Assembly (NCBI GenBank): GCA_002010065.2
Contig: MTMD02000008.1
Coordinates: 124,001 to 188,000, forward strand
Source of the DNA: Candidatus Pyrohabitans jungbluthii
Lineage (GTDB): Archaea > Hydrothermarchaeota > Hydrothermarchaeia > Hydrothermarchaeales > BMS3B
Direction: 5' to 3'
Length of the DNA: 64,000 nucleotides
Part shown: positions 1 to 64,000 of the stretch, piece by piece
Layout: each line of letters opens with the position of its first letter
Position numbering within the stretch: the stretch's first letter is position 1
The notes under the pieces: generated by a model
What the model was told of the DNA's origin: nothing
Database searches by the model: none
What the model saw: the letters and a program-made list of their open reading frames with translations, nothing else
Translations under genes and position numbers: made by a program

Positions 1-2
1 CG

Positions 3-518
3 GCAACGTATAAAGATACTATAGAATTATATAAAGGGATAGGTATAGCCTCGCCACGACTGCGGAGCGCAGAGAGCTTAGACGTTTTTGATCCGCGCAG
101 CCTTGCAGAGATTGCAGAGCGCAGGATAACTTTCTACCAAGTAATGGAAATGAGCGAAGGTGATTCTATCGCCAGGGAGCTTGTTCAAGGCTATCCCGTC
201 ACCTTTGAGCTGGGCTACCCTGCGCTGAGGCGGGCGTATGAGAGCTCTGGGGACCTGCGACGCGCCACTGTGGAGTGCTTCCTCTCTATACTTTCAGCGG
301 TACCAGATTCCCTGATAATAAAGAAGGCTGGCAAGCGCATAGCAGAAGATGTTTCAAAGCGCGCTCGCCGCGTACTTGAGGAGGGAGTTACAGAGCGAGC
401 GCTGGAAGAGCTGGACGAATACCTGCGCAGCGAGGGAAATTTGCTAAACCCGGGCACAACAGCCGACCTAGTTGCAGCGTCGCTATTTGTTGGGCTTATC
501 AGCGGGATTAGACCATAG
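3..518 (+). CDS. CitG-like triphosphoribosyl-dephospho-CoA synthase family protein, C-terminal part (5' end outside window)
   Basis: The frame is open from the first complete codon of the window, so the true start lies upstream. The visible 171 residues contain the family-like stretch ITFYQVMEMSEGDSIARE followed by a helical C-terminal half. Characterised bacterial CitG proteins make the triphosphoribosyl-dephospho-CoA precursor of the citrate lyase prosthetic group. Archaeal and methylotroph homologues are often found near tetrahydromethanopterin genes and have no firm function. It is followed 8 bp later by a DUF447 gene in the same direction, which supports a C1-cofactor context. The family assignment is fairly good from the sequence pattern; the role is uncertain. 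Confidence 0.7.
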   Translation, partial: ATYKDTIELYKGIGIASPRLRSAESLDVFDPRSLAEIAERRITFYQVMEMSEGDSIARELVQGYPVTFELGYPALRRAYESSGDLRRATVECFLSILSAVPDSLIIKKAGKRIAEDVSKRARRVLEEGVTERALEELDEYLRSEGNLLNPGTTADLVAASLFVGLISGIRP

Positions 519-526
519 GTGATGGC

Positions 527-1120
527 ATGCTTAGCGAGCTTGGATTTAAAAAGGGCAGCGTGGTGGAATGTATAGTTACGACATACAACAGCGACGGCTC
601 GCCAAACGCGGCGCCCATGGGGGTTTACACGCTGGGCGACGCCGAGGTGGTGCTAAAGCTGCATAGAGGCAGCGACACCCTCGCAAACATCTCCCGCGAG
701 GGGTGTGCGGTGCTGAATATTACCTACGATGCGCTGCTTTTTCTCAAGTCGGCGCTTTTAAAGTACTCGCCGGAGGTTAGCCATAGCGAGGTTTCGCGTT
801 CGAAGCTCAACGCACCTTATTTAAAAGCCGCCCATGCGTATGCAGCAATAGAGGCAAAGGCTGTGAAGAGCTATTCGCTCAGTGATTCTCTTGGCGAAAG
901 CCACATTAGCGTTTTGAAGGGCATGGTAAAAGAGGTCAAGGTGCTCAAGCCTTTCCCGCAGGCGCCCTGTCGTGGCTTCTTCGCTGCTGTGGAGCTGGCG
1001 ATAGACCTCAGCAGGGGGAAGAGGGAAAGGGAAGAGCAGCTTAAGAGAATAATGCGTCGCACCCTGCCAGCGCGAGAATATAGAGAAATAGAAGAATTTT
1101 TGAGGAGTCTAAACATTTAG
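527..1120 (+). CDS. DUF447 family protein (flavin-reductase-like split-barrel fold)
   Basis: This 197-residue protein has the DUF447 pattern, with an N-terminal half resembling FMN-binding split barrels (VTTYNSDGSPNAAPMGVY, then a strand and VLNITYD). DUF447 proteins are archaeal and also occur in tetrahydromethanopterin-using methylotrophs; their biochemical role is not established. The start is set by a clean GGTGAT ribosome site at 518-523, three bases before ATG 527. It follows the CitG-like gene by 8 bp, so the two are probably co-transcribed. The 3' end overlaps the convergent HTH gene by 12 bp. Confidence 0.7.
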   Translation: MLSELGFKKGSVVECIVTTYNSDGSPNAAPMGVYTLGDAEVVLKLHRGSDTLANISREGCAVLNITYDALLFLKSALLKYSPEVSHSEVSRSKLNAPYLKAAHAYAAIEAKAVKSYSLSDSLGESHISVLKGMVKEVKVLKPFPQAPCRGFFAAVELAIDLSRGKREREEQLKRIMRRTLPAREYREIEEFLRSLNI

Positions 1121-1678
1121 CTGCGCAGCCTCAGGCAAGCGGTACTCCCACTGCGCTCGAGAGCCGCGCCTCTGCAGCACACCTGACTCATAGAACCTGG
1201 CGAGGTAGGTGGAGAGGCTGCTGAGCTTTATCCTCTCACCGAAGAGTATCTCATACTCCTCCTGTATATCCTGGGAGCGAACCCATTCGCCGGCGTGATT
1301 GTGCCTGAGCAGAAGCAGGAGCTTCTCCTTCTGCGTCATCTTCTCTATGTCATACCTGCCCAGCCAGTTCTCAGCAGCGGGAGCAAAGTCTTCGGTGATT
1401 TCCAGCTCCTCCACACCATACACATAGCTTAGAAAGTCCAGCACCTTCTCCAGAGCAACGCGGTGGCTGAGCTTTTTAAACTCCCTCTCTACCTCCTTGT
1501 CCTCACTCTTCGCCGAAACCTTTATCCCCACGAACCTCTCAGTGCGAAAGATGTAATTGAGGTGCTCTTTAATCTTTTCTTTTGCCTCGCTGTATTCTAA
1601 CCCCTCCAGCTTGAGGCGTGAAGTACCACTGCTCTCCCGTGTCTCCAGAATTATTTCAAGGTACTCCATCTTCACCAT
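1109..1678 (-). CDS. Unknown protein with C-terminal winged helix-turn-helix
   Basis: I do not recognise the family. The 189-residue product has a mixed alpha/beta N-terminal half (about residues 1-115) and a C-terminal winged-helix-like segment (about 120-180) running from EKLLLLLRHNHAGEWVRSQD to a beta-hairpin ending QWEYRLP. It is transcribed divergently from ftsZ. Both promoters carry repeated TGAATA half-sites just downstream of the TATA box, so I infer a DNA-binding regulator that may control itself and ftsZ. An internal ATG three codons in is an alternative start. The N-terminal half could be a ligand or dimerisation module. Confidence 0.65.
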   Translation of the reverse strand: MVKMEYLEIILETRESSGTSRLKLEGLEYSEAKEKIKEHLNYIFRTERFVGIKVSAKSEDKEVEREFKKLSHRVALEKVLDFLSYVYGVEELEITEDFAPAAENWLGRYDIEKMTQKEKLLLLLRHNHAGEWVRSQDIQEEYEILFGERIKLSSLSTYLARFYESGVLQRRGSRAQWEYRLPEAAQLNV

Positions 1679-1679
1679 C

Positions 1680-1735
1680 TATTCACATTCACAGAAGTTA
1701 ACATTATTCAGTGAATACCTGCATATATAAAGCTT
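1680..1735 (-). promoter_or_regulatory. Promoter and candidate operator of the HTH gene
   Basis: On the minus strand a TATA-like box (CTTTATATATGC, 1721-1732) is followed by a perfect palindrome TATTCA-G-TGAATA at 1705-1717. Two more half-sites, TATTCA (1680-1685) and CATTCA (1686-1691), end just before the start codon at 1678. The predicted transcription start falls among these sites. The layout fits a repressor site, possibly autoregulatory; binding is inferred. Confidence 0.5.
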
Positions 1736-1847
1736 GTGCATATCCTTTAAATATGAGCAATGGCAACAGATATTAGCGACATTAATAAGACAGAATATAT
1801 CTACAGCTATTTTTGTTGAATGATGTTTCGAAAATTAAATCGAAAGA

Positions 1848-1889
1848 TTTATATATGTATACTGTGAATGAGTGAATACTAATGAATAC
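1848..1889 (+). promoter_or_regulatory. ftsZ promoter with TGAATA half-site repeats
   Basis: A TATA box (TTTATATATG, 1848-1857) is followed 6 bp later by TGAATG (1864-1869), TGAATA (1873-1878) and TGAATA (1883-1888), all in the same orientation. A further TGAATG lies upstream at 1817-1822. The predicted transcription start is about 1880, inside the repeats and downstream of the GTG at 1872, which therefore cannot be the start codon of this transcript. The same half-site is present at the divergent HTH promoter. Confidence 0.5.
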
Positions 1890-1907
1890 CTGGGGGGTAA
1901 GAAAAAG

Positions 1908-3083
1908 ATGAGAAACCTCGTACAAAAAGCGAAGGAAAATACCGAAAAGATGCAGCCGATAGGAGATGCTCTTGATAAGGAGATAGGTGAAGCCAAGATC
2001 GTCGTCGTTGGATGCGGCGGCGCTGGGAACAACACAATAAATCGCCTTGCGCACATAGGTATCAATGGCGCCCAGCTGATTGCAATAAATACCGACAAGC
2101 AGCACCTCGCCGTTATAAAGGCGGACAAAAAGGTGCTTATAGGCTATGAGATCACCAAGGGCTTGGGCGCTGGCGGCTATCCTGAGATTGGGGAGCAGGC
2201 AGCCATCGAAGCCAAGCCTGCGCTGAAGGACCTCCTCGACGGCGCCGACCTAGTTTTCGTCACCGGTGGTTTGGGCGGCGGCACTGGCACAGGCTCACTT
2301 CCAGTCGTAGCGGAGGTCGCCAAGGACATTGGCGCAGTCGTCGTGGGCGCTGTGACCATGCCTTTCAAGATAGAGCGCGCGCGCATCGGCAAGGCAAAGC
2401 AGGCGTTGGTGAAGCTGCGCAACAACGCTGACAGCGTGGTTGTGATAGACAACAACAAGCTTCTCAGCTATGTGCCTGACCTGCCCATGAACGACGCCTT
2501 CGCCGTCGCCGATGAGGTTCTCGCAAGAATGGTGAAAGGCATCACCGAGACAATTTCCATGCCCAGCCTCGTAAACCTTGACTTCGCTGACGTCCGCGCT
2601 GTTATGCGCGAGGGCTCAAAGAATGGCATCGCAATGATTGGCCTGGGCGAGAGCGACACCCGCAATCGCGCAGAGGAGGCGGTGCTCCACGCCCTGGAGA
2701 ACCCGCTGCTCGAGGTGGACTACCGCGGTGCCACAGGTGCACTGGTGCACATTACCGGCGGCGAAGACCTGACCCTCGCGGAAGCCACAAAGATAGGCGA
2801 GATTGCCACAAGCTACCTGCGCGAGGATTCCAACGTCATCTGGGGCGCCCGCATTGACCCCGAGTTCAACGGCATGGTCCAGGTCATGGTTATCATGACC
2901 GGTGTGCACTCACCTGACATAATGGGGCCTGAGGGAAGCGATATTCAGATACCCAAGCGAGTGGAGATGTCCCGGTTTACCCGCCCAAAACAGCCCAGAA
3001 TCCCCACTCGCCCAGAGATGAACAGCACGCAGCGCGAAGTGCCAGCGATGATCGCCAATCTGGGGATAGACTACATCTTCTAA
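1908..3083 (+). CDS. ftsZ: Cell division protein FtsZ
   Basis: FtsZ is the tubulin-like GTPase that polymerises into the cytokinetic ring at midcell. The GTP-binding tubulin signature GGGTGTGS is present, preceded by the nucleotide-binding VVGCGGAGNN segment and followed by the T7-loop region NLDFADVRAVM with its catalytic Asp. The C-terminal tail is short and ends LGIDYIF. I chose ATG 1908 because it has a GGGGGGT ribosome site at 1892-1898 and lies about 28 nt after the predicted transcription start; the in-frame GTG at 1872 has no such site. This gives 391 residues. A small unknown cassette follows in the same direction. Confidence 0.95.
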   Translation: MRNLVQKAKENTEKMQPIGDALDKEIGEAKIVVVGCGGAGNNTINRLAHIGINGAQLIAINTDKQHLAVIKADKKVLIGYEITKGLGAGGYPEIGEQAAIEAKPALKDLLDGADLVFVTGGLGGGTGTGSLPVVAEVAKDIGAVVVGAVTMPFKIERARIGKAKQALVKLRNNADSVVVIDNNKLLSYVPDLPMNDAFAVADEVLARMVKGITETISMPSLVNLDFADVRAVMREGSKNGIAMIGLGESDTRNRAEEAVLHALENPLLEVDYRGATGALVHITGGEDLTLAEATKIGEIATSYLREDSNVIWGARIDPEFNGMVQVMVIMTGVHSPDIMGPEGSDIQIPKRVEMSRFTRPKQPRIPTRPEMNSTQREVPAMIANLGIDYIF

Positions 3084-3084
3084 T

Positions 3085-3108
3085 CCCCTCCCCTTTTTTG
3101 GGGGGTGG
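3085..3108 (+). promoter_or_regulatory. Hairpin that pairs the ribosome site of the gene after ftsZ
   Basis: CCCCTCCCC (3085-3093), a six-T loop and GGGGGGTGG (3100-3108) form a stem with one wobble and one mismatch. The 3' arm is the only purine-rich ribosome site available to the next ORF. The element could limit translation of that ORF relative to ftsZ, or act as a weak terminator; neither is proven. Confidence 0.4.
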
Positions 3109-3113
3109 CAAAA

Positions 3114-3299
3114 GTGTCTGAGGTTTGTGTTTCCCACAATGTTGGTGGTTTTGAACTGGGCTCAGAGCAGCGTTATCCCTCGAGGACATATTCTCTGCTC
3201 TGCCTCTCTGAAAATCGGGATATCTCCAACTATGTTCTCATACCCATCGAAGGCGCAGGCTTCGTTGTGATAAAACATGAAATTGATGTGGAGGAGTAG
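3114..3299 (+). CDS. Small protein of unknown function, downstream of ftsZ
   Basis: A 61-residue protein of no recognised family, with several predicted beta-strands and an acidic C-terminus (KHEIDVEE). I prefer GTG 3114, because the other in-frame GTG at 3105 lies inside the G-run that should serve as the ribosome site. It sits 30 bp after ftsZ and 3 bp before the next ORF, which suggests a transcript that includes ftsZ. The reading frame is supported mainly by tight packing with its neighbours. Confidence 0.5.
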   Translation: MSEVCVSHNVGGFELGSEQRYPSRTYSLLCLSENRDISNYVLIPIEGAGFVVIKHEIDVEE

Positions 3300-3302
3300 G
3301 TT

Positions 3303-3782
3303 ATGATAAGTCAGGAATTTTTCAAAGAGGTGGCTGGAAACGTCGTAACCAAAGACGACTTTCTTATGCTCAATGTTGAGTTCATCGAAAGCAGCGATCT
3401 GGATTATCTACCAAAGGTTGTAGACAGGCTGCTTGAGATGAAGGGCATATCTACAGCACTGGTTTACGGTATCAAGGGGGGGATGGTTTACCTCGTAGGT
3501 AAGAGCAGAAAGAGAGTCAACCTGACAGCTATGATAAAGCGCGCCTTCCCGGAGCTCGGCAAAGTTAAGGAGGTCAACGGGTACACCTTGGCAATGATCC
3601 CCTTGGGAATGCTGGGATACTTCCACAGTCAAGAGAAAATCCTTCATGTTATTGATGAGCTGATGAACGAGGCTCTCGCAGGTGGGACAGCAACACGAGG
3701 TTTTGGCACAGTCTTTGAAAGAATTGCCGACATAAAGAATCTGATAAGCTTGCCTACCAGAAAGCAGGAGGTTGTATGGTAA
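3303..3782 (+). CDS. Unknown 159-residue protein in the ftsZ cassette
   Basis: I do not recognise this protein. It has an alternating helix/strand pattern with a central VYGIKGGMVYLVGKSRKRVNL segment and a Gly/Thr-rich stretch GGTATRGFGTVFERIAD near the C-terminus. No membrane segment or signal peptide is visible. It begins 3 bp after the preceding small ORF and overlaps the next ORF by 7 bp, so the three genes are probably co-translated. Its place after ftsZ suggests, but does not show, a link with cell division. A weak resemblance to DHHA1-type segments was not strong enough to use. Confidence 0.55.
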   Translation: MISQEFFKEVAGNVVTKDDFLMLNVEFIESSDLDYLPKVVDRLLEMKGISTALVYGIKGGMVYLVGKSRKRVNLTAMIKRAFPELGKVKEVNGYTLAMIPLGMLGYFHSQEKILHVIDELMNEALAGGTATRGFGTVFERIADIKNLISLPTRKQEVVW

Positions 3783-4021
3783 TGGGGGTGATGCGTGTGA
3801 AGAAGTTCGGAAACGTCTCGCACAAGGTGAATGTGATTCTGAGCGTTTTTAAAGAGGGAGAGAAGCTCAACGGCAAGCAGATTGTAGAGAGAGTTCGCGA
3901 AAAGGGGTACAAAATTACAGACTCCCATCTGAAAATGTTCATATACTACAACATGCTGCACAAGCACCTGAAGAAAGAGGAGATAAACGGCGTCAACTAC
4001 TACTACCCGATAAATAGATAA
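3776..4021 (+). CDS. Small winged-helix-like protein, last gene of the ftsZ cassette
   Basis: An 81-residue basic protein with a helix-turn-helix-like core (VILSVFKEGEKLNGKQIVER, then TDSHLKMFIYYNMLHKHL) and a final beta-hairpin NGVNYYYPI typical of a wing. The ATG at 3776 overlaps the previous stop; ATG 3791 and GTG 3797, which follow a GGGGGTG site, are alternative starts. It is the second small HTH-type protein flanking ftsZ in this window. The DNA target is unknown. A T-rich terminator-like tract follows the stop. Confidence 0.55.
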   Translation: MVMGVMRVKKFGNVSHKVNVILSVFKEGEKLNGKQIVERVREKGYKITDSHLKMFIYYNMLHKHLKKEEINGVNYYYPINR

Positions 4022-4032
4022 GCTTCTCCCTC

Positions 4033-4055
4033 TTTTTGGTTTTTGTCTCGTTTTT
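4033..4055 (+). terminator. T-rich terminator after the ftsZ cassette
   Basis: Three T5 runs separated by GG and GTCTCG follow the last gene of the cassette. Oligo-T tracts without a stable hairpin are a common archaeal termination signal. The remaining DNA up to 4186 holds no ORF I can support. Confidence 0.45.
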
Positions 4056-4186
4056 GGAATATGCTATGGTATTTGTTCTGCTGGCAATATACTCTTTTAA
4101 CAGCCAGCAGGGGTTCGGGATAGTCAAGAAAAGTGGCTTTTGACTTCTGTTTTTGGTTTCATTGTTGCAGAAAAATGAGTAAATTA

Positions 4187-4280
4187 TCCAGGAATTTGAC
4201 AGTTTGTAAAGCATAAAATATATGTGTCATGCCAAAAAAGAAAATAACAGGACGATTGAATGAAAATTGTGAAGCTCTGA
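4187..4280 (+). promoter_or_regulatory. Promoter-leader element of the rhodanese gene (copy 1 of a duplicated element)
   Basis: Positions 4187-4228 match 38 of 42 bases of 63693-63734 read on the other strand. The element contains TTTGACA-GTT-TGTAAAG (an imperfect dyad) and a TATA box AAAATATATG (4215-4224). Similarity continues downstream to a tiny ORF at 4260-4280 encoding MKIVKL, whose first five codons parallel the MRIVK start of the right-hand leader peptide at nearly the same distance (73 versus 72 nt). The TGA of the tiny ORF overlaps the rhodanese ribosome site GAGGTGA, suggesting translational coupling. Confidence 0.6.
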
Positions 4281-4289
4281 GGTGAAGGT

Positions 4290-4634
4290 ATGCTTGAAAC
4301 AATTACTGATGGAAAAATAGAAGAGATAACAGTTGAAGAGGCGATAAATATGATCAAGAGTGGGGATGCTGTGCTGCTTGACGTCCGCACCCCCGAGGAA
4401 TACTACGCCGAACATGTGGAAAGAGCGAAATGGATCCCCCTGGACGAACTTCCCGAAAGGCTGGAGGAGCTGGACAGGGAGAAAGCAATCCTTGCTTGCT
4501 TCTGCAGGAGCGGATATCGGAGCTCCCATGCCTGCCACATACTTCAGAAGAATGGGTTTAAGAAACTCTACAATGTCCGCGGGGGTATTATCGCATGGAA
4601 GGAGGCGGGATTTAAGACCGTATCCGGGCCATAG
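4290..4634 (+). CDS. Rhodanese-like sulfurtransferase, single domain
   Basis: A 114-residue single-domain rhodanese that transfers sulfane sulfur via a persulfide on the active-site cysteine. The N-terminal DVRTPEEYYAEHVERA strand-helix and the active-site loop CRSGYRSSHA with catalytic Cys are intact, as is the closing VRGGIIAWKEAGF. An additional Cys two residues before the catalytic one (ACFCRSG) is unusual but not unique. The ribosome site GAGGTGAAGG lies just before ATG 4290. It is 234 bp upstream of a copper ATPase in the same direction and shares a duplicated leader with the ccmE region, so a role in thiol or metal stress is plausible. Confidence 0.9.
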   Translation: MLETITDGKIEEITVEEAINMIKSGDAVLLDVRTPEEYYAEHVERAKWIPLDELPERLEELDREKAILACFCRSGYRSSHACHILQKNGFKKLYNVRGGIIAWKEAGFKTVSGP

Positions 4635-4868
4635 GGGTTCTAGATTTATTATCCTGTAACGCAGTAAGTATTTAGAGTTTAGAAAGAGGTATTTTGCAGT
4701 CACGCTTGCGCTGATACTTGCTGTGAAATTTATTCGGATAGTGTATTCTCTGGCCACCGATTCGTCTTCATAACATTTTCGCGTTGCAAAGAGTAAGGAA
4801 TAAATATTAAACCGCCAATAATGTGTAAGTAAAGTCCGTTTTATTGATGTGAGGAGGTGTATGGGCGG

Positions 4869-6941
4869 ATGAGGGATAAAATGGAACAGCAGCATAGTGA
4901 ACACAATCAGCATAGCCAGCACGCTCAGCATACCCACGAGCATCACATAGAGGAGTTCAAGAAGAAATTCTGGGTCTGCCTTATACTCACTGTTCCTATC
5001 CTGCTTCTCTCTGAAATGATTCAGATGTGGTTTGGTTTTCGCATAGAAATACCATACCAGAAGGTGATTTTATTCATCTTGTCGTCAGCGGTTTATTTCT
5101 ATGGTGGCTCGCCATTCCTGAAGGGAAGTATTAAAGAGATAAAAGCAAGGCAGCCGGGGATGATGACCCTCATAAGCACCGCCATCTCCGTTGCCTTCTT
5201 CTACTCCTCTGCAACCGTCTTTTTTATAGCCGGAAAGGACTTCTTCTGGGAGTTAGCGACGCTTATAGATGTCATGCTTTTCGGGCACTGGATAGAGGCA
5301 AAGAGCATCCTCGGTGCCTCGAGAGCGCTAGAAGAGCTTGTTAAGATAATGCCCACTGTGGCTCACCTTGTGAAGGGCAGTGCCATTGAAGACGTGCCAG
5401 TCTCACAGCTCAAGGCTGGCGATGTTGTGCTGGTTCGCCCCGGTGAGAAGATTCCTGCAGACGGTGTTGTGGTTGAGGGCGAGTCCTATGTGAATGAAGC
5501 CCTGCTTACGGGGGAGTCCAAACCGGTGCACAAAAAGCCTGGGGAGAAGGTAATAGGAGGGGCGATAAACACAGAGGGTGCGCTGAAGGTAAAGATAGAG
5601 CGAACAGGCGAGGAGACCTACCTGGCACAGGTTATAGCGCTGGTGAAACAGGCACAGGAAAGCAGGTCGCGTACGCAAGACCTGGCAAACAGAGCCGCAG
5701 CTTTCCTGTTTTATGTCGCTCTCACTGTGGGAATAGTAACCTACGCGGTATGGTATCTTCTGGGGATGCCCGAATTTGCTCTTGAAAGGGCGGTTACTGT
5801 GCTGGTTATCGCATGTCCTCATGCCCTCGGTCTGGCGATACCCCTGGTGGTTGCCATCTCAACCTCGATAACCGCAAAGAGCGGCATTCTTATTAGAGAT
5901 AGGCGTGCCTTTGAAGCGGCGAAGGATCTCAATGCAGTGGTTTTCGACAAGACGGGCACGCTAACAGAAGGTAAATTCGGCGTCAGCGACGTTATTGCGC
6001 TTATTCCCGAAGATGAGCTTTTAAAACTCACAGCCAGCGTTGAGCGCAACTCTGAGCACATAATAGCAAAGGCAATAGTGGAGTATGCGGAGCACAATGG
6101 CGTAGATATACCCGAGCCAGAGGAATTCAAGGCTATACCTGGGAAAGGCGCCTACGGGAAGGTGGCAGGAAAAGAGGTGTACGTGGCGAGCCCCAACCTG
6201 CTGAAGGAGATGAAGATTGAAGTTAATGACGAGAGAATAAAGGAACTTCAGGAGCAGGGCAAAACTGTCGTCTTTACCCTAGTTGATGGGAAGCTTGCCG
6301 GCGCTTTTGCCCTCGCGGACAGGATAAGGGAAGAGTCTTACGAAGCGGTTAAAAAGCTGAAGGAGCTTGGGGTTAAGGTTTACATGCTTACCGGCGATGC
6401 CGAAGAAGTAGCCAGGTGGGTTTCGAGGGAGCTTGGTATAGACGACTACTTCGCCCAGGTTCTGCCCCACGAGAAGGCTGAGAAAATTAAGCTTCTGAAG
6501 GAGAAGGGGTACCGCGTAGCCATGGTTGGCGACGGCATAAACGATGCCCCTGCCCTGGTTACGGCAGACGTTGGCATCGCCATAGGCGCGGGCACCGATG
6601 TTGCCATTGAGAGTGCGGACATCATCCTCGTGAGGAATGACCCCAGGGATGTGCCAAAGGTTATAGACCTTTCAGGAAAGACCTATGGGAAAATGGTCCA
6701 GAATCTGTGGTGGGCCGCAGGCTACAACATCTTCGCCATACCTCTCGCCGCCGGCGTTCTGTACAGCTATGGCATAGTTGTTAGCCCAGCAATTGGTGCT
6801 CTGCTAATGTCCCTGAGCACAGTGATAGTGGCGATGAACAGCCAGACATTGAGGAAGTACGAGCCGAAAGGAGTAGAGTTTGAGGAGAAGGTGCCTGAGG
6901 TGGAGCATGAGGAGCACAAAGAGCACATGCACCACCACTGA
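4869..6941 (+). CDS. copB: Copper-translocating P-type ATPase, CopB-like (P1B-3)
   Basis: This 690-residue P1B ATPase should pump copper out across the membrane using ATP. It has a His-rich N-terminus (several HxxH groups in the first 27 residues) instead of a CxxC domain, and a His-rich C-terminus. The actuator TGES loop is near residue 214 and the metal-site CPH motif at about 316-318. The phosphorylation motif DKTGT is at about 360-364 and the hinge GDGINDAP follows. CPH with a His-rich tail is characteristic of the CopB (P1B-3) group. ATG 4869 is chosen for the GAGGAGGTG site at 4851-4859; an upstream GTG at 4857 overlaps that site. No TATA box as clear as the rhodanese one is seen at 4635-4856. 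Confidence 0.92.
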   Translation: MRDKMEQQHSEHNQHSQHAQHTHEHHIEEFKKKFWVCLILTVPILLLSEMIQMWFGFRIEIPYQKVILFILSSAVYFYGGSPFLKGSIKEIKARQPGMMTLISTAISVAFFYSSATVFFIAGKDFFWELATLIDVMLFGHWIEAKSILGASRALEELVKIMPTVAHLVKGSAIEDVPVSQLKAGDVVLVRPGEKIPADGVVVEGESYVNEALLTGESKPVHKKPGEKVIGGAINTEGALKVKIERTGEETYLAQVIALVKQAQESRSRTQDLANRAAAFLFYVALTVGIVTYAVWYLLGMPEFALERAVTVLVIACPHALGLAIPLVVAISTSITAKSGILIRDRRAFEAAKDLNAVVFDKTGTLTEGKFGVSDVIALIPEDELLKLTASVERNSEHIIAKAIVEYAEHNGVDIPEPEEFKAIPGKGAYGKVAGKEVYVASPNLLKEMKIEVNDERIKELQEQGKTVVFTLVDGKLAGAFALADRIREESYEAVKKLKELGVKVYMLTGDAEEVARWVSRELGIDDYFAQVLPHEKAEKIKLLKEKGYRVAMVGDGINDAPALVTADVGIAIGAGTDVAIESADIILVRNDPRDVPKVIDLSGKTYGKMVQNLWWAAGYNIFAIPLAAGVLYSYGIVVSPAIGALLMSLSTVIVAMNSQTLRKYEPKGVEFEEKVPEVEHEEHKEHMHHH

Positions 6942-6998
6942 CCTAACTCTTAGCACTTTTCGACATCTTTATAAGCCTCCGATACCTACACTTTTACA

Positions 6999-8030
6999 AT
7001 GGGAGTTCAACTTGGCGACCTGGTGGCGGCGAGGGAGATAAGTTTTGATGAGCTCGCGGGCAAGCGCATAGCCATAGATGCCTTCAACACCCTCTACCAG
7101 TTCCTATCAATCATCCGCCAGCCAACCGGCGAACCCCTGCGCGACTCTCAGGGCAGGGTGACAAGCCACCTCTCAGGCATACTCTACCGTAACGCGAATC
7201 TTATTGAGTTTGGCGTTTTGCCCGTGTACGTGTTTGACGGCGAGCCGCCCAAGCTGAAATCCAAGGTAATTAAAGAGAGAAACCAGCTGAGAGAGCAGGC
7301 TAAACGGGAATGGGAGCGCGCGCTGAAGGAGGAGCGCTACGAAGAGGCGTGGAGTAAGGCTGTGCAGTCTGCGAAGCTCACCGATGCAATGCTCAGCGAT
7401 GCCAAACGCTTGCTCACGCTGCTCGGCATACCATACGTTGAGGCTCCCGCTGAGGGCGAGGCTCAGGCTGCGTACATGGCAAAGCGCGGCGATGTTTTTG
7501 CCGCAGGCAGCCAGGACTACGACTCCCTGCTCTTTGGTTCGCCCCGCCTTGTACGCAACCTCACCATCTCTGGCAAGCGGAAGCTTCCGAGAAAGAAAGC
7601 GTACGTTGATGTGAAGCCTGAGATTATAACCTTGGACGAGGTGCTTCGCAGCCTTGGTGTGAGCCGGGAGCAGTTAATAGACATCGCAATACTCATAGGC
7701 ACAGATTACAACCCCGGTGGAGTCGAAGGCATAGGCCCCAAGAAGGCGTATGCGCTTATTAAAGAGCACGGTAGCGCTGAGCGTGCCCTAGAGGCGAAGG
7801 GGATAGAGGTAGACTTCGACGTGACTGAGATAAGAGAACTTTTCCTAAACCACAAAACCACTGACGATTATAAGCTAGAGTGGCACCCACCTGATAAAGA
7901 GGGTGTGGTCGCCTTTTTATGCGGGGAGAGGGACTTCTCCCGTGAGCGCGTAGAAAAGGCGCTGGAAAAGATGGAGAAGGCTTTAAAGGTCACCCGAGCG
8001 CAGCGCAGCCTGGATTCGTGGTTTAAATAA
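6999..8030 (+). CDS. fen: Flap endonuclease 1
   Basis: FEN1 removes 5' flaps during Okazaki fragment maturation and repair. The 343-residue length, the N-domain start MGVQLGDL and the metal-binding acidic residues (VFDGEPP, EAPAEGEAQAAY, SQDYDSLLFG, IGTDYNPGGVEGIGPKKA with the helix-hairpin-helix) are all typical. The C-terminus QRSLDSWF is a PCNA-interacting PIP box. A TATA-like TTTATAAG about 30 bp before ATG 6999 and the absence of a ribosome site suggest a leaderless transcript. The 3' end overlaps a convergent CBS gene by 8 bp. Confidence 0.97.
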   Translation: MGVQLGDLVAAREISFDELAGKRIAIDAFNTLYQFLSIIRQPTGEPLRDSQGRVTSHLSGILYRNANLIEFGVLPVYVFDGEPPKLKSKVIKERNQLREQAKREWERALKEERYEEAWSKAVQSAKLTDAMLSDAKRLLTLLGIPYVEAPAEGEAQAAYMAKRGDVFAAGSQDYDSLLFGSPRLVRNLTISGKRKLPRKKAYVDVKPEIITLDEVLRSLGVSREQLIDIAILIGTDYNPGGVEGIGPKKAYALIKEHGSAERALEAKGIEVDFDVTEIRELFLNHKTTDDYKLEWHPPDKEGVVAFLCGERDFSRERVEKALEKMEKALKVTRAQRSLDSWFK

Positions 8031-8382
8031 GTTCATGAACGCACAGTACACCTGTGACCTTTCCTCCCTTGCCCCATACAAGCAGGTGTCGCACGCCACT
8101 TATCGCCATGACCTTCATCGCATTTTCCAGTTCGTCGTCTTCATTAATCTGCAGACAGGGGTTTCTTCCCATTACTTCGCAAGGAGTCATCATCTGGTAC
8201 GCTTTTACTTTTGATGTGTCGTTGCCGGAGGCGCGCCATGCGATAATGTCGCTGTCGGTAATTAAGCCAACTATCTCCCCCTTTTCCTTTATAACAACTA
8301 TATCCGAGCGGTTCTTTTTCATTGTCTCAACAACTTCCTCAAAACTCGCTTCGGGGCTCACCTCTGGCAAATCTGTGCGCAT
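8023..8382 (-). CDS. CBS-domain pair protein
   Basis: A 119-residue protein formed of two CBS motifs (about residues 1-55 and 63-119), the second ending VRHLLVWGKGGKVTGVLCVHELI. CBS pairs usually bind adenosyl ligands such as AMP, ATP or SAM and regulate partners; the ligand here is unknown. No ribosome site precedes ATG 8382, and an A/T-rich TATA-like sequence about 25 bp upstream suggests a leaderless message. It is one of several CBS proteins within 5 kb. Confidence 0.8.
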   Translation of the reverse strand: MRTDLPEVSPEASFEEVVETMKKNRSDIVVIKEKGEIVGLITDSDIIAWRASGNDTSKVKAYQMMTPCEVMGRNPCLQINEDDELENAMKVMAISGVRHLLVWGKGGKVTGVLCVHELI

Positions 8383-8404
8383 ATTATCTTTAACCGTTGC
8401 TATT

Positions 8405-8776
8405 TTAATACCCCCTCCTGCCTATTTCACCCCTCAAGCTTCGGAAATCTCTGAATGGTAGCACCCTTCCGGCGCTCATCCCCAGCTTTCTCCAGTGGAC
8501 TATATGGTTTATCTCAGACTTAAGCCAGATAAGGCGTTCCTTCTCGCTTTTCCTGTCCAGCTTCCCCTCCTCCTTCTCTGTATAGAAGTCTTCAAAGGCT
8601 TTCAGATACTCCTTAAGCTCATTATCGTCGGGGTACTTATTCGTCAACTTCTCAAGCTCCTCCTTCACCCCTTTTATGGCTTCGTCGTACCCCTCCTCCT
8701 CATCGATAAACATACCAAAGGCTTCGTCGAGCTTGTTTGCAATCTCCTCCAAAGTGTATGCACTTGCCTTTACCAT
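8405..8776 (-). CDS. Unknown acidic helical protein, 123 residues
   Basis: I do not recognise a family. The product is highly charged and helical (for example EELEKLTNKYPDDNELKEYL) and ends in a basic tail RGEIGRRGY; no membrane segment is seen. The start at 8776 is fixed by an AGGTGG ribosome site; the same frame stays open much further upstream, but that part is antisense to the Hsp20 gene. It lies upstream of the CBS gene on the same strand, 22 bp apart, so the two may form an operon. Confidence 0.6.
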   Translation of the reverse strand: MVKASAYTLEEIANKLDEAFGMFIDEEEGYDEAIKGVKEELEKLTNKYPDDNELKEYLKAFEDFYTEKEEGKLDRKSEKERLIWLKSEINHIVHWRKLGMSAGRVLPFRDFRSLRGEIGRRGY

Positions 8777-8879
8777 TTTCCCACCTGTGTAACTCTTGGC
8801 ATGATGGCTTATTAATATTTCTATGACAGTTATAAAAAAATTAAAAGACGGTAGAAAGATTGTTGAATATTGAAGGGTA

Positions 8880-9392
8880 ATGAAGTGCAAGGGTTGCGGC
8901 GCGGAGTTAAAAGACGACTGGGCTTTTTGCCCACATTGTGGAAGCAAAAACGCGCCCTCCCAACTGCGACACTTAGACGATGCCTTAAATGTTTTTGAAC
9001 AGAGCATCAAGAACATATTCAGCGATGTTGCAAACTTCCCCTTTGGCAAGGGATTTATTGTGGAGATATCCCGGGGTGAGGGTGAACCAAAGGTTTCCAT
9101 AAAGGATTTTGACGACATTTCTGAGGTTTTTAAGAGCAGAAACAGGGTAAATCCACGCGATCCGGAGGTAGTTGAGCCAGAGGTAACGATTGAGCGCAAT
9201 GGGCGATTGATAAAAGTAAGCCTGCCAGGCGTTGAGAATAACGACGACATAGTTGTCAGAAAGCTTGAAAATTCCATAGAAGTACGAGCAAAAGCAGGCA
9301 AAAAGAAGTATTTTACTGTTATACCCGTGAAATATAAAAAGATAGCTGCGAAGATGTTCTCGCAGAATATGCTTGAAATAAAACTCAGATAA
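8880..9392 (+). CDS. Zinc-ribbon protein with C-terminal Hsp20/alpha-crystallin-like domain
   Basis: The 170-residue product opens with a four-cysteine zinc ribbon (CKGCGAELKDDWAFCPHCGS, residues 3-22). It has a linker region and ends with a CS/Hsp20-like beta-sandwich (about residues 95-170, EVTIERNGRLIKVSLPGVEN through EIKLR). Such fusions are suspected chaperone-like proteins; the zinc ribbon could mediate binding to nucleic acid or protein. The start ATG 8880 follows a GAAGGG site. A TATA-like TTATAAAAAA lies about 50 bp upstream. Confidence 0.7.
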   Translation: MKCKGCGAELKDDWAFCPHCGSKNAPSQLRHLDDALNVFEQSIKNIFSDVANFPFGKGFIVEISRGEGEPKVSIKDFDDISEVFKSRNRVNPRDPEVVEPEVTIERNGRLIKVSLPGVENNDDIVVRKLENSIEVRAKAGKKKYFTVIPVKYKKIAAKMFSQNMLEIKLR

Positions 9393-9462
9393 CATCGCCA
9401 TTTCTGACCTGTATAAATTCTTTTACCATGTTATGGCTTCATATGCTCAGTGCTACACCTGT

Positions 9463-9555
9463 GGGGGCATGGTGTAGCGGCTATCATAGCGGGCTCCAGA
9501 CGACACCTAAGGCGGGAGATACCCGCCGACCTGGGTTCGAGTCCCAGTGCCCCCA
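9463..9555 (+). tRNA. trnW: tRNA-Trp (anticodon CCA) with a 21-nt intron at 9500-9520
   Basis: The acceptor arm pairs GGGGGCA with TGCCCCC and the T arm is CTGGG-TTCGAGT-CCCAG. The anticodon stem is GCGGG (9489-9493) with CCCGC (9522-9526) and the anticodon is 9496-9498. The 28-nt gap between the stem arms is explained by an archaeal bulge-helix-bulge: three-nt bulges AGA and ATA flank a 4-bp helix CTCC/GGAG. Cutting after the second base of each bulge removes exactly 9500-9520 and leaves a normal 7-nt loop CTCCAGA. The 3' CCA is not encoded. TATAAA lies about 50 bp upstream. Confidence 0.93.
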
Positions 9556-9566
9556 CTCTTCTTTCT

Positions 9567-10436
9567 CTAAAAGGCTTCAAAAGTATTATTTCCTCCCGAA
9601 CCAACAACACTGGAATTAACCACACTCGCCGTCAAAATCCTGTCCACTACCCCATTGCCGTCCTCGTCTACCTCTACCGCCGTGCCATTTACCCGTATGA
9701 ACTTGTCTATTATCCCATCGTTGTTTTCGTCCTTGAGAGTTATCATTACCCCCTCCAGAATGTAGGTTACACCTGTCAGGTTGCCAGCCTCATAGTGCTC
9801 CTGATATTCAGAGATTTCGCCAGCCAAAGGGATGTACCTTCTTAACTCCGGTATAGAAGTAATCTCGCTGCCCTTAATTTCAGGGGGTAAAAGGAATTTC
9901 TCCAGCTTTGCGTTGACATAGCTTGGGGTGAGGTTCCACCTCCAGGCTAGCGAATAATTGGAGGTTAACGTAGAGGTTTCATTCTTAGAAGGTGCTTCTG
10001 AAAAAGGAGTAATACGCTTTCTGAAAAGCTCTCCATCGCGCCATATTTCGACTATACCCGCTGCAAGGTCATAGATGCCAATCACATCCACAAAGGTGTC
10101 GCTGTCATTGATGTCTATAAACTCCGCCAGAAGCATTCCATCGCTGCTCTCAAATACCCCCCGGTAACCACCATCGTAAGTTTGAGAAATTCCTTTAAAT
10201 TCAGCAATGCGGGACCTGTCTCTTGTGGCTATAGATATATTCTCAAAGCCTGTGCCACTCATGGGTTCTTGGAATAAGATGTAGATATCTGCGGCGTTCC
10301 CATATGTATCGATGATAATATAGTCAAAGTCGGGTCTGCTTGTATTTTCCTCTGCAACCTCTGGTGTCTTAAACATATAAATCGCAGCGATTATAAAAAA
10401 AGCAGCCACTATGGCTATTGCAGGGCGCATTTTCAT
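9567..10436 (-). CDS. Membrane-anchored or secreted protein with EF-hand-like calcium loops
   Basis: I do not recognise the family. Residues 1-25 form a hydrophobic N-terminal anchor or signal (MRPAIAIVAAFFIIAAIYMF), followed by an extracytoplasmic domain rich in beta-strand and with several N-glycosylation sequons (NTS, NIS, NYS, NLT, NNT). Near the C-terminus are two DxNxDG-like calcium loops, DENNDGIID and DEDGNGVVD, spaced like dockerin or EF-hand repeats. The start was taken at ATG 10436, just inside the open frame, so that the hydrophobic segment is N-terminal. A TATA-like TATTTAAAT precedes it. It is divergent from the UspA gene. Confidence 0.65.
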   Translation of the reverse strand: MKMRPAIAIVAAFFIIAAIYMFKTPEVAEENTSRPDFDYIIIDTYGNAADIYILFQEPMSGTGFENISIATRDRSRIAEFKGISQTYDGGYRGVFESSDGMLLAEFIDINDSDTFVDVIGIYDLAAGIVEIWRDGELFRKRITPFSEAPSKNETSTLTSNYSLAWRWNLTPSYVNAKLEKFLLPPEIKGSEITSIPELRRYIPLAGEISEYQEHYEAGNLTGVTYILEGVMITLKDENNDGIIDKFIRVNGTAVEVDEDGNGVVDRILTASVVNSSVVGSGGNNTFEAF

Positions 10437-10510
10437 GTGTCCTTCTTCAAGGCCAAAATTTAAATACTTTTTCTGCAAACACTACTACAGATGGGGGAAT
10501 AGAAATAAAA

Positions 10511-10969
10511 GTGCTCATGTGTACCGATGGCTCGAGGTTTGCGGAAGAAGCGATAGAGCAGGCTGGCTACCTCCTGAAGCACATCAATCCCGAGGTTACT
10601 ATCCTCCGCGTTATACCCAATTTCGAGGAGGAGTACAGGGAGTACAACGAATACTTCGAGGTTTTCAGGGACGACATTCACAGGCTTAGAAAGCTTGGAA
10701 CACCTAAGGCTGTGACCAGGTCGCTTGAGGCAGGTGTGAAGATTCTGGAGAAGTATGGGATAAAGGCAAACACAAAGGTGCGCAAAGGCAGAGCCGCCGA
10801 CGAAATAATAAAAGAGATAGAAGAGGGCGACTATAACCTGGTTGTCCTCGCCTCCTACGGCAAGGGTATAAGCAAGTTCATGCTGGGCAGCGTCTCTCGA
10901 GAGGTGGTCCACCGCTCTGAGATACCTGTGCTTGTGATTAAAAGTAAAGAAGGCAGGACGATGTTTTAG
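10511..10969 (+). CDS. Universal stress protein (UspA family)
   Basis: A UspA-fold nucleotide-binding protein. It begins VLMCTDGSRFAEEAIEQA, and the C-terminal ATP-binding signature GKGISKFMLGSVSREVVHRSEIPVLVI is intact, so it is probably of the ATP-binding type. GTG 10511 is preferred because the family begins at this point and a GGGGG run lies about 11 nt upstream; the longer open frame adds residues unlike the family. It is followed by a CBS protein 9 bp later, suggesting an energy- or stress-sensing unit. Confidence 0.85.
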   Translation: MLMCTDGSRFAEEAIEQAGYLLKHINPEVTILRVIPNFEEEYREYNEYFEVFRDDIHRLRKLGTPKAVTRSLEAGVKILEKYGIKANTKVRKGRAADEIIKEIEEGDYNLVVLASYGKGISKFMLGSVSREVVHRSEIPVLVIKSKEGRTMF

Positions 10970-10978
10970 GTGATGGCG

Positions 10979-11371
10979 ATGAAGGAGCTTGCGCAGCTAA
11001 AAGCTGAAGACATTATGCTTCCTGCCGAGAAGGTGATAACAGTTTCGCCGGAAGATAAGGTTGCACTGGCAGACCTCATAATGACGCGCTCAAGCGTGGG
11101 CAGTCTGCCCGTGGTCGAAGGTGAGAAGATACTGGGCATACTCACGCAGCGCGATATAATGCTTGCGAAAACCTTTCAAGTAGGCGGCCTACCTGTGCGC
11201 GACCTCATGACCAAGCGTTTGATAGTTGTTAGCAGAGATGCGCCCCTCAAAGAGGTTCTCCGCCTGATGATAGAAAACAAAATAGAGCGCCTGCCTGTGG
11301 TAGAAGATGGAAAATTCCTCGGGCTTATTGTCCATGGAAGAATACTCAAGGAGCTTTACCGCCGCCTTTAA
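10979..11371 (+). CDS. CBS-domain pair protein
   Basis: Two CBS motifs fill the roughly 130 residues: the first around AEDIMLPAEKVITVSPEDKV through ILTQRDIM, the second around VRDLMTKRLIVVSRD through RILKEL. The likely role is adenosyl-ligand sensing for a partner protein. ATG 10979 is four bases after AGGTGAT; GTG 10970 and ATG 10973 are in-frame alternatives inside the ribosome site. It is adjacent to uspA and ends 4 bp into a convergent PRC-barrel gene. Confidence 0.82.
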   Translation: MKELAQLKAEDIMLPAEKVITVSPEDKVALADLIMTRSSVGSLPVVEGEKILGILTQRDIMLAKTFQVGGLPVRDLMTKRLIVVSRDAPLKEVLRLMIENKIERLPVVEDGKFLGLIVHGRILKELYRRL

Positions 11372-11640
11372 GGCGCTGCTCTTGCGGTATAAACTATGTT
11401 CTTTAAGATTACTATGTCCCCCACAGCCTTTACCGCCATATAGGGCACATTTACCCCTTTAGCTTTATCTACTCCCACCCTCTTCCAGAAGCTCTCCTCC
11501 ACATTGCTCACAAGTATGCCGAGCACCTTGCCTGTCTCCGGGTCGATAACTACATCTTCAACAGTCCCCACATGTGCCCCATCTTCGGTGAAAACTTCCT
11601 TACCAGTGATTTCACTCAACCTCGAAACCAAGGGAACCAC
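11368..11640 (-). CDS. PRC-barrel domain protein
   Basis: A 90-residue stand-alone PRC barrel (SRLSEITGKEVFTEDGAHVGTVEDVVID through VVILKN). In archaea these small proteins are common; some are now linked with cell division (CdpB family), others with RNA metabolism. The GTG at 11640 overlaps a GAGGTGG site, so TTG 11631 is a possible alternative start. It is convergent with the CBS gene and divergent from the site-2 protease. Confidence 0.8.
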   Translation of the reverse strand: MVPLVSRLSEITGKEVFTEDGAHVGTVEDVVIDPETGKVLGILVSNVEESFWKRVGVDKAKGVNVPYMAVKAVGDIVILKNIVYTARAAP

Positions 11641-11720
11641 CTCATCAACATGTAAATGGTAGATATGAGACGATGCATATATAAAGCTAATGATGTGTAG
11701 TTTAATAAAAAGTTTGGGGC

Positions 11721-12812
11721 ATGGTTATGAAGGACAACTACAAAATGGGTAACATTTTGGGAATTCCCTTGGAGCTACATGTATCCTTTCTCCTCCTTCT
11801 CCTCTTTTTCTTCATATACAGCGCCCTCACCCTTAATCCGGGACCATTTATCTACATAGTGATGCTATTCGCCACCGTTACCCTGCACGAGTTGAGTCAT
11901 TCGCTGGTAGCGCGGCGCTACGGAATTAAAATCACAAAAATAACCCTCCTCCCCTTTGGCGGAATCGCATCGATGGAGGAGATACCAAAAGATCCAAAGA
12001 AGGAGTTTGCCATAGCCATCGCAGGCCCTGGATTTAATTTCATCGTGGGGGCTCTGAGCCTCGTTGCTATCGCAGCCTTTAGCGATGTGAGCAGGATTTT
12101 CCCTTTCTTTGAGTTCAAAATGGAGAGCCTCATCGACCTGCTGCTGGTGTTCTTCAAGGTGAACCTCCTTCTTGGCGCCTTTAACCTCTTCATCCCAGCG
12201 CTGCCAATGGATGGCGGGCGGGTCTTCCGCTCCCTCTTAGCCTTCAAGCTGGGATTTCCCGCAGCCACAGAAATTGCCACCGGCATAGCGAAGCTCATAG
12301 CGATTTTCATGGCTCTCACTGGCGTGCTCCTCCCCAACCTCTGGCTGATTTTCATCGCCTTCTTTGTGTACATCGGCGCAACGCAAGAAGGCGAGGTGTC
12401 GCGAATAAACTTCATGCTCGCGGGCTTAAAGGTTAAAGACCTGATGAGCACAAAGGTCGTGACTGTTAACAAGGACATAACCCTGGAGGAATTCGCTGAC
12501 ATCCTCTTTGAGAAGAAGCACATGGGCTACCCCGTGGTGGAGGGAAATAGGCTCGTGGGGATAATTACCTTCAGCGACCTGTCGCGGGTGCCTAGAGAGG
12601 AGTGGAGCATAAAGCGCGTTGGCGATGTCATGACGAAGAGGCTTATAACCATAGGTCAAGACGAAGATGCCTTTGAGGCTTTTATTCGCATGGCACGTGC
12701 CGGCGTTGGCAGGCTTCTTGTAGTGGAGGGCGAGAGGCTGGTGGGAATTATCTCTAGGACAGACTTACTGCGCACCCTTGAAATAATGCGCCTCATGAGG
12801 TTTCAGAGATGA
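11721..12812 (+). CDS. Site-2-protease (M50) family membrane protease with C-terminal CBS pair
   Basis: An integral membrane zinc metalloprotease of the S2P/SpoIVFB class. The zinc motif HELSH is at residues 56-60 within a membrane helix, and the third ligand lies in PMDGG (162-166). Around six transmembrane segments occupy residues 18-220. Residues about 235-355 form two CBS motifs, the arrangement seen in SpoIVFB-like proteases gated by ATP or another adenosyl ligand. The substrate is unknown. The stop overlaps the NnrD/E start as ATGA, so the two are translationally coupled. Confidence 0.9.
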   Translation: MVMKDNYKMGNILGIPLELHVSFLLLLLFFFIYSALTLNPGPFIYIVMLFATVTLHELSHSLVARRYGIKITKITLLPFGGIASMEEIPKDPKKEFAIAIAGPGFNFIVGALSLVAIAAFSDVSRIFPFFEFKMESLIDLLLVFFKVNLLLGAFNLFIPALPMDGGRVFRSLLAFKLGFPAATEIATGIAKLIAIFMALTGVLLPNLWLIFIAFFVYIGATQEGEVSRINFMLAGLKVKDLMSTKVVTVNKDITLEEFADILFEKKHMGYPVVEGNRLVGIITFSDLSRVPREEWSIKRVGDVMTKRLITIGQDEDAFEAFIRMARAGVGRLLVVEGERLVGIISRTDLLRTLEIMRLMRFQR

Positions 12813-14254
12813 AGGTGCTCACAGCGAAGGAGTTGAAAATCCTGGATATAAACAGCGCCTGGTTGGGCGTGCCGGCGGAAGAGCTAATGGAGAATGCCGG
12901 CAGAGCGGTGGCAGAGGAGCTGGCGAAGAGGGTAGAAGTTAAGGATAAGCGCGTACTGGTGCTCTGCGGCACGGGCAACAATGGTGGCGATGGTTTAGTG
13001 ACCGCGCGCTACCTTGCTCAAAAGGGCGCTAAGGTAGTGGTGATGCTCCTCGGTGAACCTAAAAGCAGAGAGGCTAAGCAGAAGCTGGCGATGGTTAAGA
13101 AGCTTGGAGTTAGGGTGAAACGTCTGAAAAAGCAAAGCTTTGACGCCGAGATAATCGTGGATGCCCTGCTTGGCACTGGAATAAAAGGCGAGGTCCGCGA
13201 GCCCTACCGCAGCGTAATAGAGGAGGTAAATAAAAGCGATGCCTTTAAGGTTTCTGTGGACATGCCTTCAGGGCTTAACGAAGCCGGCGAGGGCTACTGT
13301 GTCACCCCAGACCTTGTGGTCACCTTCCATGCGCTGAAGCCGGGCTTGGAACGCTTTAACACAGTCGTGAGGGACATAGGGATACCTGATAAAGCCGCCA
13401 CCCACGTAGGCGCCGGAGATGTGGTGGTCAACCTCCCGGAGAGGAGAAGGGAAGCTCACAAGGGCGACTACGGGCAAGTGTTAATCATCGGAGGTGGCTC
13501 TGAGTATCACGGCGCCCCTCTGCTGAGCGCACTGGCGGCGCTTAATGCCGGAGCCGACCTAGTTTACCTTGCAGTGCCAGAACTCAATTTTGAGGTTTCG
13601 CGCAGCTTCATGCCAGATTTTATAATCAAACCATACAGGGGCGAGTATTTCTCTATGGAAGCTATTCCAGTGATTGAAGAACTTCTTGCGCGGGCTACTT
13701 GTGTGCTCCTTGGCCCTGGGCTGGGAGTTAAAGAAGAAACAGTCAAAGCGGTGGTTGAGGTTCTGAAGCGTTGCTCAAAGCCCTGCGTTGTGGACGCGGA
13801 CGCGCTGAAGGCGCTAAGGGATGAGCTTCCCATCCAGGGGTCAGAACTTGTGCTCACACCCCATGCGGGCGAGTTTTACACCCTCACCGGTGAGCGTCTT
13901 CCTTCACAGCTTGAAGAGAAGGTCGAGGTGATGAGACGGTGGAGCAGGCAACTTGAAAGCGTCATCCTCCTTAAAGGGAGCGTGGACATAATCTCCTCGC
14001 CAAGGGGCAAAGTAAAGCTCAACGAAACAGGCAACCCGGGCATGACCGTTGGCGGCACCGGAGATGTTCTCTCTGGCTTAGTCGCTGGTTTAATAGCTCA
14101 AGGGCTAAGCGCCTACGACGCAGCCTGCTGCGCCGCATTTATAAATGGCTACGCTGGCGATATGCTTCTGGAAGAGAAGGGCTACGCTTTCACCGCAAGC
14201 GATTTGGCGGCGCAGATTCCCTACGCGATTAAGGATATTTTAGATTTCATTTAA
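12809..14254 (+). CDS. nnr: Bifunctional NAD(P)HX epimerase and ADP-dependent NAD(P)HX dehydratase
   Basis: This enzyme repairs hydrated NADH and NADPH. The N-terminal epimerase (YjeF_N; about residues 1-210) has the GTGNNGGDG loop. The C-terminal ribokinase-like dehydratase (about 220-481) has GGGSEYHGAPLLSALAALNAG, LLGPGLG and NPGMTVGGTGDVLSG. The 481-residue length fits the fused form. It overlaps the S2P gene by 4 bp. Hydrated cofactors form faster at high temperature, which fits a thermophile, although the enzyme is nearly universal. Confidence 0.93.
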   Translation: MKVLTAKELKILDINSAWLGVPAEELMENAGRAVAEELAKRVEVKDKRVLVLCGTGNNGGDGLVTARYLAQKGAKVVVMLLGEPKSREAKQKLAMVKKLGVRVKRLKKQSFDAEIIVDALLGTGIKGEVREPYRSVIEEVNKSDAFKVSVDMPSGLNEAGEGYCVTPDLVVTFHALKPGLERFNTVVRDIGIPDKAATHVGAGDVVVNLPERRREAHKGDYGQVLIIGGGSEYHGAPLLSALAALNAGADLVYLAVPELNFEVSRSFMPDFIIKPYRGEYFSMEAIPVIEELLARATCVLLGPGLGVKEETVKAVVEVLKRCSKPCVVDADALKALRDELPIQGSELVLTPHAGEFYTLTGERLPSQLEEKVEVMRRWSRQLESVILLKGSVDIISSPRGKVKLNETGNPGMTVGGTGDVLSGLVAGLIAQGLSAYDAACCAAFINGYAGDMLLEEKGYAFTASDLAAQIPYAIKDILDFI

Positions 14255-14302
14255 ATGGTTATCTATCCTCCCTGATAAGGTATTTATAAAGGAGGTATCT
14301 GT

Positions 14303-14842
14303 ATGACGGATGTGGTTATAGAGAATGTAGTTGCCTCAACCTCTCTGGGACAGAAATTTGACCTAGGGTTAATAACTGTCAATCTTGACCGCGTGGAGTA
14401 TGAGCCCGAGCAGTTCCCTGGACTTGTGTATCACCTCGACGAGCCCAAGGCTGCGGCGCTGATTTTTGGTTCTGGTAAGATTGTCTGTACGGGAGCGAAG
14501 AGCATTGAAGAGGCACACCTTGCCATAAAGAAGATAATTGAGAAGATAAGGGAGGCGGGGATAGAGATAAACTCCGAGCCTGAGGTTGTGATACAGAACG
14601 TTGTTGCGACTGCCAACCTGAATGCTGAGCTTAATCTTGATGCAATTGCAATAGCTCTTGACAATACTGAGTATGAGCCCGAGCAGTTCCCTGGCTTAGT
14701 GTACAGGATGCAGGACCCCAAGGTGGTGCTGCTTCTTTTCGGCTCAGGCAAAATTGTGTGCACTGGTGCAAAGAGTGTAGAAGATGCGAAGCGCGCCACT
14801 GAAAATGTAAAGGCTACTCTAAAAGAGCTGGGACTGCTGTAG
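14303..14842 (+). CDS. tbp: TATA-box-binding protein
   Basis: TBP binds promoter TATA boxes and nucleates archaeal RNA polymerase assembly with TFB. The 179-residue saddle consists of two direct repeats: EYEPEQFPGLVYHL and FGSGKIVCTGAKSIEEA in the first half, and EYEPEQFPGLVYRM and FGSGKIVCTGAKSVEDA in the second. The strong AAAGGAGGT site precedes ATG 14303. It is followed 10 bp later by aIF2-beta, so a basal transcription gene and a translation gene probably share a transcript. Confidence 0.97.
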   Translation: MTDVVIENVVASTSLGQKFDLGLITVNLDRVEYEPEQFPGLVYHLDEPKAAALIFGSGKIVCTGAKSIEEAHLAIKKIIEKIREAGIEINSEPEVVIQNVVATANLNAELNLDAIAIALDNTEYEPEQFPGLVYRMQDPKVVLLLFGSGKIVCTGAKSVEDAKRATENVKATLKELGLL

Positions 14843-14852
14843 GGGTTGTGGA

Positions 14853-15479
14853 ATGGAGTACGACTACGAAAAGCTCCTTGAAAAGGCATACGAGGAGCTT
14901 CCGGAGAAGGTAAAGGAGCATAAGCGCTTTGAAATACCTCAAATAGCCTCGATTGTCCAGGGAAAGATTACTGTAGTGCAGAACCTAGTTGAGGTAGCGA
15001 AGCTGATAAACCGCCCCCCTGAGATGCTGGTGAAGTATTTACTAAGGGAGCTGGGTACCGCAGGTAGTTTAGAGGGTCAGTACCTCATAATGAAGGGGCA
15101 GTTCCGCCAGCCCCAGATTCAGGAGAAGTTTGAAGCCTTCCTCGCCCAGTACGTCCTGTGCCCTGAGTGCGGTCGCCCTGACACGCGGATAATCAAAGAG
15201 GACAGGATTACCCTGCTCAAGTGCGAAGCCTGCGGCTCCAGGCACCCTCTGAGCGCTATTCGCACCGCATCTGTGCCAAAGCGCAGCACAAAGCCTGAGG
15301 TGGGTGAGGAAATTACAGTGCAGATTACCCAGACAGGAAAGCATGGCGACGGCGTTGCAAAGCTAGGGGAGTATATAATATACGTGAGTGGTGCCCGTGA
15401 GGGACAGAGGGTTAAGGCGAGAATCACAGGCGTGCAGGGCACGCGGATTTTTGCAACCGCCATAGAGGTACTCAGGTGA
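14853..15479 (+). CDS. Translation initiation factor 2 subunit beta with C-terminal TRAM domain
   Basis: aIF2-beta forms the heterotrimer that delivers initiator tRNA to the small ribosomal subunit. Residues 1-135 are the normal archaeal beta subunit, ending in a CPECG...CEACGS zinc ribbon. A TRAM domain (about residues 145-208, GEEITVQITQTGKHGDGVAKL through IFATAIEVL) follows, a nucleic-acid-binding module. Most archaeal beta subunits stop at about 140 residues; the fusion is known in some euryarchaeal lineages. It lies directly between tbp and a HAD hydrolase. Confidence 0.93.
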   Translation: MEYDYEKLLEKAYEELPEKVKEHKRFEIPQIASIVQGKITVVQNLVEVAKLINRPPEMLVKYLLRELGTAGSLEGQYLIMKGQFRQPQIQEKFEAFLAQYVLCPECGRPDTRIIKEDRITLLKCEACGSRHPLSAIRTASVPKRSTKPEVGEEITVQITQTGKHGDGVAKLGEYIIYVSGAREGQRVKARITGVQGTRIFATAIEVLR

Positions 15480-16175
15480 ATGTTAAAGGCTATTTTTTTT
15501 GATATAGACGACACCCTCTACGACAGCACCACTTTAGCAAGAATGGCGAGGCTCAACTCCATCCGCGCAATGATCGACGCCGGCTTGGAGGAGCGCGACG
15601 AGGAAAAGCTCTACTCTCTGCTGCAAAAGGTAATCGCGAAGTTCGGCTCAAACTACGGAAAGCACTACGACGAGCTTCTCAAGGAGCTTGGTATGGAGTG
15701 GAATCCCAAGATAGTTGCTGCAGGTGTCGTCGCCTACGAGCACACTAAATTCGGGTACCTCAAGCCCTTCCCGGGCGTTGTGCCAACACTCATTGAGCTG
15801 AGGCAGCATTACAAGCTGGGGGTTATATCCAACGGCTTGGCGGTGAAGCAGTGGGAGAAGCTGATAAACCTCGGCATACACCACTTCTTCGACGTTGTGG
15901 TGACAAGCGAAGAGGTGGGGTGCGAGAAGCCTGAGGTGGAGATATTCAAGCTGGCGATGGAAAAACTTGGGGTAAGCGCAAGAGAGTGCGTTATGGTGGG
16001 GGATCGTATAGAGACAGACATTCTCGGGGGTAAAGCCTCTGGTATGAAGACAGTGTGGGTGAGGAGGGGGAAGTACTCCAGGGTAGAGCCCAAAAGCGAA
16101 GAGGAAAAGCCAGACGCGGTGATTTCTGAGGTGGTGGAGCTTCCGGGCGTGCTCTCTAAGCTCAGTCCACAATAA
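15480..16175 (+). CDS. HAD-superfamily hydrolase (TIGR02253-like)
   Basis: A 231-residue HAD phosphatase-like enzyme. Motif I is FFDIDDTLYDST, motif II VISNG, and motif III/IV GCEKPEVEIFKLA with VMVGDRIETDILGGKASGM. A helical cap sits between motifs I and II. The substrate is unknown; members of this archaeal subfamily are proposed small-molecule phosphatases. It begins immediately after the aIF2-beta stop and overlaps the convergent Tfx gene by 14 bp. Confidence 0.88.
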   Translation: MLKAIFFDIDDTLYDSTTLARMARLNSIRAMIDAGLEERDEEKLYSLLQKVIAKFGSNYGKHYDELLKELGMEWNPKIVAAGVVAYEHTKFGYLKPFPGVVPTLIELRQHYKLGVISNGLAVKQWEKLINLGIHHFFDVVVTSEEVGCEKPEVEIFKLAMEKLGVSARECVMVGDRIETDILGGKASGMKTVWVRRGKYSRVEPKSEEEKPDAVISEVVELPGVLSKLSPQ

Positions 16176-16590
16176 CGCGCCCGTCCTTGAGGATGGTTAT
16201 CCTTATATCCTCCCTCACCACTCTGCCATTGAGCTTTCGCTTAGCCTCCCGCTCAATCTTCTCTATTAGCGAAAGGGTATTCTCCTTCACCTTGATTCCG
16301 CACTCTGTGGCGCAGGCGAATACCTTCTTGGGTACGTTGAATATGTCCTCCCCTCTACCAACCTCAATCATGAGGGGTGCGCCTATCTTGTTGAAAAGCT
16401 CTAAGGTGCGCGCCGCCTTCTGGATGTTCTTCCTCGCTCTACTCTCCGTGATGCTCACATTCGCTCGCGTAGTTCCCAGAATCTGGGCAACCTGGGCTTG
16501 AGTATATCCCTTGGCGCGCAGCTCCAGTATCTTCGCCTGGGTAGGGGTGAGAAAGGTTTCGAGTACCTCCTCATCTGTAAACGCCGGCAT
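16162..16590 (-). CDS. Tfx family DNA-binding regulator
   Basis: The 142-residue protein has an N-terminal helix-turn-helix (LTPTQAKILELRAKGYTQAQ with GTTRANVSITESRARKNIQKA) and a C-terminal domain with IGAPLMIEVGRGEDIFNVPK, the Tfx arrangement. In Methanothermobacter, Tfx binds at the formylmethanofuran dehydrogenase (fmd) promoter and was proposed to sense molybdate. The target here is unknown, but the family hints at methanogen-type C1 metabolism. It is convergent with the HAD gene and divergent from hisF. Confidence 0.88.
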   Translation of the reverse strand: MPAFTDEEVLETFLTPTQAKILELRAKGYTQAQVAQILGTTRANVSITESRARKNIQKAARTLELFNKIGAPLMIEVGRGEDIFNVPKKVFACATECGIKVKENTLSLIEKIEREAKRKLNGRVVREDIRITILKDGRVIVD

Positions 16591-16674
16591 TTAACTACCC
16601 AATAGGCTTTAGGCTCTCAAAGACTTTTAAAGATTTCGATTCATGTTAGCCTCCGGAATTAAGAAGGTGGTAGC

Positions 16675-17475
16675 TTGCTGACAAAGCGGATAATCCCATG
16701 CTTAGATGTCAAAGATGGGCGCGTTGTTAAGGGTGTGCACTTTAAGAACCTGCGCGATGCTGGCTCGCCTGTGGAGCTGGCGCGCTTTTACGACGAGCAG
16801 GGTGCGGACGAGCTTGTGTTCCTTGACATAAGCGCCAGCCACGAGGGCAGGAAGACAATGATAGAAGTGGTTAAGGCTACCGCAGACCAAGTTTTTATCC
16901 CCCTTACTGTTGGTGGGGGAATAAGCGAAGTTGAAGATGTGCGCCGGATTTTAAAGGCTGGCGCCGATAAGACAGCGATTAACACCGCGGCGGTGAAAAA
17001 CCCAGAGCTTATTGCCAAAGCCGCGCGAAGGTTTGGCAGCCAGTGCATCGTCGCCGCGATAGATGCAAAGCGGGTTTACGAGGAGAGAGAGGATCGCTAT
17101 GTGGTTGATACCCCCGAGGGTAGGTGCTGGTTTGAAGTTTACATCTACGGCGGGCGCAAGGGCACAGGTAAAGATGCCATAGCCTGGGCAAAGGAGGTTG
17201 AAGCTCTAGGCGCAGGTGAAATTCTGCTCACCAGCATGGATGCCGACGGAACCAAGATGGGCTTCGACATCCCACTCACCCGCGCTGTTGCTGAAGAAAC
17301 GAGCGTACCGGTTATAGCAAGCGGCGGCGCGGGTAAGGTGGAGCACTTCTACGATGCCTTTGCCCATGGTAAGGCGGACGCCGCGCTTGCTGCGAGTGTA
17401 TTCCACTACGGCGAGTACACTGTGCAGGACATTAAGGCTTACCTCAAGGCTCGCGGGATAGAGGTGAGGCTTTGA
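16675..17475 (+). CDS. hisF: Imidazole glycerol phosphate synthase subunit HisF
   Basis: HisF is the cyclase half of IGP synthase, a TIM barrel that uses ammonia from HisH to convert PRFAR to IGP and AICAR. Catalytic Asp residues lie in [19 protein letters not shown] and in [15 protein letters not shown]. The 266-residue length is standard. The start codon is TTG 16675, preceded by AAGGTGG. The stop overlaps the TTG start of a CDF transporter that separates hisF from hisH. Confidence 0.96.
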
Positions 17476-18371
17476 AGGAGCATGATGAGGAGCTTTCTGC
17501 CAGGGAGCTCAGGTTCGCTCTGGTATTCACCATGGCGATTTTTGTGGCTGAGGTGATTGGAGGCATAGTCTCTAATAGCCTCGCTTTGCTCAGCGACGCC
17601 TCGCATGTGTTCAGCGATGCCTTCGCCCTGCTTTTGAGCTTTCTTGCAATAAAGATAGCTGCACGTCCTCCCAGCCTAAGCCGAACCTTTGGTTATCACC
17701 GCGCTGAGGTGCTTGCTGCGCTGGCGAATGGTGTACTTCTATTGGTTATAGCCCTTGCCATCTTCCACGAGGCGTACCAGCGCTTTTTATCTCCACCTGA
17801 GATAAAGCTGAAGGAGATGATGGGTGTTGCCATCCTTGGCTTGGCTGCGAACCTCTTTGTTATGTTCCGTCTTCGGGAGCATGCCCACGAGGATATAAAT
17901 ATACGTGGCGCATTTCTGCACGTGGTGGGCGATACCCTAGGGAGTGTGGGCGTAATCGTCGGCGGGGCAGCGATTTACTTCACAGGCAATACCATCGCAG
18001 ACCCTATTGTGAGCGCATTTATCGCTGCTATAGTCGCTGTTGGGGCGATAAGACTAATAGCCGAATCCTCCCATATTCTGCTGGAGGGCACGCCAAAGCA
18101 CGTGGATGTGCTCTCCCTGAAGCGCTCCTTAGAGGGCATCGCTGGCGTGAAAGATGTGCATGACCTGCACGTGTGGGCGATATGCTCCCACATCAACGCC
18201 GCAAGCGCTCATATCGCCGTTGAAGACCAGATGATAAGCCAGCTTGAAGAAATTCAGCGCGAGGTTAATGAAAAATTTAAGGAGTATAAGATAAACCACA
18301 CCACTCTGCAGTTCGAGTGTCATGGCAGAGAGTGCAGCACCATTGATGTGCTGAAGGAGAGGATGGAATGA
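17472..18371 (+). CDS. Cation diffusion facilitator (zinc or cobalt efflux) family transporter
   Basis: A 299-residue CDF antiporter with about six membrane helices in residues 15-205 and a C-terminal cytoplasmic metal-binding domain. The transport-site residues are in [19 protein letters not shown] (H and D spaced HxxxD) and [14 protein letters not shown] (HxxxD), the pattern of Zn-transporting members. The TTG start overlaps the hisF stop (TTGA) and its stop overlaps the hisH start (ATGA), so it is translationally wedged inside the his operon. A GAGGTGAGG site supports the TTG. Confidence 0.92.
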
Positions 18372-18970
18372 AGCCGCAGATTGCGATAGTGGATTATGGC
18401 ATGGGTAACCTACGGAGCGCATATCGCGGGTTAGAGCGTGGCGGGGCAAAGCCGGTGATTACAGACAAAAAAGAAGACCTTGAGGCAAGCGATGCGATTG
18501 TTTTACCCGGCGTGGGCGCCTTCGAGGATGCCATGGCAAACCTCTACCCGCTTCGCGAGGTTATTATAAAGGAGGCGGAGAAGAAGCCTATGCTTGGTAT
18601 CTGTCTGGGTTTGCAGCTTCTTTTCACCTGCAGCGAGGAGGGTGAAGGCAGAGGGCTGGATTTAATAAAGGGCAGGGTGGTGAGGCTTCCCAGGAATGTG
18701 AAGATACCCCACATGGGCTGGAATTCCCTGGAGATAAAGCGCGACTCAAGGCTGCTCGCAGGGATTAAGAGTGGGGACTACTTCTATTTTGTCCACTCTT
18801 ACTACGCCCAGCCTGAGGAAGAGGTAACCGTGGCGACGACAAGCTACGGTGTGGAGATACCTGCAATAGTAGAGAAGGGCAACGTATTTGCCACGCAGTT
18901 TCACCCGGAAAAGAGCGGAAAGCTGGGGTTAAAGCTGCTGAAGAATTTTGTGGGGATTGCTTCAGAATAG
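18368..18970 (+). CDS. hisH: Imidazole glycerol phosphate synthase glutaminase subunit HisH
   Basis: HisH hydrolyses glutamine and channels ammonia to HisF. The class-I glutamine amidotransferase nucleophile elbow GICLGLQLLF contains the catalytic Cys, and the His-Glu pair lies in FATQFHPEKSG. The N-terminal DYGMGNLRSAYRGLE is typical. The ATG overlaps the CDF stop. A short AT-rich intergenic stretch separates it from the convergent hisA. Confidence 0.96.
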   Translation: MKPQIAIVDYGMGNLRSAYRGLERGGAKPVITDKKEDLEASDAIVLPGVGAFEDAMANLYPLREVIIKEAEKKPMLGICLGLQLLFTCSEEGEGRGLDLIKGRVVRLPRNVKIPHMGWNSLEIKRDSRLLAGIKSGDYFYFVHSYYAQPEEEVTVATTSYGVEIPAIVEKGNVFATQFHPEKSGKLGLKLLKNFVGIASE

Positions 18971-19015
18971 CACATCCCTCTGTATTTTATGGTTATTAAT
19001 AAAATATTATACATA

Positions 19016-19738
19016 TCAGGGCTTCTCTAACTTAAGCGCCTCTCTGAAATCAATCTTGCCCGTGTAGAGTGCCGAGCCGATAACCACACCGAAGGCGCCC
19101 AGGTCTCTAACATTCTTTATATCATCGAGGGAGGATATCCCACCCGAGACGATTACCTTTGCGGGGCTCGCGTTCACAACCTCTTTCACTGCATCCAAAT
19201 CTACTCCGCGCATTCGCCCTTCTACGTTGACGTTGGTGAATAGCATTTCGCTGGTATAACTAGCGAATTCCCTCGCCGCTTCTGACGCTCGGCGCTGCGT
19301 CTTCTCTCTCCACCCACGAATCACCACGTAGCCGTCTTTTGCGTCTAGGGCGACTATTATCCTCTCCCTGCCGTACTCCTCAGCCAGGGTGCGCAACACT
19401 CTGGGCTCTTCCAGCGCTGCCGTGCCTAAAATCACCTTCGCAGCGCCAAGCTCAAGAAAGCGCTTTGCCTCCTCCACGCTCCTTATACCCCCTCCGAACT
19501 GCACAGGTATGCTCAGCCTTGAGATAATCTCCTCCACCAGCGGGCGATTAATTCTGCTCCCCTCTATCGCCGCGTCCAAATCAACGAGGTGCAGCCGCCT
19601 TGCGCCCAGCTTCTGCCAGTGCTCGGCTACAGCGATTGGATCCTCGAGCTCTACCAGCTTCTTGCTCGGGTCGCCGCCCACCAGCTGGACGCAGCGCTTA
19701 CCCTTCAAATCCAGCGCCGGGATTACCAGGAAGCTCAT
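19016..19738 (-). CDS. hisA: ProFAR isomerase HisA
   Basis: HisA is the TIM-barrel isomerase before HisF in histidine synthesis. Visible signatures are VIPALDLKGKRCVQL with the catalytic Asp, VQFGGGIRS, and VSGGISSLDDI near the C-terminus. I prefer ATG 19738, which has GGTGCTT immediately before it; an ATG three codons upstream (19747) is in frame. It lies downstream of hisG on the same strand, 37 bp apart, so histidine genes are split between two convergent transcripts. Confidence 0.95.
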   Translation of the reverse strand: MSFLVIPALDLKGKRCVQLVGGDPSKKLVELEDPIAVAEHWQKLGARRLHLVDLDAAIEGSRINRPLVEEIISRLSIPVQFGGGIRSVEEAKRFLELGAAKVILGTAALEEPRVLRTLAEEYGRERIIVALDAKDGYVVIRGWREKTQRRASEAAREFASYTSEMLFTNVNVEGRMRGVDLDAVKEVVNASPAKVIVSGGISSLDDIKNVRDLGAFGVVIGSALYTGKIDFREALKLEKP

Positions 19739-19775
19739 AAGCACCATTCCGTGTGACGAAGCGGGTGCGGCGCCC

Positions 19776-20636
19776 TTATTCTATAATCCTCTCAATGGGC
19801 AGAACCAGGATATCGCGAGCCCCAAGCTTCTTGGCCTTGTTTATAATCGAATAAACCTCCTTCTCATCCACCACTGAATTCACCGCATACATTGGCTCAG
19901 CTGCAGCCACCTCGGCTATCGTCGGGCCCGCCATTCCCGGCATTATCTTTTTGATCTCCTCCAGCGCCGCTTTGGGCACATTCATCATTATTAGCTTCTT
20001 TCGCCTGGCTGCGAGCACGCTTGAGAAGGCGGTTATAACCTCCTCCACTTTCTCATGCTTCGTCTTCACTGCCTCTTTGTTGCCTATAAGGTAAGCGGAA
20101 GTTTCAAGGATTGTCTCCACCTCGCGCAGCTTGTTCATCTTCAACGTTGTACCCGTGCTAACCAGGTCCACAATAAGCTCCGCTAAGCCTATGTGGGGTG
20201 CTATCTCGCATGCTCCAGAAACACGAACCACCTTAACATCGATGCCCCTCTCCTCGAAGAAGCGCCGCGTTATGTTGGGGAACTCTGTGGCCACACGCGA
20301 CCCCGGCTTTATATCCTCAACTCTATCTATGCCAGAGTTCTCAGGCGCAGCCACCACCAGGCGAGCTCTACCGAAATCTAAATTAAGGAGAAGCTCCACA
20401 TCGTAACTTGACTCTACCACAACGTCATAGCCTGTGATTCCAAGATCTGCAACGCCATCAAACACAAACTCGGATATATCGGCGGCGCGCACAAAGAGCA
20501 CCTGAATCTCAGGGTCGACGGTGCTTGCAAATAGGCGACGCTCTCCCATATTCAGCACTACCATGCCGGAGCTGCGCATAAGTTGCATCGCAGGCTCGTG
20601 CAGTCTTCCTTTGTTGGGAACGGCTATCTTTATCAT
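19776..20636 (-). CDS. hisG: ATP phosphoribosyltransferase, long form HisG
   Basis: HisG commits PRPP and ATP to histidine synthesis. The 286-residue product is the long form with a C-terminal ACT-like regulatory domain (about residues 213-286, IMMNVPKAALEEIKK through LVLPIER), so feedback inhibition by histidine is expected. Start ATG 20636 begins IKIAVPNKGRL; the frame is open another 70 codons upstream, but that part is antisense to the deaminase gene. GAGGT precedes the start. Only 22 bp separate it from the divergent deaminase gene. Confidence 0.95.
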   Translation of the reverse strand: MIKIAVPNKGRLHEPAMQLMRSSGMVVLNMGERRLFASTVDPEIQVLFVRAADISEFVFDGVADLGITGYDVVVESSYDVELLLNLDFGRARLVVAAPENSGIDRVEDIKPGSRVATEFPNITRRFFEERGIDVKVVRVSGACEIAPHIGLAELIVDLVSTGTTLKMNKLREVETILETSAYLIGNKEAVKTKHEKVEEVITAFSSVLAARRKKLIMMNVPKAALEEIKKIMPGMAGPTIAEVAAAEPMYAVNSVVDEKEVYSIINKAKKLGARDILVLPIERIIE

Positions 20637-20658
20637 TTTCAAAACCTCGGGTGATGAT

Positions 20659-21990
20659 ATGGATGTGCTCATAAAAGACGGAATTGTCGTTACTATGGAT
20701 AAGGAGCGGCGGGTATTAAAAAACTTTTCTCTGGCAATTGAGGATGGGGCGATAGTTGAGATTGCCAAGGATATAAAAGGCGAAGCTGATTTTGTGATAC
20801 ACGCAAGGAACAAGATAGTGATGCCGGGGCTCATAAATACGCACACCCATGCGGCGATGACGCTGTTCAGGGGCAGCGCCGACGACCTGCCACTGATGCA
20901 GTGGCTTCAAGAAGAAATATGGCCAGTGGAAGCAAAGCTTGAGCCCAAGCATGTTTATGCAGGTTCTCTGCTCGCCTGCCTGGAGATGCTTAGCAGCGGG
21001 ATAACCTGCTTTAACGACATGTACTACTACCTGGAAGAGGTGGCGAGGAGCGTTGCCGAGTCAGGAATACGCGGTGTACTCTCCTATCCCCTCCTTGACA
21101 TCGCCGGTGAGGAGCAGGGGGAAAAGCTCCTAAGTGAGGCTGAGAAGGGGCTCAGGGATTACGGAAATAAAGATTCGCGAATAAAGGTGTTTCTTGGTCC
21201 CCACGCGCCCTACACCTGCTCCAAGGAGCTTCTGCTCAAGGCTAAAGAGCTGGCTGAGGAGTACAACACAGGGATACACATCCACGTCTCCGAGACCAAG
21301 GAGGAGGTGGAGAGCTTCATTAAGGATAAGGGGATGCGCCCCTTTGAGTACCTAGATGCAATAGGCTTCTTGGGCGATAACGTTCTTGCAGCGCATGCAG
21401 TGCATGTGAGCAGGGAGGAGATAGAGTTAATGAGGAAGCGCAGCGTGAAGGTTGCCCACAACCCTGTGAGCAACATGAAGCTCGCCGCAGGCATAGCCCC
21501 TGTGGCTGAGTATGCTAAGGCTGGAATCACCGTCTCCCTAGGCACCGACGGCGCGGCGAGCAACAACACCCTAGACTTATTCGAGGAGATGAAGACATGC
21601 GCTCTGCTTCAGAAGATCACCACCCGAGATGCGAGTGCGCTGCCCGCGCATGAGGTGCTTGAGTTTGCAACAATCAACGCTGCTCGAGCGCTTGGCCTGG
21701 ATAAAGAAATAGGCTCCCTCGAGGTGGGTAAGCGAGGCGATGTAATTATAGTAGACATGCAAAAGCCCCATCTCAAGCCCATGAGCAACCCTATTTCGCA
21801 CCTTGTGTACGCCGCCAGAGGCAGCGATGTTTCTACTGTGATAGTAGACGGCAAGGTGATAATGCACGAGGGGAGCTTCAGAACTCTAGACGTAGCAGAG
21901 GTTTGCAAATTCGCGGAGGAAGAGGCTTTTGATTTGTTTGAAAAGGCGGGCAAGGGGGACAGGTTATTCCGGGTTGAGGAAGTCCTTTAG
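20659..21990 (+). CDS. dadD: Amidohydrolase of the 5'-deoxyadenosine/MTA/SAH deaminase family
   Basis: A 443-residue metal-dependent deaminase of the TRZ/ATZ group. Metal ligands are in MPGLINTHTHAAMTLFRGS, GIHIHVSETKEE, ALHAVHV-like AAHAVHVS and SLGTDGAASNN. In methanogens the homologue deaminates 5'-deoxyadenosine, methylthioadenosine and SAH, recycling radical-SAM by-products; this fits the several radical SAM genes nearby. ATG 20659 is three bases after GGTGATGAT-type spacing (GGTGAT at 20650-20655). The 3' end overlaps the DUF763 gene by 27 bp. Confidence 0.88.
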   Translation: MDVLIKDGIVVTMDKERRVLKNFSLAIEDGAIVEIAKDIKGEADFVIHARNKIVMPGLINTHTHAAMTLFRGSADDLPLMQWLQEEIWPVEAKLEPKHVYAGSLLACLEMLSSGITCFNDMYYYLEEVARSVAESGIRGVLSYPLLDIAGEEQGEKLLSEAEKGLRDYGNKDSRIKVFLGPHAPYTCSKELLLKAKELAEEYNTGIHIHVSETKEEVESFIKDKGMRPFEYLDAIGFLGDNVLAAHAVHVSREEIELMRKRSVKVAHNPVSNMKLAAGIAPVAEYAKAGITVSLGTDGAASNNTLDLFEEMKTCALLQKITTRDASALPAHEVLEFATINAARALGLDKEIGSLEVGKRGDVIIVDMQKPHLKPMSNPISHLVYAARGSDVSTVIVDGKVIMHEGSFRTLDVAEVCKFAEEEAFDLFEKAGKGDRLFRVEEVL

Positions 21991-23064
21991 GCGCGCGATT
22001 GCGTGGTACTTCTCCTTTTTGCCGAGCTTTGCTTCTTCCAGCGCTTCTTTTAGCAAGGAGATGCTCCTGTCGTAGTTTTCCCTGTCTACCGGGTAAGGGA
22101 AGCCGTCTTTGCCACCGTGGGCAAAGGAGTACTTTACCGGGTCCTGCCAGTCGCATTCTGCGCCGAATAAGAGCTCTGAGAGCAGCGCTAGGGCACGCAG
22201 AGTCTTTGCCCCTAACCCGCGCAGCGCCACAAGCTCCTCATAGTTAGAGGGCTGAATCTCATATGCTTTAGCCAGCGCCTGCCAGCCTTTCTCCGAGATA
22301 TCTACCCTGAGCACAGCATGGCGAGCGGGCATGGCGAGGGTGCTCGAAGAGAAGTCCGCTAAGGTAAGCTGCCCTTTTAGATACTTTCTGAGCCGCAGGG
22401 GGTTGTCCTTTACCAGGTCGACGCTTGCCTTTCTCACCTCCTCGCTCTGCTTAGCCACGAGGTTGAGTACCTGCTGTTCCCGCCTCTCGCTAGCGATGCC
22501 GGAGTGGGGCTCACAGGTGAAGCTTTTAACGCCTTCGCTGAGCCAGTGGTAACGCCGTGCATAGCGCTCATGCATACCCTGCTGAACCACACACCACTCG
22601 CCGCGCTGGGTGAAGATAAAGGCGTGGTGGTAGAGCGTATAGCCGTCCTGCACGCACGCGTTGTCCACCTTTGCGCTCAGCCTGCTCGCCCTTATGAGCT
22701 CCTCTGCTCGCTGAGATGCTAAGCCGAGCGTCTCAGATAGCTGGGCTATCTCCTCCGGAGCCCTGCGCGAAGTTTTACCTTTCCCTCCAGCCAGGGCGAT
22801 GCCGTGCTCCTCAGGCGAGAGTGCGAGTTTTAGAGCCCCTGTCGTGGTGGTAGTAGTGCCCGAAGAGTGCCAGTCAAAGCCCAGGGCGCACGCGAAGGCC
22901 TGAAACCAGAAGGGCGACGCCAACCTGCGTAGAAGCTCCTCCTCACTGTACTCGAAGACTATATAGTCCACCACAGCGCGGCTCAGCTTTACCATCCGCT
23001 TGAACAGCCAGGGCGGTGCTTTGCCTGAGTGGAGTGGAAGCTCTGCTATGCCCGAGCGCTTCAT
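21964..23064 (-). CDS. DUF763 family protein
   Basis: A 366-residue member of DUF763, a family of unknown function in archaea and some bacteria. Conserved-looking segments are GIAELPLHSGKAPPWLFKRM at the N-terminus, WHSSGTTTTTTGALK, and VALRGLGAKTLRALALLSEL, which resembles a helix-hairpin-helix; HHAFIFTQRGEWCVVQQGM is another conserved-looking run. The HhH-like part suggests nucleic-acid contact, but no catalytic role can be claimed. It is preceded on the same strand by a nitroreductase, 36 bp away. Confidence 0.82.
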   Translation of the reverse strand: MKRSGIAELPLHSGKAPPWLFKRMVKLSRAVVDYIVFEYSEEELLRRLASPFWFQAFACALGFDWHSSGTTTTTTGALKLALSPEEHGIALAGGKGKTSRRAPEEIAQLSETLGLASQRAEELIRASRLSAKVDNACVQDGYTLYHHAFIFTQRGEWCVVQQGMHERYARRYHWLSEGVKSFTCEPHSGIASERREQQVLNLVAKQSEEVRKASVDLVKDNPLRLRKYLKGQLTLADFSSSTLAMPARHAVLRVDISEKGWQALAKAYEIQPSNYEELVALRGLGAKTLRALALLSELLFGAECDWQDPVKYSFAHGGKDGFPYPVDRENYDRSISLLKEALEEAKLGKKEKYHAIARLKDFLNPE

Positions 23065-23100
23065 AGTAGATAATAAAATCCTAACCAGTGAATTTGATGC

Positions 23101-23613
23101 CTACCACCTGTCGAGGTGCACCCTCTCCTCCATGTATTCTCCTTCTTCATGTGGGGCCTTTTGCTCGGCGGGTTTTCCTACTGTTATCATGCACTCCACA
23201 TTGTAGCCTTCTGGAATTCCCAAAAATTTCTTGACATACTCTTCCGCATCTCGCCCCTCATTTTCGCTGTCCCTTATCTGAATGAAGCAGGTGCCATATC
23301 CCAGGTCAGCTGCCTGGAGCATGATGTGAGCAGCGGCGATGCTAAGGTCCTCTATCCATCGCTTCGCCAGTTTCATGTCCGCTACAAGCACAATCACCAC
23401 TGGAGCTCCGGCAGCATGCGCAGCATATGGGGTAGCCTTGGAAAGCTTCTCCTTCAATTCAGGGTCCTTTACCACTACGAAATGCCACGGCTTAGCCCCC
23501 CAGGCTGAGGGAGCATACATCGCAGCCTCGAGAATCTTTTTCAAGTCTCCTTCTGGCACCTCCTCATTCCTATACTTCCTTATAGACCTCCTCCTACGCA
23601 TAGCTTCAAGCAT
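23101..23613 (-). CDS. Nitroreductase-family flavoprotein
   Basis: A 170-residue FMN-dependent oxidoreductase. The family start EAMRRRRSIRKYRNEEVPE and the APSAWGAKPWHFVVVKD segment that contacts FMN are visible, with the C-terminal ECMITVGKPAEQKA. Substrate unknown. ATG 23613 is chosen for the GGAGGGAT ribosome site; the frame extends 21 codons upstream without such a site. It is divergent from a rhodanese gene. Confidence 0.9.
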   Translation of the reverse strand: MLEAMRRRRSIRKYRNEEVPEGDLKKILEAAMYAPSAWGAKPWHFVVVKDPELKEKLSKATPYAAHAAGAPVVIVLVADMKLAKRWIEDLSIAAAHIMLQAADLGYGTCFIQIRDSENEGRDAEEYVKKFLGIPEGYNVECMITVGKPAEQKAPHEEGEYMEERVHLDRW

Positions 23614-23761
23614 TGTTATCCCTCCTGCAATACATTGGAAGCCGGGACCATATATATCTTCTTGCACCCACAGCATAACGCCTGCTATAATAAAGTTTTA
23701 ATTTGTTATTATGAGTTCAACAGACGCGAACACATTAAAACGGAAGGAGGAGTGATGAAAG

Positions 23762-24133
23762 ATGTGCAAGAATGTGACACCACAGGAAGCATACAACATG
23801 ATTCAGAGGGATAAGAGCATTGAAATCCTCGATGTTAGAACCCCTCAGGAGTATTATAATGATGGACACATAAAGGGGGCGAAGCTAATCCCCATAAGCG
23901 AGCTCCAGTTCCGCCTGAGGGAGCTTAACCCAGCGAAGAAGTACCTGATATACTGCCGCACTGGTAACAGAAGTGCCCAGGTGTGCAGATTCCTCTCTCA
24001 GCTGGGGTTCAAGCACACCTACAACCAGATGGGCGGCATAGTGCAGTGGATCAGGTATGGGCTTCCCATCGAAGGGGGTATGCCATATCGCCGTACACCA
24101 GGGTTCTTTACGTTTAACCCATTTGGTCTCTGA
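23762..24133 (+). CDS. Rhodanese-like sulfurtransferase, single domain
   Basis: A 123-residue single rhodanese domain with DVRTPQEYYNDGHIKGAKLIP and the active-site loop YCRTGNRSAQ carrying the catalytic Cys. The C-terminal tail GMPYRRTPGFFTFNPFGL is an extension beyond the usual fold. A GGAGGAG site lies about 12 nt before ATG 23762. A TSUP-family permease follows 46 bp later in the same direction, so the pair may handle and export a sulfur compound. Confidence 0.9.
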   Translation: MCKNVTPQEAYNMIQRDKSIEILDVRTPQEYYNDGHIKGAKLIPISELQFRLRELNPAKKYLIYCRTGNRSAQVCRFLSQLGFKHTYNQMGGIVQWIRYGLPIEGGMPYRRTPGFFTFNPFGL

Positions 24134-24179
24134 AATTTTTTATACCCCCTCTACTTTATTTAATGGAGGAGGGTGACCA

Positions 24180-25328
24180 GTGAAAAACCTAAGAATACTT
24201 GCAGGAATCTTGACGGCGCTGTTGATAATATCCCTCGCCGCTGGTAACGCCTTCGCCGCTATGCCGGAGAAGGTAGCCCAAGCGGTTGCTGAAGGCGGCG
24301 TGGATATGAACCAGGAGCCAGGGTTCTTGGAAATCCCTGGTGCGCCCAAGGTTAACTTAGCCCTCGCCTTTCTGTGGGCAATCTGGGTAGGCTGGATATT
24401 CTCCACCGTCGGTGCCTTTGGCGGTGTGATGGCAGGCGTGGGACACCTCACTGTATTTGGGCTTGGAGACTACGCCTCAAGCTTTAAGAAGACCAACCCT
24501 ACGCTTAACAAGCTCATAACAGACAGCATACGCGTCTCCAACCAGTGGCTCGTTGGCTTCTCCGCCCTGATATCCACTATGAACTACTACAAAATGAGGC
24601 GTATCGTTGTGCCTTTAGGGCTAGCGCTTGGCAGCGGGGCTGTAATTGGGAGCCTAGCTACGCCCATCCTGACCGCTGGTAAGGTCTCCCTGAAGTCTTA
24701 TATCGGCTACTTCGGCTTATTCACCCTCTTCGTGGGCTTTGTGCTCCTCTACGAGAGCACCCCCAGGGCGCAGACTTCAAAAAAGAAGGCAGCGGAGGCA
24801 GCGAAGGCGTTCGAGGCGAAGGTGAGGGAGCTCAAAGAACAGGGAAGGCTGAAGGAGATAGAGAAAGAGGGCGTGCGCATGACAGAGACCAGCCCCACCA
24901 GGATGAGCTTTACCTTCTTTGGGCAGGAATTCAGCTTCAATCCCCTGTTCCCATTCTTCGGGGGGTTGGTGATTGGCTCCTTGGCTTCTCTCCTCGGCGT
25001 GGGTGGCGGCTTCCTGTATGTGCCATTCCTCACCAGCGTTGTTGGCTTACCCTACTTCATCGTGGCAGGAACCTCTGCGCTTACTGTGCTAATAGGCATG
25101 GTGGTGAGCATCTTCAGCTACATGGCTATAAAGGGCATTCCAGTGTACTGGGGGCTCATCGGCGTGGAGCTTCTCGGCGTGGCGATAGGTTCATACATAG
25201 GCCCAAAGACCTCCAAGTACTTCCCGGAGAGGTACCTGAAGATACTCTTCGCCATCCTTGCGTTCTATGTGGGCATAAGGTACCTCACCAAGGGATTCCT
25301 GGGTAGAAGCCTCCTCCCGCCCTACTGA
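24180..25328 (+). CDS. TSUP (TauE/SafE) family sulfur-compound or anion permease with signal peptide
   Basis: The 382-residue protein has an N-terminal signal-like segment ending GNAFA (cleavage near residue 26) and then about eight membrane helices in two halves. The halves share FGGVMAGVGHL- and LLGVGGGFLYVPFL-type Gly motifs typical of TSUP proteins. A charged coiled-coil segment (about residues 200-230) separates the halves. TSUP members move sulfite, sulfonates or other organic anions; the adjacent rhodanese points to sulfur. The start is GTG 24180 after GGAGGAGGGTGA. A terminator follows the stop. Confidence 0.85.
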   Translation: MKNLRILAGILTALLIISLAAGNAFAAMPEKVAQAVAEGGVDMNQEPGFLEIPGAPKVNLALAFLWAIWVGWIFSTVGAFGGVMAGVGHLTVFGLGDYASSFKKTNPTLNKLITDSIRVSNQWLVGFSALISTMNYYKMRRIVVPLGLALGSGAVIGSLATPILTAGKVSLKSYIGYFGLFTLFVGFVLLYESTPRAQTSKKKAAEAAKAFEAKVRELKEQGRLKEIEKEGVRMTETSPTRMSFTFFGQEFSFNPLFPFFGGLVIGSLASLLGVGGGFLYVPFLTSVVGLPYFIVAGTSALTVLIGMVVSIFSYMAIKGIPVYWGLIGVELLGVAIGSYIGPKTSKYFPERYLKILFAILAFYVGIRYLTKGFLGRSLLPPY

Positions 25329-25352
25329 GAGGGGTTTAGCCCCCTCTTTTTT
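25329..25352 (+). terminator. Hairpin terminator after the TSUP gene
   Basis: GAGGGG (25329-25334) pairs with CCCCTC (25341-25346) over a six-base loop and is followed directly by six T residues. It resembles a bacterial-type intrinsic terminator. It separates the TSUP gene from the next membrane-protein gene. Confidence 0.7.
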
Positions 25353-25374
25353 CTGGTTACACTTTTTATATTTC

Positions 25375-25980
25375 ATGGTCTCTATGAGCTTTGAAACCAT
25401 ATTTTCCATCATGGATTCTCTGCTTCTGCCATTTTTTGGACTTTCAGCAAGTCCAGCGAAATCCTATCTCATAGGTGTACTCTTCCTCGCCCTTTTAGCC
25501 AATCTTATTGGAGAAGTTTTCACTGATATCATCTTCAGAAAGAACATGGAAGAGATAGCCAGACTTAAGGCAGAGGCAGACAAGCTGGGAGAGCTCGCGA
25601 TGCTCGCCCTTTCTGTAGATAACCTCCAGGCATACGAAGCGTGCAACCGCAGAGCCAACGAGAACTTCAGCAGGCTCTTCTACCTTTCCATAGCGACGTC
25701 CGCCGCTTACCTTTGGGCAGGGTTCCTCACCCTTGGCTGGCTTCAGTCCCGCTTCATGGGCAGAGTGGAGTTCCTGCTCCCGTTTACCCTCCCCGGCTTC
25801 CCCGGAAGCTTCGGCTATGCAGGAGCATTTATCCTTGCATATGCGCTGGTGTATGTACTCTTCAAGCTCGTAAAACCCTACTTCTGGAAGGTTCCAGAAA
25901 TTTCCCCAGAGGAAGTTGAAAATTCCATACTCAGCCCTGAGGAAATTAGAGAGATGATGGAGCGGTTAAAGAAGAGCTAA
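25375..25980 (+). CDS. Multispanning membrane protein, possibly DUF106/EMC3-like (Oxa1 superfamily)
   Basis: The 201-residue product has an N-terminal membrane segment (about residues 27-50), a charged coiled coil (IARLKAEADKLGELAML), and two or three later membrane segments (about 95-120 and 145-165). A cytoplasmic Glu-rich tail with PEEVEN and PEEIREMMERL ends it. This order resembles archaeal DUF106 proteins, relatives of EMC3 and YidC that insert membrane proteins, but I cannot confirm it. ATG 25384 is an alternative start. It overlaps the convergent cofH gene by 4 bp. Confidence 0.55.
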   Translation: MVSMSFETIFSIMDSLLLPFFGLSASPAKSYLIGVLFLALLANLIGEVFTDIIFRKNMEEIARLKAEADKLGELAMLALSVDNLQAYEACNRRANENFSRLFYLSIATSAAYLWAGFLTLGWLQSRFMGRVEFLLPFTLPGFPGSFGYAGAFILAYALVYVLFKLVKPYFWKVPEISPEEVENSILSPEEIREMMERLKKS

Positions 25981-27095
25981 AGCAGGTTGTAAAGCGTATC
26001 CCTCTTCCTGGGCTCAAAGCCTGCATCGCGGATAAGCCTGCGAATCTCAGCTTCACTCATCATCTCGTTACTCGCGCCTGCGCTTCTTGATATATTCTCC
26101 TCCATCAGCGTGCCCCCGAAGTCGTTGGCGCCGAAGCCCAGCATTAGCTGCGCAAGCTTCCTTCCGAGCTTCACCCAGGACACCTGGATATTCCTGAAGT
26201 TGTCCAGATAGAGCCGGGATATCGCGTACACCTTTAGATCCTCCATGCCGGTTGCCCCGGGCTTGCTTGACCCCGAGGCGTATAGGGACGTGCGATAATG
26301 GATGAATGAGAGGGGCACAAACTCAGTAAAGCCCTGTGTTGAGTCCTGAATCTCGCGTATTATCCTGAGGTGCTCCACTTTATCGCTGGCGCTCTCCACG
26401 TGCCCGTAGAGCATCGTAGCGGTAGTGGGTATGCCGAGGCGATGCGCCTGGGTTATAACCTCCACCCATTCTTTGGTCTTGAGCTTCGCCGGGCAAATCT
26501 TGGCTCGAACCTCATCCACGAGGATCTCAGCCGCTGTGCCAGGCATTGAATCTAAGCCAGCCTCTTTCAGGGTTCTGAGGGTCTCCTTTATGCCTATCCC
26601 GCTCTTCTGCGCAGCATAGTAAACCTCCATGGGCGAGAAAGCATGGACGTGCACCTTGGCTGCGCTTTTAACCGCTTTGAGTATTGCTACGTAGTCCTCA
26701 AGGCTTGCCTCGGGATGAAGTCCGCCCTGGATACACACCTCGCTCGCACCTCTCGCCACCGCCTCCTTCGCGCGCTCAGCCACCTGCTCAGGGGTGAGAA
26801 GATAAGCCTCTGGTTCAGAGCTGCGCCTACGGAAGGCGCAGAAGGTACAGCTACCCACGCAGATGTTGGTAAAGTTGATGTTGCGATTTACAACGTAGGT
26901 TACGTAGGTCCCCGCACGCTGCTCGCGAAGCTTGTGCGCCACCATCCCTGCCAGGAACACAGCATCGCGGGGGGCATTAAATAGGTAAAGAGCCTCATCC
27001 TCAGTAATCCTCTCGCCTGCTAAGGCTTTTTCCAGTATCCTCAGCGCCTCTTCCTCCACATTGAAAAGCGAGGTAAGCGTGCTAGTCTCTAGCAT
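25977..27095 (-). CDS. cofH: FO synthase subunit 2 (CofH), radical SAM
   Basis: CofH uses radical SAM chemistry to join tyrosine to the ribityl-diaminouracil precursor on the way to the F420 chromophore. The cluster motif CVGSCTFCAF is at about residues 81-90, followed by HVHAFSPMEVYYAAQKSG and SMPGTAAEILVDEVR typical of the CofH/MqnC clade. ATG 27095 is preferred because a GGAGG site precedes it; the longer open frame overlaps cofG. It overlaps the cofG 3' end by 14 bp, so the two FO synthase subunits are co-expressed. Confidence 0.93.
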   Translation of the reverse strand: MLETSTLTSLFNVEEEALRILEKALAGERITEDEALYLFNAPRDAVFLAGMVAHKLREQRAGTYVTYVVNRNINFTNICVGSCTFCAFRRRSSEPEAYLLTPEQVAERAKEAVARGASEVCIQGGLHPEASLEDYVAILKAVKSAAKVHVHAFSPMEVYYAAQKSGIGIKETLRTLKEAGLDSMPGTAAEILVDEVRAKICPAKLKTKEWVEVITQAHRLGIPTTATMLYGHVESASDKVEHLRIIREIQDSTQGFTEFVPLSFIHYRTSLYASGSSKPGATGMEDLKVYAISRLYLDNFRNIQVSWVKLGRKLAQLMLGFGANDFGGTLMEENISRSAGASNEMMSEAEIRRLIRDAGFEPRKRDTLYNLL

Positions 27096-28152
27096 ACCCA
27101 TCCTCCGTGGCGTATTGCGAGATAACCTCACCAACCCTTTCTGAATACCACCCTTTTGCGATGTACTTCGGGTATATGGGCAGACGCTGCCTGAGCGTGA
27201 GACCAAGCTCTTCAACGAGAAGGCGCATCTCCTCCACCCTGGGCCAGGCATCCTCCGGGTTTATGTAATCCTTAGTCAGCGGAGAAATCCCGCCCAGGTC
27301 GCTTGCTCCATGCAGGAGGAATATGGCGTAGGTGCTGGGGTTGAGGTTGGGTGGAACCTGAATATCCAGCTCAGGGAAAAGCTCACTCGAGGCACGGACC
27401 ACCTTCAGCATTCTGAATAGGGAAGGCTCTCGCGAATGCTGCATGGGTGTGCCTTTCTTTGGCTTGAAGTTCTGTATTATAATCTCCTGGATGTGCCCGT
27501 ATTTATCGCTCAGTTTCTTGAGTTGCATTAGCGAGAAAGCAACCTCCTCACTGGTCTCGCCTATACCGATGAGCAAACCTGTGGTGAAGGGGATGCGAAG
27601 CTTGCCTGCAAGCTTAATCATGCGCAGCCTTGCCTCAGGGCGCTTTCCGGGGCTGTGCTCATGGGGCATTCCTCTTCCACAAAGCCTCTCACTGGCGTTC
27701 TCCAGCATTAAGCCCATGCTGGCATTGACCTCGCGCAGTGCTCGCATCTCAGCCTCGCCTATCACCCCTAGATTTGAGTGGGGAAGCAGCCCCAGTTCAA
27801 GCGAAGCCTCGCACAGGTGGTACAGATACTCAATAACGCTGGCGTAGCCCATCTTTGAAAGCGCCTTCTCTATCTCCGGGTAAACCTCTGGCTTCTCCCC
27901 AAAGGTGAAGAGCGCCTCCCTGCATCCCTTCGCTGCACCTGCCTTTAGAATCCTGAGCACCTCTTCCTCTCGCATAATGTAGGGCTTATCAGAGCGAAAG
28001 CCGCAGTAGGCGCAGGCATTGCGACACGCGTTGGTGAGAGGAATGAAAACATTCTTTGAGTAGGTCACCACTTTCGGGATTCTCGCAGGTTTAAGGGAAG
28101 CAAAGCTCGCTGCAGTGGCGTTGAGTATTCTCACCACTTCCTCTGCCTGCAT
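27082..28152 (-). CDS. cofG: FO synthase subunit 1 (CofG), radical SAM
   Basis: CofG completes formation of the deazaflavin FO from the CofH product. The radical SAM motif ACRNACAYCGFR is at about residues 42-53, followed by ALFTFGEKPEVYPE and TTGLLIGIGET. Core residues of the CofG group such as VIIQNFKPKKGT are also present. ATG 28152 follows GGGCGGTG; a further 11 codons upstream are open. CofG and CofH as separate genes is the archaeal norm. Their presence implies F420-dependent redox metabolism. Confidence 0.93.
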   Translation of the reverse strand: MQAEEVVRILNATAASFASLKPARIPKVVTYSKNVFIPLTNACRNACAYCGFRSDKPYIMREEEVLRILKAGAAKGCREALFTFGEKPEVYPEIEKALSKMGYASVIEYLYHLCEASLELGLLPHSNLGVIGEAEMRALREVNASMGLMLENASERLCGRGMPHEHSPGKRPEARLRMIKLAGKLRIPFTTGLLIGIGETSEEVAFSLMQLKKLSDKYGHIQEIIIQNFKPKKGTPMQHSREPSLFRMLKVVRASSELFPELDIQVPPNLNPSTYAIFLLHGASDLGGISPLTKDYINPEDAWPRVEEMRLLVEELGLTLRQRLPIYPKYIAKGWYSERVGEVISQYATEDGYARD

Positions 28153-28309
28153 AGCACCGCCCTTTTGCCTAGCATGCGCAACCATACTTGTACTATTTGT
28201 CTTTCATTTTTGCTCTGGTTAACTTTTGGGGATTGATAACACCCTTACACACAAAAATATTATAAATTTTCTTGCAAAAAATTTATAACCCCCCAAAGTC
28301 ATATTAATT

Positions 28310-28861
28310 ATGTTTTTTCCCCGGAGGCGCAGGAGAGTGGATAACGGAAAATCTGTGCTCAGTGACCCAGAGGCCAAAAAGTTTCTTGTGGAGATCCTGG
28401 ATGAGGAAGGTCTGGACGTGGTTTACTCCCTTATCGACAGGCAGGCGACGGATGAGGAGATAGCAGAGGAGACGGGAATAAAGATAAACACTGTGCGCAG
28501 GGTGCTCTACAAACTCTACGACTACCGCCTTGCGTCTTATGTAAGAACCAAAGACTCCGAGATAGGGTGGTACATATACACCTGGAAGCTGGACCTGAAG
28601 AGGATATACGATCTCATCAAGCTCAGAAAGCAGCGCATACTGGATGAGCTTACCCGAGAGCTTGAGTCTATGCAGGACAAAGTTTTCTTCGCGTGCAAGA
28701 AGGACGAGAAGTACGTGCCCTTCGAAGAGGCCACTGAGTTAGGGTTCAAGTGCCCCGTTTGCGAAGGCGTGCTGGAGTACGTGGACGCCCAGGAGAGAAT
28801 ACAGCAGCTTCAGGAAGAAATTGAAAGGCTCCAGAAGGAGCTGAGTAATGGACACTACTGA
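28310..28861 (+). CDS. tfe: Transcription factor E, alpha subunit
   Basis: TFE stimulates promoter opening by archaeal RNA polymerase. Residues about 15-110 form the extended winged helix (ATDEEIAEETGIKINTVRRVLYKLYDYRLASYVRTKD). The C-terminal zinc ribbon spans ACKKDEKYVPFEEATELGFKCPVC, then a coiled coil. The first half of the ribbon has C-x-x-D rather than C-x-x-C, so only three cysteines are present. A TATA-like AATTTATAA lies about 25 bp before ATG 28310, suggesting a leaderless transcript. It overlaps the following HD gene by 14 bp. Confidence 0.94.
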   Translation: MFFPRRRRRVDNGKSVLSDPEAKKFLVEILDEEGLDVVYSLIDRQATDEEIAEETGIKINTVRRVLYKLYDYRLASYVRTKDSEIGWYIYTWKLDLKRIYDLIKLRKQRILDELTRELESMQDKVFFACKKDEKYVPFEEATELGFKCPVCEGVLEYVDAQERIQQLQEEIERLQKELSNGHY

Positions 28862-29381
28862 GGCTATAGATCTTCTGCGCAGGTGTCGTGTACCAGAGAA
28901 TGTGATTGAACATAGCTTAGCTGTTTTTGAACTCGCAAGCGAGCTTGCTTCTCGTGCCAAGGTGCCTCTCGATGAAGAGCTTGTAAAGGTTGGCGCTCTT
29001 CTCCACGATATAGGCAGAGCGAGGACGCACAGTATTAAGCATGCGCTGGAGGGGGCAAAGCTTGCCAGAAGCCTCGGCTTGGACGAGAGGGTTGTTAGGA
29101 TAATCGAGCGCCACATCGGCGCTGGCTTGGCAAAGGAGGAGGCAGCTTCGCTTGGCTTGCCCCCCCGGGATTATATACCTCAAACTCCGGAGGAGAAGCT
29201 CGTGGCATATGCAGATAACCTCATCTTAGGCACAAGGAGGCTCAGCTTTGAGGAGAGTCTGGAGAGGTTTAAAAAAATTCTGGGCGAGGAGCACCCTTCA
29301 ATAAAGAGGATGATCAAGCTTCACAGGGAGGTTACCTCCTGGCTTGACCACCAGGGGAGCAAAAGTCAGAAAAAGTCTTAA
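28848..29381 (+). CDS. HD-domain metal-dependent phosphohydrolase family protein
   Basis: A 177-residue HD protein. Metal ligands are H in VIEHSLAVFELA, HD in GALLHDIGRARTHS, the following H of SIKHALEG, ERHIGAG, and D in YADNLILG. Members of this archaeal group are uncharacterised, and no nucleotide substrate can be assigned. The start lies within the 3' end of tfe, so it is probably co-translated. Its stop overlaps the convergent PAC2 gene by 4 bp. Confidence 0.88.
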   Translation: MDTTEAIDLLRRCRVPENVIEHSLAVFELASELASRAKVPLDEELVKVGALLHDIGRARTHSIKHALEGAKLARSLGLDERVVRIIERHIGAGLAKEEAASLGLPPRDYIPQTPEEKLVAYADNLILGTRRLSFEESLERFKKILGEEHPSIKRMIKLHREVTSWLDHQGSKSQKKS

Positions 29382-30178
29382 CCTATGTAGCTCAGCCTCT
29401 CATCACCCTTCGCCGGTGCCTTGTACATCTCAGCGAGCTGCCTTGCATACTCCTCCATCTTTGCAAATTCCTTCTCCATGGCTTCAATCTGCTCGTCCAG
29501 CTCCTTTGTCGGGATTTCCATGCCCAGAAGCTTTGCGAGTGCCTTCACCGCAGCCTTGCTCGCCTTCGGGTCAGGATACATTCCCTGCGTCTCGGCGAGA
29601 AGACAAACGCTGCGGAAGCCGTTTTTCGCAGCGAGCGGTATCAGGATGCCGGCTAAACCAGTAGCTCCGAGGGTTCCCTTTGGAGCCTCAAGCAGAGGAA
29701 TTTCAGCCTTCTCAAGCATAGCTTTGGTTTCCTTATCCGCAACAACGCCATAGGTGCGGGGCTCTTCAATCTTCGCACCCGTGCCATAGCCGCCTAGTGT
29801 GTAGACCTCCTTAACACCCACCTCCTCACAAAAGTTTAAAATCGCGTGAGCCAGGTTGTAGTAGCTCTCGGGTGAGGTACCCTGATATATACCGGTGAGA
29901 ATATAAATCTCATTCTTCTCATCGTAGTATATCTCATCCTTATGCAGATCAACCAAGTTGTCATCCTCATAAACCACTCCCGGGAGAGCCACATTGGGAT
30001 ACAGGAAGTCCACAGAGTACAGGTTGGCTATTTTTTCAGCGCCAAGAGCGTCGATTACCTGCCTCCCTGCCATAAGTCCAACCTGTCCTACCCCAAGCAG
30101 CCCCTGAATGAACCTGCCGTGAGTCGCCTTCGGCTTCTTTATGAACTCAATTGTAGCTTTTCCCACTGTGAACCTCAT
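29378..30178 (-). CDS. PAC2-family protein, proteasome-assembly-chaperone-like
   Basis: A 266-residue PAC2 protein with GLLGVGQVGLMAGRQVIDALGA at the N-terminus, VYTLGGYGTG and GATGLAGILIPLAAKNGFRSVCLLAETQG. Archaeal relatives PbaA/PbaB form oligomers and resemble eukaryotic proteasome assembly chaperones; their clients differ between species. The C-terminus is a charged helix (LDEQIEAMEKEFAKMEEYARQ). It lies on the same strand as, and upstream of, the ttuA-like pair, after 41 bp. Confidence 0.87.
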   Translation of the reverse strand: MRFTVGKATIEFIKKPKATHGRFIQGLLGVGQVGLMAGRQVIDALGAEKIANLYSVDFLYPNVALPGVVYEDDNLVDLHKDEIYYDEKNEIYILTGIYQGTSPESYYNLAHAILNFCEEVGVKEVYTLGGYGTGAKIEEPRTYGVVADKETKAMLEKAEIPLLEAPKGTLGATGLAGILIPLAAKNGFRSVCLLAETQGMYPDPKASKAAVKALAKLLGMEIPTKELDEQIEAMEKEFAKMEEYARQLAEMYKAPAKGDERLSYIG

Positions 30179-30219
30179 AAATTATAAGTTGTCTCCCAAT
30201 TGTATATAAAGGTATCTTG

Positions 30220-31113
30220 CTACGCCACGAGTCTGCAGAATGCACACCGCTGTGAAGTGGTGGGAAAACCACACACCTCGCACTCTATCGCTTCGCCTCT
30301 CTCTTCAGGAAGCGCAAACATGCTCCTGCGTTTCAGAAACTCCCTGTAGAAGTAGAGTTTTGTGCCCGGAGAGCGCTCCTCTATGCGGTTCAGTGCTTCC
30401 TTCATAGTTATACTGGTGGCACCCTCGGAGAAGGGACATTCCAGCTCATAGACATAGTCTATGCCCCTCGCAATCGCATAGGTTGCGGTCTCTCGCTCTG
30501 TGAGCAGGCAGAGCGGCTTCACCTTAGGCCTGAGCTTCGGATGCCACGCTTCTAAGCGCGGGGCCTGCCTAGCAAGAAGTTCAGTGTTCCAGCGCAGTAA
30601 GTTGGCGAGAAGCACGCTCGCTTCGTCGTCCAGATTGTGCCCCGTGGCGAGCACAGTGTAGCCTTCTTCGAGGGCAATACGGTTCATCTCATGGCGCTTT
30701 ACTATGCCGCAAACGCCGCACACGCTGCGCGTGCTTCGCCTCGCCAGCTTTGGGATGGTAACTCCATACTCCTCTCCCAGGTCAACCACGCGAAGCCTTG
30801 CTCCCCTCTGCTCAGCAAAGGCAAGAGCTTTGCGCTTTGAAAGCTCCGAGTAGTTCTCGCGTTTTATCCCGAGGTCTATGTATAACCCCTCCGCCTCATA
30901 GCCTAGCTCAAGCAGCACATCCCATAGGGCGAGGGAATCCTTGCCTCCAGACACTGCAACAAGCACGCGGTCTTTTTTGGAAAGCAAGCGATAGTCCTTT
31001 ATGGCGCGCTTTACCATCTGTTTAAAGCGCTCTATGAAGTGCTCCTCGCACAGAGCTAAGCGGTAGCTTCTCAGATGGATAATCGCCTGCTTCGAGCACT
31101 TGCTGCAGCGCAT
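30220..31113 (-). CDS. ttuA: TtuA/Ncs6-type tRNA thiolase (PP-loop ATPase)
   Basis: This family activates a tRNA uridine with ATP and inserts sulfur. The PP-loop is VAVSGGKDSLAL, the catalytic region has CGVCG, and the third catalytic Cys lies in ELECPFSEG. An N-terminal zinc finger (CSKC ... CEEH) and a C-terminal four-Cys zinc finger (CEVC ... CAFC) frame the enzyme, as in Thermus and Pyrococcus TtuA. A ubiquitin-like protein ending in Gly-Gly is encoded immediately upstream with no gap, the expected sulfur carrier. The product would be 2-thiouridine-type modification, for example at position 54 in thermophiles. Confidence 0.9.
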   Translation of the reverse strand: MRCSKCSKQAIIHLRSYRLALCEEHFIERFKQMVKRAIKDYRLLSKKDRVLVAVSGGKDSLALWDVLLELGYEAEGLYIDLGIKRENYSELSKRKALAFAEQRGARLRVVDLGEEYGVTIPKLARRSTRSVCGVCGIVKRHEMNRIALEEGYTVLATGHNLDDEASVLLANLLRWNTELLARQAPRLEAWHPKLRPKVKPLCLLTERETATYAIARGIDYVYELECPFSEGATSITMKEALNRIEERSPGTKLYFYREFLKRRSMFALPEERGEAIECEVCGFPTTSQRCAFCRLVA

Positions 31114-31308
31114 TCAACCACCTGAAATAGCGGAGATTATCTCCAGCACTTCGCCTTCCTTAAGGCGGTAGTCCTCAGTGACAAGTTTATTACCCACTTT
31201 CGCGACCACACCTTCGAGGCTTAAGCCGAGCATCTGAATTGCCTGTTTAACACTTGTACCTGCCTCTACGGTAACCTCTCTGCCCCTATATCTCACCGTC
31301 GCCGTCAT
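31114..31308 (-). CDS. Ubiquitin-like sulfur carrier (SAMP/ThiS/TtuB-like), C-terminal Gly-Gly
   Basis: A 64-residue beta-grasp protein ending in SGG, the tail that is adenylated and converted to thiocarboxylate. It abuts the TtuA-type thiolase gene directly, so it probably donates sulfur for tRNA thiolation. ATG 31308 begins TATVRYRGREVTVEAG, where the family starts; an in-frame ATG five codons upstream (31323) is possible and neither has a clear ribosome site. It could also be attached to proteins as archaeal SAMPs are. Confidence 0.82.
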   Translation of the reverse strand: MTATVRYRGREVTVEAGTSVKQAIQMLGLSLEGVVAKVGNKLVTEDYRLKEGEVLEIISAISGG

Positions 31309-31370
31309 AGGGAAGAGTATCATGAAGAAAGGTAAAAATTTTTGGGTGATGTGAAGCGAAAAGTTTTTGT

Positions 31371-31487
31371 TATACCTTTTTAATATTACTTAATTAAGTT
31401 AGTTCACCCATGGTTACTCAGAATCAGCAGCAAAAATTCCTGGCAGCCAGAGATAACCGCCGATATTGCTTTTCCGTACACAATTAA
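31371..31487 (+). promoter_or_regulatory. speD promoter region with possible 25-codon leader ORF (31410-31487)
   Basis: A TATA-like tract CTTTTTAATATT (about 31373-31384) precedes a perfect 10-bp palindrome CTTAATTAAG (31389-31398). The ATG at 31410 lies near the expected transcription start. It opens a 25-codon frame (MVTQNQQQKFLA ... FSVHN) that ends at 31487, 34 bp before the speD start. It has no ribosome site and would have to be read as a leaderless ORF. Its coding status is unproven. Confidence 0.3.
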
Positions 31488-31520
31488 AATAAAGGCAGGT
31501 GAGAGAGATGGGTGATGAAG

Positions 31521-31862
31521 ATGACAGTCATAGGAAAGCATATTATAGCGGAACTCTACGGCGTGAAAAAGGAGCTGATTTCGTATGAGGATAAGGTGAG
31601 GGAGATTACAGAACGCGTCGTAGAGGAGGCAGGGCTGACAAAGATAGGCTCAGTGTACAAACAGTTTGAACCCTACGGTGTTACCGGCGTGGTGCTGATT
31701 TCAGAGTCCCACGTGTCGCTGCATACCTGGCCAGAGTATGAGACTGTCAACCTTGACATCTTCACCTGCGGCGACCCAAACAAGACAGAGAAAGCCTTCA
31801 AGCTATTCTTAGAGCAGTTTAAGCCCAAGTCATACAAGCACTATGTTCTAACAAGGGGATAA
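31521..31862 (+). CDS. speD: S-adenosylmethionine decarboxylase proenzyme
   Basis: SpeD makes decarboxylated SAM, the aminopropyl donor for polyamines. The 113-residue proenzyme is self-cleaved at SES|HVSLHTWPE-type sequence, with Ser63 becoming the pyruvoyl group; the catalytic Cys lies in IFTCGD. ATG 31521 is four bases after GGTGAT, the ribosome-site style used in this genome; a GTG at 31512 and ATG 31515 lie inside that site. BpsA follows 2 bp later, so the pair supplies branched polyamines. Confidence 0.94.
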   Translation: MTVIGKHIIAELYGVKKELISYEDKVREITERVVEEAGLTKIGSVYKQFEPYGVTGVVLISESHVSLHTWPEYETVNLDIFTCGDPNKTEKAFKLFLEQFKPKSYKHYVLTRG

Positions 31863-31864
31863 CC

Positions 31865-32890
31865 TTGAGAAGTCGCACAGAGGTACAGCTACTTCAGAGG
31901 CTCAGTCGTGGCTCTGCCTCGGTGTGGGAGCTTCTGGATGCTCAGGATTCCTCGCTTAGAGAATTTTATGCCGCCCTCGAGGAGTTGAAGGAACGCAGGT
32001 TGATAGAGATAGCCAATGGTAAAGTCTCCCTCACGCGTGCAGGCTTGGAGCGGGCTTCTCAACTTAAGGCGAGGTTTTTTGATTTTAAGTGCAGTGCATG
32101 CGATGCAAAGGGGTATGTTATACCTCCCGATTTTGAGAAGGTTGCCAGAGCTTTTTATAAAATTGCAGAGCGCCGCCCTTTGCCAGTAGAGGACTACGAC
32201 CAGGGGTATATCTCGCCGGAGGATGTGCTTAAGCGTGTTGCCTTCATGTACGAGCGGGGCGACCTAGCAGCAAGCGAGATTCTTGTTATTGGCGACGACG
32301 ACCTGCTCAGCATAGCTGCCGCTTTAACTGGCTTACCCTCCCGCGTCTTAGCCATAGACATAGATGAGCGCCTGGTGAGCTTCATAAACAGCGTTGCAGA
32401 GGAGCATAATCTAAACCTGAAGGCGAGAAGTTACGATGTGCAGGAGCCCCTGAGCGAGGAGCTTGCCCGCAGCTTCGATGTCTTCGTCAGCGATCCCGTT
32501 GAGACCATTGAAGGCATAAAGTTATTCCTTTCGCGGGGCGCCGCCTCGCTGCGCGGCGAGGGAAGCGCCGCCTACTTCGGCTTAACCACACTGGAAGCCT
32601 CGAGGAAAAAGTGGTATGAGATACAGCGCATGCTGCACCGCATGGGTTTCGTGGTCACAGACATACGTCGCAGGTTTAGCGTGTACCCCTGCGAGGATAC
32701 CAACTTTTTCCGTTACCAGGATAAGCTTAGGATAGTGAAAAAGCTTCGCGTGCCTTGCGACTACCATTGGTTCAAGTCTGCGCTTTACAGAATAGAAGCC
32801 ATAAGAGAACCAGAGCCTCTGATTACGGGTAAAATCAAGCTGGGTGATAAATTTTACCACGACGAAGAGTGCTGGGCGACGCCTGAGTAG
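31865..32890 (+). CDS. bpsA: N4-bis(aminopropyl)spermidine synthase
   Basis: BpsA adds aminopropyl groups to spermidine at N4 to make branched polyamines, described in hyperthermophiles. Residues 1-70 look like a winged helix, followed by CSAC and a Rossmann-like core with VIGDDDLLSIAAALTG, AIDIDERLVSF and the active-site loop VSDPVETIEGI. The C-terminal tail FYHDEECWATPE is acidic. The start is TTG 31865, two bases after the speD stop. Its presence is the best sign here that the organism is a thermophile. Confidence 0.9.
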   Translation: MRSRTEVQLLQRLSRGSASVWELLDAQDSSLREFYAALEELKERRLIEIANGKVSLTRAGLERASQLKARFFDFKCSACDAKGYVIPPDFEKVARAFYKIAERRPLPVEDYDQGYISPEDVLKRVAFMYERGDLAASEILVIGDDDLLSIAAALTGLPSRVLAIDIDERLVSFINSVAEEHNLNLKARSYDVQEPLSEELARSFDVFVSDPVETIEGIKLFLSRGAASLRGEGSAAYFGLTTLEASRKKWYEIQRMLHRMGFVVTDIRRRFSVYPCEDTNFFRYQDKLRIVKKLRVPCDYHWFKSALYRIEAIREPEPLITGKIKLGDKFYHDEECWATPE

Positions 32891-32941
32891 GTAGGGATTT
32901 TATACTTCTTCTTTTCGACCTCACTTTTTAGCAGCATCACC

Positions 32942-34618
32942 TCATGGATGCGCGTAGTAAGCCACCACGCCCTCGCCAACCTCATCGACGCGCGCAAAGC
33001 CATAGCGCTCGAACTGCACAACATCGTCGCGCTTAACCTTAGCCAGCGAAGGCTCACCTACTCCGCTTTCTATGCGGTCAGGCTTTACCACCTTCACCGC
33101 TATATTTTCCTGCGCAGGCACCCAGTGGATAAGCGGCGCCTTCCTGCGCTTCGCTTCGTCTAACTCAAAGCTGTGGAAGCGCGCCTTCGCTTTTTCTTTG
33201 CCCTTCTCCACTATCTCTATGTTAAAACCTTCCATAAGGCGCATAAAGCTGCCCTCACGCAGCTTCTCGTAGTCGCTATGCGCAATAAAAACGCTCGCTA
33301 TGCCCTGCTCTGGCGTAAGCTCAAGTTTTCTACTTCCCCGCTCTGGATGATCAGGATGAAGCCTTACCTCCCGCGAGAACTCAGGCGCGCCCTCTATTAC
33401 CACCTCCACCGGCGAGGCAACGAAGAAGTAGCGGTTAGCTATGGGCTCGATAAGCTCGCGGTTGTACGCAAAGAGGTTCTTCCAGCTGAAGCTTATGTCG
33501 CTCTGCTTTACACCTACCTCCAGCATAGCCTTGCGTATGGCCTCGCTTCTGAAGCCCCGCCTCGCCAGAGCGCGCAGCGTGCCCAGAGAAGCGTCGTCCC
33601 AGCTGGCATATCTACCTGCCTCTATCCCCTCTTTAATCTTAGAGGTGCTCAGGGCCACGCCCTCTATCTTCAACCTGCCGTAATGGATGAACTCGGGCAT
33701 GCGCCAGCCAAAGAAGCGGTAGATGAACTCCTGCTTCCGGGTGTTCACTATGTGGTCCTTGCCGCGCAGCACGTGGGTAATGCCCAGAAGGTGGTCGTCT
33801 ATAGCGACGGAGAAGTTCATCAGCGGGTAAACGCGAGCTTTAACTCGTGGATGAGGCGTTTCTGAGATGCGCATAATGGGAAAGTCGCGCATCGCAGGAT
33901 CGCGAAGGTCCACGCCGGTTTTAAGCCTCAACACCGCCTCGCCCTCTTTATATTCTGTGAACATCCTCTCAAAGTCCTCTAAATTCTCCTTAACGCTCTT
34001 ACTGCGGTGCTCACACTCTTTCTTAGCCAGCTTAAGCTTCTGGAACTCCTCACTGGTGCACTCGCACACGTACGCATGCCCGGCTTCTATAAGCTTCCTG
34101 GCGTACTCGTAGTAAATCTCTAAACGGGAGCTCTGAACCACTACCTCATGCACCTCTACACCCAGCCAGCGTAAGTCTTCCTGTATCATCTCATAAGCAG
34201 GCGGGAAAACCCTCGCAGGGTCTGTGTCCTCTATGCGGAGAATCAGCTTCCCACCATAGCGCTTCACGTAGGCATCGTTGAGCACCGCTGCTCGAGCGTG
34301 CCCCAGGTGAAGAGGTCCGCTGGGGTTGGGGGCAAAGCGCATCACAACTTCCTTGCCAACGTTGGAAAGCTCCGGCAGCGCCTCCTTCTTCTCCTCTTTC
34401 TTTGCCTCGAAGGAGTAGCCTGCAATAGCTTGAGCAATCTCCTCCCTGCTGAGCGAATTCACCTGCGCCACAACCTTATCAACGAGGGGGAGAAGCTCCC
34501 TCACCTTGGCCCTAAGCTCCGGATTCTCTGCCAGCACCTTGCCGAGCACAGCTTTGGGATTAGCCTTTCCGTAGTCGAGAGCATTCTTCAATGCGTGCTT
34601 GCGTATAAGCTCCTCCAT
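32942..34618 (-). CDS. gltX: Glutamyl-tRNA synthetase, archaeal type
   Basis: The 558-residue class-I enzyme charges tRNA-Glu; in archaea it works beside GatDE and is non-discriminating only in some lineages. The HIGH-type motif is RFAPNPSGPLHLGHARA and the KMSKS-type motif ALSTSKI. The C-terminal half is beta-barrel, as in eukaryotic GlnRS and GluRS. An N-terminal helical extension of about 95 residues is typical of archaea. It lies at the end of a minus-strand operon with RNase J, idi, ipk and mvk, with 6 bp to the RNase J gene. Confidence 0.96.
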   Translation of the reverse strand: MEELIRKHALKNALDYGKANPKAVLGKVLAENPELRAKVRELLPLVDKVVAQVNSLSREEIAQAIAGYSFEAKKEEKKEALPELSNVGKEVVMRFAPNPSGPLHLGHARAAVLNDAYVKRYGGKLILRIEDTDPARVFPPAYEMIQEDLRWLGVEVHEVVVQSSRLEIYYEYARKLIEAGHAYVCECTSEEFQKLKLAKKECEHRSKSVKENLEDFERMFTEYKEGEAVLRLKTGVDLRDPAMRDFPIMRISETPHPRVKARVYPLMNFSVAIDDHLLGITHVLRGKDHIVNTRKQEFIYRFFGWRMPEFIHYGRLKIEGVALSTSKIKEGIEAGRYASWDDASLGTLRALARRGFRSEAIRKAMLEVGVKQSDISFSWKNLFAYNRELIEPIANRYFFVASPVEVVIEGAPEFSREVRLHPDHPERGSRKLELTPEQGIASVFIAHSDYEKLREGSFMRLMEGFNIEIVEKGKEKAKARFHSFELDEAKRRKAPLIHWVPAQENIAVKVVKPDRIESGVGEPSLAKVKRDDVVQFERYGFARVDEVGEGVVAYYAHP

Positions 34619-34624
34619 GCCTTG

Positions 34625-35929
34625 CTATACCTCCATCCTCTGACCGTTTCTGAGCAGAAACACCTCGCGGTTAATCGCATAACCAAGCGTCTCCGCAAGC
34701 TCCGCGTAGATGGCAAGCATATCCAGGGTGCCGTGGGTGGGGATTATCTTCTCCGGCTGAAGCATTTTTAACAAATCGTAGTGGTCTTCACGGGAGGCAT
34801 GGCCAGAGACGTGCAGCCCCTTGAACAGCCTTGCTCCCTGCATTTTAAGCTTTGTCTCAAGGGAGTAGCGCTGTGCCACATTTATAGGATTGGGGATGAC
34901 GTCGGCGGAGAACACAACCTCGTCTCCAGCTTCAATACGGAACTCAAACTTCTGGTTGGCGATTTTTGTGAGCAGCGCGTCATGTTCGCCCTGGTGTCCT
35001 GTGATTATGAGGATGTAGCGCTGCTTATCCTTCGCGGCGCGCTTGAGCGCCTTCTTAATTGCATCCCTGCCTCCGTAGACATGTGCCTCCTTGGGGAGGG
35101 AGATTATCCCCTTCCGCTCAGCTATGCTCACATACTTTTCCATGCTCCTTCCCAGCAGGAGCGGCTCCCTGCCAAGCTTCTCTGCTATATCTAAGATGCT
35201 TTTAATCCGCGCAATATGTGAGGAGAAGGTGGTAACTATGAGCCCGCGCTCGGGGTTACTCTTGAGCAGCGTATCCTCGAGCAAGGTACGCGCCACCAGC
35301 TCAGAGGGCGTGCGCCCATCGTTGGCAACGCGGGTGGTTTCTATTATTAGCGCCTTGAGTCCTTCTTTGCCCAGCTCACGTATTCGCTGGTAGTCAGGCT
35401 TCTCCCCTATAACAGGAGTGTCGTCCAGCTTGAAATCGTTAAAGTAAGCGAGGCTGCCCTCAGGTGTGTGCACCACCAGGAAGACGGTATCCGGGATGCT
35501 GTGCGTGATCCGCACAAACTCTATGCTCAGCTTTGGCGCCACCTGTAGCACTTCCCCGGCCTCGAGCACATAGAGCGGATTTTTACGCTTGCCCCGAAGC
35601 TCCTGTTTCACCACCTCTATGGTGTAGGGCGTACCTATAATAGGCGCCATGGGAAACTTCTTGGCGAGGATTGAAACCGCGCCCAGGTGATCCAAGTGCC
35701 CATGGGTGAGCACTATCGCCTTAACCTCACCGAAGTCGTCCTGAACAGAGGGAATTATTCCACGAGAAGCAAGCTCCTCCGGTGGGAGCTTTGATATGTC
35801 CGTATCCTCATGGATTAAAACGCGGTCAAGACGGATGCCCATGTCTATTACAATTGCGTCGTCGCCATACTTGACGACAGTCATGTTTCTGCCTACTTCC
35901 TCGTAACCACCTACTGCAATAATCTCCAT
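34625..35929 (-). CDS. rnj: RNase J family beta-CASP ribonuclease
   Basis: A 434-residue metallo-beta-lactamase/beta-CASP 5'-3' exonuclease of the euryarchaeal RNase J type. The zinc motif HGHLDH is at residues 76-81, with IIETTRVANDGRTPSE and ITGHQGE in the beta-CASP part and VSGHASREDHYDLL and IPTHGT as further ligand regions. It lacks the C-terminal domain of bacterial RNase J. It sits 7 bp after idi in the isoprenoid operon, an arrangement seen in many archaea and of no known functional meaning. Confidence 0.93.
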   Translation of the reverse strand: MEIIAVGGYEEVGRNMTVVKYGDDAIVIDMGIRLDRVLIHEDTDISKLPPEELASRGIIPSVQDDFGEVKAIVLTHGHLDHLGAVSILAKKFPMAPIIGTPYTIEVVKQELRGKRKNPLYVLEAGEVLQVAPKLSIEFVRITHSIPDTVFLVVHTPEGSLAYFNDFKLDDTPVIGEKPDYQRIRELGKEGLKALIIETTRVANDGRTPSELVARTLLEDTLLKSNPERGLIVTTFSSHIARIKSILDIAEKLGREPLLLGRSMEKYVSIAERKGIISLPKEAHVYGGRDAIKKALKRAAKDKQRYILIITGHQGEHDALLTKIANQKFEFRIEAGDEVVFSADVIPNPINVAQRYSLETKLKMQGARLFKGLHVSGHASREDHYDLLKMLQPEKIIPTHGTLDMLAIYAELAETLGYAINREVFLLRNGQRMEV

Positions 35930-35936
35930 AAAATCA

Positions 35937-36983
35937 TCACCTTAAGAACCCTCTCGCTGTGAGCCACTCCCGCGTTCTGCCCAGGATAACTACCCTCGCT
36001 TTAGAAAGCTCCTCAACGCTTTTTGAGCCGGTTAGGAAGGTAGCGACGCGAAGCTCGCGCTCCACCCTGCGAAGCGCATTTATTACAGCCTCACTGCCTT
36101 TAACAGCTTCTTTAAGCAGAGGTAGGGCGATGCCACACGCGCTTGCGCCCAGAGCAAGGGCTTTAGCCACGTCTATGCCGCTCCTCACTCCGCCTGTGGC
36201 AAACACAGGAATATCCACGGTTGAGACGCACTCCACGACGCTCACAGCCGTTGGTATTCCCCAGTCCCAGAAGGCTGAGCCAACGCTCGCGTTGTCTCTG
36301 TAGTGCTCCACCGCTGCGAAGCTTGTGCCGCCGAGCCCGCCCACGTCTATAGCAGTCGCACCAGTCTCCTCGATGAGCTTTGCCTCTTCCGCTGCTATCC
36401 CCGCGCCGGTTTCCTTAACTATTACAGGCACATCGAGGGCGTCTGAAATCTCGGCAATCTTCTCAAGCGCGCCCTCAAAGTTGGTATCACCCTCCTTCTG
36501 GGCAACCTCCTGCACTGCATTGAGGTGAAGCGCTAATGCGTCTGCTTCAATCATCTCAACCGCTCTCTCCGCCTCGCGCACAGTGTAGTCCTTGCAGAAC
36601 TGCACCACGCCAAGGTTGGCGATAAGAAAAACATCCGGCGCAGCCTTCCTCGCGATGCTGAAGGTTTCCACGAGGTTAGCGTCCTCTAGGGCGGCGCGCT
36701 GGCTTCCCACGCCCAGGGGTATATTAAGCTCTTGAGCAGCAATGGCGAGGTTCTCATTTATCCTCTTCGTCTCCTCGTGCCCGCCGGTCATGGCGGCAAT
36801 AAACACGGGCATGCCCACTTCTCTGCCCAGAAATTTTGTGCGCAGCCTAACCTTCTCCGCGTCCAGCTCTGGCAATGCGTTATGAATTAGCACAACATCC
36901 TCAAAACCGCTGCCTACCCTTGCCTCAACCTTCTCCCTAAGGCATATTTTAATGTGGTCGAGCTTTCTCCTGTCTGTGCTCAC
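35937..36983 (-). CDS. idi2: Isopentenyl-diphosphate isomerase type 2
   Basis: Type 2 IDI interconverts IPP and DMAPP using reduced FMN. The TIM-barrel motifs MTGGHEETKRINENLA, VGSQRAALED, HLNAVQE, VKETGAG and VDVGGLGGTSF-like IDVGGLGGTSFA are present. I place the start at GTG 36983, which overlaps the ipk stop as GTGA and has AAGGGGGAAAT upstream; the open frame runs ten more codons into ipk. The order mvk-ipk-idi is the core of the modified archaeal mevalonate pathway. Confidence 0.95.
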   Translation of the reverse strand: MSTDRRKLDHIKICLREKVEARVGSGFEDVVLIHNALPELDAEKVRLRTKFLGREVGMPVFIAAMTGGHEETKRINENLAIAAQELNIPLGVGSQRAALEDANLVETFSIARKAAPDVFLIANLGVVQFCKDYTVREAERAVEMIEADALALHLNAVQEVAQKEGDTNFEGALEKIAEISDALDVPVIVKETGAGIAAEEAKLIEETGATAIDVGGLGGTSFAAVEHYRDNASVGSAFWDWGIPTAVSVVECVSTVDIPVFATGGVRSGIDVAKALALGASACGIALPLLKEAVKGSEAVINALRRVERELRVATFLTGSKSVEELSKARVVILGRTREWLTARGFLR

Positions 36984-37762
36984 GGGTAATTTCCCCCTTT
37001 GATAACTGTGCATTTCACCGGCTCGCCTAATAAAGCTTTCTTGAGCCTTCCTTCGGTAAGGGCGTTGATTATTATGGAGTCGTACCCAAGACGCGCAAGA
37101 GCTATGAGCTCGCTAAGTTTGCCGCGCATGCCTCCAGTGGCGTCGTTGCCACTGGCTACAGCTTCCAGCACTTTCGTATAATTCTCCGGGTTAATTTCAG
37201 GTATAAGCTTAGCCCCTGGCTCTTCCGGGTTCCTATCGAAAACCCCATCCACGTCTGCAGCGAGCACTATTCGCTCAGGTTTAAACTCTTCCGCAAGCTT
37301 CGCCACAAGCTGATCACCCGAGAGGATGCACACCCCGCGTATGCTGTCGAGAACGACATCGCCGTAGAGCACCGGCGTAAGCCCCAGCTCAAGGAATCCT
37401 CTCACTGTGCTCAGGTTTATGCGCTTAACCCTTGTGTCTGCGCACTCCGCTATAGCTGAGGTTTGCATGCCTATGGCGTTGACTCCAGCTTCTATCAGCG
37501 CCTCGACCACCAGCAAGTTGAATCTCGCCATCGCCGCCCGGGTGAGCGCCACTCCACGGAGTTGCTCCTCGCTTACTATGCCTTCCGCAAGCTTGTACTC
37601 CACCGCCAGTGGGTGCCCGAAGCTTCCCCCGCCATGCACAACCACAAGCCTTGCTCTGCTCTCTTTTATCTCCTGCGCCACACGCCTCATTACCTCAGAA
37701 CGGAATGAGAACTTCCTTCGTTTGTCAGTGAGCAGGCTTCCTCCCAGCTTGAGTATAATCAT
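36980..37762 (-). CDS. ipk: Isopentenyl phosphate kinase
   Basis: IPK phosphorylates isopentenyl phosphate to IPP in the alternative mevalonate pathway. The amino-acid-kinase fold is visible: KLGGSLLTDK at the N-terminus, VVHGGGSFGHP with the catalytic His, GDVVLDS, AADVDGVFD and ATGGMRGKL. The 260-residue length is standard. It overlaps mvk upstream by 4 bp and idi downstream by 4 bp, indicating a translationally coupled cassette for archaeal lipid precursors. Confidence 0.96.
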   Translation of the reverse strand: MIILKLGGSLLTDKRRKFSFRSEVMRRVAQEIKESRARLVVVHGGGSFGHPLAVEYKLAEGIVSEEQLRGVALTRAAMARFNLLVVEALIEAGVNAIGMQTSAIAECADTRVKRINLSTVRGFLELGLTPVLYGDVVLDSIRGVCILSGDQLVAKLAEEFKPERIVLAADVDGVFDRNPEEPGAKLIPEINPENYTKVLEAVASGNDATGGMRGKLSELIALARLGYDSIIINALTEGRLKKALLGEPVKCTVIKGGNYP

Positions 37763-38718
37763 CCTTCGCCACCCTCTACTCGCACACCCTCGAAAGTGAT
37801 GCTAGCCTGTAGCGCCTGGCTTTCTTTGCTAAGCGCTTCTAGCACGGAGTCGTATCTCTCTCTCGCAAAAGCGAGCATACACCCTCCACCACCCGCACCT
37901 GTGAGCTTGGCACCCTCTGCACCAGCGCCGCGGGCTATGTAAACCAGACGAGAGAGCTCAGGCGTGCTTACGCCGAGAGCTTCAAGCAAGCCGTGGTTTA
38001 TGTTCATTAGCTCGCCCAGATGGGAAATATCTCCCTTCTCCAAGCACCGTCTCGCCTCTCTGGTAACCTTGCCTATGTTCCTTATAACCGGGTCAACCAC
38101 CTCGGGCAAGCTTTCCTTCAGCCTGCGCACCTTGGCTACGAGAAGCTTGGTGGAGCGCTCTTTCTGCGTATTTCCTATAATAAGGGGAAGCTCTTCTCTA
38201 ACATCCAGCCTCTCTATGCCCTTGCTCGGAAGCACAAAGAGCAGGCCCCCATGCGTAGCAGCTGCGGTGTCTGTTGGCGAGGCAGAGCCCTGCACCTCCA
38301 GCTCCACTCGATGGGCAAGCGCCGCAAGCCTTGAGTTGCTCACATCTTTGCCAAGCAGCGTAAGCACAGCCTTGAGCGTGGCAACACTCACTGCAGCGCT
38401 GGAGCCAAGCCCGGAGGCGGGCGGAAGCTCGGAGCTTATCCTTAGCTCCAATCCGGTCTCTTCGCCTACCTCCTCGAAGGCTATGCTTACAGCGCGCTTC
38501 ACATACCTGAAGGCACCCTTTGTCTCGTGTAGGTCTTCAAAGGTAAAGCTCTTCCCGGTACCAATGGCGTCGGAATAAACCTTTATTACCTTCTCGTCCA
38601 GCCTCCTAACCCCTACTCTAACCCTTCTCTCAATCGCACCCACGAGGGCTGGCTCGCCGTAGACAACGGCATGCTCGCCAAAGAGTATCACTTTTCCCGG
38701 CGCAGAGACAGTGAGCAT
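37759..38718 (-). CDS. mvk: Mevalonate kinase
   Basis: A GHMP kinase that phosphorylates mevalonate. APGKVILFGEHAVVYGEPALV at the N-terminus, the ATP loop PPASGLGSSAAVSV and the C-terminal TGAGGGGCM are characteristic, as is the SPTDTAAATHGG segment with the catalytic Asp. It is the first gene of the minus-strand isoprenoid-RNase J-gltX operon, with about 310 bp of non-coding AT-rich DNA upstream. Confidence 0.96.
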   Translation of the reverse strand: MLTVSAPGKVILFGEHAVVYGEPALVGAIERRVRVGVRRLDEKVIKVYSDAIGTGKSFTFEDLHETKGAFRYVKRAVSIAFEEVGEETGLELRISSELPPASGLGSSAAVSVATLKAVLTLLGKDVSNSRLAALAHRVELEVQGSASPTDTAAATHGGLLFVLPSKGIERLDVREELPLIIGNTQKERSTKLLVAKVRRLKESLPEVVDPVIRNIGKVTREARRCLEKGDISHLGELMNINHGLLEALGVSTPELSRLVYIARGAGAEGAKLTGAGGGGCMLAFARERYDSVLEALSKESQALQASITFEGVRVEGGEG

Positions 38719-39028
38719 ATTCTTACAATTGCGGCGGAGTTAAAAAAGGTTGTTGCGGAGGTGGGTTTGGTTAAGTGATAACTAGGGGTTTATATTAAGA
38801 AACAAAGATATCCACTATTGTTTGCTCCTCATGAAAAGAAGATTGACTATGTAATTATTCTTTCTCATCAATTTTTGTTATGTCTCTATCCGATAATAAA
38901 CTACAATAAATAGAAATTATGAAAAAATCAATAGATATTAAATTAAATTTTTAGATAATGTCTTTGTTTGATTGAGATTAATCATGATTGGAAAAATTTT
39001 TTATATGGCACACTATTAATCTCAAATA
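38719..39028. promoter_or_regulatory. AT-rich intergenic region with the HNH-gene promoter and an inverted repeat
   Basis: This 310-bp stretch has no supportable gene. From about 38760 onward the composition turns strongly A/T-rich, matching the following gene and unlike the rest of the window. TTGAGATTAAT (38973-38983) and ATTAATCTCAA (39016-39026) are perfect 11-bp inverted repeats. Between them lie a 10-bp palindrome AATCATGATT (38981-38990, overlapping the left arm by 3 bp) and a TATA box TTTTTTATATGG (about 38997-39008). The right arm covers the expected transcription start, so a repressor site is plausible. The mvk promoter should be at its left end. Confidence 0.55.
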
Positions 39029-40612
39029 ATGGGCAGAAAGACCATACCAAAAGAATTACGTAGAAGACTGCTCGTCTATTGCGGTCATGAATGTTGTGTT
39101 TGCAATACGAGGATTGGCAGGAATCATATTCATCATATCAACGGCGATCCAAATGACAACAGGGAAGAGAATCTTATACCTCTATGTCCAAACTGTCATG
39201 CTCAAGCCCATAATGGAGTATTTGAAGAAAAAGAGCTTTTGATGTATAAAGAAGCTAAGATTAAAAAAGTCGGAATAAAAGAATTATTAGAAAAGAAGGA
39301 AATTCCTTCCAAAAAATTCGATGATATTTTCTCGATTAAGTTAGACGAAATAGTTAAATCTCTTGAAAAAGGTAATTATGATCCAGAATTAAATGATAAG
39401 ATCGACGAAGTAATAATGCTGTTAAAGGAACGTATAGAAAAGTGGGATGTTCCTTCAGTGAGATTTGGGACTAAAGAACTTTTCTTAAAGTTATACAAAT
39501 ATAGTGGAGATGGAAAAAGACTTACGAACCTTTATAATATTTATGAAGACTTATTCAGATTTGCGTATTTGCAAAGAAAGCATATATTAGGTAATATGAT
39601 CAACGTTTTTTATTCTATCTGGCTTGAAGCATGGCTTTTCGGATATGATGTAGAGAAAGCAGAAAAATGTTGCGATATCTTACTTAGATTAGGATTAGAT
39701 TTTATAGATAATGATTTATCAGTGGCAGAAGATTGCTTGAATATGATTGACAATGCAGCAGGGGATATGTTCGAACCAGAGATTTTAAGCAGAGAAATTT
39801 TATTTGCTGCAGCTGTTGGCGAAAGGAAAGACGAAAGTGAGGAAATGAAAAAATTCTTCGAAACTATTATCGATTATATTAAATGGAATGATGAATATGC
39901 ATGGGATGATGAGAACTACAGTTATTTGATAGATAGTCTAAGTTATGCGGAATCTATTCAAGACGAATATAATATCAATATTGAGAATATAAAAACAAAT
40001 TATCTGATGACTATAGCTAAGAATAACATGAATAAACGAATAGATGAGTATTTGGAATATCTTGTAAGTGGAGAATATGAAGACGAATTCCGAGAGTTTG
40101 AGGCAGAGTATCTGAGTAAACTCTTATTGGCGTACGAAAAAATTGATCCAAATATAGTAGATCATATAAATTCCAAAATTGAAAAGATCGGAGATCAGAA
40201 ATTAAAAAAGGAAATTGATATGATCATTGATCAACATAATCTTCTAAAGAAGTTTTTTAGAGGGTCTGAAATGATTGCTTCATTGAAGGAACTTATTAGA
40301 TTTTTGGAAAATACTTCAGACATTGATAATCTAGGAGTTGGTATAACTACTTATGGCCCTTCTTGGATAGTTTTCCATCAAAAACTTAATAAAAAAGACA
40401 AAGAGGAACTAAGAAAATTGGCAATAAAGTATGACATATACAACTCTGAATTTGAAATATCAGATAATGAAATTATGTTCGAGATGGACTTTCTTGTTTA
40501 TTTAGGAAATAATAAACATGATATGAGACGACTGATTCAATTTCTTAAAGATATTGATAAAAAATTTAAAGTTAAGAGTTTAGTTACGGGCATCGAATTT
40601 AGGTTCAAATAA
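39029..40612 (+). CDS. HNH-nuclease-domain protein with long helical C-terminal region
   Basis: Residues 1-65 are a zinc-binding HNH domain: C22-x2-C25, H35-H36, N48, and C53-x2-C56-H57, with NHIHHINGDPNDN between. The remaining 460 residues are acidic and mainly helical, possibly a repeat solenoid, and I recognise no domain there. The gene is strikingly A/T-rich and uses A/T-ending codons, unlike its neighbours, which suggests horizontal acquisition. ATG 39029 lies about 22-30 nt after the TATA box, so the mRNA is probably leaderless. It stands alone with no partner, integrase or terminal repeats. A defence or toxin role is a guess. Confidence 0.75.
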   Translation: MGRKTIPKELRRRLLVYCGHECCVCNTRIGRNHIHHINGDPNDNREENLIPLCPNCHAQAHNGVFEEKELLMYKEAKIKKVGIKELLEKKEIPSKKFDDIFSIKLDEIVKSLEKGNYDPELNDKIDEVIMLLKERIEKWDVPSVRFGTKELFLKLYKYSGDGKRLTNLYNIYEDLFRFAYLQRKHILGNMINVFYSIWLEAWLFGYDVEKAEKCCDILLRLGLDFIDNDLSVAEDCLNMIDNAAGDMFEPEILSREILFAAAVGERKDESEEMKKFFETIIDYIKWNDEYAWDDENYSYLIDSLSYAESIQDEYNINIENIKTNYLMTIAKNNMNKRIDEYLEYLVSGEYEDEFREFEAEYLSKLLLAYEKIDPNIVDHINSKIEKIGDQKLKKEIDMIIDQHNLLKKFFRGSEMIASLKELIRFLENTSDIDNLGVGITTYGPSWIVFHQKLNKKDKEELRKLAIKYDIYNSEFEISDNEIMFEMDFLVYLGNNKHDMRRLIQFLKDIDKKFKVKSLVTGIEFRFK

Positions 40613-40686
40613 CAAACCAAGATAGAAACTTTTTATGAGCTTTGTTAACTTGTATAATCAAACTTCACCACCAATAATCTCCACCC

Positions 40687-41088
40687 ATGTTAAAGCTCCT
40701 GCTCAGGGGCATGTACTATGTGGGCAAGAGTGCTGTGCTGGGAAGCTTTGAGAAGCTGGAGAACTACGAAAAACACCTTCTGGAGGAGGCTTTCAAGCGG
40801 GCGGAGTTCGTCTTCGTTGGCATTGTGGCAGACGATGAGGACAAGCGCCTGAAGGCAAAGATAAGGAAGCTTTCGAAACTTTTGGCAGCGCGCTACCCCG
40901 GGCGCTACGAGGTGGTGGAGGTTCGAGGAGAGTTCGCACCAGCGGTGGAGGATGAAGAGGTCCACACCCTGGTTGTGCCATCGCAGGAGCTTGCTCGAAG
41001 CATCAATGAGGCGAGGGAGAAACGCGGACTAAAGCGCCTTATGGTGGTGGAGGTGCCGCCGCCGGAGGTAGGGGAAACGGGAAATTAA
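40687..41088 (+). CDS. CoaD/COG1019-like nucleotidyltransferase-fold protein lacking the HxGH motif
   Basis: The 133-residue product resembles archaeal phosphopantetheine adenylyltransferase: LGSFEKLENYEKHLLEEAFK corresponds to the usual G-T-F-D-x-L-H-x-G-H-x-x-L-L segment, followed by AEFVFVGIVADDEDK and LVVPSQELARSINEARE. The two catalytic histidines of HxGH are replaced (ENYE), and T-F-D is S-F-E. It is therefore either a pseudo-enzyme, a regulator or a diverged paralogue. No ribosome site precedes ATG 40687. A small membrane protein follows 12 bp later. Confidence 0.6.
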   Translation: MLKLLLRGMYYVGKSAVLGSFEKLENYEKHLLEEAFKRAEFVFVGIVADDEDKRLKAKIRKLSKLLAARYPGRYEVVEVRGEFAPAVEDEEVHTLVVPSQELARSINEAREKRGLKRLMVVEVPPPEVGETGN

Positions 41089-41100
41089 AGTAAAGGTGAA

Positions 41101-41358
41101 ATGTCTGTAGGTCCAATTTCACAGTACTGGGATTCTATAAAACTGGGAGGAAGATCTGTCCATAAGGTGGCTATTGCTTTACTCATTATTGGAGCAATTT
41201 CTTTTCTGGGGTGGTATATTCAAAAAACGTCGCATGCTCCGTTAATTCCCGCTCAAATTAGGGGCTATCCCCCATGGTTCTATGCGGTTGTCATAAGCTG
41301 GCTTATTGTGATAACATATCTTATCTTTTTGGCTTTAACAAAAAAAATGCAAGGGTAA
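41101..41358 (+). CDS. Small membrane protein with two transmembrane segments
   Basis: An 85-residue protein with hydrophobic segments at about residues 22-40 (VAIALLIIGAISFLGWYI) and 59-80 (FYAVVISWLIVITYLIFLA), joined by a 20-residue loop rich in Pro. No family is recognised. AAAGGTGAA immediately before ATG 41101 is a good ribosome site. It is probably co-transcribed with the CoaD-like gene. Confidence 0.6.
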   Translation: MSVGPISQYWDSIKLGGRSVHKVAIALLIIGAISFLGWYIQKTSHAPLIPAQIRGYPPWFYAVVISWLIVITYLIFLALTKKMQG

Positions 41359-41391
41359 TATTACAGGGTGCATACAATCTTAAAGCTTTTC

Positions 41392-43086
41392 TCAGAAGAT
41401 ACTCTTCAAAAACTTTGCGAAGAGGGCAAGCATCCTCTTTATCTTCAGCCCCTGTGACCAGTCCAGCTCCCGGCGGTCTATCATCAGCCTTTCCCTCAGC
41501 TCGTAGAGGGAAGCCTTCACATGCTCCTCCCCCAGGGTGCCCTGCCTTCTATGCGTATCTACAAAGCGGATCATCTCCTTGGATATTGCTATTCTCTGCT
41601 CTATTTCCCTTAAGGTATCCTGGGGTATTAGTCCAGCGTTCGCCTTTATCTCGGCAAGCCTCAAAGCTGCATCGTAGGACAGGTTGACTATGTCATCTTT
41701 GCTCAGGTGACTTGTGCGGTAACTGAGAAAGTCCTTCCAGGTAAGTCCGCGGTCAAGCAGCGAGTAGTGGTCCATGAGCGTATGCGCATATTTAACAAAG
41801 CCATACGCCTCTGGATTCTCGTAGGCGATTGAACCCGGGTCGAGGAAGGGTGCGTAGGGCGAGATGAAGGGTAGAAGTCTCCCGCCGCGGTGCTCCTTCA
41901 CTAAACTTTCAGCCAGCTTTAAAGTGGTGTCTATGCTCTCCTTAGTCTGCCCTCCTAGACCAATCATAAAGTACAGGTCAAATTGCCTGCAACCTGCGTC
42001 GAAGGCTTGGGTGAGCATCTTCATTAGCGCGGCGTTAGAGTAATTCCTGCCTATGATTTCCCTAACCTTCTCGTCCCCAGACTCTGGGGACATCTCTATG
42101 GTGAAGTCGTCCACGCTCCTGCCCAGCTCTTTCATAAATCCTCGCGATGGCGGTGCAAAGAACTCGAATATCAGGGGAATGTCCACCTTCTCCTTTTTAA
42201 GAAGCTCAAGCACGCGCATGCCGTATTGCTCGCCGCCAATAGCTAAATCGCCAAGAATAAACGCCGGCGCCTTGAACTCCTGTATTTTGAGAATGTCCTT
42301 CACCACCATCTCGGGCTTGCGGAAGGCAACGCTATGGCGGTTGCAGACTCTCGCATACGCGTAAGCCGAGCCCCCACAGGCTATGCAGGCGCTCTCACAG
42401 CCTTTGCGGGTGAGCACCGCCATTATCGGCCTTTCCAGGAACTCGTAGAAGGGCAGGATATCCAAACTTCGCGTCCTCAGCATGCTTTTGAAAACATAGT
42501 CATAGTCGAGGGAGAACTCGTCTAAATTAGCGGGCACATAGCGGATGGGGTTTACCCTAACCCGGGAACCCTCACGGTAGCTCAAGTTTGGGACATCGCT
42601 GAGCTTCCCTTTACCCGAGATGGCATCCATGAGTTGCACAAATGGCTTTTCCGTTGAGTCTCCGCGGAGAACAAAATCCACCTCAGGCACATTAGTTAGA
42701 AGCTCTTCATGAAAGTAGCTCGAGGAGAGGCCACCCATTATCACGGGCACATCCTCGTGAATCTGTTTGCACAGCCTTGCCAGGTTTATCGCACCATGAA
42801 CATGTGGCATCCAGTGGAGGTCAATGCCAAAAGCCTTAGCTCGCATCTTTTTAATATACGCCTCTGGATCAAAGTTTGTGTCGCGGAGCATCCGCAGCGC
42901 CAGGTTAACTATTCTTACGCGGTACCCGTGCCTCTCCAGCGTCGAGGCTATAGACACGAAGCCTATAGGATACATCTCAAATACGGGTGTAGAAGGCACC
43001 AGGTCGTTTATCGGTCCCCAGAGGATGGGCCTCTCACGAAAGTCGAAGATGCTCGGCGGGTGAAGCAGAATAAGGTCAGCCTTCAT
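41392..43086 (-). CDS. B12-binding/radical SAM domain protein
   Basis: A roughly 564-residue enzyme with an N-terminal cobalamin-binding-like Rossmann half (ILLHPPSIFDFRER through VIMGGLSSSYFHEELL). The radical SAM half carries the cluster motif CESACIACGG (C-x3-C-x2-C plus context) and IEMSPESGDEKVREIIGRN. It resembles the Ta0216-type B12-SAM family, whose substrate is not known to me. The C-terminal 120 residues form a helical tail. ATG 43086 follows GGTGCTAAGC; ATG 43095 is three codons upstream. Confidence 0.8.
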   Translation of the reverse strand: MKADLILLHPPSIFDFRERPILWGPINDLVPSTPVFEMYPIGFVSIASTLERHGYRVRIVNLALRMLRDTNFDPEAYIKKMRAKAFGIDLHWMPHVHGAINLARLCKQIHEDVPVIMGGLSSSYFHEELLTNVPEVDFVLRGDSTEKPFVQLMDAISGKGKLSDVPNLSYREGSRVRVNPIRYVPANLDEFSLDYDYVFKSMLRTRSLDILPFYEFLERPIMAVLTRKGCESACIACGGSAYAYARVCNRHSVAFRKPEMVVKDILKIQEFKAPAFILGDLAIGGEQYGMRVLELLKKEKVDIPLIFEFFAPPSRGFMKELGRSVDDFTIEMSPESGDEKVREIIGRNYSNAALMKMLTQAFDAGCRQFDLYFMIGLGGQTKESIDTTLKLAESLVKEHRGGRLLPFISPYAPFLDPGSIAYENPEAYGFVKYAHTLMDHYSLLDRGLTWKDFLSYRTSHLSKDDIVNLSYDAALRLAEIKANAGLIPQDTLREIEQRIAISKEMIRFVDTHRRQGTLGEEHVKASLYELRERLMIDRRELDWSQGLKIKRMLALFAKFLKSIF

Positions 43087-43185
43087 GCTTAGCACCGCGA
43101 AGTTTTGGTTATGGCAACAAAGCTATCGTTGAGAAATTGGAAAGTGTTAGGGAGTATGCTAGGTTTTGTCAAAAATAGATAGATA

Positions 43186-43257
43186 TGGGCCTGCCGGGAA
43201 TTGAACCCGGGCCGCGGGGTCCGAAGCCCCGCAGTCTATCCACTAGCCTACAGGCCC
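43186..43257 (-). tRNA. trnR: tRNA-Arg (anticodon TCG)
   Basis: Read on the minus strand, the acceptor arms GGGCCTG and CAGGCCC pair fully, the anticodon stem is CGGGG/CCCCG with loop CTTCGGA, and the T arm is CCGGG-TTCAATT-CCCGG. The anticodon TCG corresponds to plus-strand positions 43222-43224. No intron is present and the 3' CCA is not encoded; base 43186 supplies the discriminator A. It begins 3 nt after the stop codon of the Trm112-like gene, so it probably comes off the same primary transcript. Confidence 0.95.
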
Positions 43258-43260
43258 CAT

Positions 43261-43536
43261 TTAGCAAAGGTCTTCGCGCAGCTCATCTGGAAGCATGTGG
43301 GGGATGTCGTCAATTATTGGATACCACCTGCCACATTCGAGGCACAGGAGCACCTCACCCTTTATGGGCTTGAGCTCGCCCGAACACTTCTTGCACCGCT
43401 CAATCTTGCACGCCTTTGCGTAAAAGCGCAGGTTGCAGCTCTCGCAGAGCAGGAAGTCTTCCTCCTTGCGGTACTCTACATCCCCCTTGCACATGGGGCA
43501 CGCGAGGATCTCAAGGAGTTCGCTGTTTATCGGCAT
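43261..43536 (-). CDS. Trm112-like zinc-ribbon protein with an inserted second ribbon
   Basis: The 91-residue protein starts like Trm112/COG2835 (ELLEILACPMCKGDVEY) and ends like it (ECGRWYPIIDDIPHMLPDE), but a CESC...CKKC segment of about 30 residues lies between. The result is four CxxC pairs, enough for two zinc sites, plus a terminal Cys. Trm112 proteins activate methyltransferases that modify tRNA, rRNA or release factors. Placement directly before a tRNA gene is suggestive only. It overlaps cobY by 26 bp. Confidence 0.72.
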   Translation of the reverse strand: MPINSELLEILACPMCKGDVEYRKEEDFLLCESCNLRFYAKACKIERCKKCSGELKPIKGEVLLCLECGRWYPIIDDIPHMLPDELREDLC

Positions 43537-44116
43537 TTAAAATCCTCCTTATCTCGTCTGCTTTTTTAATGTCTTCCAGGCTGTTAACATTTACAGCCAA
43601 TCTGATATTTTCTGTTATATAAATCTCCTCCTTGCCTTCGAGATTCCTACCATTCACCACGTTTACCCCTGTGGGCACTAAATTGCCCATCACCAGCGTG
43701 GGAGTTAGCCCATAGCGGCGAAACACGCTTATAGGTACCAGCACCGCGAGCGCAGGCGAATCTCTGCGCCGGTACTCGCTTGCCACCTCCTCAATTTCCT
43801 GCGCTCTCAGCAGCGGAAGGTCAGAAGCCACGAGGAGGGTTGCTCCAAGACCAAGCACTTCAACAGCGAAGCGCAGGTCGGCAACGTAGCCATGTCCGGG
43901 TGTGGTTACAACCTCGACGCCAGTGTTCTTCAAAAACTCTGCTGTTCGCGGAGTATACGCAGTTGTGGCAGCGAAAATACGCTCTATGCTCCTCGCTCCG
44001 CTGAGTGCGGCAAGTACATGTGCTACCAGAGGCTTGCCATTAAACTCCAGCAGGGGCTTCTCCACCTTCAGCTTTAACCTCGTGCCCCTGCCACCAGCCA
44101 TTATCAGAGCATCCAT
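43511..44116 (-). CDS. cobY: Adenosylcobinamide-phosphate guanylyltransferase, CobY type
   Basis: CobY is the archaeal GTP:adenosylcobinamide-phosphate guanylyltransferase, replacing bacterial CobU. The nucleotidyltransferase signature ALIMAGGRGTRLKLKVEKPLLEFNGKPLV is split here as ALIMAGGRGTRL and EKPLLEFNGKPL, with VASDLPLL as the metal-binding region. The ATG at 44116 overlaps the cobS stop as TGATG; GTG 44119 is possible. Its product is the CobS substrate, so the two steps are coupled. B12 is needed by the neighbouring B12-SAM protein and by methyltransferases. Confidence 0.92.
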   Translation of the reverse strand: MDALIMAGGRGTRLKLKVEKPLLEFNGKPLVAHVLAALSGARSIERIFAATTAYTPRTAEFLKNTGVEVVTTPGHGYVADLRFAVEVLGLGATLLVASDLPLLRAQEIEEVASEYRRRDSPALAVLVPISVFRRYGLTPTLVMGNLVPTGVNVVNGRNLEGKEEIYITENIRLAVNVNSLEDIKKADEIRRILNADKQRTP

Positions 44117-44844
44117 CACACCAGCACCAGCATTGCAACAAGCCGCGAAATCTCGTTCACAGCCCCGAACACATCTCCTGAAATTCCGCCGAAGAGCCTG
44201 TGAGAAGCTTCAACGATGAAAAGCGTGACAGCTGCGACGAGAAGGAGCACAAGCAAAGCGCTCTCCCAGGCGATGGCAAGGAAGGGGAGGTAGACCAGGA
44301 GGCTGAGGAGCATTATCTTGTGGTTACCTCGAAGCACGGTCACGAAGGCGGAGCCCATACCTGAGTGGCTGCTCTGCCTGGCTGCGTAGCCTGCGAGCAC
44401 CATCGCAAACTTGGCTGAAGCCTCTCCCACCACCAGGATGGTAAACATGCCCTTGGCTTCGTATAGCGCCAGGTATGTCAAGAGAAGCACAAAGAAGCCT
44501 GCGCCGAAGGCAGCGACGCCATGGCTAATGTCGTGCATCGCCTTAAGGCGAGCTTCTCTGCTTCCGCGCACCATTGCGGCGTCTGCAATGTCAAGAAGAC
44601 CATCTAGGTGATGAAACCCCGTTAGAAGAAAAAGCACGAGGAGTGCCACACCTGCGGCGATGCTGCGGGGGAGAAAATAGAGCGATGCAAAGGCAACAGC
44701 ACTCGCAACGAGGGCAATCATCACACCCGCCACAGGGAAGAGCCACGCTGCCCGTGCTACTTCCTCATAGCTTTTAAAGCCCATCCTTACCGGAAGAATG
44801 GTCAGAAAACCCAGACACTTTCTGAGTTCCCTTAGAGGGTTCAT
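44116..44844 (-). CDS. cobS: Adenosylcobinamide-GDP ribazoletransferase (cobalamin synthase)
   Basis: CobS joins the lower ligand nucleoside to adenosylcobinamide-GDP in the membrane. The family motif GFHHLDGLLDIADAAMVRGSREARLKAMHD is represented by GFHHLDGLLDIADAAM and RLKAMHD. About six membrane helices fill the 242 residues. It is the first gene of the set cobS-cobY-Trm112-like-tRNA-Arg. The nearby sensory operon is on the same strand, ending 24 bp upstream. Confidence 0.94.
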   Translation of the reverse strand: MNPLRELRKCLGFLTILPVRMGFKSYEEVARAAWLFPVAGVMIALVASAVAFASLYFLPRSIAAGVALLVLFLLTGFHHLDGLLDIADAAMVRGSREARLKAMHDISHGVAAFGAGFFVLLLTYLALYEAKGMFTILVVGEASAKFAMVLAGYAARQSSHSGMGSAFVTVLRGNHKIMLLSLLVYLPFLAIAWESALLVLLLVAAVTLFIVEASHRLFGGISGDVFGAVNEISRLVAMLVLV

Positions 44845-44868
44845 GAGATGTACTCTACGAAGGTGTAT

Positions 44869-45957
44869 TTAAGCCTGCTCCCTCTTTGGGAGCTTGACAT
44901 AGAAGATGCTCCCCCTGGGCGAGTTATCCTCAACCCATACCTCGCCACAATGGAGTTCCACTATGCGCTTGACTATAGCCAAGCCTATGCCGGTGCCCTT
45001 CACTCCAGCTTTGTCGAAGCGGGTAAACCTGGAAAAGATGCTCTCCTTGTACTCGTCGGGTATCCCTTCGCCCAAGTCTGCGATGCTTGTAATGCAGAAG
45101 CCGCCCTCCTCCCACACCCTCACGGTGATGGGACTCCCCTCGGGTGAATACTTTAGAGCGTTAGAAAGCAGGTTTGAAAAGGCCTCCTTTATAATCTCAT
45201 TCCCGATTATTCGCCCTTCTGAGTCCTTGATAAAGCTCACCTCTCTGCCTTCCATAAGAGGTGAATATTCCCTGAGGACCTTTTCCCAGAGCTCTGAGAG
45301 ACTTACTTCGCTCTTCTCCAGCGTCTCGATGCTTTCCAGCTTTGATAGCTCTTTAACATCCTCTATGAGTTTGATTATCTTGTTGAGATTCCTCTTCACA
45401 GCCTTGATGTACTCAAGAACCTCCTCATCCTTGCAGGAAGCCTCCATGAGTTCTGCAAAACTCATCGCAAGCCCTGCAGGATTCATCAAGTCGTGATGCA
45501 GGATGTCTATCAAAAGCTCCTTGAACTTGTTGCTCTTCTCAAGCTTTGCATTTGCCTCCCGTATTTCCTCCTCTAACCTGCGCTTCTCCTCCTCAAGGCG
45601 ATGCTTCTCAAGCGCGTCTTCTATCACCTTCTTTATCTTGGAAAAGCTGGATACCGACTTAACTATGTAGTCGGCGGCGCCTGATTTCATCGCTCTGGTG
45701 GCGATCTCCTCATCACCCTGCCCGGTGACCATTATCACAGGCAAGCGATGGCGATTGACAATCTCACCAAGTATCTCAAGACCATCCTCCCCGCGCAGGT
45801 TGTAGTCCAGAAGTATTATATCGAAGCCTTCCCTCTCAAGCAGGGCTCTTGCCTCATCCCAGCTGCCAGTTCCTCTTACCTCAGCATACCCTTTAAGAGC
45901 CCTGTTCACGAGTAATATATCGTCCTCATTGTCCTCTATATACAGAACCTTTATCAT
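44869..45957 (-). CDS. Hybrid histidine kinase: receiver domain followed by HisKA and HATPase
   Basis: A soluble 362-residue kinase. Residues 1-120 are a receiver with phospho-Asp51 (FDIILLDYN), Thr in VMVTGQG and Lys in DYIVKS. Residues 120-150 are coiled coil. The phospho-acceptor is His155 in an atypical H-box HHDLMNPAG, and the ATP-binding N/G boxes (NLLSNALKYS, DLGEGIP, GTGIGLAIV) follow. It starts at the base after the response-regulator stop, in one operon with a CxxCH sensor kinase. The H-box matches that of the kinase at 61.6 kb, suggesting paralogues. Confidence 0.9.
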   Translation of the reverse strand: MIKVLYIEDNEDDILLVNRALKGYAEVRGTGSWDEARALLEREGFDIILLDYNLRGEDGLEILGEIVNRHRLPVIMVTGQGDEEIATRAMKSGAADYIVKSVSSFSKIKKVIEDALEKHRLEEEKRRLEEEIREANAKLEKSNKFKELLIDILHHDLMNPAGLAMSFAELMEASCKDEEVLEYIKAVKRNLNKIIKLIEDVKELSKLESIETLEKSEVSLSELWEKVLREYSPLMEGREVSFIKDSEGRIIGNEIIKEAFSNLLSNALKYSPEGSPITVRVWEEGGFCITSIADLGEGIPDEYKESIFSRFTRFDKAGVKGTGIGLAIVKRIVELHCGEVWVEDNSPRGSIFYVKLPKREQA

Positions 45958-46398
45958 CTACTCCACGACCGGCGGCTGATTGGTAACTATCCAGTAGAGC
46001 TGGATATTTTTTATTGTTTCCATAAAGTCTTTAAAATTTATGGGCTTTACGATGTAGCTATTTGCCCCCAAGTCATAACAGGTTTCTATATCTATGTCGT
46101 TTTTTGATGTGGTAAGCATAACCACAGGAATTCTTCTGAGAACCTCTCTTGACTTTATGTACCTCAGCACCTCGATGCCGTCCACCTTTGGAAGCTTCAG
46201 GTCAAGAAGAATAAGCCCGGGGTGGGGGGCATCTCCCCTCTCCACACGCTTTAAGAACTCCAGCGCCTCCGCGCCGTCTCTTGCGACATGTATCTTATTC
46301 CCGAGGTTGTTCTTTTTGAAAGCCCGCAATGTGAGTTCAACATCATCTTGACTGTCTTCAACAAGCAGTATCTCTATCGCGCTGACCCTGTCCATCAT
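45958..46398 (-). CDS. Stand-alone response regulator (receiver domain)
   Basis: A 146-residue receiver-only protein of the Rcp1-like type. The acidic pocket is LLVEDSQDD, the phospho-Asp is in LILLDLKLPKVDG, Thr in VMLTTSKND and Lys in SYIVKPINF. No output domain is present, as is usual for archaeal regulators. The ATG at 46398 overlaps the kinase stop by 4 bp and has AAGGAGGTGAAG upstream. It probably carries phosphate between the sensor kinase and the hybrid kinase. Confidence 0.92.
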   Translation of the reverse strand: MMDRVSAIEILLVEDSQDDVELTLRAFKKNNLGNKIHVARDGAEALEFLKRVERGDAPHPGLILLDLKLPKVDGIEVLRYIKSREVLRRIPVVMLTTSKNDIDIETCYDLGANSYIVKPINFKDFMETIKNIQLYWIVTNQPPVVE

Positions 46399-47831
46399 CG
46401 CTTCACCTCCTTGGGAAGGGTGAAATAGAAGGTAGATCCCTCCCCCGGTGTTGACTCCGCCCATATCTTTCCACCGTAGGTCTCGACGATCTTCTTAACC
46501 ATGGCGAGCCCCACGCCTGTTCCTTCGTACTCGTCCTCGCGGTGCAGTCTCTGAAATATATCAAATATTTTGTCGTGGTAGCGCATGTCAAATCCTATGC
46601 CATTGTCCTTCACATAGAATAGGTAGCGGTCGCCTTCATCGCGGTAACCGATCTCTATTTCCGGCACCTCCTTGTCGTTGTACTTTAGAGCGTTTGATAT
46701 AAGGTTGGTGAAAATCTGATAAATTCGCTGCTTCTCGGCGTTCTTTATCACAGGAAGCTTTTCGGCTATTTTTATTTTTGCATTCTTCTTGTTTATCTCG
46801 TAGCTGTTGTCCTCCAAGGCAAGAGCTACCACCTCTGCTACGTTCACATCTCCCCGTACCAAGTTTATCCTCCCTATCCTGGAGTACTCAAGGAGCTCAT
46901 CTATGAGCACACCCATCTTACGCGCGCTTGAGATTATCCTATCAAGGTAGTGCTTTGCATCACCATCCAGAGTGTCGCCGTAATCCTCGAGGAGCGCAGT
47001 GGAGAAGCCCTCGATGCTGCGCAGGGGAGCCTTGAGGTCGTGGCTGATGGAGTAAACAAAGCTTTCTATCGCCTCATTTTTGCGCTTGAAACTCTCGCTT
47101 AGGGACTTCCGGAGGTTGTTGAAGGCGGTTGCAAGCATGCCTATTTCATCGCGCGATTTCACGGATATATCCTCTACTTCCTCCCCCTTCTGAATCTCCT
47201 TTGCGCTTCCTTCCACCTCCTTAATCAGCTCCTTTAAGGGTGTGCTGACGATTTTTCTGCTGAGGTAATAAACCACAACTAGGATGGAGATGGTAAGAAG
47301 CTGAAGGGTAACAAGTATGTAAAAGAAGTTTCTTTTCATGGCCATTGCTATGTCCCCATAGGGCGCAACAACGCTAACACTCCCCCTCAGCTCACCTATT
47401 TGATAATCGGGATGACAGGATATGCACCTCTCGTTTGTGTATAGCGCTCTTAGATACCTGAAGTAGCGGGTTCCGTCCTCAGCGGTTACCACCGTGTAGT
47501 ACTCAGATGTGTTCTTCTGCTTGAACATCTCCATGACACGCTTTTCCAACTCATCCGGGGCGTTTGCAGGATTTACAGGCTCGAGAGAGGTCTGCTTGAG
47601 TTTATATCCAGTAACCTCGGTGAACTCCGAAGCAACGCGAGAAATCAGCTTATGGTCTTCAATCTGAATGAGAAGCTCGGAGATGGTGCGTGAGCGCTCA
47701 AGAATCTGCTCATCGAGGCTGCGCTTCTGATAGTTGAAAATTATTATGCTTCCAGCGGAGGAAATTCCAATAATCACTACTGTAAGTGCAAGAGCCAGCT
47801 TTGTTCCTATGCTGAGGTCTCTCAGATTCAA
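46395..47831 (-). CDS. Membrane sensor histidine kinase with DUF3365-type extracytoplasmic domain and CxxCH heme motif
   Basis: The 478-residue kinase has TM1 (about residues 11-33), an extracytoplasmic DUF3365/Tll0287-like domain with CISCH at about 136-140, TM2 (168-189) and HAMP. HisKA has His264 in SISHDLKAPLRSIEGF, and an HATPase domain ends it. CISCH is the canonical covalent heme c motif, so redox or gas sensing is likely. I chose TTG 47831 because GGAGG lies 7 nt upstream and a TATA box (TATAAAAAAT) about 30-40 nt upstream; the open frame extends 26 codons. It heads the three-gene sensory operon. Confidence 0.85.
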   Translation of the reverse strand: MNLRDLSIGTKLALALTVVIIGISSAGSIIIFNYQKRSLDEQILERSRTISELLIQIEDHKLISRVASEFTEVTGYKLKQTSLEPVNPANAPDELEKRVMEMFKQKNTSEYYTVVTAEDGTRYFRYLRALYTNERCISCHPDYQIGELRGSVSVVAPYGDIAMAMKRNFFYILVTLQLLTISILVVVYYLSRKIVSTPLKELIKEVEGSAKEIQKGEEVEDISVKSRDEIGMLATAFNNLRKSLSESFKRKNEAIESFVYSISHDLKAPLRSIEGFSTALLEDYGDTLDGDAKHYLDRIISSARKMGVLIDELLEYSRIGRINLVRGDVNVAEVVALALEDNSYEINKKNAKIKIAEKLPVIKNAEKQRIYQIFTNLISNALKYNDKEVPEIEIGYRDEGDRYLFYVKDNGIGFDMRYHDKIFDIFQRLHREDEYEGTGVGLAMVKKIVETYGGKIWAESTPGEGSTFYFTLPKEVKR

Positions 47832-47979
47832 AGAGATGCCTCCGTTTATATAATTTTTTATACCGAAATACTGATTTATTGAAACAAATTTCACTTGTGC
47901 GGTCTCCACGCAGGAAGAGAAAATGGAATGCAGGATTTATTAAATAGCTGGGGAGAATACCACACCGGCAGGAAGTTGT

Positions 47980-48228
47980 CTAACCACCTGACACAGGAGG
48001 GAAGAAGGCAATCTCATCCTCGTCCTTAATTCCTTGCTCCGGCTGCGCCACTTCGTGATTCACAGAGACAAAATAATTTCTTCCCTCGAAGGCTTCGGTG
48101 AGCGCAGGAAAGCGCTGCTTCAGCGCCTCTATAACGTCGCTAACCTTTGCCCCTTCTTTAACCTCAAGCTCAACCTCTGCAACGCCAGCCTTCTCGCGGA
48201 ACCAGGCGAAGAGCTTCACCTTTACCAT
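47980..48228 (-). CDS. MoaD/ThiS-family small sulfur carrier, C-terminal Gly-Gly
   Basis: An 82-residue beta-grasp protein starting VKVKLFAWFREKAGVAEVELEV and ending FFPPVSGG, typical of MoaD. It would carry sulfur as a thiocarboxylate, for molybdopterin or tungstopterin synthesis or as an archaeal SAMP modifier. ATG 48228 is where the family begins; ATG 48237 is three codons upstream. The gene lies just after the Lhr helicase gene on the same strand. No MoaE is seen in this window. Confidence 0.85.
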   Translation of the reverse strand: MVKVKLFAWFREKAGVAEVELEVKEGAKVSDVIEALKQRFPALTEAFEGRNYFVSVNHEVAQPEQGIKDEDEIAFFPPVSGG

Positions 48229-48254
48229 CGCTTTCATAGCCCAGGTTAACGTTG

Positions 48255-51044
48255 TCAATCCCAGTACATCCTCGTTCGAGCGTATTCGCGCTCAGCCTTT
48301 AAAATCTCCCGGTAGAGTTCCTCCTCGTTTAACGCCCTGCTGAGCACGCGCTTGGCTGTTTCAGGTCCAACTCCACGCCCTGCCTGTGCAATTATTGCGC
48401 TCTTCCCGTAGGAAAGGAAGAGGTTCGCCGACAGCTGGAGCTTTTTTATCTCCTGCTTTTCCTCTTTGCTGAGCTTCTTCCCCTGCTTATAACTCCTGTA
48501 AAGACTACGCAGCCTTCTCGCATCTCCCTTGAGCACCGCTAACATGCGCGCCTGGCAGTGCTCACAGCGCAGGTCTTTTGGCAGCGAATTTATCTTGAAG
48601 CTCGCATGCCACGAGGCGCAGTAAAGGCAGAAGAGCTCAACCCTGCGCTCCCCTATGCGCCGCTTAAGCGCCTTAAGAATGAGCCTCTCGGCTCGCTCAG
48701 GCAGAACCACCTCGCCATAGCTGCGCAGCCCCATCTCGGCTATTGGCGAGGGCTCATCGCGACGCAGCACCTCCACCTCCAGCTTACCCTCGCGTACCCT
48801 GCGAATCACATCACACGCGCGCGGTATGTCCAGGTTGTCCTTGAATATCTCTTTCAGCGTCTCCCGGTGTATGAGCGAGCCCTCATACGCGCGTATCACT
48901 CTGCGAATGCCCGCACTGGTGTAGGTGTAGTCTTTCGCTATCGCCCCGAAGCGCTTGGCAACGTGCACAAACTTCCACTTGAAAAGAGAGGTTCTCTTCA
49001 AGCTCGTAGCGAGCAAGGGCTCAATGTGGTCTGGCTCAACCTGAAATAGCGAATAAATATCCTCCTCGCCTAAACGAGTGCCGGACTGAAGTATAATCCT
49101 GTACGCATCGCTTTGGAGCGCAACGCTCTGTCCAAGCTTTGAGGTTAAAAGCAGGGAGAACACCCTGCCAAGGGTTTCGTTCACCTTCATGCCAAAGGGC
49201 GCGTGAATAATCGCCAGCCCTCCCAGAAGCTCCACATAAATCTTGCTCTTCCCGGGTACAGGTATGCCTTTGCGCAGGTGACGCTTGACCTTACTTACAG
49301 CCTGCTTTCTCGTGTAATCATCACAGGGGTAAGAAGCGAGAGCTTCCTCTGCCTTGCTTTTCGCCTTATCGCGGAGTTCTGCCACCTCTTGTGCTACTTC
49401 ATAGGGCACAGGTATCTCCTCACCCACCCAGCTTGGCACGGCACCAGTGACCTCGCTTATGGGCTCAACAAGTATCTGCTCGCCATCTATAGCGACCACA
49501 CGCCAAGGTGAACCTTTGAAGATTATCCTGCTCCCCGGCTCTGCATAGTTAACCACGAAAGCTTCGTCGAGCACGCCCACGTTTTCCCTAGTAACGAGAT
49601 TCTTGACGAAGTAACGCTTCTCATCGGGTATGGTCGAGAGGTTGTTGTAGTAGTACTGCCGCGAGTTTCGCGTTGCCCCGAAGCGCTCTTCTTCCACCCA
49701 GAGAAGGCGAAGTTCGGCGAGCAGCGAAAGCGCCTCCTCCAGCTCCTCCTCTGTGAGCTCCGCAAAGGCAAAGCTCCTGCGCAGCAGAGCAAGCGCCTCT
49801 CGCTTCTCCACCCGCTTCCGCTCCAGAGCCAAACCAACCAGCTGGTGGGCAAGCACATCATAGGGCTTAAGATGGGGCTCTATCTCCTCCAGAAGCTCCT
49901 CCTTAGCTCGCCTCGCTATGGCGAGCGCTTCAAGGGTATCATCGGCGTCGGTGGTTATAATAACACCCTTAGAAGCCAAGCCCAAGCGGTGTCCACTCCT
50001 TCCCACGCGCTGGATGATGCGCGAAACCTGGCGCGGAGACTTGTACTGGATTACCAGGTCCACACTCCCAATATCGATGCCCAGCTCCAGAGAAGAGGTG
50101 CAGATGAGCGCTTTGAGCGCGCCCTTCTTAAACTCCTCCTCCGTGGTGATTCGCACCTCCTGAGAAAGCGATGAGTGGTGTATACCGACGCTCTCGCCTA
50201 TAATCTTAAATCTCGAAGCGAGAATCTCCGCCATTTCGCGGGTGTTCACAAAGATCAGCGCATGCCTGTGCTGTGCTATAAGCTCGCGCATCCTGCGCAG
50301 CCTTGTGGCGGCGGCTATGCCAGTGAAGAGGCGCTCCGCTATTTTGCGGTCCTCGCTTTTTGGCTTCGGATACTCCACGCGAATGTCCATCTCCTTAGCG
50401 GTGCTCACCCTCACTATCTCCACAGGCGCATGGTTGCAGAGGAAGCGCGCCATTCTCTCGGGGGAACCCACAGTGGCACTTATACCTATGCGCTGAAAAT
50501 CGTATTGCGCAAGCTCGCGCAGACGCTCAAGGGCAACGCTGAGCTGCGCACCCCGCTTGTTCTCCGCGAGCTCATGCACCTCGTCCACCACAACGTAGCG
50601 CACATTTCTCAGATGCCTCCGCATCACCGGCGCGGGTAGAATCGCCTGAAGCGTCTCTGGCGTAGTTATGAGCATCTCCGGCGGAGCCAGCGCCTGCTTC
50701 CGACGCTGATACTGGGAGGTATCGCCGTGGCGAACTGCGATGCGTATCCCCAGCTTCTCTCCCCACCACTCTAAGCGGGAGAGCAGGTCTCGATTAAGGG
50801 CACGCAGGGGTGTGATGTACAGCAACGAGATGCCTTTGCTTTTCGCCTCTTCCTCAGCCAATTTACTGAAAAGAGGGAGCATAGCTGCTTCTGTCTTGCC
50901 GATGCCTGTGGGAGCTATGAGAAGCACATGTCTGCGGCTGAGAATAACTGGAATAGCCGCCTCCTGAATAGGGGTGGGCTTCTTAAAACCCGACTCGCTT
51001 AGCACATTGCGCACTCGCTGAGATAAAAGGGAGAAGGACTTCAT
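48255..51044 (-). CDS. lhr: Lhr-type large DEAD/DEAH-box helicase
   Basis: A 929-residue SF2 helicase of the archaeal Lhr group. Motif I is LLIAPTGIGKTEAAML, motif II DEVHEL, motif III SATVG, and domain-2 motifs include FVNTREMAE and IIQRVGRSGHR. The Lhr core winged-helix region follows. Residues about 820-850 hold a CLYC...CEHC zinc site in place of the long bacterial Lhr tail. Lhr proteins unwind DNA or RNA:DNA during repair or translation-linked processes. It is 3 bp from an upstream RuvC-like gene, so the pair probably works together. Confidence 0.92.
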   Translation of the reverse strand: MKSFSLLSQRVRNVLSESGFKKPTPIQEAAIPVILSRRHVLLIAPTGIGKTEAAMLPLFSKLAEEEAKSKGISLLYITPLRALNRDLLSRLEWWGEKLGIRIAVRHGDTSQYQRRKQALAPPEMLITTPETLQAILPAPVMRRHLRNVRYVVVDEVHELAENKRGAQLSVALERLRELAQYDFQRIGISATVGSPERMARFLCNHAPVEIVRVSTAKEMDIRVEYPKPKSEDRKIAERLFTGIAAATRLRRMRELIAQHRHALIFVNTREMAEILASRFKIIGESVGIHHSSLSQEVRITTEEEFKKGALKALICTSSLELGIDIGSVDLVIQYKSPRQVSRIIQRVGRSGHRLGLASKGVIITTDADDTLEALAIARRAKEELLEEIEPHLKPYDVLAHQLVGLALERKRVEKREALALLRRSFAFAELTEEELEEALSLLAELRLLWVEEERFGATRNSRQYYYNNLSTIPDEKRYFVKNLVTRENVGVLDEAFVVNYAEPGSRIIFKGSPWRVVAIDGEQILVEPISEVTGAVPSWVGEEIPVPYEVAQEVAELRDKAKSKAEEALASYPCDDYTRKQAVSKVKRHLRKGIPVPGKSKIYVELLGGLAIIHAPFGMKVNETLGRVFSLLLTSKLGQSVALQSDAYRIILQSGTRLGEEDIYSLFQVEPDHIEPLLATSLKRTSLFKWKFVHVAKRFGAIAKDYTYTSAGIRRVIRAYEGSLIHRETLKEIFKDNLDIPRACDVIRRVREGKLEVEVLRRDEPSPIAEMGLRSYGEVVLPERAERLILKALKRRIGERRVELFCLYCASWHASFKINSLPKDLRCEHCQARMLAVLKGDARRLRSLYRSYKQGKKLSKEEKQEIKKLQLSANLFLSYGKSAIIAQAGRGVGPETAKRVLSRALNEEELYREILKAEREYARTRMYWD

Positions 51045-51047
51045 AGG

Positions 51048-51815
51048 CTAGCTTTTCCTCTGAATGTGCAGCTCTATTGCTCGCTCCATTGTAAGCTCGC
51101 CTTTGGCAACTCTCTCCGCGAGGGCTCGTGAGATAGTTATGTTCCCGCTGCGCTGTCTGCTGTCTCGCTGTATGTTTTTAATCTCACCCAGCGTGGCCTT
51201 TATCTCCACCCTCTCCTTCAGTTTGCGTCCCTGCTTCAGGGCTATGTTTATCGCCGCGATGATATCACGAATCGATGGCTGGACGTCACCTCTGCCCAGC
51301 GAAGGCGTTGTAGCGTGCTCATTCACTATCTCAATATCAAAGCTGAAGCTCTCCTGCAGTACCTTGAGCAGACGAAGCCTGAATACCCCACCCCCGTTGC
51401 CCACCTTTATTCTCACCCTCTTGCAGGAGTATATACGCAGAATATCCTTAAGGGCTTTCTTCACCGCTTCAGGGGAGTTGAGCCGAGCCACATGCACAAC
51501 ACTCCCGTCGCCCACCACCGCTAAGCCCGGCTTCTCTCCGGGGTCGATGCCTATGATGAGTTCGTCGTAATGCTCCCTGAGCCCTTTGGAGAGGGAGTAC
51601 GCCTTCTCCACCGCTATGCCTACGCTCTTCTCGGTTGCGGCGACAACGCAGGGAAAGTCAACTCTCTCTGCTTCTGACTCGCTAGTAAGCACTACCTTAA
51701 CCTTCCCTGGAATCTCCTCTCTGAAGGTCAGGCTGTAAAATTCAAGCTTTTTTCGCTTCAGCTCCTTTGCAAAGAGGTAGTATAACCTGGGTATCTCAGT
51801 TAGCACCGCTATCAA
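51048..51815 (-). CDS. Conserved archaeal protein with RuvC/RNase H-like core
   Basis: A 255-residue protein. The central IIGIDPGEKPGLAVVGDG (about residues 86-103) matches the first strand and metal-binding Asp of RuvC-like nucleases, and VNEHATTPSLGRGDVQPSIRD carries further acidic residues with DIIAAINIALKQGRKL. A helical basic C-terminus follows. It precedes the Lhr helicase by 3 bp on the same strand, so a nuclease-helicase partnership is possible. I know no characterised member. Confidence 0.65.
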   Translation of the reverse strand: MIAVLTEIPRLYYLFAKELKRKKLEFYSLTFREEIPGKVKVVLTSESEAERVDFPCVVAATEKSVGIAVEKAYSLSKGLREHYDELIIGIDPGEKPGLAVVGDGSVVHVARLNSPEAVKKALKDILRIYSCKRVRIKVGNGGGVFRLRLLKVLQESFSFDIEIVNEHATTPSLGRGDVQPSIRDIIAAINIALKQGRKLKERVEIKATLGEIKNIQRDSRQRSGNITISRALAERVAKGELTMERAIELHIQRKS

Positions 51816-51918
51816 GCGACAACCTCGATTACTGCCATAAATTTGACGTGTTAAAATTTAAATTGCCCTTGCAGGGGGATGGAAAACCTTTAAGTCCTGA
51901 TAAACCAAAGTTACTCTC

Positions 51919-52332
51919 ATGATACCCAAAGACGTGCTCAGGGCTTTTGATAATCTTTGCTACCCTGATAAACCCCTTGTGTGGGTGGCGACCTGCAGCG
52001 AAGACGAGCCCCACCTCGTACCCGTGTGCTTCGTAAAGGCGCTCAACGACGGCAGGCTGCTCATAGGCAACGTTTTTATAAAGCGGACAGAGCGCAACAT
52101 TGAGAGCAATCCTCGTGTTGCCGTGGGCGTAGCCTTCAAGCGCGAAGGCTGGGACGGCTACCTGCTCAAGGGCAGAGCAGAGGTTCTGAGAGAGGGTGAG
52201 TCCTTTGAAAGCTTCAAGCGTGAGGTGCTGGACAGGAGCGGCGGCAAACGAGAGTTAAGCTCTGCGCTTCTCGTAGACGTGGAGGAGGTTTATTCACTGG
52301 CGCCGAAAAAGGGGAAGAAAAGGGTGGTTTAG
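51919..52332 (+). CDS. Pyridoxamine 5'-phosphate oxidase-like FMN/F420-binding protein
   Basis: A 137-residue split-barrel protein with KPLVWVATCSEDEPHLVPVCF, GRLLIGNVFIKRTERNIESNP and VAVGVAFKREGWDGYLLKGRAEV, the usual PNPOx-like order. Such proteins bind FMN or F420; the substrate is unknown. No ribosome site precedes the ATG, and a TTTAA-rich sequence about 25-30 bp upstream suggests a leaderless message. It is convergent with the CoM operon by 4 bp. Confidence 0.82.
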   Translation: MIPKDVLRAFDNLCYPDKPLVWVATCSEDEPHLVPVCFVKALNDGRLLIGNVFIKRTERNIESNPRVAVGVAFKREGWDGYLLKGRAEVLREGESFESFKREVLDRSGGKRELSSALLVDVEEVYSLAPKKGKKRVV

Positions 52333-53240
52333 AGCCTCAGCTTCTCGCTGTAGTGGTGCCCCTCCGGGTGCACCTCCTCAATAATCTCGCAATAGAATAT
52401 GTCCTTCTCGGTAAGGGGCTTCGAGAGGTAGCCCAAGTCGAGCATCACAGGCACAAAACGCATTGTAGCTTTGATGTACTCCCGGGGTAAAGCCGCGCAG
52501 TACCGCGGAGATAGTTTCATCGCCGCGAGTGCGAAATCGCTGTCCACGAAGCCAAGTACTGAGGCCGCTACCTCAGCCGCTTTTCTCGGGCGGTTGATTA
52601 TGAGGTTGCTCGCCTCTTCGTGCACCTCAAGGAACACGCGCAGCGCCTTCGAGTCGAGAAAGTCTTCGCGCGCAATTATCCCGTAGCTGGGATTGAAGGG
52701 CCAGAGCCTCGCCGGCGGGAGGGCAATTCTAGCGCCCAGCTCGCGCTCAAGCAGTGCCGCGAGAGCAGGCGTGCCGATGGCTGCAGCTATTTCCTCAGCC
52801 TCCATCGCGAGGGGTATGAAGTCCGCCCACGGGTAGTTTATAACCTCGGTCTCTATGCTGTGCTCCCTGAGAAGGTGGCGCAGGATAATGTCATGGATTG
52901 AGCCTCTCGGGGGGGAGCCTATGCGCTTGCCCTCAAGCGAAGTAACGATATCCTCAACACTCTGCCCATCAACGCCTTTAGCTGTGCACAGGGCTGTGCC
53001 CTCCACGTGTCCCCCGGCAACGCATTTTATCTCTGCCCCCTGCGCTATGCCTATCATCACAGGGGGTAGGCCAATATAGCCAATGTCCACCTCGCCCCGC
53101 TCCAGCGCATCTACGATGGCAGGGCCGCCTCCGAAGAGTTTCCAGCTTGCGCTTACTCCTCGACTCTCAAGCATGCGCAGCCCGCGAATGATTAAGGCGG
53201 TATGGTAGACCGTAGAGAGGTGTCCAACTCTAATCCTCAT
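52329..53240 (-). CDS. NMT1/SsuA-like substrate-binding-fold protein without signal peptide, in the CoM operon
   Basis: The 303-residue product has the periplasmic-binding-protein fold of the NMT1/THI5/SsuA group: RVGHLSTVYHTALIIRGLRM, FGGGPAIVDALERGEVDIGYIGLPPVMIGIAQGA, and IGSPPRGSIHDIILRHLL. It begins directly with the first strand, with no signal peptide or lipobox, so it is cytoplasmic. It overlaps comDE by 11 bp. Relatives bind alkanesulfonates, and the operon makes sulfonate intermediates, so a carrier or enzymatic role in CoM synthesis is an inference worth testing. Cysteines and a His-rich tail (HPEGHHYSEKL) are notable. Confidence 0.75.
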   Translation of the reverse strand: MRIRVGHLSTVYHTALIIRGLRMLESRGVSASWKLFGGGPAIVDALERGEVDIGYIGLPPVMIGIAQGAEIKCVAGGHVEGTALCTAKGVDGQSVEDIVTSLEGKRIGSPPRGSIHDIILRHLLREHSIETEVINYPWADFIPLAMEAEEIAAAIGTPALAALLERELGARIALPPARLWPFNPSYGIIAREDFLDSKALRVFLEVHEEASNLIINRPRKAAEVAASVLGFVDSDFALAAMKLSPRYCAALPREYIKATMRFVPVMLDLGYLSKPLTEKDIFYCEIIEEVHPEGHHYSEKLRL

Positions 53241-54354
53241 CTCTCAGAAACCCCATCACATTTGCTTTGATATCCTCGGGCGATAGGGGGATGTTACTCA
53301 CGCGAGCGTTGCCAGGTTTTGTTACCACGTGCACAAAGCGCGGCGCATCGCCTCGGTGCATGGCTTCGACTACCTCTTCAGGCGTAGAGGCGCGGGAGGC
53401 ATTTTCTATGCCCATCGCCCTTGCAAGCATCGCCAGGTCGGCGCTTCGCATCGTCGCGGTTGGCTGGTTGCCTGTGCTGCCGTAGGCAGCGTTGTCCATT
53501 GCTAAGATGGTTAAATTCCGCGGCGCCATCTCAGACACCGTTGCTAGGCATCCTGCGTTCATGAGCAGGCTCCCGTCGCCATCTATAACCACAACCTCCT
53601 TTCGCGTACCCAGAGCTATGCCAAGCCCAATGGATGTCGCCATGCCCATACTACCAAGCATGTAGAAGTTTGAGCGCTGGTGGAGCACGTGGTACAGCTC
53701 CTTGCTGGGCACGCCCAAGTTGCTCACCACCACCTTACCGCGGAGCTCCTCTCTTATACCGGCGAGAATCTCAAAGCGCGTGTGCTTCGCGGTAGCTTCT
53801 TTGCCCTCAAAGCTTCTCCTAGCTACAGTTCTGTCTTCACCCTCCCAGCGAGGCATCTCAAAGTCGCTGCCCTCCCATACCTTAGGGCTGAGCAGCGCCG
53901 CAGCAATGCGACTCTCCTCGAAGGCGATGGAGGCAGCCTCAGCTATTTTTGGTATGTCCTCCCTCTCCTGAACCTCAACAAAATCTATCTCCAGCGCTTT
54001 AAGCAGCCTGGGTACAAACATACCCATTGGCTTCTGGGCCACTATAGCCTCTTTGTAAACCCCCCGCCAGCTTATCAAGATAAAAAGGGGAAGCTCATAC
54101 AGCTTGGTGAGCGATGCTAGGGCATTGATCATGTTCCCTATGCCGGAGGTTTGCACCAGCATCACGGGCTTCTCCCCGGCGAGCGCAGCGCCTGCGGCTA
54201 TGCCTACACCTTCTTCCTCACGGGTAAGAGGTACATGCCTGAATTCTCTGGCAATGAGATAATGCAGCGCTTTAACCTTATCACAGGGCAGCGTCAAAGC
54301 GAGGCTTGCACCAGTGTCTTTTAAAAGCGCGACCACATCTTCCTCTGGACTCAT
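53230..54354 (-). CDS. comDE: Sulfopyruvate decarboxylase, fused ComD-ComE
   Basis: This thiamine-diphosphate enzyme decarboxylates sulfopyruvate to sulfoacetaldehyde in coenzyme M synthesis. The N-terminal ComD half (residues 1-165) has LTREEEGVGIAAGAALAGEKP with the catalytic Glu. The C-terminal ComE half (about 190-374) has the ThDP motif GDGSLLMNAGCLA and MDNAAYGSTGNQPT. Fused ComDE next to cysteate synthase is the arrangement known in Methanosarcina. The ATG overlaps the cysteate synthase stop as ATGA. Confidence 0.9.
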   Translation of the reverse strand: MSPEEDVVALLKDTGASLALTLPCDKVKALHYLIAREFRHVPLTREEEGVGIAAGAALAGEKPVMLVQTSGIGNMINALASLTKLYELPLFILISWRGVYKEAIVAQKPMGMFVPRLLKALEIDFVEVQEREDIPKIAEAASIAFEESRIAAALLSPKVWEGSDFEMPRWEGEDRTVARRSFEGKEATAKHTRFEILAGIREELRGKVVVSNLGVPSKELYHVLHQRSNFYMLGSMGMATSIGLGIALGTRKEVVVIDGDGSLLMNAGCLATVSEMAPRNLTILAMDNAAYGSTGNQPTATMRSADLAMLARAMGIENASRASTPEEVVEAMHRGDAPRFVHVVTKPGNARVSNIPLSPEDIKANVMGFLRDED

Positions 54355-55607
54355 AGCTCAAGCTCCTTAAGTTCGCGATCGCTCGCATTTTTGCTGAGAG
54401 TATAGTCTTCCTTTAATCTGTGAAGCTTTTTATCCTTTCGCAGCCTTGCGCTTCCGCCGCCGGTAATGTTGAGTAGCACCCTCTCGTGCCTACGAATGCT
54501 TCCATTTTCAACTGCCTGCAAAAGTGCTGCCACTGCCACGCTGGCAGCAGGGAGAATATCTATCCCCTCCAGCCTTGCAAAAAGTGCCTTGGCGCGCTTT
54601 GCCTCGCTGTTCTTAACCCCGTACATCTCTCCCCGCGTGGCCACAAGCGCGTCGTAAACCCCACCTGCTATGCCATAGGGAGGGTAGCGGTTTGAGAGCA
54701 CCCGCGCGTAGATCAGGTCGAGCACATTCTCAGCCTGCGGAATGTCCTCCTCAGGCACAATCTCCCGCCTGCCGGCACGCCATGCGCTGTACATAGGTGC
54801 AACAGGGAGATTCTGGGCCAGGTGAAGCCTGGGCAAAGCTTTACCAAAGCGGCCATCCTCGCGAAGGCGGAGCGCCGCCTCGTAAGTTGCTATCGCACCC
54901 GTACCGCTTCCCACCGCTTGGAAGTAGTGCTGTGGCATGCACCCCATTTCAAACACTGCATCGAGCAGAACTGTAGCCAAGCCATCTCTGCGAGCTATAT
55001 TCCTAGCACCACCCTCATAGGTAAAGCCCTTTATTCTGGAAAGTCGCTGGGCTATTGCGATGCTGTCCGAGTAGTCGCCGTCGGTAATCATGACCGTCTT
55101 CACATACCTCCTGTCATAGCGTGGAAGAAAAACTCCGCACAGGCATTTCCTAGGCACGAGGAGTACCACCGGGAAGCGCTCCTGCGAGGCTGCAGCTGCG
55201 AAGGCTTTTGCGGTATTGCCTGCAGAGGCTACGACCAGCTTGGTGACACCGTTCTCCTGTGCATAGCGTATAGTTACCGCAGCTTCAAGCTCCTTGAATG
55301 TGCAGGTCTCCATGCTTACCCCTCGCTCTGGCCAGTAGCCGTTGAAGGTGATGTAGAGGTTTTTAAGCCCAAGTTCTTCCGCTAGACCCTCGCTTTTATA
55401 GGTTACCGGTTTCTCGCTGTAGCTTGAAGGCTCGTTTACAGGCAGCCAGTCGATGAAGCGCCATATCCCGGGGAGGTCCCTGAGAGTCAACTTTTTCTCT
55501 GGATAGATGCTTCTTGTTAATCCTTTGTGGTTAGGGCAGACGAAATTAAATGAAACATTCTTCCTAACCTCTCCCCCTTCGAGGCAAAGCAGATGAAACT
55601 TCTCCAT
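54351..55607 (-). CDS. Cysteate synthase (threonine-synthase-like PLP enzyme)
   Basis: A 418-residue fold-type II PLP enzyme. The N-terminal region has a CPNH-type segment and RFIDWLPVNEPSSYSEKPVTYKSEGL. A conserved VSMETCTFKELEA segment would hold the PLP Lys in TFKELE, followed by VASAGNTAKAFAAAASQ. Relatives in Methanosarcina convert O-phosphoserine and sulfite to cysteate, the start of the phosphoenolpyruvate-independent CoM route. Adjacency to ComDE supports cysteate rather than threonine synthase. GAGGTATC precedes ATG 55607. Confidence 0.85.
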   Translation of the reverse strand: MEKFHLLCLEGGEVRKNVSFNFVCPNHKGLTRSIYPEKKLTLRDLPGIWRFIDWLPVNEPSSYSEKPVTYKSEGLAEELGLKNLYITFNGYWPERGVSMETCTFKELEAAVTIRYAQENGVTKLVVASAGNTAKAFAAAASQERFPVVLLVPRKCLCGVFLPRYDRRYVKTVMITDGDYSDSIAIAQRLSRIKGFTYEGGARNIARRDGLATVLLDAVFEMGCMPQHYFQAVGSGTGAIATYEAALRLREDGRFGKALPRLHLAQNLPVAPMYSAWRAGRREIVPEEDIPQAENVLDLIYARVLSNRYPPYGIAGGVYDALVATRGEMYGVKNSEAKRAKALFARLEGIDILPAASVAVAALLQAVENGSIRRHERVLLNITGGGSARLRKDKKLHRLKEDYTLSKNASDRELKELEL

Positions 55608-55820
55608 GAAGATACCTCAGGGGTTAGGAAAAAATCCTACCATGGATAGTATAATTTGAAAATCATCCAAAAAATTATAGCACTTTAAAAGATGATTTTC
55701 ACCTGTCAACTTCATGGAGATGGTGGGGAAGAAGAGACGGGACTATAAGGGTAATGCCAGAGAAATTTGAGGCATATATTTAAATAGAACAAAGAGATAC
55801 TATTATATAGGAACGCTTTC

Positions 55821-57956
55821 TTGGATGTGGTGGGGATTAATGTCCTTGGAAAATTAAAACTTGGAACTAAGTTCCTTCTTGTTGTCGGAACTGTTGTAGC
55901 TGTGGTTATCTCATCTTTTTTTGTCTGGGAATACAAAGAACTGGAAAAACACATAATAAGTGGGGTAGAGAAGCAGGCTGAGATAGCCTTCGAGCAGATC
56001 GTTATAACCCGCCAGTGGAGTGCAGATTACGGAGGGGTATACGTTGAGAAAAGGGCAGGTGTGGAGTCCAACCCCTACCTCCGTGAAATCGGGATTAACC
56101 CAGATATAATTGATATTGAAGGAAAAAAATACACCTTAAAGAATCCTGCCCTCATGACAAGGGAAATCTCAAGTTATGCTGAGGCAAAGGGAATTCATCA
56201 ATTCCATATCACCAGCCTCAAGCTTATCAATCCCAACAATGCCCCGGATGAGTTTGAAAGGCAGGCGCTTGAAAAATTTGAAAATGGAATAAAAAGCGTT
56301 TCTCAGATAACAATTAAAAAAGGCACTCCAGTCTTCCAGTACATGGCACCTATTTATGTAGAGGAGGCGTGCCTGAAATGCCACGGGCATCTGGGGTATA
56401 ACGTGGGGGACATTGCAGGGGGCATAAGCGTCTTTGTGCCCATGCAGGAGGCGTATCTGGCTATTCAAAATACAAAAAGAAATCTCTTCTTTCTTGCAGC
56501 AGCAATAATACTCGTTTTAGAAGCAAGCCTCTATTTGTCAATAAAAAAGATGGTAACGAAGCCCTTAGAAAAACTTACCAGAGGTGCTGAAGAAATTGGA
56601 AAAAGCAATCTGGACTACAGGCTTGAGATAGAGAGCAGCGACGAAATAGGCAGACTTGCTGGAGCTTTTAACGATATGAGTTCAAAATTGAAGAAGTCCC
56701 ATGAGGATATAAAGCATAAAGCCGAGCAAATTGCTCTGATGCGGGACATCGACAAAGCTATACTCTCCACAATGCGCATAGATAAGATGGTCCCTGCGAT
56801 TCTCGGGAAAATAAACAGTGTAATATCCTGCGACTATGCTCATGTAGCCATTCTTGATGAAAAAAATAGAGACTTCTATGTTATTGGCTCTTCTGCGGAA
56901 AATAAGGCCTCTATTAGTTGCTTCAAGATACCATTTGAGCAGGCTTCTCAGTGTCCTGTTTTGAGAGATAAAAAACCCATGATTTGCGGGGATATAACCC
57001 AAGAAAACCCCTGCAGCGCATGCATCTTCAATTTGAAAATTGTGGAGGAAGGGGCTCGTTCTACATTAATTGTACCACTTCTCGCAGGGGAGCGGGTATT
57101 AGGTCTCCTTCATCTTGGAAGCCTCACCAACGACGCATTCAATGAGGAGCACATGGCAATAGCGCAGGAACTCGCAAACCAGCTTGCAGTCGCTCTTGAG
57201 AATGCAAGACTGATAGAAGAACTTAACAATGCTTATAAGAAGCTTGAAGAAAACTATCTCGATTTAAAAGAGATAGACAGGGTAAAAAACGACATCATCG
57301 CAAACGTTTCTCACGAGCTTAGAACGCCATTAACCATTGTGAAGGGTTTTATTGAAATTGCGATGGAAGAAGAGGATAAAGAGGAGAGAAATGAACTCCT
57401 TTCAATGTGCAGGAAGGCACTATTCAAGCAAAATAGAATTATAGACGACCTGATAAATGTATCGGAGTTCGAGAAAAAGGAATACAAAATAAAATTCGAA
57501 AATGTTGATTTAGAGCATGTTATCCACATTGCCAAAGAAGAGATTAAATCTTACGCACTTGAAAAGGATATTACCATAAAAACGTCTGTAGAAGAGAGCC
57601 TGCCTGATATAAAGGCAGATTTCGAGGCCTTGAAGCATGCAATTACTAATTTACTTGACAACGCAATAAAATTCAACAGGAAGGGCGGAGAGGTTGTCAT
57701 AGAAGCACGGCGAAAAGACAATGCGATTGAAGTATGCATTGCAGATACAGGTATTGGTATTCCCAAAGACAAAATACCTAAGCTGTTCACACCTCTATAC
57801 CAGATCAATGCCACCACTACTCGAAAATTCGGCGGCACTGGCATGGGCCTGGCGGTTGTCAAGAGAATTATTGAAGCCCACGGTGGAAAAGTATGGGTGG
57901 AAAGTGAGGAAGGTAAAGGAAGCAGATTTTGTTTTACCCTACCTATTCAAAGATAA
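55821..57956 (+). CDS. Membrane sensor histidine kinase: DUF3365 with CxxCH, HAMP, Cys-rich GAF, HisKA, HATPase
   Basis: A 711-residue sensor. TM1 spans about residues 17-36. The extracytoplasmic DUF3365-like domain has [12 protein letters not shown] and CLKCH (184-188), a covalent heme c motif; TM2 spans 222-241 and HAMP 242-296. The GAF domain (about 305-460) carries Cys367, 378, 389, 398 and 401. His498 lies in [17 protein letters not shown] and the HATPase follows. The start is given as TTG 55821; GTG 55827 and 55830 are alternatives. TATATTTAAATAG at about 55773-55785 is a likely TATA box. No regulator gene is adjacent. Confidence 0.88.
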
Positions 57957-58051
57957 TTTAGATTCTGAACCAGAAATTAAGCCCATAGGAGTATCTGATA
58001 AAATGATTATTCTTTCTTTCCGATATTATTAGATAAAAGGAGATTATTTTC

Positions 58052-58147
58052 ATGTCGCTGGTAAATACCCAGACAACAAGGGAAGGATTGTTATTCTTTG
58101 GCCCCATCTGTATTTATTCACAAAACATAAGCGTGGATGTTCCGTAG
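58052..58147 (+). CDS. Possible 31-codon ORF in the kinase-exchanger gap
   Basis: The frame MSLVNTQTTREGLLFFGPIC through SVDVP is preceded by a good AAAGGAGAT site 7 nt before ATG 58052. I recognise no family. The remaining sequence of this roughly 270-bp gap shows nothing else I can support. It could be a leader ORF for the exchanger gene or chance. Confidence 0.25.
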   Translation: MSLVNTQTTREGLLFFGPICIYSQNISVDVP

Positions 58148-58227
58148 CCGGATGGATGCTGATAATGCGCTCCAAGCAGGATGCCGAGGTTATCTTCATT
58201 ACTAATGAAGCTGCCATGCCTGGTGAG

Positions 58228-59157
58228 ATGTTGCTAATGATACTCAATTTCATTACTCTGGCTTTCTCAATAGTCGTGCTAGCATACGCCAGCGACTACT
58301 TCACGGAGGGTGCGGCAAAAATTGCGCGAAGACTTGGTGTCTCAAAGTTCATCATCGGCGCAGTGGTGGTTGGATTTGGCACCTCTTCGCCCGAGCTTTT
58401 CACATCTGTTTATGCGTCGCTCTCGGGCACTGGCGGCATCGCCATAGGAAATGTGATTGGCTCAAATATCGCCAACATCGGCCTTATTCTAGGTTTAGCA
58501 GCGTTCATCAGGGCAGCGATTATAAGGAAGGATGTAGAGTTCAGAAACAGTATCGCCTGCCTTCTACTCACTGTTATGGCGAGCGTGCTGATTCTACAGG
58601 GCTATGTGATCTCACTCCTGGACGGCATCCTCCTACTTGTAGCATTTACCTTTTATATCGTATACTCAATCAAAAATCCGGCCAACTCCACCTATGCTCC
58701 AGACGTAACTGAAGATGCAAAAGGGGCGGGGGTTCACGTGGTGTTTGGGCTTGCAGGGGTTTTGATAGGAAGTGTGTTGCTTGTAAACTCCGCCGTAGCC
58801 ATTGCCCACACTCTCGGCATACCTGAGTCGGTCATCGGGCTAACTCTGGTTGCCTTCGGCACAAGTGTGCCTGAGCTTGCGGTGTCTTTAGTAGCGGCAA
58901 AGAAGGGCTACTTTACCATGGTGCTTGGAAATGTGGTGGGCAGCAATATATTCAACATCCTGCTTGTGCTAGGCGCTGCCGCAGTTGCTAACCCCATTTT
59001 TGTTGATGATGCAATAGCTTTCAGGAGCACCCCAATGATGCTGATAGTTACTGCCTTAATGTTACTATTTATGAGAACCGGATGGAAGATTACGAGGGTG
59101 GAGGGATTGGTACTCCTCCTCTCCTACGGCGTGTTTCTGTGGGTGAGTTTCAGCTGA
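58228..59157 (+). CDS. CaCA-family calcium/sodium antiporter
   Basis: A roughly 310-residue exchanger with about ten membrane helices in two inverted repeats. The alpha-repeat signatures are VVGFGTSSPELFTSVYASLSG with GNVIGSNIANIGLILG in the first half, and VAFGTSVPELAVSLVAAKKG with GNVVGSNIFNILLVLG in the second. The intervening loop is hydrophilic and ion coupling is inferred. The frame is open upstream to ATG 58156. I place the start near 58228 because a GGTGAG site lies just there and the first helix starts soon after; TTG 58231 or ATG 58237 may be the true start. Confidence 0.9.
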   Translation: MLLMILNFITLAFSIVVLAYASDYFTEGAAKIARRLGVSKFIIGAVVVGFGTSSPELFTSVYASLSGTGGIAIGNVIGSNIANIGLILGLAAFIRAAIIRKDVEFRNSIACLLLTVMASVLILQGYVISLLDGILLLVAFTFYIVYSIKNPANSTYAPDVTEDAKGAGVHVVFGLAGVLIGSVLLVNSAVAIAHTLGIPESVIGLTLVAFGTSVPELAVSLVAAKKGYFTMVLGNVVGSNIFNILLVLGAAAVANPIFVDDAIAFRSTPMMLIVTALMLLFMRTGWKITRVEGLVLLLSYGVFLWVSFS

Positions 59158-59171
59158 CTAACAGTGACAAC

Positions 59172-59425
59172 TTAACTATTTATCCTTTTTAACAACCTCT
59201 CTACAACGCTAAGGAACTCTTCTCTGTCAAAATGCAGACCTCCCAGCCGTTAGGCTCTGGCATCATAACGTCCAGCAGTATTACGTCTGGGATCTCCGAT
59301 TTAAGCTTCTCCAAGCACTCTGCCCCGCTCTCCGCCTCAGCGACGCTGTGCCCGACCATCTCCAGCATCCTCCTGGCCACAAACCTCACCCCGGGCTCAT
59401 CATCCACCAGCAGTATCCTCGCCAT
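59172..59425 (-). pseudogene. Receiver-domain response regulator broken by internal deletion
   Basis: From ATG 59425 the frame gives a normal receiver start ([20 protein letters not shown]) through the phospho-Asp region VILLDVMMPEPNGWEV, then runs out of frame and stops at 59201. In another frame, 59231 down to 59172 reads FDREEFLSVVERLLKRINS, a typical receiver C-terminus. About 50 codons containing the conserved Thr and Lys are missing between them. GGAGGGAGAAGA precedes the ATG, and the gene overlaps the upstream kinase by 26 bp, so it was the kinase's cognate regulator. Confidence 0.75.
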
Positions 59426-61283
59426 TCTTCTCCCTCCAGATGGGCAGGGTGAAGCAGAAGGTCGAGCCCTTACCAAGCTCGCTCTCCACCGTTACCCTTC
59501 CTCCGTGCGCCTCTACCACCTCCTTCACTATGGCAAGCCCCATGCCTGCGCCGCCGTAGCGCCTCGTGGGAGAGCTGTCCACCTGGTAGAAGCGCTCGAA
59601 GATCTTATCCAGCCTGTCTTCGGGTATGCCTATGCCGGTGTCGCTCACGCAAACTTTTATCATACCATGCTCCTTCTCCGCCCGGATGTTGATTCTCCCT
59701 CCCTCTCTGTTGAACTTAATGGCATTATTTAGCAGGTTGCGCACTACCAGCTTGAGTTGCTCCCTATCCGCTCTAACCTTTGGAAGGTCCTCAGCCAGAC
59801 TAATCTCCATCGTAAGCTTGGCTTTAACCAGCATGGGCTTGAACTCGTCGCTCACCTGCTTTATCAGCTCGGCCACGTCCACCGGCTCGAGCTTGAGCCT
59901 TCTCTCGCCCTTTCTTATCTTAGCTGCCTCTATCAGGTTCTCCACAATGAAATTCTGGCGGGTAAGCGCATCTTCCGCCATCTTCAGAAGCCTATTCCTC
60001 TCCTCCGGGTCTTTCTCCTGCCTCGCCAGCTCTATTGCGCCCCTGGCAATGGTTAATGGTGTTCGGAGCTCATGGCTCACGTTGGCTATAATGTTGCCCT
60101 TCAGCTCGTCCAAGCTTTTGAGCTCCTGATAGGCTCGCCGGAGCTCCTCATACGCCCTCCTCAGCTCCTCATAAAGCCTGGCGTGCTCCACAGCCACAGA
60201 AGTAAGCGTCGCCAGAAGCACAAGCGTTCTGATGTGCTCCTCTGTGAACCTCATTTTTCTGCGGTTCGCCACGTACAGCACGCCCAGGGGCTCACCCTTC
60301 CCGGACATGAAGGGTACAGCTAGGAAGGAGACTAGTCCTTCCTTCCTGACGGCGTCGTAGGGAGGGTTTACTAGGCGCGGGTCGGTGAAGAAATCCTCCA
60401 CAACCACTGGCTTCCTTTCCTTCACCACCAGCCAGCCGAGTCCTGTCCCTCTCTCAAGCTCTATGTTCTCCAGCTCTCGGGTGCGCGTGCCCACAAGGGT
60501 GTGGTGACGAATCACATCTCCCTCCACAAAGCCAAAGAAGGCCACGTCCGCCTGGGTTAATTCCCTCGCCTTGCTCACAATAAACTTGAGCAGGGACGAA
60601 AGCTCGTGCCTCTCAATTATGTTTCTTTGGATCTCAACAACCACCTCAAGCTCCTCAATTGAGCGCCTCAGCCTATCCTCCAGCCGCTTGCGCTCTGTTA
60701 TTTCGCGGGCGATACTGAGGATCGCAGGTGAACCCTCGTACTCAATGAGCCTGCTGCTTATTTCAACGGGTATTCGAGACCCATCCCGCCTAAGGTAAGC
60801 TGTCTCGAAGGAGAGCCTAGTCCGCCGGTCCAGCTCCGTGAGCCGCTCCCGCGCTAAGGTAGCATACTCAGGAGCCTCTATGTCTGCCATTTTCATCTGC
60901 AAAAGCTCATCTCGGCTGTAGTCAAGCAACTCGCATGCGGTGAGATTAACCTCCAGGAAATGCCCCTCAAAGTCATGAATGAAGATGGCATCAGCCGCGT
61001 TGTCGAAAAGGATTCTGAACTTCCTCTCGGACTCCTGTTTCCTGCTCACCAGGTAGGCGAAGGCTGTCGAAAGTACAGGCGCAAGGAGAATCAGAATGTG
61101 GAAGAAGGGGATAAACAGTGGCTCCGTCTCTGTGAGGTGGACGAAAAGCTCGCTGAAGCCTGCCTTCTCTTTGTACTCATAAGAAAGATACGAGAGGAGC
61201 ATCACCCAGCCGCTCGCACCTATGGCAATGCTCAGCTTCCGAGATTTTATGGTTAGGGTCAGTTTTTTCAGAAATTTTAGCAT
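59400..61283 (-). CDS. Membrane histidine kinase with PAS, GAF, HisKA and HATPase domains
   Basis: A 627-residue kinase with two N-terminal membrane segments (about residues 18-38 and 55-80), a PAS domain ([23 protein letters not shown] through [11 protein letters not shown]) and a GAF domain (about 205-360). A coiled coil leads to the HisKA H-box [16 protein letters not shown], followed by an HATPase with [10 protein letters not shown] and [14 protein letters not shown] 61283 follows GAGGGAAAT; the frame is open 12 codons further. The HisKA-HATPase half closely resembles that of the 55.8-kb kinase. Its regulator gene is broken. Confidence 0.9.
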
Positions 61284-61551
61284 CACATTTCCCTCACAGG
61301 CTGTGTCCCCCTGAAGCATGTGATTTTTTGAGCATATATAAATATCTTACTTAAAAATTTAACTTCAGTGTCTAAGCATAACATATATTCTCCCATCAGC
61401 TGTAAATATGGTACCCTCAAGTGATACATCACAACACTCTGTCTACCCTATCTGAATCCTTAAAGGATGAAATTAAAAATTTTAAGGAACTAATGTAAGG
61501 CAAAAAGCGCTATATTTAAGTAGTAGCGGTGTACTATATTGATTGGGGAGC

Positions 61552-62868
61552 ATGAAACGCTGGATTTCAATGCGGGAGTATGTATTTGGGATTTTCCTTA
61601 TGAGCCTTGGGGTAGTATTGAACATCCTGTACTGGATGACTGAGCTTTTCATACGAAAGGAGACTCTCTACGGAGATTTCATGGAAGATCCGGTGGCTCA
61701 CACGTTGATCATCCTCTTCATACCCATAATGGTTGTAGTGGGCTACCAGTTCATGCAGGAGCGCAGGCTCAGGGCGCAGGTAGAGGAGGCGAGGCTTAAA
61801 GCTGAGCAGTCGCGGGAGAAGCTTCAGGAGTTCTTCAGAGAACTTGAAGGCATAATGCACACCGTACCCGCGGCGGTCATCACCACCGACGGCGAGGGGC
61901 TCATAAACTTCTTCAACCGCCGCGCCATGGAGTACCTCAAGAGGGGCGAGGGGGAAATTCTTGGCACTCCAATATGGGAATACTTCCAGGAACCAGAGGT
62001 GGAGGCCACGATACGGAAATTGCTCAGCGGCGAGCTTAAGGAAAAGATGGTGACCTTGGAGGCCACGCTCCACACCGGAAAGGCGGTGCAGCTCTCAATT
62101 TCGGCTGTTCCCGGAGGCGACAGGAAGGTGGAAGGCGTCGGCGTTGTCGCATCCTTGCTGGACATAACCAGGCTGAAGAAGCTTATGGAGGAGCTGGAGG
62201 AGACAAATCGCTATAAAAACCTTTTCCTGGACATACTTCGCCACGACCTGCTCAACCCTGCTGGCGTTATAGACAATTACATAGACCTCCTGCTAGAGGA
62301 CGCTAAGGAAGGCGAGAAGGAAGACCTCACCGCCATGAAGCGTGCTGTTAAGAAGATTTTAGACATAATTGAGGATGCCGCCAAGCTTGCTAAGCTGGAG
62401 AGAATCGAGCCGAAGTTCAAGGATATGGACCTTGACAGCGTAATCAGAGAGGTGATAGAGGATTTCAAGCCCCTGCTCAGGGAGGCAGGGATGGAGGTTG
62501 AGTACACCTCCAGGAGTGGCCTTTCCATAAAGGCGAGCCCTCTGCTCTACGATGTTTTTGCTAATCTTTTGAGCAACGCCATAAAGTACGCGAGGGACGG
62601 TAAGAAGGTGGTCATCGAGGTGGAAGACGATGGAAGTAACTACATCATTCGGGTTAAGGACTTCGGCGAGGGTGTGCCGGACGAGTTCAAGAAGGTTATA
62701 TTTGAGCGCTTCAAGCGCAAGGAGAAGCGCGGGGTAAAGGGCACAGGTCTGGGGCTTGCCATAGTCAAGAGGATAGTGGAGATGCACTCCGGCAAAGTGT
62801 GGGTGGAGGACAACTCCCCTAGGGGCGCAGTTTTTGTGGTTAAGCTGCCCAAGCGCAGGGAAGGCTAA
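61552..62868 (+). CDS. Membrane histidine kinase with PAS domain and atypical H-box
   Basis: A roughly 438-residue kinase: two membrane segments (about residues 8-31 and 48-66), coiled coil, a PAS domain (GIMHTVPAAVITTDGEGLINFFNRRAMEY region), then HisKA with H-box LRHDLLNPAG and HATPase (NLLSNAIKYA, GTGLGLAIV). The H-box and the C-terminal VWVEDNSPRG segment parallel the hybrid kinase at 45 kb, indicating paralogy. ATG 61552 has GGGGAG directly upstream. A TATA box CTATATTTAAG lies about 35 bp before the start. The upstream 200 bp hold nothing else I can support. Confidence 0.9.
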   Translation: MKRWISMREYVFGIFLMSLGVVLNILYWMTELFIRKETLYGDFMEDPVAHTLIILFIPIMVVVGYQFMQERRLRAQVEEARLKAEQSREKLQEFFRELEGIMHTVPAAVITTDGEGLINFFNRRAMEYLKRGEGEILGTPIWEYFQEPEVEATIRKLLSGELKEKMVTLEATLHTGKAVQLSISAVPGGDRKVEGVGVVASLLDITRLKKLMEELEETNRYKNLFLDILRHDLLNPAGVIDNYIDLLLEDAKEGEKEDLTAMKRAVKKILDIIEDAAKLAKLERIEPKFKDMDLDSVIREVIEDFKPLLREAGMEVEYTSRSGLSIKASPLLYDVFANLLSNAIKYARDGKKVVIEVEDDGSNYIIRVKDFGEGVPDEFKKVIFERFKRKEKRGVKGTGLGLAIVKRIVEMHSGKVWVEDNSPRGAVFVVKLPKRREG

Positions 62869-63044
62869 GCCTTCCAGTGCTCCCTCTCTTCATCCTATAT
62901 CAACGGGTATATTAAATTCCGGCATATTTTTCCCTTTGTTTTATCCTCTCCTTATATGCTTTCATTTTACAAATTAAAGATTAGAATAGAGGAGGGAGGA
63001 TTAGTTATTACAAAAGTTTAGAAACCTGCGTAACTCTTTAAAAA

Positions 63045-63092
63045 GGTGCTGGAGGAGGTCTGTGAAAACAGCCTCAGCAGACCCCCAGCACC
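63045..63092 (-). terminator. Long two-part hairpin between convergent genes
   Basis: GGTGCTGG (63045-63052) pairs perfectly with CCAGCACC (63085-63092), and inside it GGTCTG (63057-63062) pairs with CAGACC (63078-63083) around a 15-nt loop. On the minus strand the stem is followed by five T residues, so it fits a terminator for the ccmE transcript. It could also stop the kinase transcript from the other side or be part of a small RNA. The rest of 62869-63134 shows nothing I can support. Confidence 0.5.
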
Positions 63093-63134
63093 CTAAACCT
63101 GCCTAGTAGCGCTGGCAGACGATGCCGATAAGCT

Positions 63135-63563
63135 TCACTCTGCACTTACCTTTGCCTCATACTTTGAGGGACACTTTACAAGCAGCTTATTTGCTATGAG
63201 TGTATCCCCGCGGAGTGTGCCTATGGCAACGACGTCTATCTGCGAGTTGGGATCAAACTCCTTATCCAGCGGGAAGGTTGCGGGTATAACACCATAGTAG
63301 GCCACCTTTATGCTCGCCTTGCCGTCGGTGAGGGTGAAGTTCAGATTCTTGGGCACCCAGCTTACTGTGCCTTCAACCACATAACCCTGAACCTGGACCT
63401 GCTTGCCCTGGTAGCTCTGGGCGTTATTAACAACCTCGCTCACACTCTTGTAGGGGTTCACAAAGCTCTCGCTAGAAGTCGTGCTGAAGGCTATGCCAAC
63501 AAAAACCAGAACTACCGCAACACCCACAAGGTATTTGAGATTCTTTGCGGTCTTCTTATCCAT
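63135..63563 (-). CDS. ccmE: Archaeal-type heme chaperone CcmE with CxxxY motif
   Basis: CcmE carries heme to cytochromes c during System I maturation. The 142-residue product has one N-terminal membrane anchor (about residues 10-27) and an OB-fold (about 35-130, with VQVQGYVVEGTVSW). In place of the usual heme-binding His-x3-Tyr it has CPSKY (Cys131, Tyr135), the CxxxY form known from archaea and some bacteria. GAGGTGAAGGT precedes ATG 63563. It lies 30 bp after a 22-codon Cys-rich ORF and its terminator-like hairpin. The two CxxCH sensor kinases are possible clients. Confidence 0.9.
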   Translation of the reverse strand: MDKKTAKNLKYLVGVAVVLVFVGIAFSTTSSESFVNPYKSVSEVVNNAQSYQGKQVQVQGYVVEGTVSWVPKNLNFTLTDGKASIKVAYYGVIPATFPLDKEFDPNSQIDVVAIGTLRGDTLIANKLLVKCPSKYEAKVSAE

Positions 63564-63574
63564 ACCTTCACCTC

Positions 63575-63608
63575 AAAAATAAAAAAGGAAGAGCTACATG
63601 CAGCTCTT
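63575..63608 (-). terminator. Terminator-like or attenuator hairpin between leader ORF and ccmE
   Basis: On the minus strand AAGAGCT (63608-63602) pairs perfectly with AGCTCTT (63595-63589) over a six-base loop, followed by CC and a T-rich run at 63586-63575 (TTTTTTATTTTT). The stop codon of the 22-codon ORF (63596-63594) lies in the loop and 3' arm. A ribosome finishing the ORF would therefore cover the hairpin, a layout expected for attenuation. Simple termination is the alternative. Confidence 0.6.
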
Positions 63609-63662
63609 GTGGCACTTACAGGTTGTATATGCAGCTTTCTTCTCCCTCTTCACAATTCTCAT
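63594..63662 (-). CDS. 22-residue Cys/His-rich peptide, possible leader peptide of ccmE
   Basis: The frame encodes a basic N-terminus (MRIVKREKKAA) and a C-terminal CKCHKSC cluster, capable of binding metal or heme or of sensing cysteine supply. GGTGAT lies four bases before the ATG, exactly the genome's ribosome-site style. The start lies about 35 nt after the TATA box of a conserved promoter element. The gene ends within a terminator-like hairpin. A related but truncated ORF (MKIVKL) follows the twin promoter at 4.2 kb. No homologue is known to me; its status as a real peptide rests on these signals. Confidence 0.55.
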   Translation of the reverse strand: MRIVKREKKAAYTTCKCHKSCM

Positions 63663-63692
63663 AATAATCACCGAGTTATTTACTGTTCGGGC

Positions 63693-63734
63693 GATACATA
63701 TATTTTGTGCTTTACAAACTGTCAAACTTCTGGA
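63693..63734 (-). promoter_or_regulatory. Promoter element (copy 2 of a duplicated 42-bp element)
   Basis: Read on the minus strand this matches 38 of 42 bases of 4187-4228, including TTTGACAGTTTGTAAAGCA and the TATA box AAAATATATG (63706-63697). It lies 8 bp beyond the methyltransferase stop and drives the 22-codon ORF and ccmE. The dyad-like TTTGACA-GTT-TGTAAAG upstream of TATA is a candidate activator or repressor site. Confidence 0.6.
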
Positions 63735-63742
63735 CACCTTAC

Positions 63743-64000
63743 TTATTTCTCCGCAATGATGAAACGAAAGACTGAAGTCAAAAGCCATTCCTCTTTGACT
63801 ACCCTGAACCCGGCTTTCCTTATGTTCTCAACCGTTCGTCTGTTTATCTCAGGTCCAAAGACCCTCGCTATTGGATTAAGCACGTCTAGAATCACTCCAC
63901 CAATTTCATTCTCACACCTCATGTGTTCCAGAAAGTAAACTCTACCCCCCGGTTTCAGCACCCTGTAGAGCTCTCTCAGACCTCTTATCGGATTCTCTAC
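63743..64000 (-). CDS. SAM-dependent methyltransferase (class I), C-terminal part (5' end outside window)
   Basis: The open frame runs to the right edge of the window. The visible 85 residues include LRELYRVLKPGGRVYFLEHMR, split here as LRELYRVLKPGG and YFLEHMRCENEIGG, the post-motif region of Methyltransf_11-type enzymes. It ends NIRKAGFRVVKEEWLLTSVFRFIIAEK-like sequence typical of UbiE/arsenite-methyltransferase relatives. The substrate cannot be told from this part. Confidence 0.8.
   Translation of the reverse strand, partial: VENPIRGLRELYRVLKPGGRVYFLEHMRCENEIGGVILDVLNPIARVFGPEINRRTVENIRKAGFRVVKEEWLLTSVFRFIIAEK

Follow-up and report, generated by a model that had tools for sequence, protein, structure and literature searches.

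A leaderless SsuA-like protein encoded with cysteate synthase and ComDE is a candidate second coenzyme M synthase

Coenzyme M (CoM) has long been associated with the metabolism of methane, alkanes and alkenes. Work published in 2025 established MMP16 as the primary CoM synthase in Methanosarcina acetivorans (PMC12068725), which leaves the conversion of sulfoacetaldehyde to CoM less obscure than claimed in an earlier, sequence-only reading of the DNA studied here, where it was called the least understood step of the pathway. The locus described below lies in a window (the whole stretch of DNA analysed, 64,000 nucleotides) from the hydrothermarchaeote Candidatus Pyrohabitans jungbluthii, and encodes two enzymes leading to sulfoacetaldehyde together with a third protein, P1.

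The operon

Three minus-strand open reading frames form one overlapping operon, in transcriptional order:

54351..55607, minus strand: cysteate synthase (cs), 418 aa, first gene of the operon; TIGR03844, 548 bits
53230..54354, minus strand: ComDE, fused sulfopyruvate decarboxylase (alpha and beta), 374 aa; TIGR03845, 191 bits, and TIGR03846, 224 bits
52329..53240, minus strand: P1, cytoplasmic SsuA/NMT1-like protein, 303 aa; candidate CoM synthase

The gene overlaps read earlier from the sequence were confirmed, at 4 bp for cs and comDE (54351-54354) and 11 bp for comDE and P1 (53230-53240). Cysteate synthase scores far above the cut-off of its family profile (325). ComDE exceeds the cut-offs of both sulfopyruvate decarboxylase profiles, and its score of 215 with the phosphonopyruvate decarboxylase profile Ppyr-DeCO2ase is under the cut-off of 312.5 for that family. 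A neighbourhood survey found the order cs-comDE-P1 also in further hydrothermarchaeotes and in Archaeoglobales, so the arrangement is not due to chance; these operons contain just the three genes. No permease or ATPase gene was found in the P1 operon.

P1 family and start

The N-terminus of P1, MRIRVGHLST, is already the first beta strand, with no leader before it. This start position is common to nearly all P1 homologues, many of which have a stop codon just 5′ of it, and the family is leaderless throughout the survey; it thus lacks the secretion leader that marks an SsuA, and the P1 operon lacks the adjacent permease and ATPase genes. The absence of a signal peptide, from which the sequence-only reading concluded that P1 is not a transporter component, is confirmed.

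Profile searches matched P1 to SBP families only (PF13379, 66 bits; PF09084, 39 bits) and found no TIGR03287/COG1900 domain. The score with TIGR01728 (SsuA_fam) was 93.4 bits, under the curated cut-off of 163.5, and does not place P1 in that family. All 81 P1 homologues compared fall in one clade, separate from transporter-linked SsuA. The outgroup of the tree consisted of the G231 protein and a second match in L068, both rejected as P1 because they are transporter-linked SsuA proteins; G231 was excluded from the P1 counts. Residues H13, H78, E80, H116, D117 and H207 are invariant among the homologues compared, and H13, C73, GGHxEGT, WAD and NPSYG are features specific to the family. Cys73 is unlikely to be an essential persulfide carrier, since one homologue carries Ser there. 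No Fe-S or other redox domain was found in P1, though the CoM-forming step consumes electrons.

Predicted fold and structural relatives

The structure model of P1 (pLDDT 94.9) has as its nearest folds SsuA with MOPS or MES, then TauA, then Thi5, which makes sulfonate binders the closest relatives of the predicted structure. The periplasmic sulfonate-binding proteins SsuA and TauA (3ksx, 2x26, 6ssy) share the fold of P1 at a TM of about 0.75-0.80, as well as the helix start GSxxH, in which H116 of P1 lies. They differ in that P1 lacks a leader and transporter genes and falls under the SsuA_fam cut-off, and in that the five family-specific features are confined to P1 and its homologues.

The HMP-phosphate synthase Thi5/NMT1 is a precedent for an SBP fold serving as a cytoplasmic enzyme; MqnA, MqnD and DszB are further SBP-fold enzymes. 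P1 has about 15-17% identity to Thi5/NMT1 and the other enzymes of this fold, and its proposed substrate and chemistry are different. Thi5/NMT1 is marked by a PLP-binding lysine and a C-terminal cysteine cluster; in P1 no lysine is among the invariant or near-invariant residues, and there is no cysteine cluster. If P1 is indeed an enzyme, it would be a further example of a transporter binding protein turned cytoplasmic catalyst.

The best PDB sequence match to P1 (52 bits) is Staphylococcus aureus 3un6, which has zinc bound. In a profile alignment, which ends at about residue 229 of the profile, its histidines align with H13, H78 and H116. Unlike P1, 3un6 is annotated as an ABC import component, and it has alanine at the position of C73.

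Occurrence with and without MMP16

The genome that contains the window is 99.95% complete. MMP16/ComF (TIGR03287) is absent from it; 13 matches to TIGR03287 were rejected as MMP16, spanning only positions 274-359, the ferredoxin-type region. A search for COG1900/PF01837 proteins in the genome, one of the checks proposed with the sequence-only reading, found none. MCR is also absent; CoM, if made here at all, would therefore have a use unrelated to methane. Among 23 Hydrothermarchaeota genomes, eight carry P1, and cysteate synthase is found in exactly these eight (p = 2e-6), none of which has COG1900.

The Halobacteriota sample comprised 392 genomes, each at least 90% complete. P1 was found in 28 of the 31 genomes with comE and without MMP16, versus 25 of the 172 with both (odds ratio 55, p = 1.4e-16, uncorrected for relatedness). 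Here as in the other co-occurrence counts there is no correction for shared ancestry, and about eight lineages are represented. MMP16 or P1 is present in 200 of the 203 comE-bearing genomes; the three that have neither are G111, G318 and G341. Among genomes with P1, the distance from its gene to comDE is at most about 6 kb in 18/28 that lack MMP16 and in 0/24 that have it (p = 5e-7). Five P1-bearing Halobacteriota genomes have no ComE match.

Most Halobacteriota without MMP16 retain an L-ASST-type COG1900 protein, which could be the source of CoM in them (PMC12068725). Three genomes (G312, G338, G377) encode MCR, ComE and P1 with zero COG1900 matches; bearing MCR, they need CoM nonetheless. 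Methanocella paludicola likewise has MCR, ComE and P1 and no MMP16; it grows with L-glutamate replacing yeast extract (PMC3146512). Literature searches returned no paper on the CoM content of Geoglobus or the CoM need of Methanoregula.

In the 25 genomes with both MMP16 and P1, the P1 gene is often found not beside comDE but beside genes for E1, a ThiS-like protein, sulfite reductase and CysH, which suggests a broader role in sulfur metabolism. The idea that P1 works more generally in cysteine synthesis, together with E1, ThiS and sulfite reductase, lost ground once co-occurrence with ComE had been counted, bacteria included.

ComE is encoded in 9 of the 11 bacterial genomes with P1, seven having comA-comB-comD-comE clusters and two, both Nitrospirota, having cs-comDE; G038 and G040 have no ComE match. 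The presence of P1 thus follows sulfoacetaldehyde synthesis irrespective of the upstream route. Homologues lying mostly outside CoM-making genomes would speak against a place in this pathway; the opposite was found in Hydrothermarchaeota, Halobacteriota and bacteria, where they track ComDE or cysteate synthase.

Proposed role in CoM synthesis

These patterns strongly support assignment of P1 to CoM biosynthesis. In archaea as well as bacteria, P1 is present almost wherever sulfoacetaldehyde is made without the known final enzyme. This distribution makes it a strong candidate for a second enzyme, unrelated to the first, that completes CoM. The sequence-only reading had offered it as a candidate for this step or for channelling, and gains support from the co-occurrence with ComDE and cysteate synthase, above all where MMP16 is absent. 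We think it somewhat more probable than otherwise that P1 is a non-orthologous CoM synthase, or the substrate-binding core of one, acting on sulfoacetaldehyde, with the catalytic step itself inferred.

In the proposed pathway cysteate synthase would join O-phosphoserine and sulfite to give cysteate, an aminotransferase would convert this to sulfopyruvate, and ComDE would decarboxylate sulfopyruvate to sulfoacetaldehyde. In organisms without MMP16/ComF, P1 would accept the sulfoacetaldehyde, its sulfonate end held in the cleft, and carry out the last step to CoM or form the substrate-binding core for it. H13, H78 and H116 may coordinate a metal, which would polarise the aldehyde or keep the incoming sulfur in place. 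The sulfur donor would be sulfide or protein-bound sulfur, possibly on a ThiS-like carrier in some genomes, and because P1 has no redox domain the two electrons would presumably come from a separate partner. A ThiS-like gene in the window (47980-48258) was set aside as sulfur donor: other genes intervene, and it may be an ordinary MoaD.

MMP16/ComF combines COG1900 and ferredoxin domains, while P1 has the SsuA fold, neither of those domains, and an unrelated sequence. The two are alike in the proposed step, in their tie to genomes that make sulfoacetaldehyde and in adjacency to comDE in genomes having it, for P1 the 18/28 given above; their occurrence is largely complementary. P1 as CoM synthase would explain how CoM is made without MMP16 in Methanoregula, Methanocella paludicola, ANME-2 and similar archaea.

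We give an even chance to a broader proposition with two parts: that P1 represents a second family of CoM synthases, independent of COG1900, which has the SsuA fold and the histidine metal site proposed above and is spread over no fewer than four groups of archaea and two phyla of bacteria; and that archaeal-type CoM biosynthesis is widespread without MCR, implying a non-methanogenic role for CoM. The groups without MCR would be Hydrothermarchaeota, Archaeoglobales, Thermodesulfobacteriota and Nitrospirota, which points to CoM in archaea that metabolise sulfur and iron, as well as in bacteria with the archaeal-type pathway.

Alternative roles

The main rival to P1 as CoM synthase is a role in handling sulfite. 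P1 might bind sulfite and deliver it to cysteate synthase or ComA, or release it from a sulfinate as does DszB, a desulfinase with the SBP fold. Both upstream routes consume sulfite, so such a protein would track either; the sulfonates bound by the fold relatives of P1 resemble sulfite, and the neighbours of P1 in MMP16-bearing genomes often include sulfite reductase and the sulfite producer CysH. We nevertheless consider this role unlikely. It accounts neither for the near-constant presence of P1 in genomes without MMP16 nor for a linkage to comDE that is confined to them. Genomes without COG1900 would be left with no enzyme for the last step of CoM synthesis, and DszB structures are absent from the 50 best fold matches.

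Non-catalytic binding, by which P1 would hold sulfoacetaldehyde or CoM, channel or protect the aldehyde, or hand it to another CoM synthase, fits the usual behaviour of SsuA-like proteins and the invariant motif residues, and Fe-S, GTPase and ATPase proteins adjoin P1 in Methanoregula and others (PMC12068725 Fig. 2). However, the hydrothermarchaeal and Archaeoglobales operons offer no such companion, none other tracks P1 through all lineages, and four invariant histidines with a Glu and an Asp more resemble an active site; we judge binding alone improbable.

P1 might also be the terminal enzyme for another sulfonate (e.g. taurine or isethionate) in organisms without MCR, with a related role in those that have it. 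No use of methyl-CoM is known for the genome studied here, the operon-bearing Archaeoglobales or the bacteria (PMC4600277). Identical invariant residues in MMP16-less methanogens and ANME, which are obliged to make CoM, render a different product very improbable, as do an HdrD/TfrB-like protein and a DsrM-like cytochrome b encoded beside the Nitrospirota cs-comDE genes, which suggest thiol/disulfide use.

The reading of P1 as a plain transporter binding protein, as automatic annotation would have it (ABC substrate-binding protein), or as an unrelated neighbour is scarcely credible for a leaderless family whose operon has no permease or ATPase gene and whose co-occurrence with cysteate synthase is exact within the phylum.

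Coenzyme M operon of the window

P1, a leaderless SsuA/NMT1-like protein of 303 aa, is the product of the third gene of an operon whose members overlap by 4 and 11 bp:

54351-55607, minus strand, cysteate synthase (cs), over the curated NCBIfam cut-off
53230-54354, minus strand, fused sulfopyruvate decarboxylase ComDE, over the curated NCBIfam cut-off
52329-53240, minus strand, P1, under the SsuA family cut-off

Among named organisms, Candidatus Pyrohabitans JdFR-17 and other Hydrothermarchaeota are the closest relatives. MCR, MMP16 and COG1900 proteins of any kind were not found in the window's genome (1.99 Mb; completeness 99.95%), in which the sulfoacetaldehyde-making operon is intact. MMP16 is the coenzyme M (CoM) synthase of Methanosarcina acetivorans (PMC12068725), and the lack of MCR agrees with what has been published on Hydrothermarchaeota (PMC6775978).

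A PNPOx-type protein gene (51919-52332) converges on P1, their ends overlapping by 4 bp, a pairing kept only in loci L001-L004. About 4 kb downstream on the P1 strand, a ThiS-like sulfur carrier gene (47980-48258) possibly encodes MoaD or a sulfur donor for P1.

Distribution of P1 and MMP16

P1 occurs in 8 of 23 Hydrothermarchaeota genomes, the identical 8 that have cysteate synthase, and COG1900 in none of these 8. Beyond the window's genus, two genomes (G010 and G015) have the cs-comDE-P1 operon, and in a third (G014) cs and comDE adjoin P1 in divergent orientation.

One set of 392 Halobacteriota genomes was searched for P1 (by profile), MMP16 and ComE, and the results were cross-tabulated. 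ComE was present in 203, 172 of them with full-length MMP16 and 31 without; P1 is found in 28 of these 31 (90%) versus 25 of the 172 (15%), an odds ratio of 55 (Fisher p = 1.4e-16, on counts uncorrected for relatedness). All comE-bearing genomes except three have MMP16 or P1. According to P1 clade and gene maps, MMP16-free carriers fall into Hydrothermarchaeota, Archaeoglobales, Methanoregulaceae, ANME-2, one group that unites Methanocella paludicola with three further genomes (G312, G338, G377), G081, and bacterial groups. In the majority of MMP16-free Halobacteriota an L-ASST-type COG1900 protein is retained, which might substitute for MMP16; G312, G338 and G377, with MCR, ComE and P1, gave no COG1900 match. 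M. paludicola likewise has MCR, ComE and P1, and lacks MMP16; since it has MCR and grows with glutamate in place of yeast extract (PMC3146512), it probably makes its own CoM. Geoglobus ahangari has cs-comDE-P1 and lacks MCR. Three further genomes (G100, G125, G159; loci L083, L084, L086) have MCR and P1 with neither a ComE match nor full-length MMP16.

P1 is very probably part of CoM biosynthesis, and we somewhat favour its being a CoM synthase, or the substrate-binding core of one. The best rival is that P1 handles sulfite, which both cysteate synthase and ComA consume, but this leaves the complementarity of P1 and MMP16 unexplained. As a CoM synthase, P1 would bring a new enzyme family to an already known step, with an SBP fold already known to give rise to cytoplasmic enzymes.

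Protein and proposed mechanism

P1 begins at its first beta strand. Among 44 related loci nearly all homologues share this start, many with a stop codon directly upstream, and the family is therefore cytoplasmic. The AlphaFold2 model (mean pLDDT 94.9) is nearest to solved folds of SsuA with MOPS or MES, TauA, then Thi5. In 81 homologues, archaeal and bacterial, the invariant residues are L8, T10, H13, W33, G39, Y55, G57, P60, G76-G77-H78, E80-G81, H116-D117, N135, G156-T157-P158, N183-P184, G187-I188, H207, S244 and F282. The SBP fold and secondary-structure prediction place most of them in loops or at helix N-termini expected to line the cleft. H13, H78 and H116 align with histidines of the zinc-bound S. 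aureus protein 3un6, hence a putative metal site.

Most probably, a CoM synthase of this kind would bind sulfoacetaldehyde by its sulfonate, in the manner of SsuA with its ligands; a histidine-bound metal would polarise the aldehyde or carry sulfur, and a separate donor would supply sulfur and electrons. Of this scheme, only the fold typical of sulfonate binders and the invariance of the residues are shown.

Gene neighbourhoods

Among Halobacteriota comDE lies within about 6 kb of P1 in 18 of 28 MMP16-free genomes and in 0 of 24 MMP16-bearing ones (p = 5e-7). The order is cs-comDE-P1 in Archaeoglobales and P1-cs-comDE in an ANME-2-like genome, while in Methanoregula P1 diverges from an ATPase-GTPase-FeS-cs-comDE cluster. 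In MMP16-bearing genomes comE adjoins MMP16 in the many cases with both coordinates listed, and P1 neighbours E1, ThiS-like, sulfite reductase and CysH genes or FeS/GTPase/ATPase genes, the latter previously noted beside CoM genes (PMC12068725).

Eleven bacterial genomes, picked solely by having P1, were searched for ComE, and nine have it: seven in a comA-comB-comD-comE cluster and two, from Nitrospirota, in cs-comDE. P1 thus tracks sulfoacetaldehyde synthesis by either upstream route. In one cluster checked by profile, ComA scored 294 bits (cut-off 280), ComD and ComE exceeded their cut-offs and ComB matched its Pfam family. Flanking genes are of bacterial type, judged by eye. In the two genomes without ComE, P1 adjoins an E1-like gene.

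The archaeal-type CoM genes are carried by Thermodesulfobacteriota and related bacteria (L112-L114, L117-L120) and Nitrospirota (L115-L116), with P1 elsewhere in the genome. At L115, cs-comDE neighbours an HdrD/TfrB-like CCG protein, a DsrM-like cytochrome b and DUF6951; a DUF6951 gene lies near the CoM operon both here (L115:6272-6586) and in a hydrothermarchaeote (L020:6324-6635).

A radical SAM protein related to the MSMEG_0568 family, which may be a partner of P1, recurs nearby (L063:2283-3317, L083:7180-8049, L036:2801-3808). Its gene is upstream of cs-comDE-P1 in Geoglobus, immediately before P1 in two of the MCR-bearing genomes without a ComE match (L083, L086), and near P1 and LarE in L036-L038. 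In G177 (L068:7390-9934) the cs-comDE-P1 operon is followed directly by a leader-bearing SsuA-like protein, permease and ATPase, placing both kinds of binding-protein relative side by side. On a Methanothrix contig (L021:42-2927) P1 is directly 3′ of a gene judged, by eye alone, to encode a nitrogenase-like protein.
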